Positions 1-46,331 of a stretch of DNA of 46,331 nt are shown here, piece by piece. Under the pieces are notes generated by a model, which saw only the letters and a program-made list of their open reading frames with translations, searched no databases and had not been told where the DNA came from. The stretch covers positions 1 to 46,331 of IMG/VR virus record IMGVR_UViG_3300042806_000041, one strand, 5' to 3'. The position numbers and the translations under genes were made by a program. Numbering within the stretch: the first letter of the stretch is position 1; every line of letters begins with the position of its first letter. This DNA is from a virus.

Positions 1-3000
1 CAGAACCAAATCAATGGGCTTGCAGGTGGAGTAACTTACGAGGGGACATGGAATGCGGCTACTAACGTACCATTCTTACAGAGCTCAGTAGGTGTACAGG
101 GCCATTACTACGTAGTAAATGTTGCAGGAACAACCAATCTTAATGGCATTACTGACTGGCAGCTAGGTGACTGGGCCATATTTAACGGAAGTGTTTGGGA
201 GAAGGTAGACAATACCGATGCTGTCGTTAGCGTTAACGGCTACACTGGTGCTGTTGTGCTTACCTTCAGTGATGTTGGAGCACCTCCAGCAACAAGAAAT
301 CTTACTATCAATGGGGTCCAGTTTGACTTAACTGCTGATAGAACATGGACTGTAGGCGATGTACGTACAGACCAGAGCTATGCTAACCCAACATGGATTA
401 CTTCACTTGCGTGGTCCAAGATTACAGGCACGCCTACCACATTAGCTGGTTACGGCATTACTGATGGAGTATCGAGCAGTAGGACATTAACTATCAACGG
501 TGTAACATACGACTTGACTGCTGATAGGAGTTGGAGCGTAGGCACTGTAACTAGTGTTGGTACCAGCGGTCCATTGACAGGTGGTACTATTACAGGCTCA
601 GGTACGATAGGAATCACACAGTCAGGGGCAAGCTCAGATGGATATTTGTCTAGCACTGACTGGAACACATTTAACAACAAGCAGAACGCATTAACCAATC
701 CTGTAACAGGTACTGGTACGATATTTACTTTACCCATGTGGAGTGGTGCTACATCATTAGTTGATAGCCCATTGTCCTATGGCCCTGATACATTTAACTT
801 TCAGTACAATAGCGCAACCGGGGGTACGGTAAACTTCACAAACATTGGATTGACTGCTTACACGTACTCAATTCAGATGAACAACTTCGGTTCTCCGAGG
901 TCAACTGTGCATAGCTACACCGATGGTGTAGTAGTTCAGTCTATAGCTGGCACTCAGGTGTCAAGACTATTTGCCAATGGTAATTTCATACTTGGCGATG
1001 GTGTAGTAGACAATGGGCACAAGCTTTCAGTAGAGGGCAACGTATACATTGAGACAATTGCAAATGCAGTAACAGATACTGATAAGTTCATTGTATCTGA
1101 CGGAGGAGTAATTAAGTACAGAACAGGGGCGGAAGTCCTTAGTGACATTGGAGCTCAGGGTTCTATTACTCTTACTACCACAGGGACAACTGGCCCTGCC
1201 ACGTTAATAGGGGATACACTTAATATTCCTAACTATACTACTGACCTTACTGGATATGTTCCTTACACAGGTGCTACTCAATCTGTTGATTTAGGGGCCT
1301 ACAATTTGTCTTCTAATAATTTAATTGCTAATGGTGGTGTTAATTCTGGAGCTTTACTTTTAAAACAATCCCTTAATTCTTCAGTAATTAATCTAGGATA
1401 CACTACAATAACTCCAAGTTCTGCTTATTTATTAAGATTTGGGTTTAGCACTAGTTTAGGTATATGGAAAGCTTTTCGTTTAAACGTATTTTCATTAACT
1501 GATAATACGGAGAGAGTTTACACCATGCCTAATGCAGATGGGACATTGGCATTGACTTCTGATATCCCTTCCCTAGCAGGGTATGTTACTCTAGCAACTG
1601 ACCAAACTATCACAGGCCTCAAGACCATTATGAGGGTTGGGGCTGCTATAGATGTGTTGAATTTTAAGATTGATACAAGTAATATTTATGCGCTAAAGGT
1701 AGCTTACAATCAAAATGAGTTGGCACCAAGTGGTGAGGCTACATGGAGTCTTGTCAATACATTTAATAACGGAAGTGGAACTGGACTTACAACTACCCCT
1801 ATATCATTCTTCAGAGGTGTGCTTGTTACAGGAGAGAGACTTTTAAGTGCATCTGTAAACTCAAACCTTCTAGACTACTACGGTAACAACCCAGCAGGCA
1901 GATATCCTATCTACGCATACAACACAGGCGTGCAGCAGTTCGCTTCAAGCATTATTGTTGGAGAGACTACAGGCGTGGTTAACGCAGTTACTGGAGCCAT
2001 TGCTGACCTACCAGCAGGTGTGGTTGCTAACTTCAAGGGACGTGTGATTGGTAGCAACGCTGTCAATAACAATGAGTTTGCTACACTTGGCCAAGTAACA
2101 TCAGGCAGTAGAGCAGCGATTAGTTTGACAACAACAGGCACTAGTGGTCCTGCTACGTATAGCAGCGTTACAGGCGTTCTTAATATTCCGCAATACCAAG
2201 CGGCTGGAACTTATGTAACCGCGGTTACTGCGTCAAGTCCTTTAGCATCCAGCGGAGGCACAACGCCAAATATTACAATCCAACAAGCTAGCGGTTCGCA
2301 AAGTGGATTCCTATCCAGTACCGATTGGACTACATTTAACAACAAGCAAAACGCGCTTACTAACCCAGTCACTGGAACAGGAACGACTAACTATTTGCCT
2401 AAGTTTACGGGCAGTACAACGATTGGAAATAGTCAGATATTTGACAATGGGAGCGGAGTTGGTATAAATACCGCAACCCCATATACTGCGACAAATTTTA
2501 CTTTTGTTACAACAAATAATACTAGCGGAAGTGGGTATGTTACAAGGGTAAATGGAACGTTATCTGCTTTAATTTATTCAAGTGCAAGCGCTACAATTAT
2601 TTCAGAGCAAAGGGCATTACCTTTAATATTTGAAACAAATGGCACGAGTCAACTAACTTTAAATTCTAGCGGCAACCTTGGGATTGGAAATACTCCAAGT
2701 GATGCATTTACAGGATATAGATTACAAGTAGGTTCAATTTCTGATTCTCAAACATTTATTTCAATTGGAAATAGCACAAGTGGATTAGGGCCTTTAAATG
2801 GTCTTGTAATTGGTAATGATTCAACAGGTGCAGATATTTACCAAAGAGAAAACTTACCTCTTAGATTTCACACAAGCAATGCCGTAAAAATGAATCTTAC
2901 GTCTAGTGGTAGACTACTTATTGGAAGTCCTCCTCCAACAGAATCAACTTTTCAGCTAGACGTTAACGGAACTGGGCGGTTTAGTGGGAATGGGTTTTTT

Positions 3001-4101
3001 GGCAATGCAACGGCATTTGCTGGACTTGCTGGAGGTATTTCTGTCAATGGTTCGACAAACTCAGGAATAAACTTTAGGATTGCAGATGTATTAAGAGGAT
3101 ACGTTTACGTTGCTGGGAATCTTGGAATGTATGTTGAAAGTACTGCTGGAAATGTAGTTTTAGCGCCTACTGGGGTATCTGTTTTAACTGCAACAACAAA
3201 CGGCAATGTTTGGATTGGTAACGACACAAACCCAATATTAGAAATAGCTAATGGAGGAAGTACAGATGTTTTAAGCGGGATTCGTTGGTCAGTTGGTGGC
3301 TCTAGAGTTGATTATGGAGGAATATATAGTGCAACCTCATCAGCGAATAATAATTATATTTCATTTTATACAAAAAACTCAGCATCTGCACCATCGGAAC
3401 GAATGCGCATTACCTCAGTCGGTAACGTTGGGATTGGGGTTGTCCCTAGTTCTTGGCAAACAGGAAGAATAGCTTTACAAATTGGAACATATACTTCCTT
3501 ACACGATGTTGCTGGATTTACTATTTTTGGTAATAATACATATAACCCATCGGTTAATAGGTATTTAAATAATGGTGCTGCATCTCAATATTATCAAGAA
3601 AGTGGAAGTCATATATTTGAAACTGCTCCATCAGGAACTGCTGGCAACGCTATAACATTTACGCCACAAATGAAAATTACAGTAGGCGGCAACGTGCTTA
3701 TTGGAACGACAACCGACGGAGGAGATAAATTTCAAGTTAGCGGTACTATATTTCAATCTAATTATACTTATCACGGAAATAATGCCGCTGGAAATTTAAA
3801 TGGTGCGGCTATAATAAACACCTCAATTACTTTAACCGCAACAAATTTAATTACCTATGAGGTTTATACTCTTGGAAACGAAAATGGAAGAAACCAAGCC
3901 GTTAGAGTTTATTTTGTTTATTACAACACCGCATTTGGTTGGAGTACTAGGTTAGTTTCGACAACTATTGAGACGCTTGGAAACGATTATGGTGTTGTAA
4001 CTCTTTTAGTTTCAGCTGGAGGAGTTTTACAAGTACAAGCTGGAAATTTAATAAGCACTGGCTCTTATAGAGTTGTAGTAATGAATCAATTTAAAAACTA
4101 A
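1..4101 (+). CDS. Tail fibre-like structural protein, 5' end cut by the window
   Basis: The frame is open from base 1 and ends at TAA 4099-4101, so at least 1366 residues are present and the true start lies outside; GTG 256 is only the first start-like codon. The protein is low in charge and rich in Gly, Thr, Ser and Asn. It carries repeated modules: LTINGV(Q/T)(F/Y)DLTADR twice near the start, SSTDWxTFNNKQNALTNP twice (codons near 650 and 2320), and LTTTGTxGPAT twice. Later segments have LDVNGTGRFSGN and ERMRITSVGNVGIG, motifs common in phage fibre and chaperone-capped tail proteins. No S74-type peptidase is seen at the C-terminus. The role inferred is host-surface recognition. The parts around 1260-1600 and 2450-4100 look more AT-rich than the first 1200 bases, which suggests mosaic exchange. 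The fibre class is well supported; the exact receptor role is not. Confidence 0.75.
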   Translation, partial: QNQINGLAGGVTYEGTWNAATNVPFLQSSVGVQGHYYVVNVAGTTNLNGITDWQLGDWAIFNGSVWEKVDNTDAVVSVNGYTGAVVLTFSDVGAPPATRNLTINGVQFDLTADRTWTVGDVRTDQSYANPTWITSLAWSKITGTPTTLAGYGITDGVSSSRTLTINGVTYDLTADRSWSVGTVTSVGTSGPLTGGTITGSGTIGITQSGASSDGYLSSTDWNTFNNKQNALTNPVTGTGTIFTLPMWSGATSLVDSPLSYGPDTFNFQYNSATGGTVNFTNIGLTAYTYSIQMNNFGSPRSTVHSYTDGVVVQSIAGTQVSRLFANGNFILGDGVVDNGHKLSVEGNVYIETIANAVTDTDKFIVSDGGVIKYRTGAEVLSDIGAQGSITLTTTGTTGPATLIGDTLNIPNYTTDLTGYVPYTGATQSVDLGAYNLSSNNLIANGGVNSGALLLKQSLNSSVINLGYTTITPSSAYLLRFGFSTSLGIWKAFRLNVFSLTDNTERVYTMPNADGTLALTSDIPSLAGYVTLATDQTITGLKTIMRVGAAIDVLNFKIDTSNIYALKVAYNQNELAPSGEATWSLVNTFNNGSGTGLTTTPISFFRGVLVTGERLLSASVNSNLLDYYGNNPAGRYPIYAYNTGVQQFASSIIVGETTGVVNAVTGAIADLPAGVVANFKGRVIGSNAVNNNEFATLGQVTSGSRAAISLTTTGTSGPATYSSVTGVLNIPQYQAAGTYVTAVTASSPLASSGGTTPNITIQQASGSQSGFLSSTDWTTFNNKQNALTNPVTGTGTTNYLPKFTGSTTIGNSQIFDNGSGVGINTATPYTATNFTFVTTNNTSGSGYVTRVNGTLSALIYSSASATIISEQRALPLIFETNGTSQLTLNSSGNLGIGNTPSDAFTGYRLQVGSISDSQTFISIGNSTSGLGPLNGLVIGNDSTGADIYQRENLPLRFHTSNAVKMNLTSSGRLLIGSPPPTESTFQLDVNGTGRFSGNGFFGNATAFAGLAGGISVNGSTNSGINFRIADVLRGYVYVAGNLGMYVESTAGNVVLAPTGVSVLTATTNGNVWIGNDTNPILEIANGGSTDVLSGIRWSVGGSRVDYGGIYSATSSANNNYISFYTKNSASAPSERMRITSVGNVGIGVVPSSWQTGRIALQIGTYTSLHDVAGFTIFGNNTYNPSVNRYLNNGAASQYYQESGSHIFETAPSGTAGNAITFTPQMKITVGGNVLIGTTTDGGDKFQVSGTIFQSNYTYHGNNAAGNLNGAAIINTSITLTATNLITYEVYTLGNENGRNQAVRVYFVYYNTAFGWSTRLVSTTIETLGNDYGVVTLLVSAGGVLQVQAGNLISTGSYRVVVMNQFKN

Positions 4102-4105
4102 TAAA

Positions 4106-4165
4106 ATGAAACAAATCGAACCAGTAACCATTTGGAAAAACGGCGAACAACTAGAGGCAAAATGA
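4106..4165 (+). pseudogene. Truncated 5' copy of the downstream 96-aa gene, interrupted by the homing endonuclease
   Basis: A 19-codon ORF starts at ATG 4106 and stops at TGA 4163-4165. It reads MKQIEPVTIWKNGEQLEAK, and the intact gene at 4764 begins MKTIEPIFIWVNGTQDEGT, so the two are homologous over their N-termini. The stop overlaps the endonuclease start as ATGA. This is best read as the 5' remnant of a gene copy into which, or next to which, the endonuclease gene was inserted. The nucleotide match to the intact copy is only partial, so this is not a recent simple duplication. It could still be translated as a short leader. Confidence 0.6.
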
Positions 4166-4752
4166 AAAAGCTAGGCATATATAAATTGAGCTGGGAAGAA
4201 TCTGGTTATTTTTATATAGGCCAGTCTATTGATATTCAGAATAGGTTTAATCGTCACAAGCACTTAATGATTAACAACAAGAATAAAAGTGGATTTATTC
4301 AAAGCGTTTACAACAAGTACGGAATGCCTTCATTTGAAATACTGGAAGAATGTTTATATGATGATTTAAATTCTAGAGAACAGCATTATTTGGATTTATA
4401 TTTTGATGATGATAAGTGTTGCAATCTTAATAAGAATGCAGTGAGCTCAAAAGGACATAAGTATTCTAAGGAGACCATTGAAAGAATGAAGATGTTAAGA
4501 GCTGGTAGTCAAAAAAAAGGAAAGGAAAATCCAAACTATGGAAGAAAAGCATCTATTGAATCAAGAAAGAAAATGTCTGAAGCTCAGAAGGGAGATAAAT
4601 CAAATAAGGCTAGACTAGTGCTAGATACTGAATCAGGAGTTTTTTATTATTGCTTAAAAGAACTTACTGACTTGTACAATTTGAATCACAGAAATATGTC
4701 TAGATATTTATCAGGAGTAAGAAAAAATAAAACTATCTATATTTACGCTTAA
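4162..4752 (+). CDS. GIY-YIG homing endonuclease with NUMOD3-like repeats
   Basis: The 196-aa product is a free-standing homing endonuclease. The catalytic domain shows GIY at residues 5-7, YIG at 18-20, the conserved Arg in RFNRH (28-32) and the catalytic Glu in REQHYLD (Glu73). It is followed by a DNA-binding tail: two NUMOD3-type segments (near KGHKYSKETIERMK and GRKASIESRKKMSEAQKG) and a C-terminal IENR1/NUMOD1-like segment with KELTDLYNLNHRNMSRYLSG. ATG 4162 is chosen because it overlaps the preceding stop as ATGA and begins just before the GIY motif; an in-frame ATG at 4132 would put 10 unrelated residues in front and run through the remnant gene in another frame. Such enzymes cut a recipient phage at a short site and spread by repair. 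The likely target is the tail gene behind it. Confidence 0.92.
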   Translation: MKKLGIYKLSWEESGYFYIGQSIDIQNRFNRHKHLMINNKNKSGFIQSVYNKYGMPSFEILEECLYDDLNSREQHYLDLYFDDDKCCNLNKNAVSSKGHKYSKETIERMKMLRAGSQKKGKENPNYGRKASIESRKKMSEAQKGDKSNKARLVLDTESGVFYYCLKELTDLYNLNHRNMSRYLSGVRKNKTIYIYA

Positions 4753-4763
4753 ACAAAATAACG

Positions 4764-5054
4764 ATGAAAACAATTGAACCAATTTTCATTTGGGTAAATG
4801 GAACCCAAGATGAAGGAACTATTCTAAATGCATATTGCATTAATGACAATCTAAGCACTTCAGGAACATTTTATTATTCTATCTTGAGTGATGCTCAACA
4901 GCAACTTGCTCAAGGGAATCTTACTATGACTGGAGAGGACTATCAAGCATGGCAGACAAATGAGTATGCCTATGACTGGGTAGCAGCACAGCTAAACCTA
5001 ACCATTACTGGTGACTATGCACCGCCATCTCCTGAACCTATAACTGCTGAATAA
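4764..5054 (+). CDS. Fibre-associated small protein, intact paralogue of the 4106 remnant
   Basis: The 96-aa product has no recognised catalytic motif. It begins MKTIEPIFIWVNG and contains LAQGNLTMTGEDYQAW and YDWVAAQLNLTITGDY, ending in a Pro-rich tail. Its place between tail-fibre genes suggests a fibre-tip, assembly or structural accessory role, but the function is unknown. The N-terminus is duplicated before the homing endonuclease, making this gene the presumed insertion target. It starts 11 bases after the endonuclease stop, and the next gene begins 2 bases after its own stop. Confidence 0.7.
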   Translation: MKTIEPIFIWVNGTQDEGTILNAYCINDNLSTSGTFYYSILSDAQQQLAQGNLTMTGEDYQAWQTNEYAYDWVAAQLNLTITGDYAPPSPEPITAE

Positions 5055-5056
5055 TC

Positions 5057-5293
5057 ATGGCAAAGATAAGCTCATACTCTACAGATGCTACAGTATCCTA
5101 CACCGATAAGTTAATCGGTACTGATGCTCAGGACAGCAACATCACTAAGAACTATACTATCGGAAGCATTCTATCAATGCCTCTACCAAGTGTGCCTGTA
5201 TACGCTAACAACGCAGCTGCACTAGCAGCAGGGCTTGTTGCTGGCAACGTGTACAGAATCACAGGGACAGACCAACTAGGGGTGGTGCATTAA
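5057..5293 (+). CDS. Small fibre/tail accessory protein
   Basis: The 78-aa product begins MAKISSYSTDATVSYTDKLI, similar in style to N-terminal attachment segments of phage fibres. It ends with VPVYANNAAALAAGLVAG followed by NVYRITGTDQLGVVH, a C-terminal pattern that I recall from structural proteins of other Bacteroidota phages; that recollection is unverified. It is probably virion-associated. It follows the previous gene by 2 bases and is likely translationally coupled to it. Confidence 0.65.
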   Translation: MAKISSYSTDATVSYTDKLIGTDAQDSNITKNYTIGSILSMPLPSVPVYANNAAALAAGLVAGNVYRITGTDQLGVVH

Positions 5294-5319
5294 GCATATC
5301 CCCACTAAAATCAAATCTA

Positions 5320-5547
5320 ATGGACATAAGAAAGATATCGGTAGGCCCAGATTACAAGGGCAGTGCAATGCATTACATCGTGGGTCAACGAATACTAGGT
5401 GACTCCAATGAAATACATTTGATTAAATTCGATGAGGCAAAGAACTCATTTAAAATATTTATCATCAACGATAAATTAGAGGTGGTGCTTTGGAAAGAAT
5501 TTAATTCTACAATACCGGTATCGGTCGAATACAATATTAATATCTAA
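5320..5547 (+). CDS. Hypothetical 75-aa protein
   Basis: The product is a short mixed alpha/beta protein beginning MDIRKISVGPDYKGSAMHYI with no signal peptide, membrane segment or recognised motif. The last base of its TAA stop is the first base of the next gene's ATG (TAATG), so it is translationally coupled to the GroES-like gene. The position between fibre genes and the packaging block gives no clear function. Confidence 0.65.
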   Translation: MDIRKISVGPDYKGSAMHYIVGQRILGDSNEIHLIKFDEAKNSFKIFIINDKLEVVLWKEFNSTIPVSVEYNINI

Positions 5548-6110
5548 TGAAATCCCCATTTTACTTTATTGCAAAGCCCGTAAACGGCAAAAGGTACGAC
5601 AACACAAAAGACATTGGTGGTATAGAGCTGATAGTAAGCACATCAGAGGAGGACCACAAGTTCTCCAATAGATTTGCTGAAGTGATAGAGACTCCGCTAG
5701 GATACAAAGGACCTGTAGAAATTGGAGATATCCTGCTCGTCCACCACAATGTCTTTAAGTTTTACAACGACATGAAGGGCCGTCAAAAGAGTGGCAAGTC
5801 ATTCTTTAAAGATGACCTTTTCTTTATTGAGCCCGACCAATTCTTCATGTATAAAAGCAATGGCGAATGGAACGCTTACGATAGGTACTGCTTTGTAAAG
5901 CCAATTAAAGCCACTGAAAGCTATATCAAAAAGCCTTTCAGTGAAGAGCCACTCATGGGGATTATGAAGTATCCGAATAAATACCTCTCAACGCAAGGCA
6001 TAAAATCAGGGGACATGGTATGCTTTAGTCCTGATAGTGAGTACGAGTTTACTGTTGATGAAGAAAAACTTTACAGAATTTTTGACCATCAGATAACAAT
6101 TAAACTATGA
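5547..6110 (+). CDS. Double GroES-like (co-chaperonin-type) protein
   Basis: The 187-aa product looks like two tandem GroES-like barrels. The first has GGIELIVSTSEEDHKFSNRF, which sits where GroES has its mobile loop, then AEVIETPLGYKGPVEIGDIL and DDLFFIEPDQFFMYK, matching the GroES order 'mobile loop - VxxVG - VGDxVLF - YxxxxDDIxAV'. The second half repeats it weakly: YDRYCFVKPIKATE, GIKSGDMVCFSPDSEYEF and EEKLYRIFDHQI. A phage co-chaperonin would replace or supplement host GroES so that the host chaperonin can fold the capsid protein, as T4 gp31 does. It overlaps the oxygenase gene by 4 bases (ATGA). The fold call is by pattern only and could be wrong for the second half. Confidence 0.6.
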   Translation: MKSPFYFIAKPVNGKRYDNTKDIGGIELIVSTSEEDHKFSNRFAEVIETPLGYKGPVEIGDILLVHHNVFKFYNDMKGRQKSGKSFFKDDLFFIEPDQFFMYKSNGEWNAYDRYCFVKPIKATESYIKKPFSEEPLMGIMKYPNKYLSTQGIKSGDMVCFSPDSEYEFTVDEEKLYRIFDHQITIKL

Positions 6111-6583
6111 ATTTACTATCTTTTGACAACGTACTTCAAGACCCCACATATTATGTATCAGAAATTTATTCATATGGATTTCAGGACGTGGCAGATGGAC
6201 AGCACATATTCAGAAATATACAACCTAGAGGAAGTCACGATGAGTTTGCCAAATTTGTATCTAAATTATTTCCTGACTATAAGGTAGAGTTTAATTTTGT
6301 AAGAAGGTCTCCATTAAATCAGGAGGAGCCCAACTTTATCCATAGCGATGAAATGATGGGAGACATCACTTGCATCCTGTACTTGAATGAGATGTGCCCA
6401 GTTGATGATGGCACCACAATCTATGACCAAGACAGTAACCCATTGGTCATGGTGTACTCAAAGTTTAATAGAATGATTGCTTTTAATTCTGATTCACTCC
6501 ACTCCAGAAATTTGTTTGAGAACTTTGGAGAAGGTGAGTCAGCTAGATTAATTCAGGTTGCGTTTTTAAAGTACAAGAAATGA
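6107..6583 (+). CDS. 2-oxoglutarate/Fe(II)-dependent oxygenase
   Basis: The 158-aa product has the facial triad of this superfamily: His79-x-Asp81 (in FIHSDEMMGD), distal His132 (in SDSLHSRN) and a 2-oxoglutarate-binding Arg147 (in ESARLIQVAF) on the last strand. The order and spacing fit a small prolyl-hydroxylase-like double-stranded beta-helix, close to the short DUF6445-type phage proteins. Such enzymes hydroxylate proteins, nucleic acids or small molecules; the substrate cannot be told here. It overlaps the GroES-like gene before it and the next gene after it by 4 bases each (ATGA), so it is made together with packaging and folding factors. That suggests, without proving, that a virion or host protein is modified. 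Confidence 0.8.
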   Translation: MNLLSFDNVLQDPTYYVSEIYSYGFQDVADGQHIFRNIQPRGSHDEFAKFVSKLFPDYKVEFNFVRRSPLNQEEPNFIHSDEMMGDITCILYLNEMCPVDDGTTIYDQDSNPLVMVYSKFNRMIAFNSDSLHSRNLFENFGEGESARLIQVAFLKYKK

Positions 6584-6870
6584 AAGACGTGAAAGAAATT
6601 AAGCTTAGAATTATTAATGCAGGCTACAAGGCAGTAGACGAATTGATTAAGGTAGCCGAAGAGAGTGTAGTCAAGAGTGGGGATGTAGAGGGTGAGCTTG
6701 CTGCAGACAGGTTAAAGAATGCAGCGGCTACAAAAAAGTTAGCAATATTTGATGCGTTTGAGATTCTCAACAGAATAGAGTCAGAGAAAGAAAGCTTAGA
6801 GGCGATAGATAAGGGTATAAGTAGAACTGATACTAAACAAGGGTTTGCAGAGCGAAGGTCAAAGCAGTAG
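6580..6870 (+). CDS. Putative terminase small subunit
   Basis: The 96-aa product is almost entirely predicted helix, with ADRLKNAAATKKLAIFDAFE as its core and a charged tail. No catalytic motif is seen. The call rests on size, helical content and position directly before and overlapping the large terminase gene. It ends in TAG (6868-6870) and overlaps the next gene if the latter starts at TTG 6845. It might instead be an unrelated small helical virion protein. Confidence 0.45.
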   Translation: MKDVKEIKLRIINAGYKAVDELIKVAEESVVKSGDVEGELAADRLKNAAATKKLAIFDAFEILNRIESEKESLEAIDKGISRTDTKQGFAERRSKQ

Positions 6871-9094
6871 TCTGTGTAGGGTAGTAAAGGATTATATTCC
6901 TCCTGCAGTAATCTCTAACAAGAATAGAGTGATGTCGTGGCTGTACGGGTATAACGAGCAGTACGATGTTGTTGTTATTTCTAAGAACGGCAAGATAGGG
7001 GATGTGGTAGAGATATCAGGTTTGAAAATTGCCCTGCCTATTGCTCCCGAGAAGTGTCATCAAAGACATTCATCTAAAGCTGAGCAGCATTGGGAGAGAG
7101 AAGATATCCCCAAGGAGCTGGCCAAGATTCAATCCATATTTCAGTGGAACGATAAGCCAAAGGAGTTTAAGGATAGATGGGTCGATTACATCGAGCGGGA
7201 GTTTGACCGCAGAGAGCAAGGCTTTTGGTTTATGAACAATGGCGTGAAGACCTATATCACAGGCTCACACTATATGTATCTACAATGGTCTAGCATTGAC
7301 GTAGGATACCCTGACTTCCGTGAGGCCAATAGAATCTACTGGATATTTTGGGAGGCCTGTCGTGCAGACCCAAGGTCATTTGGCATGATATATTTAAAGA
7401 TTAGACGTTCAGGATTCTCATTCATGTCATCATCTGAATGTGTAAACATAGGCACGCTTGCACGTGATGCACGTATTGGCATCTTGTCTAAGACTGGAGC
7501 CGATGCAAAGAAGATGTTTACCGATAAGGTGGTCCCTATTAATAGTAGGCTGCCATTTTTCTTTAAGCCTATCATGGACGGTATGGATAAGCCAAAGACA
7601 GAGTTGGCATTCCGTGTTCCTGCATCCAAGATTACTAAGAAGAATATGTATGAATCAGATGATACAGATATCGATGGACTCGATACTACTATTGACTGGA
7701 AGAATACTGAAGACAACTCATACGATGGTGAGAAGCTATTGTTCTTGGCCCATGACGAATCTGGTAAATGGACCAAGCCTGTAAACATCAAAGAGAATTG
7801 GCGTGTAACTAAGACCTGTCTACGTTTGGGTAGCAAGATTATTGGCAAGTGCATGATGGGCTCTACATCAAACGCCTTGAATAAAGGTGGCCAGAACTTC
7901 AAGGATATTTATGAGGAGTCAAACGTAAAGACTCGTAATGCCAACGGCCAGACTAAAAGTGGGATGTACGCCATATTTATTCCAATGGAATGGAACATGG
8001 AAGGATTTATAGACCTATATGGTCATCCTGTATTTAATAAGCCGAATCAACCTATAAAGGGAGTCGATGGCAATTGGATTAAAAATGGTGCTATAGATTA
8101 TTGGGAGGCGGAAGTTGATTCACTAAAGAGTGACCCAGATGCACTGAATGAATTCTATCGTCAGTTTCCACGTACAGAGTCTCACGCATTCCGTGATGAG
8201 AGCAAGTCATCTATCTTTAACTTAACCAAGATATATCAGCAGATAGACTACAATGACTCCATGATTAAGGAGCACTACATTACAAGGGGCTCCTTCTCTT
8301 GGAAGGATGGCATTAAAGACACTGAAGTAATTTGGACCCCTGATAATAGAGGAAGATTTTCAATTAGCTGGTTCCCACCAAAACATCTACACAATAATGT
8401 GCACATTCGTAATGGAATTAAATATCCCGGAAATGAACATATTGGGTCATTTGGATGTGATTCATACGATATATCTGCTGTGGTTGGCGGACGTGGTTCT
8501 AACGGAGCGCTACATGGAATGACTAAGTTCCACATGGATGATGCTCCAGCAAATGAGTTCTTTCTAGAGTACATCGCAAGGCCACAGACTGCTGAGATAT
8601 TTTTCGAAGAAGTGCTGATGGCCTGTGTGTTTTATGGGATGCCAATCTTGGTTGAAAACAATAAGCCAAGATTATTGTATCACTTAAAAAATAGGGGTTA
8701 CAGAGGTTTTTCTATTAACAGACCGGACAAACAGTTTGCGAAATTGACTAAGACTGAACGAGAGTTAGGCGGAATACCAAACTCATCAGAAGATGTCAAG
8801 CAAGCTCACGCTTCAGCAATAGAGTCGTATATCGAGAAATTTGTTGGCCTTGATTTAGAAGGGAAGTATAGAGATGCGGACCTAATGGGAACGATGCCAT
8901 TTACAAGAACGCTTGAGGATTGGGCTAAATTCGATATAAATGACCGAACAAAGTTCGATGCTTGTATCAGCTCAGGGCTTGCGATAATGGCGAATCAGAA
9001 GCACCTGTACGTGCCTGAAAAAAAAGAATCGAAATTAATTATTAACTTCGCTAAATATAAGAACGAAGGGACAATAAGTCAATTGGACAAATGA
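6845..9094 (+). CDS. terL: Terminase large subunit
   Basis: The product (749 aa from TTG 6845) is the ATPase-nuclease that pumps DNA into the prohead. A Walker A-like loop is RRSGFS (residues 187-192), Walker B is LLFLAHDE with Asp304-Glu305, and the coupling motif is GSTS (339-342). The RNase H-fold nuclease shows Asp539 in FGCDSYD, Glu604 in LVENN and Asp705 in KFDACISSG. The Walker A is deviant, lacking the usual Lys-Ser/Thr ending. The start is uncertain: no ATG precedes residue 30 (ATG 6932, MSWLYGYNEQYD), but VVKDYIPPAVISNKNRV upstream looks coding, so the TTG start overlapping the preceding gene is preferred. It overlaps the portal gene by 4 bases. Confidence 0.92.
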   Translation: MQSEGQSSSLCRVVKDYIPPAVISNKNRVMSWLYGYNEQYDVVVISKNGKIGDVVEISGLKIALPIAPEKCHQRHSSKAEQHWEREDIPKELAKIQSIFQWNDKPKEFKDRWVDYIEREFDRREQGFWFMNNGVKTYITGSHYMYLQWSSIDVGYPDFREANRIYWIFWEACRADPRSFGMIYLKIRRSGFSFMSSSECVNIGTLARDARIGILSKTGADAKKMFTDKVVPINSRLPFFFKPIMDGMDKPKTELAFRVPASKITKKNMYESDDTDIDGLDTTIDWKNTEDNSYDGEKLLFLAHDESGKWTKPVNIKENWRVTKTCLRLGSKIIGKCMMGSTSNALNKGGQNFKDIYEESNVKTRNANGQTKSGMYAIFIPMEWNMEGFIDLYGHPVFNKPNQPIKGVDGNWIKNGAIDYWEAEVDSLKSDPDALNEFYRQFPRTESHAFRDESKSSIFNLTKIYQQIDYNDSMIKEHYITRGSFSWKDGIKDTEVIWTPDNRGRFSISWFPPKHLHNNVHIRNGIKYPGNEHIGSFGCDSYDISAVVGGRGSNGALHGMTKFHMDDAPANEFFLEYIARPQTAEIFFEEVLMACVFYGMPILVENNKPRLLYHLKNRGYRGFSINRPDKQFAKLTKTERELGGIPNSSEDVKQAHASAIESYIEKFVGLDLEGKYRDADLMGTMPFTRTLEDWAKFDINDRTKFDACISSGLAIMANQKHLYVPEKKESKLIINFAKYKNEGTISQLDK

Positions 9095-11526
9095 AGAATA
9101 TAACAATCCAAATTAATTCGGTATCGTTTCCTAGCCAATTGGCCACGGATGCTGAAAAAGAATCCGACACCTTTGGTCTACAAGTTGGTCAGGCTATACA
9201 ATATGAATGGTTTAGAAAAGATGGAAACTCTTGTAGATACTATGGACAATGGCAAGGCTTCAGAAGATTAAGACTATATGCTCGTGGAGAGCAGCCTATA
9301 GGTAAATATAAAAATGAATTAGCTATTGACGGAGACTTGTCTTACTTAAACCTAGACTGGACTCCAGTTCCTATTCTCCCTAAGTTTATTGACATTGTTG
9401 TTAACGGTATGTCTGACCGACTATTTAAGGTTAAGGCATATGCTCAGGATGCAATGTCTCAGGCAAAGCGTAGTAAGTATCAGGACATGATTGAAAGCCA
9501 GATGGTGGCAAAACCTGTACTTGAGATTATTCAGGAAGAAACTGGAGCGAATCCTTTTGTTATGAATCCAGATGAGCTCCCTCAAACTGATGAGGAGCTA
9601 TCACTATATATGCAGCTTAATTATAAGCCTGCAATTGAAATAGCTGAAGAGGAAGCTGTCAACACTATCTTTGATGAGAATCATTACGATGATATCAGAA
9701 AAAGATTGAACTATGATTTAACTGTAATTGGTATAGGTGTCGCTAAGCATGAGTTCCTTCAGGGCGAAGGCGTAAAGATTTCTTACGTAGACCCTGCCAA
9801 TATTATTTATAGCTACACCGAGGACCCATTCTTTAAGGACTGTTTTTATTGGGGAGAAATTAAAACTCTTCCAATATCTGAGTTAATGAAGATTGACCAA
9901 TCGCTCACAAAAGAAGACCTACAAGAGATTACTCAGTACAGCCAATCTTGGTATGACTATTACAATGTAGCTCAGTTCTATGAGAACAGTTTGTTCTACA
10001 GGGACACTTGCACGTTGCTTTACTTTAATTATAAGACCACCAAGAAGATTGTTTACAAGAAAAAGAATCTTGAAGGTGGTGGCTCTAGAGTAATTGAGAA
10101 GGATGAGAACTTTAACCCGCCAACAGAAATGATGGAGGAGGGCAACTTTGAAAAGATTGAGAAGACTATTGACGTATGGTACGAAGGTATCATGGTTATG
10201 GGTACCAACATTCTTTTGCAATGGAAGATGTCTGAGAATATGGTTCGTCCAAAGTCAGCATCGCAACACGCATTACCAAACTATGTGGCTTGTGCTCCTC
10301 GTATGTATAAGGGAGTAATTGAGTCTTTGTGCAGAAGGATGATTCCATTTGCTGACTTGATTCAAATCACCCACTTAAAGCTGCAGCAGGTCATTGCACG
10401 TACAGTCCCTGATGGTGTATTCATTGATGCCGATGGTCTTAATGAGATTGACTTGGGTACAGGCAACGCTTACAATCCTGAGGACGCATTGAGGCTATAC
10501 TTCCAGACAGGTAGTGTTATTGGACGTAGCTATACTCAGGATGGAGACTTTAACAATGCTAGGGTCCCTATTCAACAGCTTAGCTCCAATTCAGGAGCTG
10601 GCAAGACTCAGATGCTAATCACCAATATGAATCACTATATTGACATGATTAGGTCTGTCACCGGTCTTAACGAAGCTAGAGACGGCTCTATGCCTGACCC
10701 TAACTCTTTAGTTGGTCTACAGAAACTAGCAGCACTTAACTCTAACACAGCTACACGTCACATACTTGATGGCAGCTTGTACCTTTACAGGTCCTTGTCA
10801 GAGGCACTGACATATAGAGTTGCTGACATATTAGAGTACTCTGACTTTGCTGACGAATTTGCCAATCAAATAGGTAAGTATAATGTCTCTATCCTAAATG
10901 AGATTAAAGACCTATACATTTACGACTTTGGTATCTTTATTGAGGTTTCTCCTGATGAAGAGCAAAGAGCTCAGCTTGAAGCAAACATTCAAATGGCTTT
11001 GTCTAAAGGAGACATTAACCTTGAGGATGCTATTGACATTAGAGAGCTAAAGAATCTGAAGCTTGCCAATCAGTTACTTAAACTAAAGAGAGTAAAGAAG
11101 CAGGAGCGAGAGGAGAAGATGCAGATGCAACAGCAGGCTATGGTTGCTCAGCAGCAGATGCAGGCCCAGCAATTGGCATCAGAGACTGCTATGCAGAAGA
11201 TACAGCTTGAGACTCAAGCAAAGATGCAGTTGAAGCAAGCTGAGATAGCTTTTGATATTGAGAAGGGCAAGAGTGAGGCTATGCTTAAATCTCAGCTGAT
11301 GAGAGAAGAGTTTGAGTACAATCTTCAGCTTAGAAGTATGGACGTTACAAGCCTGACTGACAGAGAAAAAATGAAGGAGGATGCCAAGGCTAAAAGAATT
11401 AGCCAGCAGAATACCGAGCAATCTAAATTAATTAATCAAAGAAAGAACAACCTTCCTCCTTTGAGTTTCGAATCAAATGAAGACAGCTTAGATGGTTTTG
11501 ATTTGGCTGAATTTGAACCTCGATAA
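9091..11526 (+). CDS. Portal protein
   Basis: The 811-aa product follows terminase with an ATGA overlap and has the size and layout of podovirus portals: a mixed N-terminal part, a central helical stem region, then a long Gln/Lys/Glu-rich helix (about residues 660-780, with repeated MQxQQ) likely forming the barrel. It forms the dodecameric channel at one vertex through which DNA enters and leaves, and docks TerL. Segments such as LPKFIDIVVNGMSDRLFKVK and SVTGLNEARDGSMPDPNSLV are typical of portals in this group as I remember them. The stop is followed by a promoter-like site and the scaffold gene. Confidence 0.85.
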   Translation: MKNITIQINSVSFPSQLATDAEKESDTFGLQVGQAIQYEWFRKDGNSCRYYGQWQGFRRLRLYARGEQPIGKYKNELAIDGDLSYLNLDWTPVPILPKFIDIVVNGMSDRLFKVKAYAQDAMSQAKRSKYQDMIESQMVAKPVLEIIQEETGANPFVMNPDELPQTDEELSLYMQLNYKPAIEIAEEEAVNTIFDENHYDDIRKRLNYDLTVIGIGVAKHEFLQGEGVKISYVDPANIIYSYTEDPFFKDCFYWGEIKTLPISELMKIDQSLTKEDLQEITQYSQSWYDYYNVAQFYENSLFYRDTCTLLYFNYKTTKKIVYKKKNLEGGGSRVIEKDENFNPPTEMMEEGNFEKIEKTIDVWYEGIMVMGTNILLQWKMSENMVRPKSASQHALPNYVACAPRMYKGVIESLCRRMIPFADLIQITHLKLQQVIARTVPDGVFIDADGLNEIDLGTGNAYNPEDALRLYFQTGSVIGRSYTQDGDFNNARVPIQQLSSNSGAGKTQMLITNMNHYIDMIRSVTGLNEARDGSMPDPNSLVGLQKLAALNSNTATRHILDGSLYLYRSLSEALTYRVADILEYSDFADEFANQIGKYNVSILNEIKDLYIYDFGIFIEVSPDEEQRAQLEANIQMALSKGDINLEDAIDIRELKNLKLANQLLKLKRVKKQEREEKMQMQQQAMVAQQQMQAQQLASETAMQKIQLETQAKMQLKQAEIAFDIEKGKSEAMLKSQLMREEFEYNLQLRSMDVTSLTDREKMKEDAKAKRISQQNTEQSKLINQRKNNLPPLSFESNEDSLDGFDLAEFEPR

Positions 11527-11544
11527 AATGTTAAAATAATTAAT

Positions 11545-11552
11545 TAAGTTTG
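11545..11552 (+). promoter_or_regulatory. Bacteroidota-type -7 promoter core TAAGTTTG
   Basis: TAAGTTTG matches TAnnTTTG exactly, in the only gap between portal and scaffold genes, 20 bases before ATG 11573. No clear TTG -33 box is seen at the right distance, so the site may be weak or activator-dependent. It would drive the scaffold and capsid genes. Confidence 0.45.
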
Positions 11553-11572
11553 TACAAATAAAATCTAATAAA

Positions 11573-12646
11573 ATGGAAATCAAAGTAAGGTCACTAGACG
11601 TCATTGAACCGAAGAGTGTTCAAGAGGTAGAAAACGAGTTGATTGAAAAACACGAGCAGTCATTAGTAGAAAGTAGTGAAGGCTCTATTGAAGAGTCTGA
11701 GCCTGTAGAGTTTAACTTTAAAGACGAAGACGTTCTTTCATATATTGGTAAAAGGTACAATAAGCAGATTAACTCATTGGATGATTTGGTTGCTGAGCGT
11801 AAAGACTCAGAGCCATTGCCTGAAGATGTGGCTGCTTATTTAAAGTATAAAAAAGAAACAGGGAGAGGCTTCGAGGATTTCTTGCAATTGAATAAGGATT
11901 TCGATTCAATGGATTCAGAAGAGCTACTAAGAAACTATCTCACATCTACTCAAGAAGGATTAGACAGTGAGGATATTGAGGCTTTAATGGATGACTATTC
12001 ATTCGATGAAGATTTGGATGATGAGTCTACTGTTAAGAAAGCTAAGATAGCTAGGAAAAAAATTATTGCTGAGGCTAAGAAATACTTCAACAATCAGAAG
12101 GAAAAATATAAAGTCCCGCTTGAGTCAAGTATGGGCTTTGTTTCCGATGAAGAGAAGGAGTTGTATGATAGCTACAAACAATATATTAGTGAGGCGAAAA
12201 CTATAGAGGAGGAGACTAATCGAAAGCGTAAATGGTTTGACCAAAAGACAGATGAGGTCTTTAGTAAAGACTTCAAAGGATTTGAGTTTAACATTAACGA
12301 CAAGAGGATTTCGTTTGCTCCGGGTGATGCCAATGAGTTGAAAAGAATGCAGGCTACTCCTCAGAACTTTATCAATAAGTTCTTGGATGAAAACGGCATG
12401 ATTAAAGACGCATCGGGATACCACAGGTCATTAGCCATGGCAATGAATCCTGAGAAGTTTGCCAAGTTTTTTTATGAGCAAGGTATGTCAGATGCTACTG
12501 ACGATGTTACTCGTAAAATCAAGAACATTAATATGACGGAGCGTAGAGCTCCTGAAATAGGGCAGCCAACAGGAGGAATGCAGGTGAGGGCGGTAAACCC
12601 TGACTCAGGTAAAAACCTGAGAATCCGCAGCGCAAAAAAAATGTAA
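11573..12646 (+). CDS. Putative scaffolding / head assembly protein
   Basis: The 357-aa product has a very acidic N-terminal half (dense Glu/Asp to about residue 150), a helical Lys/Glu-rich middle and a basic C-terminal end (GKNLRIRSAKKM). An acidic coiled protein with a basic capsid-binding tail, coded directly before the major capsid protein, is the usual picture of a scaffold. No protease triad was recognised. The start ATG 11573 has an A-rich leader. The alternative is a minor head protein. Confidence 0.55.
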   Translation: MEIKVRSLDVIEPKSVQEVENELIEKHEQSLVESSEGSIEESEPVEFNFKDEDVLSYIGKRYNKQINSLDDLVAERKDSEPLPEDVAAYLKYKKETGRGFEDFLQLNKDFDSMDSEELLRNYLTSTQEGLDSEDIEALMDDYSFDEDLDDESTVKKAKIARKKIIAEAKKYFNNQKEKYKVPLESSMGFVSDEEKELYDSYKQYISEAKTIEEETNRKRKWFDQKTDEVFSKDFKGFEFNINDKRISFAPGDANELKRMQATPQNFINKFLDENGMIKDASGYHRSLAMAMNPEKFAKFFYEQGMSDATDDVTRKIKNINMTERRAPEIGQPTGGMQVRAVNPDSGKNLRIRSAKKM

Positions 12647-12666
12647 AAACTAAAAACTAAAAAACA
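12646..12666 (+). promoter_or_regulatory. A-rich translation leader of the capsid gene
   Basis: The 20 bases before ATG 12667 are nearly all A, with two copies of the unit AAAAACT. Bacteroidota genes commonly use such unstructured A-rich leaders instead of a Shine-Dalgarno site, and this one precedes what should be the most strongly translated gene. Confidence 0.5.
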
Positions 12667-14085
12667 ATGGCAAGTGCATTATTAAACAACCCTACCTATC
12701 AGCTGCAGCCTTCTGCAGAACAGGTAGCTTTGCAAACAAACTACATTACCAACTTCAACTTCTTGAACCAGTATCTTCCTGATACTTATGAGAAAGAATT
12801 TGAGCGTTATGGTAATAGAACCATCGCTTCTTTCCTTAGAATGGTAGGAGCTGAGATGCCTTCTAACTCTGACCAAATTAAGTGGGCAGAACAAGGACGT
12901 CTACACATTAAGTACACTGACGTAACTTCAGCCGCAGCTCTTGGTGCAAACACTGCAACCTTTACTGTAGCTGACAGTGGTGTTACTTACATCGCAATCC
13001 GTGTAGGTCAGACTTTGATGATTCAGAATAACGCTTCAGGTGTATTCAACAAAGCAATCGTAACTGCTGTACCTTCTGCAACTACTTTCACTGTAGCTTT
13101 CTATGAGGCAGCTGGACAGGCGTTCGCAGTTTCTACTCAGTGTACTGTATTTATTTACGGTTCTGAATTCAAGAAAGGTACTAACGGAATGGTTGGTTCT
13201 TTGGAATCTGAAGATGAAATCTTCTCTAACAACCCTATTATCATCAAAGATAAGTATGCGGTTAACGGTTCTGACATGGCTCAGATTGGATGGGTAGAAG
13301 TAACTACCGAGAATGGTGCAACTGGATACCTTTGGTATTTGAAGTCTGAGCACGAGACTCGTCTACGTTTCGAAGATTATCTTGAGACTGCAATGATTGA
13401 AGCAGTTCCTGCCGCTACTGGTTCTGGAGCCAAGACTGCTGGAATGATGGGTTCTGAAGGTATCTTCTATGTTGTAAACAACAGAGGAAACGTATGGGGC
13501 GGTGGTACTCCAACCTCTCTTTCTGATTGGGATTCTATCGTATCTCGACTTGACAAGCAGGGAGCTATCGAAGAGAACGTAGTGTTCGTTAATCGTGGCC
13601 TTAGCTTCGACATTGACAATATGTTGGCTACCTTGAACGGATACAATGGAGTTAACGCTGCAGGTGCTGCATCTTATGGTCTATTTGACAACGATGTTGA
13701 CATGGCGTTGAACCTTGGATTCACTGGCTTCCGTAGAGGTTATGACTTCTACAAGTCTGACTGGAAGTACTTGAATGACCCAACTATGCGTGGAGGTCTA
13801 AATACTACTGCAGCTACTGCAACTGGTACTATCACAGGTTTGATGGTTCCTGCAGGTTCTACTTCAGTGTATGACCAAATCATGGGTAAGAACGCTAAGC
13901 GTCCATTCTTGCACGTACGTTACAGAGCTTCTGAAGCTGAAGACAGACGTTACAAGACTTGGATTACAGGTTCTGCCGGTGGTGCTGCTACCAGCGACCT
14001 TGATGCAATGGAGGTCAACTTCCTATCTGAGCGTTGTGTATGTACCTTGGGTGCAAACAACTTCGTATTGTTCAGATACGGATGA
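12667..14085 (+). CDS. Major capsid protein
   Basis: The 472-aa product is called from size, order (terminase, portal, scaffold, then this), an A-rich leader before it and a strong terminator after it. The N-terminal region LPDTYEKEFERYGNRTIASF and AEMPSNSDQIKWAEQGRLHI, and the later FIYGSEFKKGTNGMVGSLES, resemble capsid proteins of crAss-like and related Bacteroidota podoviruses as I remember them; this was not checked. Codon use is noticeably uniform (CGT for Arg, many GAC/AAC), as expected for a highly expressed protein. It presumably folds as an HK97-type subunit and may be a client of the GroES-like protein. Confidence 0.82.
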   Translation: MASALLNNPTYQLQPSAEQVALQTNYITNFNFLNQYLPDTYEKEFERYGNRTIASFLRMVGAEMPSNSDQIKWAEQGRLHIKYTDVTSAAALGANTATFTVADSGVTYIAIRVGQTLMIQNNASGVFNKAIVTAVPSATTFTVAFYEAAGQAFAVSTQCTVFIYGSEFKKGTNGMVGSLESEDEIFSNNPIIIKDKYAVNGSDMAQIGWVEVTTENGATGYLWYLKSEHETRLRFEDYLETAMIEAVPAATGSGAKTAGMMGSEGIFYVVNNRGNVWGGGTPTSLSDWDSIVSRLDKQGAIEENVVFVNRGLSFDIDNMLATLNGYNGVNAAGAASYGLFDNDVDMALNLGFTGFRRGYDFYKSDWKYLNDPTMRGGLNTTAATATGTITGLMVPAGSTSVYDQIMGKNAKRPFLHVRYRASEAEDRRYKTWITGSAGGAATSDLDAMEVNFLSERCVCTLGANNFVLFRYG

Positions 14086-14094
14086 TAAATAAAC

Positions 14095-14119
14095 AGAGGG
14101 GCCGATTGGCCCCTCTTTT
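14095..14119 (+). terminator. Rho-independent terminator after the capsid gene
   Basis: A perfect 9-bp stem, AGAGGGGCC (14095-14103) with GGCCCCTCT (14108-14116), closes a GATT loop and runs into a T tract. It lies 10 bases after the capsid stop and would end most transcripts there, giving the capsid gene its own strong unit. Confidence 0.9.
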
Positions 14120-14140
14120 AACCTTTAAATAAAAAACATC

Positions 14141-14482
14141 ATGGCTATTAAGAAAAAGGGAGGAGACCCAGTACCAAAGAAAAAAGGACCGGGACCAAAA
14201 ACACTGCCTCAGGTTACAGTAAAAGCCTCTAGAATTGTTGACGAACCAGCAAAGAAGCCTAGTACTATTAATAAGAGAGCGCCATTAATGGATGTTCCAG
14301 TTGGTAAAAAGGGATATAGAATGTCAATTGATACCACAAACATGAACAAGCCAGATGAACAGACTTATAACTATACTATGAGAGATTCAACTGGAAAAGT
14401 TACATCAAAAGGAAACATAGCTCGTAGTGAGAGTAAGGCTGCCGCTAAGCAATTAGTTAATAAGCTTAAAGCAAAGAAGTAA
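14141..14482 (+). CDS. Small basic protein, probably virion-associated
   Basis: The 113-aa product is strongly basic: KKKGGDPVPKKKGPGPK near the start and AAAKQLVNKLKAKK at the end. It has no membrane segment. Lying between two terminators right after the capsid gene, it may be a DNA-binding or capsid-lining protein packaged with the genome. Function is not recognised. Confidence 0.65.
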   Translation: MAIKKKGGDPVPKKKGPGPKTLPQVTVKASRIVDEPAKKPSTINKRAPLMDVPVGKKGYRMSIDTTNMNKPDEQTYNYTMRDSTGKVTSKGNIARSESKAAAKQLVNKLKAKK

Positions 14483-14491
14483 GAATTAACT

Positions 14492-14520
14492 GAGGGAGTC
14501 GCTTTGGCTCTCTCTATTTT
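14492..14520 (+). terminator. Rho-independent terminator
   Basis: Stem GAGGGAGTC (14492-14500) pairs with GGCTCTCTC (14506-14514), 9 bp with two G-U pairs, around a GCTTT loop and followed by TATTTT. It lies 9 bases after the basic-protein stop. Confidence 0.8.
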
Positions 14521-14551
14521 AAATTTTAAATCAAATTAAATCTAACAACAA

Positions 14552-15292
14552 ATGGCTAAGGTTACACCTGTAGACAAGGTCTACAAACTTAAAATTGGGA
14601 ATCCACTTTCCTACACACTAGCATCAAGAAACCACCCTAGATTCCCTCTTATGTGGTTTGATGAGAAGAACAATGTCAATCGAGCTCTTAGATATGCAAC
14701 AAATCAGAAGTCTCCATTTGAAGACGAACAAGATGGCAATGCAATCATTGAGCCTATTATCTTTGAAGATGGATTCCTAAGAGTCCCAAAGCAAAACCCT
14801 GTACTACAACAGTTCCTACACTACCATCCATTAAATGGAATTATATTTACTGAAGTAGACAAGGAGAAAGAAGCAGCTGATGAGGTCAATGATTTGAACC
14901 TAGAGGTAGAGGCATTAGTAGAAGCTCGTCAATTGACTATCGAACAGATTGAAACTCTTACTAGAGTAATGTTTGGCAAGGACCCATCGACTGTGTCCAC
15001 AGCTGAATTGAAGCGTGACATCTTGGTATTTGCCAAGACAGACCCTAGAGAGTTTTTGAATATATTGAATGACCCTGAATTAAAGTTTCAAGCTAAAATC
15101 AGAATGTTCTTCGAAAACAAGTTATTGATTTTGAGAAACAATGATAAAGAGATTTGGTTTAATACAGCGACTAACAAAAAGAAGATAATGTCAATCCCTT
15201 ATGGTGAGGACCCCTATGAAATTGCAGGTGGATTCTTACAGAGTGACGAAGGTATTGATTCACTGAGAATGTTAGATGCTATATTGGCATAA
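14552..15292 (+). CDS. Hypothetical virion protein
   Basis: The 246-aa product has a beta-rich first half (NPLSYTLASRNHPRFPLMWF) and a helical middle with many Glu (VNDLNLEVEALVEARQLT, then ELKRDILVFAKTDPREFLNI) that may be a short helix-extended-loop-helix unit. It lies within the head gene cluster between two terminators and is probably a head accessory or head-completion protein. No enzyme motif is seen. Confidence 0.6.
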   Translation: MAKVTPVDKVYKLKIGNPLSYTLASRNHPRFPLMWFDEKNNVNRALRYATNQKSPFEDEQDGNAIIEPIIFEDGFLRVPKQNPVLQQFLHYHPLNGIIFTEVDKEKEAADEVNDLNLEVEALVEARQLTIEQIETLTRVMFGKDPSTVSTAELKRDILVFAKTDPREFLNILNDPELKFQAKIRMFFENKLLILRNNDKEIWFNTATNKKKIMSIPYGEDPYEIAGGFLQSDEGIDSLRMLDAILA

Positions 15293-15324
15293 ATAGTTAA
15301 AATGATTTGCTGATACTTGGAAAT

Positions 15325-15353
15325 GAGGGCATTTTTTGTGCCCTCTTTTTTTT
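15325..15353 (+). terminator. Rho-independent terminator with long T tract
   Basis: Stem GAGGGCA (15325-15331) pairs perfectly with TGCCCTC (15339-15345) around a 7-base TTTTTTG loop and is followed by eight T. It is the third terminator within 1.3 kb of the capsid gene. Confidence 0.9.
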
Positions 15354-15356
15354 ATG

Positions 15357-15364
15357 TATATTTG
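15357..15364 (+). promoter_or_regulatory. Bacteroidota-type promoter, -7 box TATATTTG
   Basis: TATATTTG fits TAnnTTTG and lies just past the terminator, 15 bases before ATG 15380. A TTG triplet at 15336-15338, inside the terminator loop, is 18 bases upstream and could serve as a -33 box. It would restart transcription for the connector and tail genes. Confidence 0.6.
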
Positions 15365-15379
15365 TAAAAAGGCGAAAAA

Positions 15380-16120
15380 ATGATAAACTCTGTTAGAAAT
15401 ACGGTACTATCCGTTTTGAACAAGAACAACTACGGGTACATATCTCCGTCAGACTTTAACTTGTTTGCCAAGCAGGCTCAGATGGAAGTATTTGAAGAGT
15501 ACTTTTCTGAGTACAATAAGATAATAAACATGGAGAATGCTCGGATGTCAGGAACTGATTATGCCGACTTACGTAAAGCAGTAGAGGAAGCAGTTGAAAC
15601 ATTCATAGTTACATCTACTCTTACTCAGGTGACTCCAGCTTCAAATAGATTCTTTCTTCCATCTGCGACTACTACAGGATTTGATTACTTCATGATTAAC
15701 AAGGTTCTTTGTTACGATGCATCTGGTCCAACTAGAGTATTCAAAGGTGAAGCAGAGAAGGTTACTCATTCAAAAATTACAATGCTTGTAAACTCAAACC
15801 TTACAGCTCCTACCGAACTATATCCTGCTTACACACAAGAGGGCTCATCCCTTACAGTTTATCCTGCTAGTATTAATTTACCAAACGAGGTTGATGCAAA
15901 TTACTTTAGGTATCCAAAAGACCCGAAGTGGACGTATGTTACTTTGGCAAATGGTGAGCCAGTGTTTAATCAATCTCAACTTGACTACCAAGACTTTGAA
16001 GTTCCATTGGAAGACGAGATAAAACTTGTCTCAAAGATTCTTCAGTATGCAGGGATGTCTATACGTGAGATTGAGGCAGTACAGTTTGGTGGTAATGAAG
16101 AACAAAAACAATCACAATAA
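15380..16120 (+). CDS. Putative head-tail connector / adaptor protein
   Basis: The 246-aa product begins with helices (SVLNKNNYGYISPSDFNLFA), has a mixed middle and ends in Gln-rich helix. It stands two genes before the long nozzle-type protein, where podoviruses keep ring or adaptor proteins that dock on the portal. The next gene starts 2 bases after its stop. The role is inferred from order only. Confidence 0.5.
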   Translation: MINSVRNTVLSVLNKNNYGYISPSDFNLFAKQAQMEVFEEYFSEYNKIINMENARMSGTDYADLRKAVEEAVETFIVTSTLTQVTPASNRFFLPSATTTGFDYFMINKVLCYDASGPTRVFKGEAEKVTHSKITMLVNSNLTAPTELYPAYTQEGSSLTVYPASINLPNEVDANYFRYPKDPKWTYVTLANGEPVFNQSQLDYQDFEVPLEDEIKLVSKILQYAGMSIREIEAVQFGGNEEQKQSQ

Positions 16121-16122
16121 TC

Positions 16123-17046
16123 ATGGCATACATCAGTCAATATCAGTATTACGAAAATGGTGGCGTTGTTCCTGAGGATGCCAATTGGGGCTCTTATCAG
16201 TATGTGAGCCTTCAGGATATTGTCAATAACTTCTTGTTGATGTACTCTGGCAACCACTCATTGGTGAATAATGAGGAGCGATACAGAATACTGTTCCACG
16301 CAAAGAGGGCTATTCAAGAGTTGAACTACGATGCTTTTAAGGAGATAAAAGTTTTGGAGCTTACCGTCTCTGATAACTTAAAGTACATCTTGCCTTCTGA
16401 CTATGTCAACTGGGTGAGAATATCTCTTTACAAGGACGGGTGGTTGAGACCATTGTCTGAAAACATTCAGACCTTATCATCTAAAGCATATCTTCAGGAC
16501 AATCAATACAGGATTTTATTTGATGAAAATGGAAACGCATTGTCTCCTGAGTATTCTCAGATTGATTTAGACAACATCACAAGTATCAAGAAAAGTATAT
16601 ACCTCAATAAGGACAATCAATTTGATGGTAACGAAGGGTGGAACTATGATGGGATGTGGTATTTTGAAGGGAACATTGGTGCCGCTTATGGTTTAAATAC
16701 TGAGACGGCTAACTTCAACCCTACCTTTAACATTGATAGAAAAGCTGGTGTAATCAACTTTGATTCACCAATGGCTGGTCAATCATGTATTGTTGAGTAC
16801 GTGTCTGATGGCATGGAGCAGGGAGATAACTCAAAGATTACGGTAAATAAATTATTTGAAAAGTACGTTTATGCCTATATTCAGTATGAAATATTGAGCA
16901 GCAAATTAGGAGTTCAAGAATATATTGTTGCTCGTGCTCGTAAGGAGAAATCAGCCTTACTGAGAAACGCTAAGATTAGAATCAGTAATATTCATCCGGG
17001 TAGACTCTTAATGAATTTGAGAGGATTAGACAAGCAAATTAAATAA
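16123..17046 (+). CDS. Putative tail adaptor (tail tubular A / gp4-like) protein
   Basis: The 307-aa product has the helical hairpin start seen in T7 gp11- and P22 gp4-type adaptors (ERYRILFHAKRAIQELNYDA), then the beta part LTVSDNLKYILPSDYVNWVR and a helical end. In podoviruses this protein joins portal to nozzle. It is followed at once by the long nozzle-type gene (1 base gap). The family match is a judgement from pattern and order. Confidence 0.6.
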   Translation: MAYISQYQYYENGGVVPEDANWGSYQYVSLQDIVNNFLLMYSGNHSLVNNEERYRILFHAKRAIQELNYDAFKEIKVLELTVSDNLKYILPSDYVNWVRISLYKDGWLRPLSENIQTLSSKAYLQDNQYRILFDENGNALSPEYSQIDLDNITSIKKSIYLNKDNQFDGNEGWNYDGMWYFEGNIGAAYGLNTETANFNPTFNIDRKAGVINFDSPMAGQSCIVEYVSDGMEQGDNSKITVNKLFEKYVYAYIQYEILSSKLGVQEYIVARARKEKSALLRNAKIRISNIHPGRLLMNLRGLDKQIK

Positions 17047-17047
17047 G

Positions 17048-20000
17048 ATGGCAAAGTTTAGCAGGAACTTCACAGCAGGGAGAATGAATAAGGTCTATGA
17101 CCAAAGAGTTGTCCCTGACGGAGAATATATTGATGCCATGAATATACGGATGGGTTCTACTGAGAACTCTGAGATTGGTGTAATTGAAAACACCAAAGGC
17201 AATACTCCTTTGACTTCATTGAGCTATATTGATGGGACTCCTTTAAGTGCTTCTGCAAAATGTATTGGAGCTATTGAGAATAGCTTTACCGAAACTATTT
17301 ATTGGTTTGTCCACGACCCCAACTTTCCTATTGGAGCCACAGGCAAGCTAGACTTGATAGTGTCGTTTAATGTTAGCACAAACATATTGACCTATCACGT
17401 CATTTCAATTAATGATGGTGGTAACGTAAATACCACTTTGAATTTTAACTCCAACTACCTTATCACAGGGGTAGACATCTTGGATAATAAGCTTCTGTTT
17501 TTTACAGATGACTACAATCCGCCTAGAGTTATAAATGTTCAAAAGAACTATCCTAACCCAATCACAAACATTGATGAGGTTAGTGCTGAGTCTTTGTTGG
17601 TAATTAAAAAGCCACCAGTAGAAGCTCCAGCAGTTCAGCCTACAGTAAATAATGGTCAGGAGAATTATCTTGAGACTAGATTTATTTGCTTTGCTTACAG
17701 GTATAAATATGAAGATGGTGAGTACAGTGCCACATCTCAGTGGTCTGCTCCAGCATTTGTTCCTAAAGCATTCAACTTTAGTGTTGATAGCTACTTGAAC
17801 GAAGGCATGGTCAACCTGTGCAACTCAGCAATCATCACATACAACTCAGGAGGTCCATTAGTAGTTGGCATTGACTTGCTATTCAAGAAGGCTGACGCAA
17901 ATATTATCCGTGTTATTGAGAAGCTTGACAAGACTAATCTAGGGTTGCTTGATAACACAGATTATGAGTACACATTTACAAATAACAAGATATTTACAAT
18001 CCTATCTGAGTCTGAGTTATTGAGGCTTTATGACAACGTTCCTCGATTTGCTAAGGCTCAAACTATTATGGGTAACCGTTTAATGTACGGTAACTACGTA
18101 GAGGGGTATAACTTGATTGATGTAAATGGGGCTCCATTAATGATTGAGTATTCTACTGATTTGGTTTCTGAGGAAATTGGAGTAACAACCGTAGATACAA
18201 ATACTCAGTCAGGAAACTATTCTATTGACGGACCTTTAAATGTACCCAACTCTGTTGTATACATTGACTTAGACGGAAGAGATTTAGTTGAGGGGGCCGC
18301 TATAAATTTAGATATTACTTTAGAGCATGAGGATTGGTCAGGAGATTTACCTTTCCCAACTCAGACTACAGAAAACATAAGACTTAACTTTGCATTTTTC
18401 TTATCCAAAAACTACACGTCAGTGTATGAGTTGGCTTCTAGTATAGAGTTTCAAGATGCAATAGGGACAACTTCAAATATAGCTCCAGTTGCGAATGCTT
18501 GTAATGGGATAACTTTTACGGACCAATTTAATTGCGAATTGCCAAATAACTTGGTCCCTTTATTTAAGAGTTCAAGTGGCATTAGCTCAATCAATCAGCC
18601 AATAGGGATATTAACATCTCCTGCTAGTAATCAGATAGGATTGCAGATTCCCGCAATGAAATATGTGGACAATCTTGTCACGCCTACTCAAGAGGCTTAC
18701 GAATACTACTCTATATCTTTTTCTCAGGCAAGCTTTCAAGAGATAGGAAATACTCAAAGTCTTCATAGCAATAGAGACTATGAGGTTGCTATTGTTTACA
18801 TGGATGAATTCAACAGGTCTACGACAGCAATTGTCAGCCCTAACAATACCATTCATATTCCTTGTGGATTATCTTCTTCAAAGAACTCTATACAGGTAAC
18901 TATACCATCAACACAACTTCCTCCTGCTTGGGCTACCAGATACAAGTTTGTTATTAAGCCTAGTGAGGAAAATTATGAGGTGATTTACTGCAGCATATTC
19001 TTCCAAGACCCTGATAGTAATAACGCTTACTTCTTGTTAGAAGGAGAGAATTCTAGAAAGGTTGAGGTAGGAGATAGATTTATAGTTAAAGCTGACTCTG
19101 AGGGACCAACTAATAATTGCGTGTACGCAACTGTGTTAGAGAAATCTTCTCAGCCTACAGGGTTTCTAGAGATACCAACTGAAGATGACCCTGCAGTTTT
19201 TATCCCTGTTCCAGCTGGTGTATATGTGAAGATTAATCCGAACAGCTTTAATATTATTAAAGATGAGAATGCGATTATTGCTCCCGGAAAAGTATTCGTA
19301 AAAGAAAAAAATGGAGGGGACTACCCTATTTTGTTCTATCCAATGAATGTGTTTAATGGCACAGACTGGGATGACTACGATGTTCCTTCAGGAAGCAGAA
19401 TTGTGATGTCAATAAAGCAATTCAGAGGCGGTGTCGGCAATGCTTGTGAGGAGAGAAGAAACACGCTTGAAAAAACTTTTATCTCAGCAAACTCATACGA
19501 CAATATGTATGATTGGTTTGTTGGTGAAAACATTGAACAATTTCTGAATGACGGCATTAAGGTAGTTGGAGGAAATGCTTGCGAGATTCAGAATGTGTTT
19601 CAGGGATATACTGATGTTACTCCTCCAACCATTTCTACAGCTACTTGCACTAACTATTATAAGTTTCATAGAAACCTTGTAACAAATCAACTTCAGTTGA
19701 TGGTTACAGGAACTGTTTCTTGTACAGGGATAACTAATCCAAGAGGAAGAGATTCAAACGTAGAAGTAACAATTACAGTATTTCGTTCTGATAAAATAAT
19801 AATATTTGAAACTGAGCCATCAGAGGCTTTGCCTGACGTATTCTTTGAGAATGAGATGTCATTTCCTATTGTAAATGGAAACCATCAGGGCAATATTCAA
19901 AATCAAAATATTGCTACGTCCACACCTGCAATTGTAGATACTAAGTTCTTTAACTGTTTCTCGTTTGGTAATGGTGCGGAAAGCTATAAGATTAGAGATT

Positions 20001-21460
20001 CTTTGGTTGGCAACTTCTTTAACTTTGGTAACAGAGTAACTACCGTTTCTGCTCAGGACTACAGAGAAGCTGATAGATTTGCGGATATTACTTACAGCGG
20101 TGTTTATAGCGCTGAGTCAAATGTAAATAAGCTCAACGAGTTTAACCTTGGCTTACTTAACTTTAAAGTTCTGGAGCCATCATTTGGAGATATCTACATC
20201 CTAGATGGTAGAGAGACAGACATTCTTGTTCTTCAAGAAGACAAGATATCTTATGTATTGTCAAGCAAAAACATTATCTCAGACTCTACAGGTGGCGGTG
20301 TTATTGCATCTGTACCTGAGGTGCTAGGTAATCAAATTGCAAGAACGGAGAAGTATGGCATCAGCTTCAACCCTGAGAGTTACGTACAGTGGGGCTTCAA
20401 TAGATTCTTTACTGATGTAAAGAGAGGAGCTGTCATTCAGTTGGTAGGTAATTCTACAGGCAATGACCAATTGGCTGTCATCTCTGAGCTTGGTATGCGT
20501 ACTTGGTTTAGAGATGAGTTTAATGCCTCATACTCTACTCAGAAGCTTGGAGGGTTTGACCCATACATGAATGAGTACGTTCTTTCTAGTAATGAAACTG
20601 ATATTCCTTTGAACCCAGAGTGCTTGGCTTGTGGTGTATTGCAGACGTTTACTTTAAGCACATTGCCAGCTCAAACTAAAACATTTGAGTATTGTGTAGA
20701 TTTGGGGGCTCCTGTAGGTACATCAGATATCGACTATACCGTTCAGACAATTAGTGTCGGAGCTACATTTGAGATAACTGTAGTGTATGATGGTAACACA
20801 TTTACTACAGGTTCTGAAACTACCAGCGGTACGCTTTCATTCCCTAAGGATAACATATCCGTTGAGAGTGCAACGATAACTATTGAGTACACAGGAGACA
20901 TAGTCCTTTCTGTAATTGCTGGGTGTACGGTAGCTGAGAGTGTCACAATTGTTCAAATTGTTGTAACAAATGATTTCGAAGCAGGGCAGAGTATACATAC
21001 CGAGTATAGATATACCAATGGCGCATTTACATCGCCATTGCAATCTGTTCTTACCACGTTCTCATCGTCTGTCGAGAATCCCTTGGTATCAAGATACAGT
21101 GCATTGACAGGACCTGTTGGCTCTGGAGCATTCGCTCCTGCTGGAAGTACATTGAGAATTATCTGTAACAAATTATCTACAGATACTTTTGTGTTCAACC
21201 CTGCTACAGACAAGTTCAAATACTTGATGTCAAATACCTTGTACACCAATACTCCTGCAAACATAACTACGTTGCTAGGATTAGCGAGTACAGCTACACC
21301 AAATCAAGGAGGTGGTAATATTAATTATGCGGAATTTACAGTGCCTGCTTTGCAGGATTACTTGTATCTTGTTTGGGATTTAAGAGATTCTACTCCTGTA
21401 ACATTGTGCTACTCTAGCACGACTGTAATTGATGTTTGCTGCGGATGCGAAGTAAGTTAA
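17048..21460 (+). CDS. Tail nozzle / stabilisation (muzzle-type) protein
   Basis: The 1470-aa product opens with FTAGRMNKVYDQRVVPDGEY and IDAMNIRMG, the start typical of podovirus stabilisation or nozzle proteins. The rest is long beta-rich sequence with propeller-like repeats such as IYWFVHDPN and LLFFTDDYNPPRVINV. Later blocks (about residue 1040 onward) have ILDGRETDILVLQEDKISYV and GMRTWFRDEF. The C-terminus is Cys-rich (VIDVCCGCEVS), and the following protein is also rich in Cys. It forms the distal tail tube that pierces the envelope and may carry fibres. The length is at the large end, as in crAss-like muzzle proteins. Confidence 0.75.
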   Translation: MAKFSRNFTAGRMNKVYDQRVVPDGEYIDAMNIRMGSTENSEIGVIENTKGNTPLTSLSYIDGTPLSASAKCIGAIENSFTETIYWFVHDPNFPIGATGKLDLIVSFNVSTNILTYHVISINDGGNVNTTLNFNSNYLITGVDILDNKLLFFTDDYNPPRVINVQKNYPNPITNIDEVSAESLLVIKKPPVEAPAVQPTVNNGQENYLETRFICFAYRYKYEDGEYSATSQWSAPAFVPKAFNFSVDSYLNEGMVNLCNSAIITYNSGGPLVVGIDLLFKKADANIIRVIEKLDKTNLGLLDNTDYEYTFTNNKIFTILSESELLRLYDNVPRFAKAQTIMGNRLMYGNYVEGYNLIDVNGAPLMIEYSTDLVSEEIGVTTVDTNTQSGNYSIDGPLNVPNSVVYIDLDGRDLVEGAAINLDITLEHEDWSGDLPFPTQTTENIRLNFAFFLSKNYTSVYELASSIEFQDAIGTTSNIAPVANACNGITFTDQFNCELPNNLVPLFKSSSGISSINQPIGILTSPASNQIGLQIPAMKYVDNLVTPTQEAYEYYSISFSQASFQEIGNTQSLHSNRDYEVAIVYMDEFNRSTTAIVSPNNTIHIPCGLSSSKNSIQVTIPSTQLPPAWATRYKFVIKPSEENYEVIYCSIFFQDPDSNNAYFLLEGENSRKVEVGDRFIVKADSEGPTNNCVYATVLEKSSQPTGFLEIPTEDDPAVFIPVPAGVYVKINPNSFNIIKDENAIIAPGKVFVKEKNGGDYPILFYPMNVFNGTDWDDYDVPSGSRIVMSIKQFRGGVGNACEERRNTLEKTFISANSYDNMYDWFVGENIEQFLNDGIKVVGGNACEIQNVFQGYTDVTPPTISTATCTNYYKFHRNLVTNQLQLMVTGTVSCTGITNPRGRDSNVEVTITVFRSDKIIIFETEPSEALPDVFFENEMSFPIVNGNHQGNIQNQNIATSTPAIVDTKFFNCFSFGNGAESYKIRDSLVGNFFNFGNRVTTVSAQDYREADRFADITYSGVYSAESNVNKLNEFNLGLLNFKVLEPSFGDIYILDGRETDILVLQEDKISYVLSSKNIISDSTGGGVIASVPEVLGNQIARTEKYGISFNPESYVQWGFNRFFTDVKRGAVIQLVGNSTGNDQLAVISELGMRTWFRDEFNASYSTQKLGGFDPYMNEYVLSSNETDIPLNPECLACGVLQTFTLSTLPAQTKTFEYCVDLGAPVGTSDIDYTVQTISVGATFEITVVYDGNTFTTGSETTSGTLSFPKDNISVESATITIEYTGDIVLSVIAGCTVAESVTIVQIVVTNDFEAGQSIHTEYRYTNGAFTSPLQSVLTTFSSSVENPLVSRYSALTGPVGSGAFAPAGSTLRIICNKLSTDTFVFNPATDKFKYLMSNTLYTNTPANITTLLGLASTATPNQGGGNINYAEFTVPALQDYLYLVWDLRDSTPVTLCYSSTTVIDVCCGCEVS

Positions 21461-21473
21461 ACCAAAAAATAAA

Positions 21474-23132
21474 ATGGCCACAAGCTCAACGTATTATTTA
21501 AACGCTCCATCACTAGGCTCCGCTACAGCTGTGTTCACAAACGCAGCTTTAACGGTATGTGCTCCAAATGGATTCTACTCAGATGGTATCATATCAAGGG
21601 AGTTAGTTGACTGCGTACTTCTGCCTCAGCAAACCTGTCCTTCTTGTTCTATCCCTTGTGGGGAAACTATATCTGCAGATGGTGTTCAAGGTATCTATTA
21701 CCTTAACACGGACTTAGGCTCGGCTATAGGCGCTGTTGTTATTAGATTTAATCCTCTGAACATACCAGATGGCATTAAGGCGGTTTACAATACCGTTGTA
21801 TACAATGGTGTGTCTTCACCTGTATACGGCTGGCTTCAGGGTACAGCAGGGCTACCTACTTATATTGGATTAGCTTCTGCTGATTGTGGTATAGTAGCAG
21901 GCTCTCCATATACTTTGGATGAATTCCAGTACGATGGGACAGATTTTGCCGCTCTAGGTACAGATACATCTGTAAGTATATTGGCAGGACAAATGGACTT
22001 GACAGCGTTGGCACCGGGAAATACATTGATGGTAATCCCAAAAATAGCAGCAAGCCCATCTATATTGAACCTTACTTTTATTGGACCATGCTCTGGAACA
22101 GAGTTCAGTATTTCAGTAGCTTGTCCAGCTTCGTTGCCATCATTTGATTCAAGCACAGTGAATGCTAATAGTGAATTGGCTTGCGCTGATGCTATAGACC
22201 AAACGTATTATGTAGCTCATGTGAATGGGGCTGGTGGTGTTCTTGGCTTATACGATTTGGTATTTAGTGATGCCAATGGGCAATCAAAGTTATCAGCAGG
22301 GTTTTATAAGACCAGTGATGCAGGGGCTAATGAATGGTATCAGGTAGATGCAAATGGAGCGATTGTTTTGTTTGGTACTTGTCTGGTTCCAATCCCATGT
22401 GGTGGCTCAATAACTGGTAGTGGAGGTCAAGGTGTGTACTATATTGAGACAAATGTAAGCACAAACACTGGAGCGATAATTGTTAAATTTAATCCTCAAG
22501 GAGTTCCTGATGGTATATTAGCCACGTATAATAGCGTGAACTATAATGGGTTGTCATCACCTTCATTTGGATGGCGTCAAGGCACTGCAGGATTACATAC
22601 TTTTGTTGGTGAAACAGCTCTTGATTGTAATATAGTGGCGAACTCTCCTTATTCTAATGTTGATGAGTTTGAGTATAATGGAACTACTTTTGCTTCATTA
22701 GGAACAGAAACATCTGTAACTGTATTGTCTGGGCAAATGCAAACTAATGCATCAGCTCCGGGCCTATGCGTAATGGTAATACCAAAGCCTACAGCTAGTC
22801 CATCCATAATGAATCTTAGTCTTATTGGAATTTGTTCAACAACTGAATTCAATATAGAAATTCTATGTGCAGCTCCTTTAACATCATTTGCATCTAGTCT
22901 TAATAATTTTGACAGCTCAACTGCTTGTGTTAACGCTATTGACCAGACATTCTATGTGGCTCATGTAAATGGTGCCGCTGGAGTACTTGGTTTATATGAC
23001 CTAGTATTCAGTGATGTTAATGGTCAGTTTAAACTAAGCACGGGCTACTACAAGACAACAGCTGCGGGTGCTAACAATTGGTATCGAGTGGATTCTAATG
23101 GAGTGATTATTCAATTTGGAACTTGTCCTTAA
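21474..23132 (+). CDS. Two-repeat, Cys-rich tail/fibre protein
   Basis: The 552-aa product has a ~59-residue head, then two tandem homologous repeats of ~246 residues (60-305 and 307-552). Matching pairs include GxxYYxxTxxxxxxGA with FNPxxxPDGI; GWxQGTAGL; DEFxYxGTxFAxLGT; and AIDQTxYVAHVNGA followed by GVLGLYDLVFSD. Each repeat starts with IPCG and holds conserved Cys residues. A beta-rich repeat protein next to the nozzle gene is likely a tail appendage or adhesin. It is 13 bases behind the nozzle gene. No enzymatic motif is seen. Confidence 0.7.
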   Translation: MATSSTYYLNAPSLGSATAVFTNAALTVCAPNGFYSDGIISRELVDCVLLPQQTCPSCSIPCGETISADGVQGIYYLNTDLGSAIGAVVIRFNPLNIPDGIKAVYNTVVYNGVSSPVYGWLQGTAGLPTYIGLASADCGIVAGSPYTLDEFQYDGTDFAALGTDTSVSILAGQMDLTALAPGNTLMVIPKIAASPSILNLTFIGPCSGTEFSISVACPASLPSFDSSTVNANSELACADAIDQTYYVAHVNGAGGVLGLYDLVFSDANGQSKLSAGFYKTSDAGANEWYQVDANGAIVLFGTCLVPIPCGGSITGSGGQGVYYIETNVSTNTGAIIVKFNPQGVPDGILATYNSVNYNGLSSPSFGWRQGTAGLHTFVGETALDCNIVANSPYSNVDEFEYNGTTFASLGTETSVTVLSGQMQTNASAPGLCVMVIPKPTASPSIMNLSLIGICSTTEFNIEILCAAPLTSFASSLNNFDSSTACVNAIDQTFYVAHVNGAAGVLGLYDLVFSDVNGQFKLSTGYYKTTAAGANNWYRVDSNGVIIQFGTCP

Positions 23133-23137
23133 TAATT

Positions 23138-23944
23138 ATGGCAAACTATACACTGACATACAGCGAAGCGGGGCCCGGATGGGTCTCCTTCTATTCTTAT
23201 TATCCTGACTGGATGATAGGGATGAACAATTATTTCTATACGTTTAAGGGCGGGGATTTATACAGGCACAATACCAACGAGGAAAGGAACACGTTCTACA
23301 CTCCTTGGCAGGCCAAGAATGGTACACCAAATGCAGACTTTACTCCAACTAGAATGAAGAGTGTGTTTAACACTTCTGTACTAGAGAATAAGGTATTCAA
23401 AACGATAGACATACAGGGAGATGCTCCATGGGCCTTTACATTAGAGACCGACATACAGGTGTCAGGCTTTATCCAATTGAATTGGTTTGAGAAGAAAGAA
23501 GCCACATACTTTGCTTTCATTAGAAACAATGCTGCAGGCGAACTGTCCCTAAGAAGTGTGAATGGTATTGGTCAAAGCAGTCAGGTTGTTGGTGGGAATG
23601 TAATCAGATTCCCTATCAGCGTTTCTATTGGCAGCATCATAAGCATTGGAGACCTTTTGTATTTCTCACTTCCTCCGTCCTATGGAACGCCTGTACTGGC
23701 TGGCCGAGTAACGGCTATAACAGTAAATCTGCCTAGCAGTATTAATCAGATAACAATTGATACCACGATAGCAGGAACGACTCCTATACCTATTCAGGAT
23801 GCGTTTATATTTTACGTCAAGAATTCAGTTGCTGAATCTCATGGAGTGCTTGGTCATTACTGCGTATTTGATATGCAGAATACTTACACGGATAAGATTG
23901 AGCTCTATGCTGTTGAGGCAGACGTAATGAAAAGTTTCCCTTAA
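23138..23944 (+). CDS. Tail-associated structural protein
   Basis: The 268-aa product starts at ATG 23138, just after the previous stop; an upstream ATG at 23123 would overlap that gene. It begins MANYTLTYSEAGPGWVSFYS and YYPDWMIGMNNYFYTFKGGD, aromatic- and beta-rich, with FTLETDIQVSGFIQLNWFEK in the middle. I know this N-terminal pattern from tail proteins of other Bacteroidota phages but cannot give a specific role. No membrane segment or catalytic motif. Confidence 0.65.
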   Translation: MANYTLTYSEAGPGWVSFYSYYPDWMIGMNNYFYTFKGGDLYRHNTNEERNTFYTPWQAKNGTPNADFTPTRMKSVFNTSVLENKVFKTIDIQGDAPWAFTLETDIQVSGFIQLNWFEKKEATYFAFIRNNAAGELSLRSVNGIGQSSQVVGGNVIRFPISVSIGSIISIGDLLYFSLPPSYGTPVLAGRVTAITVNLPSSINQITIDTTIAGTTPIPIQDAFIFYVKNSVAESHGVLGHYCVFDMQNTYTDKIELYAVEADVMKSFP

Positions 23945-23950
23945 AATTAA

Positions 23951-23958
23951 TATCTTTG
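23951..23958 (+). promoter_or_regulatory. Bacteroidota-type -7 box TATCTTTG
   Basis: TATCTTTG matches TAnnTTTG and ends 7 bases before ATG 23966, so a transcript from it would be nearly leaderless. No clear -33 TTG is seen at the normal distance. It would give the acetyltransferase and internal-protein genes an independent start. Confidence 0.45.
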
Positions 23959-23965
23959 TTATAGC

Positions 23966-24376
23966 ATGGCACTAACAATACGAGAGTTAAGCGAAACGGA
24001 TTACGAAGACATCCTTGTAGAATGGTGGGGCCAATGGGGATGGGAGCCTCCACAAAAGGACTTCCTCCCTAATGATGGCAAAGGTGGCATCATAGTTTAT
24101 GACGGTGATGTTCCAATTTGCGCAGGATATATGTATATTACTAACTCTAAAGTAGGGTGGGTAGATTGGATTATTTCTAATAAGTATTATACCAAGAAAG
24201 AACTAAGGAAATACGCACTTGAATTATTGGTCTCTAGATTGACTGAAATATGCGGATTAGTTGGATGCAAGTACGTGTATGCACTTATTAAGAATCAAAG
24301 TTTAATAAAGACGTATGAGGAACTTGGATACATTAAAGGAGACTCATACACATCTGAAATGATAAAAGTATTATAA
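23966..24376 (+). CDS. GNAT-family acetyltransferase-like protein
   Basis: The 136-aa product follows the GNAT fold order: IRELSETDYEDI at strand 1/helix 1, PICAGYMYITNSKVGWVDWI as strands 2-4, then RKYALELLVSRLTEICGLVG (helix 3, CoA side) and LIKTYEELGYIKGD (the C-terminal 'aGF' segment). The classical Q/RxxGxG/A loop is not evident, which is common in phage versions. Many phages carry such a gene among tail or internal-virion genes. The substrate is unknown. It is coupled to the next gene by a 1-base gap. Confidence 0.7.
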   Translation: MALTIRELSETDYEDILVEWWGQWGWEPPQKDFLPNDGKGGIIVYDGDVPICAGYMYITNSKVGWVDWIISNKYYTKKELRKYALELLVSRLTEICGLVGCKYVYALIKNQSLIKTYEELGYIKGDSYTSEMIKVL

Positions 24377-24377
24377 T

Positions 24378-25244
24378 ATGGCAATGTTCACAACAGTAGC
24401 GGCAGGGATTGGATTAGCGACCACAGCAGTTACAACAGGTATGTCTTTTGCTAACGCTGGAACTCAAAGAAGAAAGATGAGAGAGGCAGAGACGGCAGCA
24501 GATAAGGCTATGCAAGAGGCACGTCAAAAGCTTGAGGTTAACGTATACGATAAGTTAGCGATACAGAAGGAGCCTTATGAGTTACAGAGAGAAGCCATGC
24601 TTGCACAAGGAGCTCAGGCTCTTCAAGCTGGTGTTGAGAGCGAGAGAGGTGCGGCAGCTACAGCTGGTCGTATTCAGATGGCTGCCAACGAAGGACAAGG
24701 TGCTATAAGAAGTGCAATGGGTCAGGACCTGCAACAACTTGAGATGCTTAGCGCTCAGGAGGAGGGACGGCTTAGAGATATTGGTGTTCAGCTAGACCTT
24801 GAAGAAGTTGCAGGGGCTCAGCTTGCTGCTGCTAATGCGCAGGAACTAGGGGCTCAAGCAACAGCACAGGGCATGGAGGGGCTTACTAGTCTGACTGGTC
24901 AATTGGCTGAGCAGGCTCCATTGTTTGAGAAAGGAGCTTCAGCTAGACAGATTGGAAAACTAGAGAGACAAGGCATGAGGCAACAAGATTTAACATCTGG
25001 TGATATTCAATCTAAAATATCTAAGTTTGGTAAAATTGGCGAAACTGATTTTAGCAAAGTAGCAGGAATGGATAGAGGTCAATACTTAGACTTTATGAAT
25101 AAAGCTGACCCAGAAACGCTTAGGCTGATAAGACAAAACCTTGGCTTAGGAGCTAAAGGAAAAGCTCAAGCAAATCAATTTGTAAAAAATATTGAGCAAG
25201 GATTTATAAATCCTTTTGCTATAACTAGTATGAAGAGAGGTTAA
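24378..25244 (+). CDS. Internal virion / DNA-ejection protein candidate
   Basis: The 288-aa product is Ala/Gln-rich and helical. It opens with a hydrophobic Ala/Gly/Thr segment (VAAGIGLATTAVTTGMSFAN), then long amphipathic helices (RKMREAETAADKAMQEARQK, QLEMLSAQEEGRLRD). This matches the T7 gp14-like class ejected into the envelope on infection. It is the first of three internal-type proteins in a row. Function by composition and order. Confidence 0.6.
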   Translation: MAMFTTVAAGIGLATTAVTTGMSFANAGTQRRKMREAETAADKAMQEARQKLEVNVYDKLAIQKEPYELQREAMLAQGAQALQAGVESERGAAATAGRIQMAANEGQGAIRSAMGQDLQQLEMLSAQEEGRLRDIGVQLDLEEVAGAQLAAANAQELGAQATAQGMEGLTSLTGQLAEQAPLFEKGASARQIGKLERQGMRQQDLTSGDIQSKISKFGKIGETDFSKVAGMDRGQYLDFMNKADPETLRLIRQNLGLGAKGKAQANQFVKNIEQGFINPFAITSMKRG

Positions 25245-25250
25245 TAATCA

Positions 25251-27098
25251 ATGGCAACATTTTACAAATACGCTGAACGTAGTGCCGAGTCTCAGGTCAA
25301 TTGGGCTGAGATAGGCAAGAACATGACGGATATGCTCCGTGATGAGGTTGCTTTAAGGGAAGAAAAGAAAGCTGCTATTGATGAGGCTACACGTAAGTAT
25401 GCCGAACAGCTTTCAAATGCTCCTCAAGGAGAACACGTTGGCGCAAAAGAAGAGGCGCTTAGATTCGCTGACCAAGCAAGTCAGTATATGCTTCAGCAAG
25501 AAAGACTTTTAAAGAGTGGTTTATTGAAGCCAAAAGATTATATGGTTGCCCGTCAGAATTTAGTTGACGGAACGACAAGAGGCTTTCAGGCCATGAAAGA
25601 ATTCCAAGCTCAATACGGTGAGTTAATGGAGAGAGCAAGAACAGACAAGTCATCAATCCTAGAAATACAAGCTTTAGAAGAAATTCAAGGATACGGTAAT
25701 TTTAGACAGTCAGGATTCTTTATTGATGCCCCTACAGGAAAGGTTAATGTTGGTTTAAAAGAAGAGAAGGAAATTAATGGCCAAAAAGTAATGGGCCTAA
25801 AGGATGGTAGTACCCGTGGAATGGAATACATAGACGGGGCTATCTACACAAGAATAGATAAGTTTAGGGTTAGGGAGTCTTTGACTCCGATAGCTGATAG
25901 CTTAGGTGTAGAGATTCAATCTACATTAGACCCAGCTACATTAAGTAAGCTAGGCACTATTACATCTGTAGAGGACCTTAGAAACAGAAAAGATATCGAC
26001 CCTGTTACTGGTCAAATATTATTTGATTATTATACATCTCTTAGAGATTCTGTTGGAGCTGTTATTTCTAGCCCATTTCAAAAAGCATCATTGCTTGCTG
26101 ATACATTAGGCGTGCAAGTTACTATGGACCCTAATGTGGCAGCTAAAGACCCTAACTTAATTCTTAAAGTAATAGACCCTAATACAGGCAGAGCAGAGTA
26201 TAAGTTCTCAGAACAGCTAGAGAAGAAGGCTGAAGACTATATGACTCAGCAATTGTTAAGCATGGTCACTAGAAAACAAGAAATCAAAACAGGTGGTCAG
26301 GTTGAGCTTCAAGAAAGAAGACCTAGAACTGAAGCTGAGATTGGTAGGGCAGAGAAAAAAGCAGATGCTGTAAACGTAGCTCAGAACTTGATATATGCTA
26401 CTACAGGAAATGCTAATGAATCAGACTCTGGAACTAAGTTTCTTACAGGATTAACTGGTCTTCCATTTAATAAAACAAAAGATGGAATTAGTATTACTGA
26501 TGAAGACGGAAATCTTCAGACCTTTAAACTTAGAGCAGATGGAAAAACCCTTGCTGACCCATTAACATTTATAAAATCATTTATTGGACCTATTACTAGA
26601 AAAACAGGACTAAACCAAGATGATGTACTTAGAGAAGTAAAAAAACTGTTGCCTCAAGGGGCTCAGCTTAATGAGACTACCGTTGCGTCAGGATTTGATG
26701 CAGCAGCAGCTGAACAGGCGCCATTAGATGAGCTAAATACAATTGTTTCTGAAAGTGTTCAAAATCCTAAATTAACTCCATATCTTAATGTTCTTAAAAG
26801 CGGAGAAGCCTTAACAGATGAGTTTAACAAGTTCATTTCACCAAAACTGTCAGGAGTTAAATTTGATTATAATGCAGCAGGAAATGTTTTTGTTGATGTT
26901 AATGGAGTAAAATCAGAAGGATATAAAGTAGGAGACCCAGCTAAAAATAAAGCTGCACTTAAAAATCTGCAGGACTTTATTATTAAAACTTATGCTAAGG
27001 GAGGAACTGCTGAGGAACAAGAAATGGCAGCTGAGGCCGTACTAAGTTTATTACCTAAGACAAGTAGAAAGACTAGTGGAGTTATGGCAGGATATTAA
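25251..27098 (+). CDS. Internal virion protein candidate
   Basis: The 615-aa product is helical at its N-terminus (MTDMLRDEVALREEKKAAID) and mixed alpha/beta later, with no signal or membrane segment. It stands between the ejection-type protein and the 3160-aa giant, and begins 6 bases after the former. By position it is likely packaged in the head or injected. No enzyme motif is recognised. Confidence 0.6.
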   Translation: MATFYKYAERSAESQVNWAEIGKNMTDMLRDEVALREEKKAAIDEATRKYAEQLSNAPQGEHVGAKEEALRFADQASQYMLQQERLLKSGLLKPKDYMVARQNLVDGTTRGFQAMKEFQAQYGELMERARTDKSSILEIQALEEIQGYGNFRQSGFFIDAPTGKVNVGLKEEKEINGQKVMGLKDGSTRGMEYIDGAIYTRIDKFRVRESLTPIADSLGVEIQSTLDPATLSKLGTITSVEDLRNRKDIDPVTGQILFDYYTSLRDSVGAVISSPFQKASLLADTLGVQVTMDPNVAAKDPNLILKVIDPNTGRAEYKFSEQLEKKAEDYMTQQLLSMVTRKQEIKTGGQVELQERRPRTEAEIGRAEKKADAVNVAQNLIYATTGNANESDSGTKFLTGLTGLPFNKTKDGISITDEDGNLQTFKLRADGKTLADPLTFIKSFIGPITRKTGLNQDDVLREVKKLLPQGAQLNETTVASGFDAAAAEQAPLDELNTIVSESVQNPKLTPYLNVLKSGEALTDEFNKFISPKLSGVKFDYNAAGNVFVDVNGVKSEGYKVGDPAKNKAALKNLQDFIIKTYAKGGTAEEQEMAAEAVLSLLPKTSRKTSGVMAGY

Positions 27099-27120
27099 TT
27101 AATACATACAAGCATACAAG

Positions 27121-30100
27121 ATGAACGAACAGGCTATTATAGACTCGTACAACCTAGCGGTACAGAATGGATACAAGAAATCAGTTGATGAATTTAAGAC
27201 ATTGCTTTCTACCAATTCAAATGCTTTAAATGATATTTATAATTTATCCGTACAAAATGGATACAAAAAATCAATAGAAGATTATAAAGTATTGATGGGT
27301 GTATCCCCTATAAAAGCCTCAGGTCAGGAGCCTGAAATGCCAGCAGAGTTAAAAAAAAAAGAAGATACTACGGCATTACCTTCGGGACTTGGTTCTTCGG
27401 TTTCGTCCGTATCAGCTGAAGCAACTCCTGAAATGGCTAAGTTCGGGTATCAGCCCGGGAAGCCTTTGCCTCAACAAATACCATCTGTTCAACCTGAACA
27501 GCCTACAAAACCAAAGTATACTGAAGAGGTAATGTTTGGCCCAATGGGCATCTCTGGTGTTAAGACTACGGGTAGAGCCCCTGAATTTATAGGTAAGAGT
27601 ATCCCTAAGGTAGTTGGAGAAATAGGTAAAGTTCTAACTAAAGGAGCTGTCAAGTTTCCAGCTGGAGTTTTAGAGACTGCCGCAATAGCTACAGCTGCCG
27701 CACGAAACCTAGCTGCAAAGACTGGCATAGTTGATGAGACTTCTGCGCTTGATATATCCATTCCAATCGGACCAGCTAATGTTAATTTTTACCAAGCTGC
27801 AGGTGAATGGAAAAATTTAGTAAATGATTTTGTCCCAACAGATAAAGATATTGAGTCTGGATTTTGGGGACAAACTGCCAATGCTTTAGGTGAAATGATT
27901 CCTATACTACTTACTGGAGCAATCTCAGGAGGAGCTAGGGCTATTGCTAAGGAGGCTGGTAAAAAAGGCCTTTCAATGCAGGGTGTTGCTAACTATGGTA
28001 AAAACGTAGTGTCTCGAATAGGAACTCCTCAGGGAGTTTTAACTATTTCACAGGTAGCTGCACCATCATACGAACAAGCAAAACTAGAAGGGGCCACAGA
28101 GAATGAGGCACTTGGATATGCAATTCAAAATGCAGTGATGACTTTCCCTCTGGAGATGTTGCCAGTAAATAATTTATTCAAGAGATTGGATAATGCTTTA
28201 GTTGGTAATAAAGGAGTTGAAGTATTAAAGAGAGCAGTGATTGGTGGCGGTGAAGAATTTATCACTGAAGGTGTTCAAGCTGTTTATGAGAACATAACAG
28301 CAGATGCTATATATGGCTCCACCAGAAGCTTTTTAGATGGTGTAGGAGAGGCTTCCGCTGTAGGAGGTACAGTAGGCGCCATAATGAACGGTGTGCTTAC
28401 AGCGTTGCTAGGAAGAAGAGCTAGAGCTACATCTAATAAGGAGATTGAGGAGATTGATAAATCAATTAAAGATGTAGAGCAGAAGATAGCTCAGGTTGAT
28501 TCTAATAATGAATCTTTAAGAGAGACTGTAAAAGTTCTTGAGGAGACTAAGCCTAGAGTACTTTCCTATGGTAGCGCTAACTATAACTTTATTGAATCCC
28601 CTAAGGGTGATTTAGAATATGCTGATGATGCACTCACTGAGCAGCAAGCTCAGGGTATCATTGGTAACCTTGCAAATTCATACAAGAAGATTGATTTTCA
28701 AATAGAAGAAGTAGAGCCTGATGACCCATATCAGCCTACTACTTATAAAATTATTGGTAAACCTAAAACTATAAAACAAGATGCCATTCAAGAGCAAGCA
28801 GCAGGTCAAGTACCTGTTCAGTCAGGAACCGGAGTTAGCCAAGAAGTGGCGCAAGGAGAACCCCAAGCAGAACCTCAAGTCACTGCCGAAGCGGGTGCCC
28901 AAGAAGAAGTAAATCCAATAGATAAAGATAAGGGACTTGATAATCCTGATTTTGTGTCTTATGATGGAATGTTCTCAAAAGAGAAGGCATCTTCAACAAG
29001 TCAAACAGATATTCTTGCAGACGAAATTGGGGGGGCACGGGGGTATCAATTTTTTTATAAAGGTAAAAAGTCAAGGATAGAGATGATGAGTCCTGATGAA
29101 TACCTAAAGAGAGTTAGAGAAGGATTTAAAACAAATAAAGATGAAGGTATATTAGACTTATCTAAGGCCAAGATTAATGAAGGTATAGAAAAAGGAGATA
29201 AAATAGATATGCCGTCTTTAAGCTATTCAGAAGGCGGAAGGTTTAATCAAGAGGGAAGGAATAGAGCTACTGTTGCTAAAGAAAGAGGCGAAAAACTAAT
29301 CCCTGTTTTAATAGAGGAAGATGCTTCCATTGATGATAGAATAAATAAAGCAAAAGAATTATTATCAAGAGTTAAGACTAAAGAGAATACTATTGAAAGT
29401 TTAATAGATGAAGCTCAAAATAAGTTTAACTTACATAGGGATGTAGTTGCATTTATGCAGCGGAATATTGATGAAATTAATCCTGCTGTATCTCCAGCTG
29501 TGTCTCCTGTTCCTACTAAAGAAGAAGTAACACCATTACAAACAACTAAACAAGATACAAATGAAGCTATACCGACTGAGCGGGTACAGCCCGAACTACG
29601 GACTGTTCAACCCAAGACCAAAGCCACAACTAAGCCAGCAGAACCTAAAGGACCTGCACGAGTCTCTTCAAAAAGAGAACAAGTCAAAAGCTCCATCCAA
29701 AGAATCGCAAATGCAGGACTCCTCCGCTCCGCAGAAACAGGGAAGCAAACAATAACCGAGCAGGAGATTGATGCCCAGATGGCATTGACAGACGCTATGG
29801 CTAGAGTTTGGCAAGAGACATCAGGCAAGGATAACTTTTACGAAACCTTTTTTGAAGACGTAAAGGAGGGAGATATTGATGCCATCAGACAAAAGGGTGG
29901 TGCTCTATTCCAAAGCACTGAGCTGCCTCAGCTTCCTGTTACCAGAGTTACTTTAGCTGTGTTTGAGCTTCCTGAGTTTCAGAAGATGAAAGGCAATATG
30001 GTAGCTCCTCAAGCTGTGAGCGACCTAATGAAGTCTCGTGGCAAGCAAATTGAAAAGGACATTATAAATACTGTCCTCTCCTACGACAAGTACCAAGGCC

Positions 30101-33100
30101 AGAAGAGAATATCTTTTGATGACTTCAAGGATGATGTTGAGACTCAGCTAATGAAGCTCGAGCGTATTGATACAAACACATACGCTTCTTATGGTATGGA
30201 TAATCTTGGTGATGAGCAAAACTATGGGACAGCTCAGACCATTATATTCAATAGCCCTATTGACCATGGTCAGTTTGGTCACTTCCGTGGTGACTTTAAC
30301 AATAGAGCTATTCAAATTACTACTTGGAATATTCGTCAGGTACCAAACACTGAGCAGTATGTAGCGATTGATGCTAATATGCCGGCCGGTGTTGAGCAAA
30401 ATGAAATGGCTCAGTACGTGGGCACAGCAGGACCTCTTGCTGATGTACAGAGATGGGTCAATGATAGAAATTCTGTTTCTGAAAGAAATATAAATGTAGG
30501 ATTGTTCGGACACATTCGTAATTGGTTTAATAGAAATACTGGGGTATACACCTTAGCAGAACTACAAAGCGACTACTTCCAAAAGAATAAGGCCAATGAT
30601 TTGTACGCATCAAAAATCCCTCAAGAGGAGATAGATGAATACATGAATAAAAACTTTAGAAGCAAGCTTGATAAAGAAACACGTGAGCTTTTTAAGAAGG
30701 AGTTTAACATTGAGACAAAGTTTGTACTTGATGAGAATGGTAATAAAAAAGCTGTTGGTTCATTTGACTCAGAAGGAGAATTACTTGTATTAGAGCGTAT
30801 TGATGGATACACTACCCCTCCTATTGGATACGATGTTATTGAGAACGCAGAGAACAAAATAGTTATTGAGGCTGCTAGACTATTGGCTAGACAGGCTATT
30901 CCTTACAGTGATGTTGCTACAAGATATAGCGAACTTCGAGATGAGTATGAAGTAAAGCGAAAGGAACTAAAGAAAGAAGAGTACAAATACATAGCAAAAA
31001 GAATAGATGAAGTTAAAAAGTCAGAGGCTGGCAACTTAATGCTTAGTCAGTTCGTGGCCTCACAGAAGGTTCACGAGCTAAGGCTATTCAGAGAGTCTCT
31101 TAAACACGCTGCAGATAAAGGAGCTACTGAACTTTGGTTCCCTACACCATATACTATTGCTGTAATTGAAGGATACGTAAGTGACAAAGGCACTCCTCCT
31201 TACGAAATTATTCGTGGTGATGATAACTATCTTGAGCCCGGAGACTTGATTGATTACGGTGGAACTCGAATGATTGTTGTAGAATCAGGTGGTGACTACA
31301 TAACTGTTGCTGCTAGAGATTCTGTTTCAATATACGATATTGATGACCTAAGAAGAGATGAGGTCGATAACCGTATGAATGAATTAGAATACGATTTAGA
31401 GCGTCAAGTAAGTGATATAAATGCAATAACAAGACAAGAAGCTGAAGAGTATGAATATGAAGCAGACGAGTATATGTCTGATACTATTAAAGATGAATTA
31501 AACTCATACTTTGAAAATAACCCTGAAGAGGAGACTGTTTCTTGGAATAAAATAATAAAGTTCGATGTAAGAGATAGGGTAGAAAAAGATTACGACTACA
31601 TGACCCCCCAAGACTTGGCATCTTGGGCAGAGGAGATTTATGAAGATGGTGATACTATCTACACGATTGACGAAAGAAGGGCTACAGAAAATCTTGGTCA
31701 GCCTTCAGAATATGAGAGCAATGTAAATGAAGATGATTTTGAGGACCAGCTTAGTGAGACCCAATCTACTATAGTCAGCAAGTACGGAGAGCTTGGTGAG
31801 ATGATTCGCAAGATGCGACCTGATGCTGAGGTAGTAAGAGATAACAATGGTAAGGCTTGGATTAAAACAGAAATCACAGCAGCTGATGCAAGCAATCCAA
31901 TCATTGCTTTCCAAGAAGAGGGCGGCAAGATAAAAGGAGCTATTGATTTCTCTAACGATAACAAGGCTTCGGTCTACGTTTTTGATGGTGCTGATATCTC
32001 TACACTTACTCATGAAATGAGTGGCCACCTTGGCCGTAGGGTTCTTGAGAAGTTAGCTGAGACTAATGCTGATTTCGCAAAAGACTATGAGACTGCTAAA
32101 AAGTGGGCTGGAGTTGAGAACAATCAATGGACCCGTGGTGCTGAGGAGAAGTGGGCCAGAGGTTTTGAGAAATATTTAAGGTCAGGTAAAGCACCAAGCA
32201 ATGCGTTGAAAAACGTATTTGAAAAACTGAAGGATTGGCTTACTAATATTTACAAAACCATTAAGGGCAGCAGCATAGACATTAAGCTTACGCCTAGCAT
32301 TACTTCTGTATTTGATAACCTCTTAGCCACTAAACAAGAGCAAGGCAAGGAGGTAGATGTACTAGAGGATGCTTTTGATTTCCTTGACAAAATAGATAAA
32401 GGCATTTCAAAAACATTAAAGACAAGAGCTAACGATGCGTTGCTTGGCATTCCTCTAACTGCTATTCAAGGGATGGTTAAAGGCCTGAAGGCATTGGTTC
32501 AGGGTGGCATGAAACTACGTGATGCCATTAAAAATATAGCTGCAGAAAACAACATCTCTCAGGAGAAGCTTAGAGACATCCTTGATATTGCTAGTATCCA
32601 AGAGGATTTCAATACCTTAATGGATAAGGCTGATAAGTTGATAGCAACTCAGAAATCAAAAGAGATTCCTGAAAAGAAGATTGTATCCAACTTGGATAAA
32701 ATGGTCCGAGATTTCTATAAGGATTTGGATGTCAATGATGCCCAGCGCAAAATCATGGAGCGTGAAGCACGTGCTAGAATGGGTGTTGAACCACGTAAAG
32801 CTGCATCAATTGGCCGTGTTATCGGTGTACTCAAGGACATTACCAACGTAACTAGAGAAGAGAAGCTAAAGATTATCTCAAGGATACGTGAGCTAGGAAG
32901 AGACGTGACTAAGGACTTGGCTAGTGAGATTAGAGAGTTGGCAGCATCTGGAAAGATTACTGCCACTCAAGCTGCTAGTATTGTTGCTAGAACACTAAAA
33001 ATAAATCCATTGAATGAAGCCTCTGTATCCAACTTTGTTGATTACATGGCAAAGGTATTCTCTAAGGCTGATTACGTTGGAAAGATGGGTACTGCTTTAA

Positions 33101-36100
33101 GTCAAATTAAGCAGGCCAAGAAAAACATTAAGACCAAGATTGGTATTTCTCAAGACCTATTTGAGCCATTAAATCAATTGCTATCAATCAACCCAACACT
33201 TATTCCTTTGAATCAATTGGAGAAGTACTTGGGTATCTTAGAAGACTTCAGCGCAAGAAAGGTTGTCCTTAGTATCCCCGACAGAGTCAAGGCATTGAAA
33301 CAAGTCAATGAAATACTTGAAGAGGTAAGCAATGAGTTTTCTTTGGTTGACGAACTTGCGGATAGGTTTAACAACTACGAGGGCAAAGTATTTAACGAAG
33401 ATGGCAACCTTAGCTATGCTTCAACTATCAAGGACATGATAGACGGTGGTATAATTACTACTGATGAAGCAGACTTGATGAAGAAGTACAAGTCTGAGAT
33501 ACTTCCTCAGGTAGAGCCTACGCCTGCTACTGATGCGGAAATTGAAGCAGATAAAAAGAAAGAAATAAAAACATTAAAGGAGCTAAAGATTGATAACAAG
33601 GAGTTCCCGTTGCCTAGCCGTGATGAGAAAGAGGATGCATTAAATCTAGCAAAGCTTATCAAAGAACTGAGCGTTGAGGACCTGATGAACCTTCCTTTGA
33701 CTGACCTTAAAAATATAATAAAGGTTATAGGTAACATCAACAATGGATACCTTCCTCATTATGCCAAGGTATCTATAGAGAAACTTGAGGCTATCAAGCA
33801 AGGCAAGGTTCTTTCTGGTGCCATAGAAAAAGCTAAGCCTTTGTCTTTCTCAAAACTATACTCAAGATTAAAAGATAAGTTTACAAAGAAGGGAGCTATA
33901 GATGAGTTGATAAGAGCGAACCCATTGTACTACATAGACAACGTATTCGGTGACTTTAAAACAAGAGACATCTTTAACTCACTTCTTGAGAACTCTGCTC
34001 AGGCTTTGTCTAACTTTAACTCTGAGCTAAAAAGAGTATCTCAAAAAATAGATGCAGCTCAAAATAAGGTATTGGCATCGTTCAGACAGAACCCTGACAA
34101 GTATCTGATGTCTAAATTTAGAATGACAGCATATATGCTTCAGCGTGAGTACGAGTCAAACGTAGGCAAGAAGGGTGTTAAGCCTGTCGCTGATTATCTC
34201 AAGGCTACTATTAAACATATTAGAAAAGGCAAGTCAGTCTTTAAAGAAGCTGATGCTGAGAAGCTGGAGAAGATACTTAAAGAGGTTGAAAGCTACACCA
34301 TAGATGAGTTCTATAATACATTCAACAGCGCAGAGAAGAACGCCATTAAAGTGATGACTGAAATCAATGCATCTCTAGGAGAGAAGGCGGCCTACACTGC
34401 GTCTGTGATACGTGGTAATAAGGTTGAGTTGATGGACAATTATTTTCACCACAATGTTTTGCATGAGCAGAACCCTATGGATGCTACGGCTGCACCTGAG
34501 TTCTCCAATAGCTATAGCAACTCAATGCGTCCGACTACAAAGGCTAAGTCTTTGATTGAGCGAACAGGTGCTTTGACTCCACTGAACTTTGACTTGTTTA
34601 CATCTACTCAAAAGGGAGCCAAGTTTGTGTTGTTGGATTACAATATGACCTCTCCTATTCGTACCGCTAGAAGAACCTTGATTCAGGCAGAGAAGAACCT
34701 AGAGAGTAAGGGCTTAATGGATAAGGAGAAGACTCAAATATTCAATGCCATAAACAATGCATACGAGGAAGCTCTTGAGAATATATTGACAAACAACATT
34801 GTTCAGGATGACCTTTCAAATGAAGTGTTTGACTTTATTCAGAAACAAGGATACAGAGCTGCCTTAGCTGGCACTACTAGGTTCCAAGCTGAATTAGCTT
34901 CTAACATTGTAAACGCATTGCTTGTAAATCCTAAGGCTTTTGGGACAGGTATTATGAATGCAAAGCTTATTGCTTCAGCTAATGGGTATGAATTCATGAA
35001 GAATGCAAAGTCAAAACAAACGTCTAGGCTTTATGCTTCTGATGCTCTATCAGGTAAATTGGTTGACCCTCAAATACTGAAGCAAACATCAGGTATCAAG
35101 GGTAGCGTTTCTAGAGGTGCCTTACGAAACAGAACAACTCAGATTTATAATCTTACTCTAAAAAAGTTAGTTCAGAACCCTGTTGAATACATCGCAGATA
35201 CCATGCTGACCACTCCAGATAAGGTGGTTTCTATGCCACTTTGGTTTGGTAGCTTCATGAATGAGTTCAAAAGAATAACAGGGGAAGAAGTTAATCAGGA
35301 GATGATGATTAACAATGACCTTGATTATATGCAGAAGAATGCAGATGCAATTGAGCAGGCTACAAGAAAGGCTGACCAAGACTCTGTATACTCAGGAGCT
35401 GCTAACAACGAGTTCATGGGAGTTCTCAAGGGTAAACTAAAGCCTAATCAAGGGTTGACTCAGAAGATTTGGAACAACTTCAACTCTTTCATGACCAACT
35501 TCATGAACTTTGATTATGCTGCGGCAAGAAGTGCAGTCTATAATTTGTTCAACGAAGGGTACATGACTAAGCAAAAGGCTGCTGCCGTACTGGCCGGCAT
35601 CACAACAAGGTCTGTAATCTATCAGGTTATGGTGGCTAATATGGGGGCTGGTATTGTTGGAGCCGCACTTGGTCTTGCGTTCGATTGGGAAGATGAAGAA
35701 GAAGTGGATGAGAAGTCATACTACCAAATGATTGGCAGAGGATTGGCTAACGTGTTTGCTGGATATACCGTTGGCAGAAACTTTGGCAACGCAGTAAGAG
35801 GAATGATAAACTTTGGTGTAGAAAAAATCAACGAAGAGTATCTTGACTTCCTTAGAAATGGAGAGTATGATTTCTACAAGGACAACATTGCATACACTTA
35901 TCTAAATGTTGGTGACAGAGGAGATATAGATGTTCCAAAAATAGCTATTAATATGGCAGGTGCATATACCCCTGCATTGAACACAGCTGTATTGATAGGT
36001 AAAAACTTTGGAGCATTATCTAGCAGAGTAATGGGTGAGGGTCCAACCAAAAAAGAACCTGATGCTATAAGAAGAGAGGACATGACTGTAAATTACAGAA

Positions 36101-36603
36101 TACCTTTAGAAGTTGCCGGCAACGCAGGATTAATTCCTTTTTACAAGGATGTTAAGAGGGCTGTGAACGATGAGATTTATAAGGACCTACGTAAGGCTGC
36201 TAATACTCCTGACTCAAGCATCACGACCCCTGATGATTATGATAAGCTGAAGGACTTGAAAGAGCTAAAGAACAAGACTAGGAATCAGGAAGAGCGCAGG
36301 GCTATAGACAAAAAGATTGTTGAGATTGTAGGCAGCGAAGAGGCTAAGGCTGCAATTGATAAGCAGAAGGAGATGTTGGCTGCAAAGAAGAAAAGACTAC
36401 TTTATGATTCAAGCAAGGGACAGAGATACGATAATGAGAGTGACATGAAGCGATTGAATCCTTCCCTTTGGAGAAAAAGATTCGGGCCTAACTCGGATTG
36501 GAATAAAGAAACCAAGGCAAAGGAAGCTGTTGAAAGTAAATTACAAAAGGAAGCTACGGCTAGAGAAGACAAGGAATTTAAGAAAAAGAATAGGGGTAAC
36601 TAA
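27121..36603 (+). CDS. Giant (3160-aa) polyvalent internal virion protein
   Basis: This is one fifth of the window in one gene. Two ~33-residue repeats open it (residues ~5-36 and 38-69, sharing VQNGYKKS). Then come a hydrophobic Ala/Gly region (~180-430), a Pro/Gln-rich linker (~560-610), a ParB-like stretch (~655-740, with RFNQEGRNRATVA), and a region with AELQSDYFQ (~1145), a motif of phage large polyvalent proteins. A zincin-like segment follows (THEMSGH at 1630-1636; AEEKWARGFEKYL near 1674), then ~1000 residues of helix. A C-terminal hydrophobic segment (ANMGAGIVGAALGLAF) stands before a Lys-rich tail. It is probably ejected with DNA to protect or help the genome. No RNA polymerase DxDxD or GR-type motif was found. 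Domain calls are by eye. Confidence 0.75.
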   Translation: MNEQAIIDSYNLAVQNGYKKSVDEFKTLLSTNSNALNDIYNLSVQNGYKKSIEDYKVLMGVSPIKASGQEPEMPAELKKKEDTTALPSGLGSSVSSVSAEATPEMAKFGYQPGKPLPQQIPSVQPEQPTKPKYTEEVMFGPMGISGVKTTGRAPEFIGKSIPKVVGEIGKVLTKGAVKFPAGVLETAAIATAAARNLAAKTGIVDETSALDISIPIGPANVNFYQAAGEWKNLVNDFVPTDKDIESGFWGQTANALGEMIPILLTGAISGGARAIAKEAGKKGLSMQGVANYGKNVVSRIGTPQGVLTISQVAAPSYEQAKLEGATENEALGYAIQNAVMTFPLEMLPVNNLFKRLDNALVGNKGVEVLKRAVIGGGEEFITEGVQAVYENITADAIYGSTRSFLDGVGEASAVGGTVGAIMNGVLTALLGRRARATSNKEIEEIDKSIKDVEQKIAQVDSNNESLRETVKVLEETKPRVLSYGSANYNFIESPKGDLEYADDALTEQQAQGIIGNLANSYKKIDFQIEEVEPDDPYQPTTYKIIGKPKTIKQDAIQEQAAGQVPVQSGTGVSQEVAQGEPQAEPQVTAEAGAQEEVNPIDKDKGLDNPDFVSYDGMFSKEKASSTSQTDILADEIGGARGYQFFYKGKKSRIEMMSPDEYLKRVREGFKTNKDEGILDLSKAKINEGIEKGDKIDMPSLSYSEGGRFNQEGRNRATVAKERGEKLIPVLIEEDASIDDRINKAKELLSRVKTKENTIESLIDEAQNKFNLHRDVVAFMQRNIDEINPAVSPAVSPVPTKEEVTPLQTTKQDTNEAIPTERVQPELRTVQPKTKATTKPAEPKGPARVSSKREQVKSSIQRIANAGLLRSAETGKQTITEQEIDAQMALTDAMARVWQETSGKDNFYETFFEDVKEGDIDAIRQKGGALFQSTELPQLPVTRVTLAVFELPEFQKMKGNMVAPQAVSDLMKSRGKQIEKDIINTVLSYDKYQGQKRISFDDFKDDVETQLMKLERIDTNTYASYGMDNLGDEQNYGTAQTIIFNSPIDHGQFGHFRGDFNNRAIQITTWNIRQVPNTEQYVAIDANMPAGVEQNEMAQYVGTAGPLADVQRWVNDRNSVSERNINVGLFGHIRNWFNRNTGVYTLAELQSDYFQKNKANDLYASKIPQEEIDEYMNKNFRSKLDKETRELFKKEFNIETKFVLDENGNKKAVGSFDSEGELLVLERIDGYTTPPIGYDVIENAENKIVIEAARLLARQAIPYSDVATRYSELRDEYEVKRKELKKEEYKYIAKRIDEVKKSEAGNLMLSQFVASQKVHELRLFRESLKHAADKGATELWFPTPYTIAVIEGYVSDKGTPPYEIIRGDDNYLEPGDLIDYGGTRMIVVESGGDYITVAARDSVSIYDIDDLRRDEVDNRMNELEYDLERQVSDINAITRQEAEEYEYEADEYMSDTIKDELNSYFENNPEEETVSWNKIIKFDVRDRVEKDYDYMTPQDLASWAEEIYEDGDTIYTIDERRATENLGQPSEYESNVNEDDFEDQLSETQSTIVSKYGELGEMIRKMRPDAEVVRDNNGKAWIKTEITAADASNPIIAFQEEGGKIKGAIDFSNDNKASVYVFDGADISTLTHEMSGHLGRRVLEKLAETNADFAKDYETAKKWAGVENNQWTRGAEEKWARGFEKYLRSGKAPSNALKNVFEKLKDWLTNIYKTIKGSSIDIKLTPSITSVFDNLLATKQEQGKEVDVLEDAFDFLDKIDKGISKTLKTRANDALLGIPLTAIQGMVKGLKALVQGGMKLRDAIKNIAAENNISQEKLRDILDIASIQEDFNTLMDKADKLIATQKSKEIPEKKIVSNLDKMVRDFYKDLDVNDAQRKIMEREARARMGVEPRKAASIGRVIGVLKDITNVTREEKLKIISRIRELGRDVTKDLASEIRELAASGKITATQAASIVARTLKINPLNEASVSNFVDYMAKVFSKADYVGKMGTALSQIKQAKKNIKTKIGISQDLFEPLNQLLSINPTLIPLNQLEKYLGILEDFSARKVVLSIPDRVKALKQVNEILEEVSNEFSLVDELADRFNNYEGKVFNEDGNLSYASTIKDMIDGGIITTDEADLMKKYKSEILPQVEPTPATDAEIEADKKKEIKTLKELKIDNKEFPLPSRDEKEDALNLAKLIKELSVEDLMNLPLTDLKNIIKVIGNINNGYLPHYAKVSIEKLEAIKQGKVLSGAIEKAKPLSFSKLYSRLKDKFTKKGAIDELIRANPLYYIDNVFGDFKTRDIFNSLLENSAQALSNFNSELKRVSQKIDAAQNKVLASFRQNPDKYLMSKFRMTAYMLQREYESNVGKKGVKPVADYLKATIKHIRKGKSVFKEADAEKLEKILKEVESYTIDEFYNTFNSAEKNAIKVMTEINASLGEKAAYTASVIRGNKVELMDNYFHHNVLHEQNPMDATAAPEFSNSYSNSMRPTTKAKSLIERTGALTPLNFDLFTSTQKGAKFVLLDYNMTSPIRTARRTLIQAEKNLESKGLMDKEKTQIFNAINNAYEEALENILTNNIVQDDLSNEVFDFIQKQGYRAALAGTTRFQAELASNIVNALLVNPKAFGTGIMNAKLIASANGYEFMKNAKSKQTSRLYASDALSGKLVDPQILKQTSGIKGSVSRGALRNRTTQIYNLTLKKLVQNPVEYIADTMLTTPDKVVSMPLWFGSFMNEFKRITGEEVNQEMMINNDLDYMQKNADAIEQATRKADQDSVYSGAANNEFMGVLKGKLKPNQGLTQKIWNNFNSFMTNFMNFDYAAARSAVYNLFNEGYMTKQKAAAVLAGITTRSVIYQVMVANMGAGIVGAALGLAFDWEDEEEVDEKSYYQMIGRGLANVFAGYTVGRNFGNAVRGMINFGVEKINEEYLDFLRNGEYDFYKDNIAYTYLNVGDRGDIDVPKIAINMAGAYTPALNTAVLIGKNFGALSSRVMGEGPTKKEPDAIRREDMTVNYRIPLEVAGNAGLIPFYKDVKRAVNDEIYKDLRKAANTPDSSITTPDDYDKLKDLKELKNKTRNQEERRAIDKKIVEIVGSEEAKAAIDKQKEMLAAKKKRLLYDSSKGQRYDNESDMKRLNPSLWRKRFGPNSDWNKETKAKEAVESKLQKEATAREDKEFKKKNRGN

Positions 36604-36995
36604 ACGTACCTCACGTACTTCATAGTCTTGTGCTTGTCGTAGTAGGCCATCATCTCATCACGGGGAGGGAGACCTCCCCACTTTATTACTCCCTCTATCT
36701 TGGTTGCCTCAGCATAGATGATGCCATCGTCACAGGCCCAGACAATCACAGGATTGAGTCGCTTCTCTATGAGCTTGTTTAACTTGCTCAAAGTAATCGG
36801 CAGAGGGTAAGATGTCTTCATGCTCCTCATCCTTCCAACCACCTCAACATATGCAATCAGTTGTCCTTTATCATCGGACACCTTGTAGTCTATGTCGAAC
36901 TGGTCAAGCTTCTTGTAGGAGCCTTTGAAAATACTTACGAACAAATCAATTGCTTTCTTTTCCCTTAAAATATCTGTGTCCGTTTCAAAAATCAT
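36600..36995 (-). CDS. PD-(D/E)XK-like nuclease, possibly altered at the catalytic Lys
   Basis: The 131-aa product has the core FDIDYKVSDDKGQLIAYVEV then VGRMR, fitting a PD-(D/E)XK fold: Asp34/Asp36 on the first strand, Glu51 on the second. Where many family members read ExK, this one has Glu51-Val-Val53, so the Lys is missing or moved (Lys60 is a candidate). The rest (YPLPITLSKLNKLIEKR, NPVIVWACDDGIIYAEATKI) completes the fold. It is the last gene of the leftward operon and ends in TAG inside the stop region of the converging giant gene. It may trim DNA or be a non-cutting relative. Confidence 0.55.
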   Translation of the reverse strand: MIFETDTDILREKKAIDLFVSIFKGSYKKLDQFDIDYKVSDDKGQLIAYVEVVGRMRSMKTSYPLPITLSKLNKLIEKRLNPVIVWACDDGIIYAEATKIEGVIKWGGLPPRDEMMAYYDKHKTMKYVRYV

Positions 36996-37179
36996 CTTCC
37001 TCTATTGATTTCAACATTAATCTTAAATCGTAGATGAGTTCCTTCAGCTCTATCTCTGCTTTATTGAAGTCCCTATCTACTACATTCTCATAAATACTAG
37101 CTAACAGGACGTGGTTTAATCCCACCCTTGCAGCAATTCTATTTGCCCTAGCATTTTCTCTCTCTCGTTTTTTTTCCAT
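36985..37179 (-). CDS. Small helical protein
   Basis: Starting at ATG 37179 the product is 64 aa: a basic start (MEKKRERENARANRIAARVG), then an amphipathic helix with DFNKAEIELKELIYDLRLML and an acidic end. An in-frame ATG at 37197 would lengthen the overlap with the gene upstream. Its stop overlaps the start region of the nuclease gene. Function unknown; possibly a DNA-binding accessory. Confidence 0.5.
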   Translation of the reverse strand: MEKKRERENARANRIAARVGLNHVLLASIYENVVDRDFNKAEIELKELIYDLRLMLKSIEEDDF

Positions 37180-37675
37180 GGTCTGACATAGTTTCAAACA
37201 CTTGGACTAGTTTCTCGAATACTAAATGCTCTTCACCCAATGGAGTATTGATGTCAACAAGCTCGATAATCTTTTTTATCCTATCGTACTTGTCTTCAAC
37301 TTTCTCTAAATTACTTCTGTCCCAAACAGAGTAGCCCATCTTTATGCTTCTGTCGGGGACATACTCATATTGGTCCTGTACAACTTCCTTTATTGTTATG
37401 AAGAACAAATCTTTACACTCTAGATATTTCTCCTTCACCTCAGGGTTGTACTTCAAAAGGTCTTCTACGTCTCCCATGTAGTACATATAAACTCCGTAGT
37501 CTCTCTTTAGAAAGTCACAGATGTCATCACTTGAGAATCCGATGTCACTTAGTATTTTACAAAACACCTTCCTTGCGTTTACGTTGTTTTGTTTTTTTGA
37601 ATACTCTAAAATATTTGCTTCAAACTCTCTGTTCAATATCTGGGACAGAGCTTCCATCTTGGTGTACTTATGCAT
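37148..37675 (-). CDS. DnaA C-terminal-like (HTH) protein, tentative
   Basis: The product is 175 aa from ATG 37675 (ATGs at 37681 and 37708 are possible). Residues in the first half read NARKVFCKILSDIGFSSDDI then CDFLKRDYGVYMYYMGDVED, whose helix pattern recalls the DnaA domain IV/Trp-repressor-like HTH (AR-x-hydrophobic core, 'SxxDI', then a recognition-like helix). The rest is helical and acidic/basic, without a P-loop. Such proteins can bind DNA near origins or control early genes. It ends in TAG and overlaps both neighbours. The family call is weak. Confidence 0.45.
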   Translation of the reverse strand: MHKYTKMEALSQILNREFEANILEYSKKQNNVNARKVFCKILSDIGFSSDDICDFLKRDYGVYMYYMGDVEDLLKYNPEVKEKYLECKDLFFITIKEVVQDQYEYVPDRSIKMGYSVWDRSNLEKVEDKYDRIKKIIELVDINTPLGEEHLVFEKLVQVFETMSDHGKKTRERKC

Positions 37676-37928
37676 TATCATTTGATTCGATTCCTTTATA
37701 GATTTCAACTTTAATTCCGTGAGCGCCTAGCTCTTTTAATCTGTACTCCTGTAGCTTTGATACTCTGCCCTTGGGTTTCTTCACTTCGTAGAACTCTACG
37801 TCTGAATCCCTTGGTATAGCTATCAGGTCTGGGATACCGTTCTTGTTGGTGTTAATCAACTTGATTACATAGTATCCCTTGGACTCTAACTCCTTGATTA
37901 GTTTTGATTGTATTTGTTGTTCTGTCAT
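37668..37928 (-). CDS. VRR-NUC domain endonuclease
   Basis: The 86-aa product is a stand-alone VRR-NUC fold of the PD-(D/E)XK superfamily. It has a leading acidic helix (MTEQQIQSKLIKELE), GIPDLIA with Asp34, and EVKKPKGRVSKLQEYRLKEL with Glu48 and Lys50, followed by the closing GAHGIKVEIYKG. All catalytic positions are kept. Phage versions act on branched or nicked DNA during recombination and packaging. Its start overlaps the upstream gene's stop as ATGA. Confidence 0.88.
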   Translation of the reverse strand: MTEQQIQSKLIKELESKGYYVIKLINTNKNGIPDLIAIPRDSDVEFYEVKKPKGRVSKLQEYRLKELGAHGIKVEIYKGIESNDNA

Positions 37929-38287
37929 ACCATTAATAACTCGCTTATGGGGACCAAGAAACCAACTGAGGTGTCATCGTCACCGCCATTCCTTATGTAC
38001 ATATTGTGCTTGTAGTAGTACCTCAGTCTTTCCTTTAGATTCTCTACGTTCAATATGATGGCGTTGTTGAACTCAGCTATTATGTACAAGTAATACTCGG
38101 CATCTGTTACTGCTATCCCTGATGGCTTGCCCCTAGAAGAGTATTCGATGAAGATATTGCCAGTGACGTGAGCCATGGAGTCGAACTTAACCTCGAGCTT
38201 AAATGCTCCAGAGAAAAATTCTTTAGCCCAGTCTTCTCCAATCTGTCCAATAACCACATCGTGTTTGAAACTTCTTGAGTACTTCAT
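37925..38287 (-). CDS. PD-(D/E)XK nuclease-like protein
   Basis: The 120-aa product begins with a helix ending IGQIGEDWAKEFF (Glu18), then LEVKFD (Glu32, Lys34, Asp36), TGNIFIEYSSRGKPSGIAVT (Glu48) and a Tyr-rich strand. The Glu-x-Lys strand after an N-terminal acidic helix is the pattern of small phage nucleases that bind DNA ends or resolve junctions. It is coupled by ATGA to VRR-NUC downstream and by a 1-base overlap to the 52-aa gene upstream. The exact substrate is unknown. Confidence 0.7.
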   Translation of the reverse strand: MKYSRSFKHDVVIGQIGEDWAKEFFSGAFKLEVKFDSMAHVTGNIFIEYSSRGKPSGIAVTDAEYYLYIIAEFNNAIILNVENLKERLRYYYKHNMYIRNGGDDDTSVGFLVPISELLMV

Positions 38288-38445
38288 TATTCAAGGATTA
38301 GGTTTACGGTGCCATCAATCTCATACATCTCACCTATCTCGAAGTATCCGAACTGATGACCGAACCTTCGCATCACTTTTTCTACCTGACTATTGAGCCG
38401 TTCCATATTGTGGAACTTATGCCCGTGTACCTTATATGATGTCAT
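38287..38445 (-). CDS. Hypothetical 52-aa protein
   Basis: A short ORF from ATG 38445 to TAA 38287-38289 fills the gap exactly. It starts MTSYKVHGHKFHNMERLNSQ and ends EIGEMYEIDGTVNLILE. Its stop overlaps the next ATG by one base (TAATG) and its start overlaps the end of the upstream gene, the same packing seen all along this operon. That makes it likely real despite its size. Function unknown. Confidence 0.65.
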   Translation of the reverse strand: MTSYKVHGHKFHNMERLNSQVEKVMRRFGHQFGYFEIGEMYEIDGTVNLILE

Positions 38446-38650
38446 AGTTTTTTTTATGTGGCCTGAAATTTTTCTTTGCTATCTGTAAAGCCTCTGACTC
38501 TGTATCTGCGAAGCCCGTGTCATAAGTCCAATCATCATTGAACCAATAAATCCATTCACCAATGTGTGATTGAAAAACACCTATTGAATCTACAGGAATG
38601 TCCCTGCTGTAGAATAGTCTCTTTGCTTGTTCTCTTAGGTAAATCTCCAT
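38432..38650 (-). CDS. Hypothetical 72-aa protein
   Basis: From ATG 38650 the product is MEIYLREQAKRLFYSRD..., with an aromatic middle (HIGEWIYWFNDDWTYDTGF) and a basic end. ATG 38650 is one base past the upstream stop; an earlier in-frame ATG (38686) would add MQRRTKKHSKTD and overlap the upstream gene by 35 bases, so it is less likely. No recognised domain. Confidence 0.6.
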   Translation of the reverse strand: MEIYLREQAKRLFYSRDIPVDSIGVFQSHIGEWIYWFNDDWTYDTGFADTESEALQIAKKNFRPHKKNYDII

Positions 38651-38651
38651 G

Positions 38652-38861
38652 TCAGTCTTCGAGTGTTTCTTTGTCCTCCTCTGCATAAATTTCTGCAGAT
38701 TCTTTTACCCAATTTCTAAAGCTATCTTTACCGAATCCCATAGCGATTGTAAGCGATTCAATTGTCTCCATCACTTCATGGAAATCTATGTCGCTATGGT
38801 CTATTTCAATGGTGATAGTTTTATCGTAATGCTTAACAGTAAATACTGTTGGCTTGCTCAT
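38652..38861 (-). CDS. Hypothetical 69-aa protein
   Basis: From ATG 38861 the product begins MSKPTVFTVKHYDKTITIEI, a beta-hairpin start, and continues with an acidic helix ending AEEDKETLED. ATG 38861 fits the operon packing (5 bases after the upstream TAG); in-frame ATGs at 38882 and 38912 would overlap that gene. I have seen similar small proteins in other Bacteroidota phages but know no function. Confidence 0.6.
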   Translation of the reverse strand: MSKPTVFTVKHYDKTITIEIDHSDIDFHEVMETIESLTIAMGFGKDSFRNWVKESAEIYAEEDKETLED

Positions 38862-38866
38862 GTGTG

Positions 38867-39070
38867 CTAGTTTTCCGTACATTTTTTTGTTATTTCTTTT
38901 AATTGATTCCAAATATTTTCTGAGTTTTCACCCCAATAATAATCACACTTACCATCTTTGATAGGTGCTTCCATAAACCATGATTGGTAGTCGCTAGGCT
39001 TGGCTGTAAATCTATAGCAGCTTTCTTTAAATGGACAATTTGTCCCCGGGCAAATTGTTATATCAGGCAT
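38867..39070 (-). CDS. Small Cys-rich, possibly metal-binding protein
   Basis: The 67-aa product has four Cys in its first 42 residues: CPGTNCPFKESCYRFTAKP, then KCDYYW. The C-x5-C-x5-C ... C layout could hold Zn or an Fe-S cluster. The rest is a helix (NIWNQLKEITKK) and one more Cys near the end. It ends in TAG and overlaps the upstream gene by 8 bases. It may be a small regulator or nucleic-acid-binding protein. Confidence 0.6.
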   Translation of the reverse strand: MPDITICPGTNCPFKESCYRFTAKPSDYQSWFMEAPIKDGKCDYYWGENSENIWNQLKEITKKCTEN

Positions 39071-39704
39071 TTGTTTCGTTTATATCGTAGTAAAAAGAAT
39101 TTCCATTTGAGCTTACCCACCTGTCACTCTCTGACTCCACACACTGAAGTTCGGTGTCAACCTTAAACTCCTTGGGCTCCACTGGGAAGTCATTGGTAAT
39201 AAAGTTTGAGTCCTTCCAAAAGATTCTGTTGTTGGGCTGGCACATCAGGTACCCATCGTCAGCCAATAAGATGTGACCACACTTGTAGTCTGTTGGCTCG
39301 TCAGAGTATGGGTTGTTGAACCAATCCACGGTGAATAGATAAGTGGCCCACACTAGCGTCTTGTCCTTTAGTATCACCTTGCATCGCTTCTCTGCTAGGT
39401 ATGAGTACTCGATGACGCTTACGTTCTCGCTGAAGCAATCCCACAGCTGCTTGAAGTCACTTGGTATATCCTTGGTTGTTTCACTAAAGAACAACTCAGA
39501 GATAGGCACACGGCTCCTGAGCATCCCGTAGTCAGTCATGATGTGGAAGGTTAGAATCTTACCTGCCACACTCTGGATAGCGAATGCGTAGCAGCTATCG
39601 TAGGTGTTCTGGTCTTCCTCCTTCTTGGTCAACCAACTCCTGCGCACCTTTAACTTCAGGTTAGGTATGTTGGCGTTCAAAACATTCTGTTCGTTGGTTA
39701 TCAT
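39063..39704 (-). CDS. Hypothetical 213-aa early protein
   Basis: The product is beta-rich and acidic with no known motif. Segments include TYDSCYAFAIQSVAGKILTF, LWDCFSENVSVIEYSYLAEK and CGHILLADDGYLMCQPNNRI. Its C-terminus SSNGNSFYYDIN resembles the end of the signal-peptide protein at 40159 (GSNGDSYYYKIY). It is coupled by ATGA to the MTPKEKA gene upstream. Function unknown. Confidence 0.6.
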   Translation of the reverse strand: MITNEQNVLNANIPNLKLKVRRSWLTKKEEDQNTYDSCYAFAIQSVAGKILTFHIMTDYGMLRSRVPISELFFSETTKDIPSDFKQLWDCFSENVSVIEYSYLAEKRCKVILKDKTLVWATYLFTVDWFNNPYSDEPTDYKCGHILLADDGYLMCQPNNRIFWKDSNFITNDFPVEPKEFKVDTELQCVESESDRWVSSNGNSFYYDINETNA

Positions 39705-39916
39705 AGTTTCTCTAGTTCTTGTTTAACTTCTTCCCAATATCTCCATTGTTTATCTAAAGGATAAATATGCCAATCAATACAGCGCTTTATTTCACCTACT
39801 GCTATCAATGCACATCTTATAGCAGCGTGTATATCTCTGACATCATTGTAGCCATCTTTAGATTCGCTATGTTTAAACTTATTTATTAGTTCTTCTGCTT
39901 TTTCTTTAGGTGTCAT
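39701..39916 (-). CDS. MTPKEKA-family small protein, copy 2
   Basis: The 71-aa product begins MTPKEKAEELINKFKH and ends YWEEVKQELEKL, with the core RCALIAVGEIKR. It is a paralogue of the next gene upstream (39925). Proteins of this pattern are common in Bacteroidota phages and elements but have no known function. Mostly helical. Confidence 0.65.
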   Translation of the reverse strand: MTPKEKAEELINKFKHSESKDGYNDVRDIHAAIRCALIAVGEIKRCIDWHIYPLDKQWRYWEEVKQELEKL

Positions 39917-39924
39917 TTCTTTAT

Positions 39925-40155
39925 TTAATATATTTTATCTGGTAGTTGATAAAGTTCTTTTTTAACTTCTTGATAGTATTCCTGATAGGTAATCATATAG
40001 CCAACTGATTTATCAAAATAATAATCTACATCTACTCCGCTGCTAAGTATCTCATCTACTGATATTAAAGCGCAATGCTTTGCGATATAATGAGCAGTGC
40101 AAACCATATTATACATTTTAGTGTAAATTTCATTTGCTTTTTCTTTAGGTGTCAT
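39925..40155 (-). CDS. MTPKEKA-family small protein, copy 1
   Basis: The 76-aa product shares with the 39701 gene the start MTPKEKA, the core CALISVDEIL and the end YYQEVKKELYQL, so the two arose by duplication and have diverged in the middle. They are separated by 8 bases. Function unknown. Confidence 0.65.
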   Translation of the reverse strand: MTPKEKANEIYTKMYNMVCTAHYIAKHCALISVDEILSSGVDVDYYFDKSVGYMITYQEYYQEVKKELYQLPDKIY

Positions 40156-40158
40156 AGG

Positions 40159-40347
40159 TTAATAAATTTTATAATAGTAAGAATCTCCATTTGACCCTAT
40201 CCTCATTCGCTCTTGTGAGCCCGCTACTAGTTTTATGTTGGCTGTATTTGTGGTCGCAATTTGCGACTGCTCTGCTAGTATTGCAGGTGCTGCGATTGCC
40301 GTAGTGGATAGTAATCCTAACCGTTTTAAAAATTGTTTTCTATTCAT
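40159..40347 (-). CDS. Small protein with a Tat/Sec-like signal peptide
   Basis: From ATG 40347 the 62-aa product begins MNRKQFLKRLGLLSTTAIAA then PAILA, a basic n-region and hydrophobic h-region; 'NRKxFLKR' resembles a twin-arginine motif with Lys for the second Arg. After it come SQIATTNTANIKLVAGSQER and MRIGSNGDSYYYKIY. The 'ERMRI' piece also occurs in the tail-fibre protein, and SNGDSYYY in the 39063 gene. The coding region holds one copy of the 22-bp palindromic repeat (40249-40270). An export signal in an early operon is unusual. An in-frame ATG at 40380 would overlap the upstream gene more. Confidence 0.55.
   Translation of the reverse strand: MNRKQFLKRLGLLSTTAIAAPAILAEQSQIATTNTANIKLVAGSQERMRIGSNGDSYYYKIY
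40249..40270. repeat. Palindromic 22-bp element, copy A
   Basis: The core GTCGCAATTTGCGAC (40253-40267) has perfect 7-bp arms around one T. The full 22 bases are identical, in inverted orientation, to 46253-46274. This copy lies inside the coding sequence of the signal-peptide protein. Confidence 0.8.
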
Positions 40348-40573
40348 CTCCGTAGGTTTCTTCGTAGTATTCTGCCGCATCCTTGTCCTCGTCCGAGTTT
40401 ATACACCCACTCCAATAGGCGTACTTAATCTGTTCCTTATACATCTCTTTTGCTTCTGCTAAGTACTGCGCTCTCATATTGTCTGCTTGTTCTGCTGATA
40501 TCTCATCTCTATTGCGTAGCCAAGTGACATACATATACTTCTCAAATAACCAATCTACTGCTGTCTGTTTCAT
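40340..40573 (-). CDS. MKxTAV-family small protein, copy 4 in transcription order
   Basis: The 77-aa product begins MKQTAVDWLFEKYMYVTWLR, has the Lys/Glu/Met helix AEAKEMYKEQIKYAYWSG and ends with an acidic AEYYEETYGDE. The same start (MK[QK]T[AV]V[ED]), helix and 'EQYYxETF'-type end recur in three other genes upstream. It ends in TAG overlapping the next gene. Function unknown; the helical pattern suggests a small binding protein. Confidence 0.65.
   Translation of the reverse strand: MKQTAVDWLFEKYMYVTWLRNRDEISAEQADNMRAQYLAEAKEMYKEQIKYAYWSGCINSDEDKDAAEYYEETYGDE
40548..40573. repeat. 26-bp direct repeat at MKxTAV starts, copy 1
   Basis: These 26 bases, ending in CAT (the start codon on the minus strand), are identical to 40766-40791. 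They encode the MKQTAVDWL start of two paralogues and show recent duplication or gene conversion. Confidence 0.8.
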
Positions 40574-40584
40574 TTTTCTTTGTT

Positions 40585-41229
40585 TTAAAATGTTTCTTTG
40601 TAGTATTGTTCAGACAATTTTTTTTGGGTATCTCCCAAACTTTGAATATCCCATTCAGCCTGTCCGTTTAAATGTGCCTCCATAATCTGCTCCTTCTCCA
40701 TTTCTTTGGCTTGTTCAATTAAATCTACTGGTAATAAACAAAAGTGGTCTTCTACTTTGTCAACCAACCAATCTACTGCTGTCTGTTTCATAGGTTCTTC
40801 TTTTGGAATGATGATTTTGTAACAATCAGATAATTTTTCTTTTTCTGAATTTTTCCATAGCAAATAATCATTTTGAACCTCAACCTGCTCACAACTTGGA
40901 TTCTTAACAAACCACTCTAAAAACTCATCATCAATAGCTTGTACACCATCTTTGATTAAGTCTTGGTCTGTTGTTAAGATGATTTTAGGACATATTTTGG
41001 AATCTAATACAACGCTTACCTGATGGATAAGACCACACATTCCTTCTCTGTTGTCCATAATGAATCTTAATCTTTTTTCTTTAATTTCTTCATCAGAAGT
41101 GATGTAGATGTGTTGGTTAGCTCTACCAATAGGTATTTCTATCCAATCTTTATTGAACATTAATTTATTTTTTATGTCTTTAAATAAATTACTTGGTTTG
41201 TCCGCTGGTAATATGTGTATGTTTTTCAT
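40585..41229 (-). CDS. Fusion of an unknown early protein with an MKxTAV module
   Basis: The 214-aa product has two parts. Residues 1-146 form a beta-rich unit (NKDWIEIPIGRANQHIYITS, CPKIILTTDQDLIKDG, AIDDEFLEWFVKNP) ending YKIIIPKEEP. At Met147 a complete MKxTAV module starts (MKQTAVDWLVDKVEDHF ... AKEMEKEQIMEAH ... SEQYYKETF). No stop separates them, and Met147 may also start a separate product. The gene begins with an ATGA overlap to the one upstream. Both parts are of unknown function. Confidence 0.65.
   Translation of the reverse strand: MKNIHILPADKPSNLFKDIKNKLMFNKDWIEIPIGRANQHIYITSDEEIKEKRLRFIMDNREGMCGLIHQVSVVLDSKICPKIILTTDQDLIKDGVQAIDDEFLEWFVKNPSCEQVEVQNDYLLWKNSEKEKLSDCYKIIIPKEEPMKQTAVDWLVDKVEDHFCLLPVDLIEQAKEMEKEQIMEAHLNGQAEWDIQSLGDTQKKLSEQYYKETF
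40766..40791. repeat. 26-bp direct repeat at MKxTAV starts, copy 2
   Basis: Identical to 40548-40573. It covers the internal ATG (Met147) of the fusion gene, supporting the idea that a separate MKxTAV gene was joined in frame. Confidence 0.8.
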
Positions 41230-41447
41230 TTATCTTTGGTGTTAAAGGTTTCGTTGTAGTATTGTTCTGAAGATTTCTCTAAACCTCCATATTGCATACC
41301 ACATTCATCATAAAAACTATTAGCAAATTCAATCATTCGCTCCTTCTCCATTTCTTTGGCTTTTATTAAAATTCTGTGCCACATAAACTTATCCTTTGGT
41401 GCGCGCCATAGTTGCGTAAAATACCATTCTACTACTGTCTTTTTCAT
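41226..41447 (-). CDS. MKxTAV-family small protein
   Basis: From ATG 41447 the 73-aa product reads MKKTVVEWYFTQLWRAPKDK ... AKEMEKERMIEFANSF ... SSEQYYNETFNTKDK. The start overlaps the upstream stop as ATGA, so the longer in-frame extension to 41516 is not used. The middle KDKFMWHRIL parallels KNKFIWAHIL in the next copy. Function unknown. Confidence 0.65.
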   Translation of the reverse strand: MKKTVVEWYFTQLWRAPKDKFMWHRILIKAKEMEKERMIEFANSFYDECGMQYGGLEKSSEQYYNETFNTKDK

Positions 41448-41647
41448 ATAAATTTTGAGATTAACATTCCAAGAATAGCTGATGATAATCCAAACAACAT
41501 GCCATGTATAAAACATTTAGCTCCATAACGAAGAAGATTATATTCTTCGATATTTTTGGCTTTATCTAAAATATGGGCCCATATAAACTTATTCTTTGGT
41601 GTATCCCATAGCTCTTCAAATAAATACTCTACTGCTGTCTTTTTCAT
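41444..41647 (-). CDS. MKxTAV-family protein with a C-terminal membrane segment
   Basis: From ATG 41647 the 67-aa product begins MKKTAVEYLFEELWDTPKNK and FIWAHILDKAKN like its paralogues. The usual 'EQYYNETF' end is replaced by a hydrophobic helix (GMLFGLSSAILGMLISKFI), which may anchor it in the membrane. An upstream extension to 41719 would lie wholly inside the helicase gene. The start overlaps the helicase end by 32 bases. Confidence 0.6.
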   Translation of the reverse strand: MKKTAVEYLFEELWDTPKNKFIWAHILDKAKNIEEYNLLRYGAKCFIHGMLFGLSSAILGMLISKFI

Positions 41648-43100
41648 AGAAGTCTTTTTTAAAGTGATTAAGTGTGTAGTCTTTCTTGTTTGATACTGCT
41701 TTGTATATGTCTTGTTCAATACCTCCCTCTGAGAACACCCAATAGACCTGATTCTCTAGCCTGTCCTTGGTTGTCATCCTGTCCTTGCTCTGCCAATAAC
41801 TCGTAGCACTGAAGTCAATGTTGTAGTAAACCAAGTAGTCAGCGTCCCGTAAAGATATACCTTCTCGTCCTGATACAATCTGCAGGGCTATGTTTTTATC
41901 CGTATCCTCGAATACACTCAACTCGCTAGTCAGCTCATCACCAAACACCTGCTTCAAGGCGTTGTACTCTTCTTTAAATTTATAGAAGATGCCTACCTTA
42001 CTTCCTTGAAATTTTTGTTTAATGAACTCCGCCTTGGTGGTGTCCAACACCATGCTGTTACCACTCTCGAACTTAATGGTACCACTGCATAGCTGGTGCA
42101 CCTTCATCATTAACTTAACAGCCGTGTCCGCAAGTATGGTCTCCTCCTTACCCTCGATTACTAGGTCCCGCTTGAGCCTCTTAATCATGCTGTAGGTTGA
42201 GTCCTTCATTGGAACATACAACACCTCCTCCTTCACCTCTGACTTAAACCCTGCCTCCACCTGCGTGTAGTTAATTGTGTACGGCTCCATTGCTTTGATG
42301 ATATCATCAAGCCCATGGCTGTAGTCTTTAATGAACATCGAGTTGATTTTCTTCTGCTTTATGCTCACATATTTGTCGCAAAATCTGTAGAAATTTGCGA
42401 ACTCACTGAAGGGATTATGAGGTATCGCATAGACCTGATGATACATCTGAGAGTAACTCTCTGGGGTTGGTGTCCCAGACAGCAGTATCACCTTTGGTCT
42501 ATACTTTCTTATCACCTGAGCCACCAGAATAGCCCTGCCACTTGGCTTTGGGAAAGCCCCCATGCTGTGAGCCTCATCGCAAATCACCAAGTCCCACTCC
42601 TCGTTGTCCATCACCAAGTGTAGGCTCTCGTAGTTTATCACGGTCAAGAAGTATGCTGGATTCAATAGCTTGTAGTCCGCCTCGATTGTGCTGATTGCTT
42701 TCTTCTTGGTTACAAACAATACCTTCCACGACTTGACCTCATCTGCAATACCTAAACTTGTCAGCGTCTTACCCGTCCTAACCTCCATGGCAAGGTACAG
42801 GAACCCATGCTTCTCTAGTATCTGAGACCCCATTTCGATTATGTCTACCTGATAATCCCTGAAGGTTACTCCTCCTTTATTTTTCATTTGATTTAATTTA
42901 TGGTAGTGCTCCTTGCTCCTGATTAATTTGTCAATGACATCTTGGTCTTGCTTATGCTTGAATACCTTAACCATCTCCACCTTCTTACCTCGGCCTACCT
43001 TTGTCTGGTAGCTCTGAGTAAGTATTGATAGTAACGTGTCGCAATAGTCTAGCATAGACTGGTTGCTGTATGCTGGTATCCTTGCCAGAACTTGTGTCAT
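41616..43100 (-). CDS. SNF2/DEAH-type superfamily 2 helicase
   Basis: The 494-aa product has the SF2 motifs in order: VRTGKT (Lys111), ICDEAH (Asp175-His178), LLSGTPTPES (near 208) and, in the second RecA domain, QIVSGREGISLRDADYLVYY then WQSKDRMTTKDR (from about 405) as motifs V and VI. Residues 1-80 are an extra N-terminal part. SNF2-like helicases of this short form are common in phages and probably remodel protein-DNA complexes or branched DNA during replication. The stop lies 32 bases inside the next gene; the start overlaps the 54-aa gene as ATGA. Confidence 0.9.
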   Translation of the reverse strand: MTQVLARIPAYSNQSMLDYCDTLLSILTQSYQTKVGRGKKVEMVKVFKHKQDQDVIDKLIRSKEHYHKLNQMKNKGGVTFRDYQVDIIEMGSQILEKHGFLYLAMEVRTGKTLTSLGIADEVKSWKVLFVTKKKAISTIEADYKLLNPAYFLTVINYESLHLVMDNEEWDLVICDEAHSMGAFPKPSGRAILVAQVIRKYRPKVILLSGTPTPESYSQMYHQVYAIPHNPFSEFANFYRFCDKYVSIKQKKINSMFIKDYSHGLDDIIKAMEPYTINYTQVEAGFKSEVKEEVLYVPMKDSTYSMIKRLKRDLVIEGKEETILADTAVKLMMKVHQLCSGTIKFESGNSMVLDTTKAEFIKQKFQGSKVGIFYKFKEEYNALKQVFGDELTSELSVFEDTDKNIALQIVSGREGISLRDADYLVYYNIDFSATSYWQSKDRMTTKDRLENQVYWVFSEGGIEQDIYKAVSNKKDYTLNHFKKDFYEKDSSRVFI

Positions 43101-43261
43101 TTTTTTATCTTCTTAATCAACTCATCAAGGTTCTCATCACTAAGGAAGCTGTCCTTCTCAGCGCTCCAATAGTCTAGGTAATTGTCTCTATGTATCGCAT
43201 ACCACTTGTTGGTATACTCACTGAAGTGGAACACGTAGTTCCAAATGATTACATTACTCAT
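43097..43261 (-). CDS. Hypothetical 54-aa protein
   Basis: A short ORF from ATG 43261 to TGA 43097-43099 links helicase and primase genes. It starts MSNVIIWNYVFHFSEYTNKW, is Tyr/Trp-rich, and ends with Lys/Asp helix. It overlaps the primase stop by 8 bases and the helicase ATG as ATGA, so it is almost surely translated. Function unknown; the conserved seat between two replication proteins suggests an accessory role. Confidence 0.65.
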   Translation of the reverse strand: MSNVIIWNYVFHFSEYTNKWYAIHRDNYLDYWSAEKDSFLSDENLDELIKKIKK

Positions 43262-45659
43262 CGTCTTTTTTGCTTTTAATAATTATCCATCTACCCTGTT
43301 GGTCTCTGTCCTCTTCAGGCAAGGTACCTTCCTTATAAATTGCGTAAGCAATCAACCACTTGTAGAACTTAGTTCTGCTGATGCTCATCCTACCTCTAGG
43401 CCCGTAGTCAGGGTACTCCTCCACGAAGTTAGAATACAGCTCATTCTTGTACAGCCTAGTGTCAACCTGTAGCATCACGTTTCGCTCTGCGCTGTCCACC
43501 AGACCACACCACTCGATAAACTCATGGCAACTCTCGGCAGACAGCTGACGTATTTTCAAGTTAACAAATCTGCTTTTAACTAGTCCAGTCCTCAGGTAAT
43601 TTTTAAGACATCCAATCATGTAGTTGTCAAACTCACACCAATCGTCATCGTTCCAATCACCGAACATAAGTCTTCCGAACTCATCCTGTGGCGTGTAGTC
43701 CTTTCTGTAAAATTGGTGTAGCTCCAGCTCCCACTTACGTCTTGCAAATGAATTGCCGGCACCCTTGATTGCATAGTTTGTAGTGATGGCAATCTTTGGT
43801 GACTTAGCGAACGGAATCTTGATGGCATCCTTGTTCTTCTTCTCAAGGGTTAGCCCTTCAGTTACTACGCTGAACAAACGCTCAAAGTCAAAGTGCTTTC
43901 TCACATCATCAAAGCAAAGTATCTGGGTGTCTGCTGACACCAACTGATAGGCGAAGCTACGCTCGAATGCAAATGACTTGCCATCAATCACCACTAGCTT
44001 CTTCATCTTACTCAGCGCATTCATAAGCAATCCCTTTCCTGTTCCTCCCTCAGGGTTGTCACTTATCACTTCGTCATTGAGGATTACCGCAGGACAAAAG
44101 CCAAGGTTCTTGTATCCGTGAAGCAAGAATCCCATCGTGCTCTCCATGGACTTGATGCGTCCCTCGTCACCACCATTGATGTTGCTGACAAACTTTTTGA
44201 AATCAAAGTTGTCTGACACGCTACACTTCACAAAGTTCCTATCAATCACGTGGTCTTTCCAGACATATCCGCCAAGGTCAATGTAGTCCAATAGTGAAAC
44301 TCCATCCTTTGTTATTCTTACTGCGCAGTTCTTGTAGTACAAGTAAGATGCATCCTTGGTATCCGCAATGAAGTAAATCTCAATAGTAGAAAGCAAAGAG
44401 AGAAACTCCTCCTTGAAGAACCTAGTCTGGTCTGCGAAGTAATTGTATACGCCAATGTCATCTAGTTCCAGTAGGTGATTCAACACGAAGTCCTTAATCT
44501 CCTTCTCTGAAGTATGGTCAATCAAGTTGTTGGTGACCTTGACAAACACGTAGTTCTTACCACCCTCAGGACAGAACTTGTAGAACCCATTGTCCTCAAG
44601 GAATTGCTTGAACTGAATGTGAATTATCTTTACTACTCCCTTGTCATTCCTGTCCCAGAAGGTTTGCTTTGAATTCTCTTCCTCTACCTTATTGAGCACG
44701 GATTCGATTATATCGCTCTCCAAGTGGGAGTCCTGCAGTTGGATGCGAATCTCTTTTTTTGATACGCCACGTCTGAGTTTGGCTCTGATGTTATTGATGC
44801 GCTCCTCATCCTCATAGTACTTGGTCCCGAAGTTAGCCGTGTGCTTGTAGGCAGAGTCAATTGTATTAGCAATCTCCCGAGTTGTAAAGTCCTCTGAGGC
44901 GTACTGGTTCAATATATAAGATGCCAATCCCTTGTTGATTCCAAAGTCATTGAAGGCCATAGCTAGAACGTAGCAGTTCTGATTGCGCTGGCCCTCGTTC
45001 ATTGGGTACTTCTTTGTCCACCACTTCACGAGTATGTCCACAATCTTATTCTCATCCGTGATTGGAATCGTAGGCTGGTCTCTGGCCTTGTTGACCTCTG
45101 TGTACTCAGGCTCCTCAATCAAGTCCCATATACTGCTGTTCTCATTGATGTGCAGGAGCGGGTCGTAAGACTCGTAGCATACACGTGATAGGTTCTTGCT
45201 TGTCTTGTCGAAGTACGGGCTGTTGAAGTACTTCTCTAGGCTATTGAAGTAGTTGGTATGGTTCTCTGCATCTGCAGGAATCTTTACCAATACCTTTAGC
45301 CCATTCCCTGACGGGCTAATGAATACAGAGAACACGTACTTGTTCTTACTCAGGTTCTCCTTGTCCTGTAGCAACTCCTTGGACTTATCATAGCCATCGA
45401 AGTCTAGGCAAATCAAACCTGAGTGCTGAATCAAAGATGAATCTGTTCTCTTGTTGAATGTACCGCTGAAGCAAATTGCAGGCAATAGCTTCTTGAGTTC
45501 CTGTCGCTCAGGCTTACGCTTCTCTAGGCGTATGCGCTTAACCAAGTCCTTTGTGGACTCAGTGCCTTCCTTGATTCTATTAAGGATTAGCCTCACGTCC
45601 CTATGGAACGGAGTGTCAGTATCCCTGATACTTTTAAATATGGTTACATCTTGTGTCAT
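43254..45659 (-). CDS. Primase-helicase (BT4734/VirE-N-like AEP primase fused to D5-like helicase)
   Basis: The 801-aa product joins two replication functions. Residues ~1-190 are a VirE-N/BT4734-type domain related to archaeo-eukaryotic primases: Asp86-Phe-Asp88 in GLICLDFDGYD, ISPSGNGLKVLV (114-125) in the S-x-H-like position, and NLSRVCYESYD. A PriCT-like helical part follows (NEGQRNQNCYVLAMAFNDFG). The helicase half has GGTGKG with Lys542, Walker B ILCFDDV, sensor AITTNYAI and an Arg finger in FARRKWELEL. The arrangement starts DNA synthesis with its own primers and unwinds the fork. The gene lies 212 bases past the SSB-like gene. Confidence 0.9.
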   Translation of the reverse strand: MTQDVTIFKSIRDTDTPFHRDVRLILNRIKEGTESTKDLVKRIRLEKRKPERQELKKLLPAICFSGTFNKRTDSSLIQHSGLICLDFDGYDKSKELLQDKENLSKNKYVFSVFISPSGNGLKVLVKIPADAENHTNYFNSLEKYFNSPYFDKTSKNLSRVCYESYDPLLHINENSSIWDLIEEPEYTEVNKARDQPTIPITDENKIVDILVKWWTKKYPMNEGQRNQNCYVLAMAFNDFGINKGLASYILNQYASEDFTTREIANTIDSAYKHTANFGTKYYEDEERINNIRAKLRRGVSKKEIRIQLQDSHLESDIIESVLNKVEEENSKQTFWDRNDKGVVKIIHIQFKQFLEDNGFYKFCPEGGKNYVFVKVTNNLIDHTSEKEIKDFVLNHLLELDDIGVYNYFADQTRFFKEEFLSLLSTIEIYFIADTKDASYLYYKNCAVRITKDGVSLLDYIDLGGYVWKDHVIDRNFVKCSVSDNFDFKKFVSNINGGDEGRIKSMESTMGFLLHGYKNLGFCPAVILNDEVISDNPEGGTGKGLLMNALSKMKKLVVIDGKSFAFERSFAYQLVSADTQILCFDDVRKHFDFERLFSVVTEGLTLEKKNKDAIKIPFAKSPKIAITTNYAIKGAGNSFARRKWELELHQFYRKDYTPQDEFGRLMFGDWNDDDWCEFDNYMIGCLKNYLRTGLVKSRFVNLKIRQLSAESCHEFIEWCGLVDSAERNVMLQVDTRLYKNELYSNFVEEYPDYGPRGRMSISRTKFYKWLIAYAIYKEGTLPEEDRDQQGRWIIIKSKKDDE

Positions 45660-45831
45660 AAATGTTGAATGGGTGTCGATTTTATGTCGTGTAAGTTACT
45701 GATTATCAAACTACTGTCGATTATGTCAATTTTATTCTTAAAATTTAATTAAAAAAAAATAAAAAGAATAGAAATTATATATAGAAAGAATAGGGGATTT
45801 TGTGTTGACATTTTCGTCAGGCAAAAAGGCC
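45660..45831. other. AT-rich intergenic region with direct repeats; origin/operator candidate
   Basis: No gene is present. TGTCGATTTTATGTC (45674-45688) recurs as TGTCGATTATGTC (45715-45727), 41 bases apart. A tract of nearly pure A/T follows (45728-45793), with nine A in a row. Then come two small hairpins on the minus strand (TGAC-GAAAAT-GTCA and GGC-CTTTTT-GCC). Repeats plus an easily melted tract directly before the primase gene suggest a replication origin or an early operator. The primase promoter must also lie here; the nearest match to TAnnTTTG is TAGTTTG, one base short. Confidence 0.5.
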
Positions 45832-45858
45832 AAAAAAAAGGGAGAGATTGTCTCCCCC
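45832..45858 (-). terminator. Rho-independent terminator after the SSB-like gene
   Basis: On the minus strand a GGGAGA/TCTCCC stem with a 5-base loop is followed by eight T (eight A on the plus strand at 45832-45839). It lies about 13 bases past the SSB-like stop and separates that gene from the primase transcript. Confidence 0.85.
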
Positions 45859-45871
45859 TATTTTTCCTCCA

Positions 45872-46171
45872 TTAAAATGGCAACTCACCATCATCCTCAG
45901 GCTCTGGTAGTACCACCTTTGCTTGTGGCTTAGCCTTCACTTCAGTTGGCTTGGCTCCAGAAGGTGCCTCGTAGGTGTCTAACTCAACGTAGTGGTTCCC
46001 GCTACGAGCGGTCTTCACGTTCAGGTTGACCCAGCCATTACGCTGGTGTTCCTTGAGGAATGCTACTGCATCATCAACTTTTAAAGATAGTCTCCCTACT
46101 ACAAATTCAGGAGCCTTTTCGTTTCTCTTAAATGAGAAACCATCTGCAAAGATTTTTTCGTCTTGTGCCAT
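45872..46171 (-). CDS. ssDNA-binding-like protein with acidic C-terminal tail
   Basis: The 99-aa product has a compact beta-rich part (EFVVGRLSLKVDDAVAFLKE, NGWVNLNVKTARSGNHYVEL) and a Pro/Lys linker (KPTEVKAKPQAKVVLPEP). It ends EDDGELPF, the acidic Pro-Phe tail by which SSB proteins hold partner enzymes. The core lacks the usual bacterial SSB length, so it belongs to a short phage-type OB protein, if the call is right. It is coded alone, ahead of the primase, with its own terminator. Replication and repair are its likely setting. Confidence 0.65.
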   Translation of the reverse strand: MAQDEKIFADGFSFKRNEKAPEFVVGRLSLKVDDAVAFLKEHQRNGWVNLNVKTARSGNHYVELDTYEAPSGAKPTEVKAKPQAKVVLPEPEDDGELPF

Positions 46172-46278
46172 TGTGTAAATTGTTTTTGTATGCCTCAGTC
46201 TATTTGAACCAACACCTACCTCTGAGGCTAAGCAGTTTGTTGGGTTCTATTTGCAGTCGCAAATTGCGACCACATCAG
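46172..46278. other. Leader between tRNA and SSB-like gene with tRNA-like stem-loop
   Basis: No gene is seen. On the minus strand GCCTCAG (46222-46228) pairs perfectly with CTGAGGC (46192-46198), 7 bp like a tRNA acceptor stem. The enclosed 23 bases contain GGTTCAAAT, like a T-arm. It may be a tRNA remnant or a leader hairpin. The palindromic repeat copy B (46253-46274) lies on the tRNA side. Confidence 0.4.
46253..46274. repeat. Palindromic 22-bp element, copy B
   Basis: The core GTCGCAAATTGCGAC (46256-46270) is a perfect 7-bp inverted repeat around one A. The 22 bases equal copy A at 40249-40270 in inverted orientation. This copy is 4 bases past the 3' end of the tRNA, outside any gene. 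Confidence 0.8.
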
Positions 46279-46331
46279 TAGTCAGGACAGGATTCGAACC
46301 TGTATGGTAGGCTTATCTAGAAAGCCGTTTG
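46279..46331 (-). tRNA. tRNA gene, 3' two-thirds only; anticodon unclear
   Basis: Read on the minus strand, the window ends inside a tRNA. An anticodon stem GGCTT/AAGCC encloses the 7-base loop TCTAGAT, followed by a 6-base variable loop, T-arm ACAGG-TTCGAAT-CCTGT, acceptor strand CCTGACT and discriminator A (46279). CCA is not encoded. By stem geometry the anticodon is UAG, but then position 33 is C instead of the near-invariant U, and the short variable loop does not fit tRNA-Leu. Shifting by one base would read CUA (amber suppressor). The D-arm and 5' acceptor strand are beyond the window. Confidence 0.85.

Follow-up and report, generated by a model that had tools for sequence, protein, structure and literature searches.

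A homing endonuclease gene (HEG) is harmful to its carrier if it disrupts a useful gene, and the usual ways round this difficulty are introns, inteins, and intergenic sites. The locus analyzed here belongs to an IMG/VR virus record of 46,331 bases (hereafter, the window) and raises the question of how an HEG came to follow directly on a 19-codon ORF that resembles the start of the gene located behind the HEG, a gene that is itself complete (Table 1). The large terminase of the virus shows 79% identity to that of an uncultured podovirus from Manatee Spring and 45% identity to those of Flavobacterium elemo phages; because Sphingobacteriales and Chitinophaga metagenome bins also contain relatives of the 96-aa gene, the host is probably a member of the Bacteroidota. 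The virus was recorded twice in IMG/VR, the second copy (L001) being 99.99% identical over 13 kb, so that an assembly error is unlikely. Outside the locus, positions 27121-36603 form one ORF of 3160 aa, very long given the phage size, which is probably a virion-associated polyprotein-like gene, and a 78-aa protein encoded at 5057-5293 has a start (MAKISSY...) similar to those of the large fibre genes of relatives.

Table 1. Layout of the HEG locus (positions in the window)
Feature	Position	Strand	Remarks
Upstream tail-fibre-like gene	256..4101	+	Start possibly further upstream; assigned by repeat content and position
Putative 5' remnant of the recipient's original gene	4106..4161	+	18 codons plus 2 nt; the ORF reaches TGA at 4163-4165
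ATGA overlap of remnant stop and HEG start	4162..4165	+	Endonuclease ATG at 4162-4164
Free-standing GIY-YIG/NUMOD3 homing endonuclease gene	4162..4752	+	196 aa
A-rich spacer, leader of the putatively restored gene	4753..4763	+	11 nt, apparently carried with the HEG
Putative foreign replacement 5' end	4764..4819	+	IWVNGTQDEG type, HEG-linked
Site homologous to the insertion junction in the intact gene	4819..4820	+	After the second base of codon 19; located by aligning intact alleles with remnant ends
Remainder of the 96-aa gene	4820..5054	+	Donor/recipient switch in relatives at about codon 18, 66-73, or 80

The ORF at 4106-4165 translates as MKQIEPVTIWKNGEQLEAK, 19 codons followed by TGA, and the intact gene at 4764-5054 (96 aa) begins with MKTIEPIFIWVNGTQDEGT. 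An 18-residue alignment of the two contains 11 identities and yields a BLOSUM62 score of 56, which was reached by none of 100,000 shuffles, the best score among the 763 other ATG-started stretches of the window being 20. The similarity is far beyond chance, and the homology proposed in the first-pass annotation of this DNA, along with the overlap of the short ORF's stop with the endonuclease start, is borne out. The same annotation spoke of a fibre-accessory gene: the gene does adjoin a tail-fibre-like gene (for which no family match was found in Pfam or PHROG), and the word "accessory" reflects position only. The 96-aa protein itself has no match in Pfam or PHROG, with one family member weakly matching phrog_6034; its AlphaFold model is confident (pLDDT 94) and finds no PDB match at E <= 0.001, only uncharacterised viral ones.

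The intervening gene is the GIY-YIG endonuclease it had been taken for, with matches above the curated cut-offs to Pfam GIY-YIG (PF01541; 27.6 bits, cut-off 22.6) and to the DNA-binding region NUMOD3 (PF07460; 31.7 bits, cut-off 20.4); it also matches the homing endonucleases of PHROG 314. Its dN/dS of 0.06-0.27 indicates purifying selection and, given the conserved reading frame and the invariance of the GIY-YIG catalytic residues G5 I6 Y7, Y18 I19 G20, R28, and E73 across 12 relatives, the enzyme is likely to be active. A search of positions 3600-5400 yielded no Rfam match at E up to 0.5, and hence, no known intron around the HEG. An intron-borne HEG was rejected on this ground and because the gene has its own start and stop codons; it is free-standing, that is, located outside any known self-splicing intron or intein.

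The origin of the short ORF becomes clearer from the relatives. We scanned IMG/VR for the 96-aa gene (80 loci), for loci of the endonuclease family, and for the gene start (120 loci); the loci, designated by L numbers, are metagenomic contigs, some of them duplicates (L001 is the window's own virus), donors and recipients among them are proxies, and, the contigs being related, counts of loci are not counts of independent events. Among 162 distinct starts of the gene family, six are shorter than 40 codons, and all six stand directly before an HEG of this type: MKQIEPVTIWKNGEQLEA in the window, MKTIEAVSIWDNGQTVEA in L014, MKTIEAVSIWDNGTVQEA in L016 and, with other codons, in L045, MKKIEAVSIWDNGTVQQA in L018, and MKTIEPVVFPLNLGT in L050. 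The first five (window, L014, L016, L045, and L018) stop at one and the same nucleotide, the second base of codon 19, with the HEG ATG following at once; because codon 19 of intact genes is variable (T, K, V, I, or S), the last codon of the remnant varies as well. In L050, where the HEG is 49% identical, the remnant ends within a few bp of this junction. The L016 contig (40,048 bases) carries a second GIY-YIG gene on the minus strand (21602-21829), about 7 kb from the first.

The truncated starts have close counterparts in phages that lack the HEG. The L014 remnant is identical at 55 of 56 nt to intact genes of the HEG-less L190, L201, and L224, that of L045 at 53/56 to L208/L233, and those of L016 and L018 at 52/56 to L200. 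For the window, the closest intact HEG-less allele (L294) matches at 49/56 nt and no near-isogenic empty relative was found among the relatives recovered, so that its own recipient is reconstructed by analogy. Judging by these matches, the remnants resemble the intact genes of HEG-less phages and not the gene behind the HEG, the start of which always differs from the remnant where one is present. The first-pass annotation had named, as evidence against its interpretation, the same 19-codon ORF occurring as an independent short gene in related HEG-less phages. None of the HEG-less phages among the 120 matches to the gene-start pattern carries it: the short forms are only HEG-linked truncations and a frameshifted ORF of 54 aa (L214), all other HEG-less ORFs of the remnant allele type being intact genes of 86-135 aa, and the independent short gene was rejected.

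The nearest HEG-less counterpart is a different fragment of the gene start, 15 codons long (MKVIQSVNIWQNGEL), which is joined to the coiled-coil end of a fibre gene directly 5' of an intact gene in L053 (4808-4885), L054 (7922-7999), and L056 (3799-3876). In L074 (8001-9880) and L080 (8001-10150), two intact paralogues of the 96-aa family lie 1.5-1.8 kb apart. Both arrangements show that the region also rearranges without an HEG.

Taken together, the shared junction and the allelic relationships of the remnants suggest that, very probably, the HEG invaded the 5' end of the small fibre-adjacent gene and brought with it a substitute for the part that it severed; since the donor's gene start would have arrived together with the HEG, the host gene would have been restored whole. 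The most direct support comes from pairs of relatives in which the presence or absence of the HEG is polymorphic in a way that points to horizontal spread, namely, L014 against the empty L201 and L050 against the empty L069, the latter a contig of 24.5 kb without any GIY-YIG gene. Alignment with the HEG-less members (L201 and L190 for L014; L069 for L050) reveals a single uninterrupted gene. L014, compared with L201, L190, and L013, consists of codons 1-18 of the recipient, the HEG, codons 1-80 of the donor, and then recipient sequence again: before codon 80, 86 informative sites are of donor and 5 of recipient type, whereas after it, 2 are of donor and 150 of recipient type (150/154), and the next 350 nt are 94-100% identical to L201. 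L015 has nearly the same pattern, and L016 and L018 change over to recipient sequence near codon 66-73. To the left of the HEG of L050, 325 nt are 97.5% identical to L069 as far as codon 15; the gene behind the HEG opens with foreign sequence (codons 1-17), after which, between about codons 18 and 80, it is L069-like again (86-96%). Conversion tracts are thus visible at L014, L015, L016, L018, and L050, and the mosaics of L014 and L050 are the traces expected of double-strand-break repair from a donor with a different gene start.

The entry of the endonuclease at the gene start by co-conversion from a related phage, one of two histories considered in the first-pass annotation, hence gains support from both pairs. 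The annotation's "heterologous 5' fragment" needs to be turned around: a foreign 5' end exists, but it is the downstream start that appears foreign, whereas the fragment at 4106 would be the old start of the recipient. The other history, in which the HEG inserted into the first of two tandem gene copies and left the second intact, would predict for the window an HEG-less relative with the adjacent intact copies MKQIEPVTIWKNG... and MKTIEPIFIWVNG..., and the paralogues of the L074/L080 lineage show that two full copies can exist in one phage. However, both the remnant and the C-terminal end of L014 match a single gene, that of L201, with donor sequence in between, L050 gives the same mosaic relative to L069, and no HEG-less phage was found with two intact copies in direct succession. 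The mosaic tracts lead us to reject tandem-copy insertion for L014 and L050, and overall we give it hardly any credence.

Under the co-conversion explanation, the HEG and the gene start behind it should travel together, and the sequences are consistent with this. Beyond the unit formed by the HEG and the gene start, the flanks of HEG-positive loci are mostly unrelated, the 11-nt spacer being nearly identical across most loci whose flanks otherwise have nothing in common. Behind HEGs of the window's clade (at least 82% DNA identity), the gene always starts with the IWVNGTQ(D)(E/K)G type. This type of start was found in 20 IMG/VR contigs, 14 of them with and 6 without the HEG; for contigs with sufficient upstream sequence, the association with the HEG (10/4 versus 2/117) gives a Fisher p = 1.8e-10, which is optimistic because the contigs are related. 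Of the HEG-less exceptions, L011 bears a scar that consists of the last bases of the HEG 3' end, and the remaining ones could be natural resistant alleles. Just 3' of the junction, the HEG-positive allele and many of the empty alleles share the sequence ILNAYCIND, but they differ just 5' of the junction, in codons 11-18; it is for this reason that the WVNGTQDEG start seems likely to protect the carrier.

The linkage of start and HEG also bears on the possibility that the fibre/accessory region simply recombines at gene starts, the remnant being a fusion scar and the HEG a passenger. Fusions such as that of L053/L054/L056 and the other fusion scars that precede the HEG in L013 and L015 speak for such shuffling. 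Yet, the WVNGTQ start and the HEG are statistically associated, and every 19-codon truncation directly adjoins an HEG start, with five alleles sharing a single nucleotide position, whereas junctions produced by random shuffling should be scattered; we regard this scenario as very improbable. The relatives indicate that invasion by the HEG happened repeatedly at the same site. That five alleles share this junction is most readily accounted for by a single original insertion, with the remnant and the gene body subsequently serving as homology arms, although the ends may also have been joined repeatedly at the cut itself. I-TevI prefers a CNNNG-type cleavage motif; a motif of this type common to the target alleles was considered and dropped, being present in only some of them.

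The remnant is not obligatory: L002, L004-L006, L079, L117, and L118 carry the HEG without the codon-19 remnant. L013 and L015 retain no more than the final 7-14 nt of the remnant, joined to the start of a fibre gene, and L079 has no remnant at all; together with the scar in L011, these states appear to represent later decay of the layout.

The ATGA overlap is retained in eight distinct contexts, namely, the five codon-19 remnants, L050, L015, and L004-L006, the last of which use the stop of the fibre gene as the upstream stop. The preservation of the overlap in all these contexts, that of the fibre stop included, suggests translational coupling of remnant and HEG. One could go further and propose that the 19-codon ORF is selected as a leader peptide or coupled micro-ORF that drives HEG translation, its similarity to the gene being a by-product. 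The varied contexts of the overlap and the region around the HEG, where neither a terminator nor an excess of promoters was found, fit this proposal, but HEG-positive loci without the 19-codon ORF exist (L002, L079, and L117) and the sequence of the remnant is that of an ordinary allele of the gene start. As an account of the locus, we consider it unlikely; as an additional role of the remnant, it is compatible with HEG invasion, and the two can coexist.

The invasion scenario that we favor can be laid out as follows. In a co-infecting phage, the HEG would target IWDNG/IWKNG...EA-type alleles and cut them near codon 19; repair of the break would copy the HEG together with the donor's gene start, which, being of the WVNGTQDEG type and different upstream of the site, would escape cleavage. 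The sequence itself shows a recipient gene broken off after the second base of codon 19, with 4106-4161 as its stump; the HEG begins directly at this junction and is followed, after the 11-nt leader, by a different allele of the gene start in frame with a complete gene. In relatives, the foreign part that begins with the HEG gives way to recipient sequence at about codon 18, 66-73, or 80, in the manner of a conversion tract of variable length. In later transfers, the remnant might serve as the left homology arm, and through the ATGA overlap, it might supply a translation start to the promoterless HEG.

The closest precedent is found in fungal mitochondria, in the HEGs with replacement 3' ends known as mobile ORFs (mORFs), which have been described in atp6 of Allomyces macrogynus and in atp6, atp9, cox2, and nad3 of Glomus sp. 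(PMC3630166). There, as here, a free-standing HEG lies in a gene, a foreign gene piece replaces the severed part, and the native piece that it displaced survives as a remnant, with one GIY-YIG case included (PMC3630166). The phage case is the mirror image: the foreign piece of the fungal elements is the 3' end of an organellar gene, with the remnant downstream (PMC3630166), whereas here, the foreign piece is a 5' end that brings a start codon and a leader of its own, and the remnant precedes the HEG. The phage locus shares with the mORFs the carriage of a foreign gene end with the HEG and the native end left as a remnant, but what it carries is the 5' part of a phage gene, not the 3' end of a mitochondrial one; it appears to work like an mORF without being a member of that class. 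In introns of Tremella fuciformis mitochondria, too, a mobile element carries a piece homologous to part of the host gene, with gene fragments exchanged by gain or loss, but there, the "N-terminal duplication" piece resembles the following exon, and the elements are intron-like and fungal (PMC7315562).

Among phages, the free-standing endonucleases of T4 have been described as lacking promoters and showing ORF overlaps (PMC2988022). The seg and mob HEGs of T-even phages resemble the present case in that a promoterless GIY-YIG HEG stands beside a gene thought to be cut, with flanking co-conversion, a presumably resistant HEG-linked allele, and an overlap with the upstream ORF (PMC2988022). However, the T4 HEGs mostly lie between intact genes and cut far away (PMC2988022), whereas here, the HEG is inside a reading frame and a truncated native start persists as a scar. 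mobE in Aeh1 nrdA and mobA in T4 gene 60 are likewise free-standing HEGs inside a phage coding sequence, but both pieces of these split genes must cooperate (PMC2988022), whereas here, the gene would be regenerated whole by the duplicated foreign start. Isolates with related HEGs have, by their annotation, split genes or intergenic HEGs, and the combination of remnant and replacement start was not found in them. In the papers searched, with subscription journals partly covered, we found no earlier account of a replacement 5' end accompanying a phage endonuclease. Bringing along a fresh gene start would represent another way for an HEG to avoid harming its carrier.

The layout recurs beyond the fibre-adjacent gene. 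We compared short upstream ORFs with the downstream sequence at 72 distinct GIY-YIG loci outside this family. L172 (3782-5303) contains a 46-codon GH19 endolysin start, a GIY-YIG HEG unrelated to the window's HEG family, and then a complete endolysin (PF00182); the upstream/downstream score is 128, against a best of 111 (probably between homologous loci) and a next best of 49 in shuffled pairings, and the intact endolysin of Flavobacterium phage immuto is 73% identical to the remnant over 45 codons. This is solid evidence at the sequence level for the same layout in an unrelated gene. L133 (3870-5409) is a probable case in a YqaJ recombinase gene: a 43-codon fragment, with an ATGA overlap, is similar to the gene behind the GIY-YIG HEG, a similarity reached in 0 of 5000 shuffles, with a score (49) equal to the second-best null score.

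Tentatively, and with somewhat less than even confidence, we propose a general mode of phage HEG spread, whereby the endonuclease invades a conserved 5' part of a gene, brings a resistant replacement start, and leaves a scar at the insertion site, which is perhaps also the site of cleavage; this mode would comprise fibre-adjacent genes (with HEGs down to 49% identical), the GH19 gene, and probably the YqaJ gene. Such scars would reveal the insertion site of each enzyme from sequence and could help to find the cleavage sites of uncharacterised endonucleases, as well as to track recent gene conversion among phages in the wild. A selfish gene of this kind could sweep alleles of fibre-adjacent, endolysin, and recombinase genes through phage populations.

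Two other arrangements deserve mention. In L123 (3947-4998), an 11-codon ORF before a GIY-YIG HEG is similar to the start of the following gene, a candidate that was set aside, the 11-codon remnant being too short to count. In another phage, L391 (MW202613.1:28936-32526), an HEG immediately precedes a YqaJ-type exonuclease gene, and the two overlap by a short stretch.
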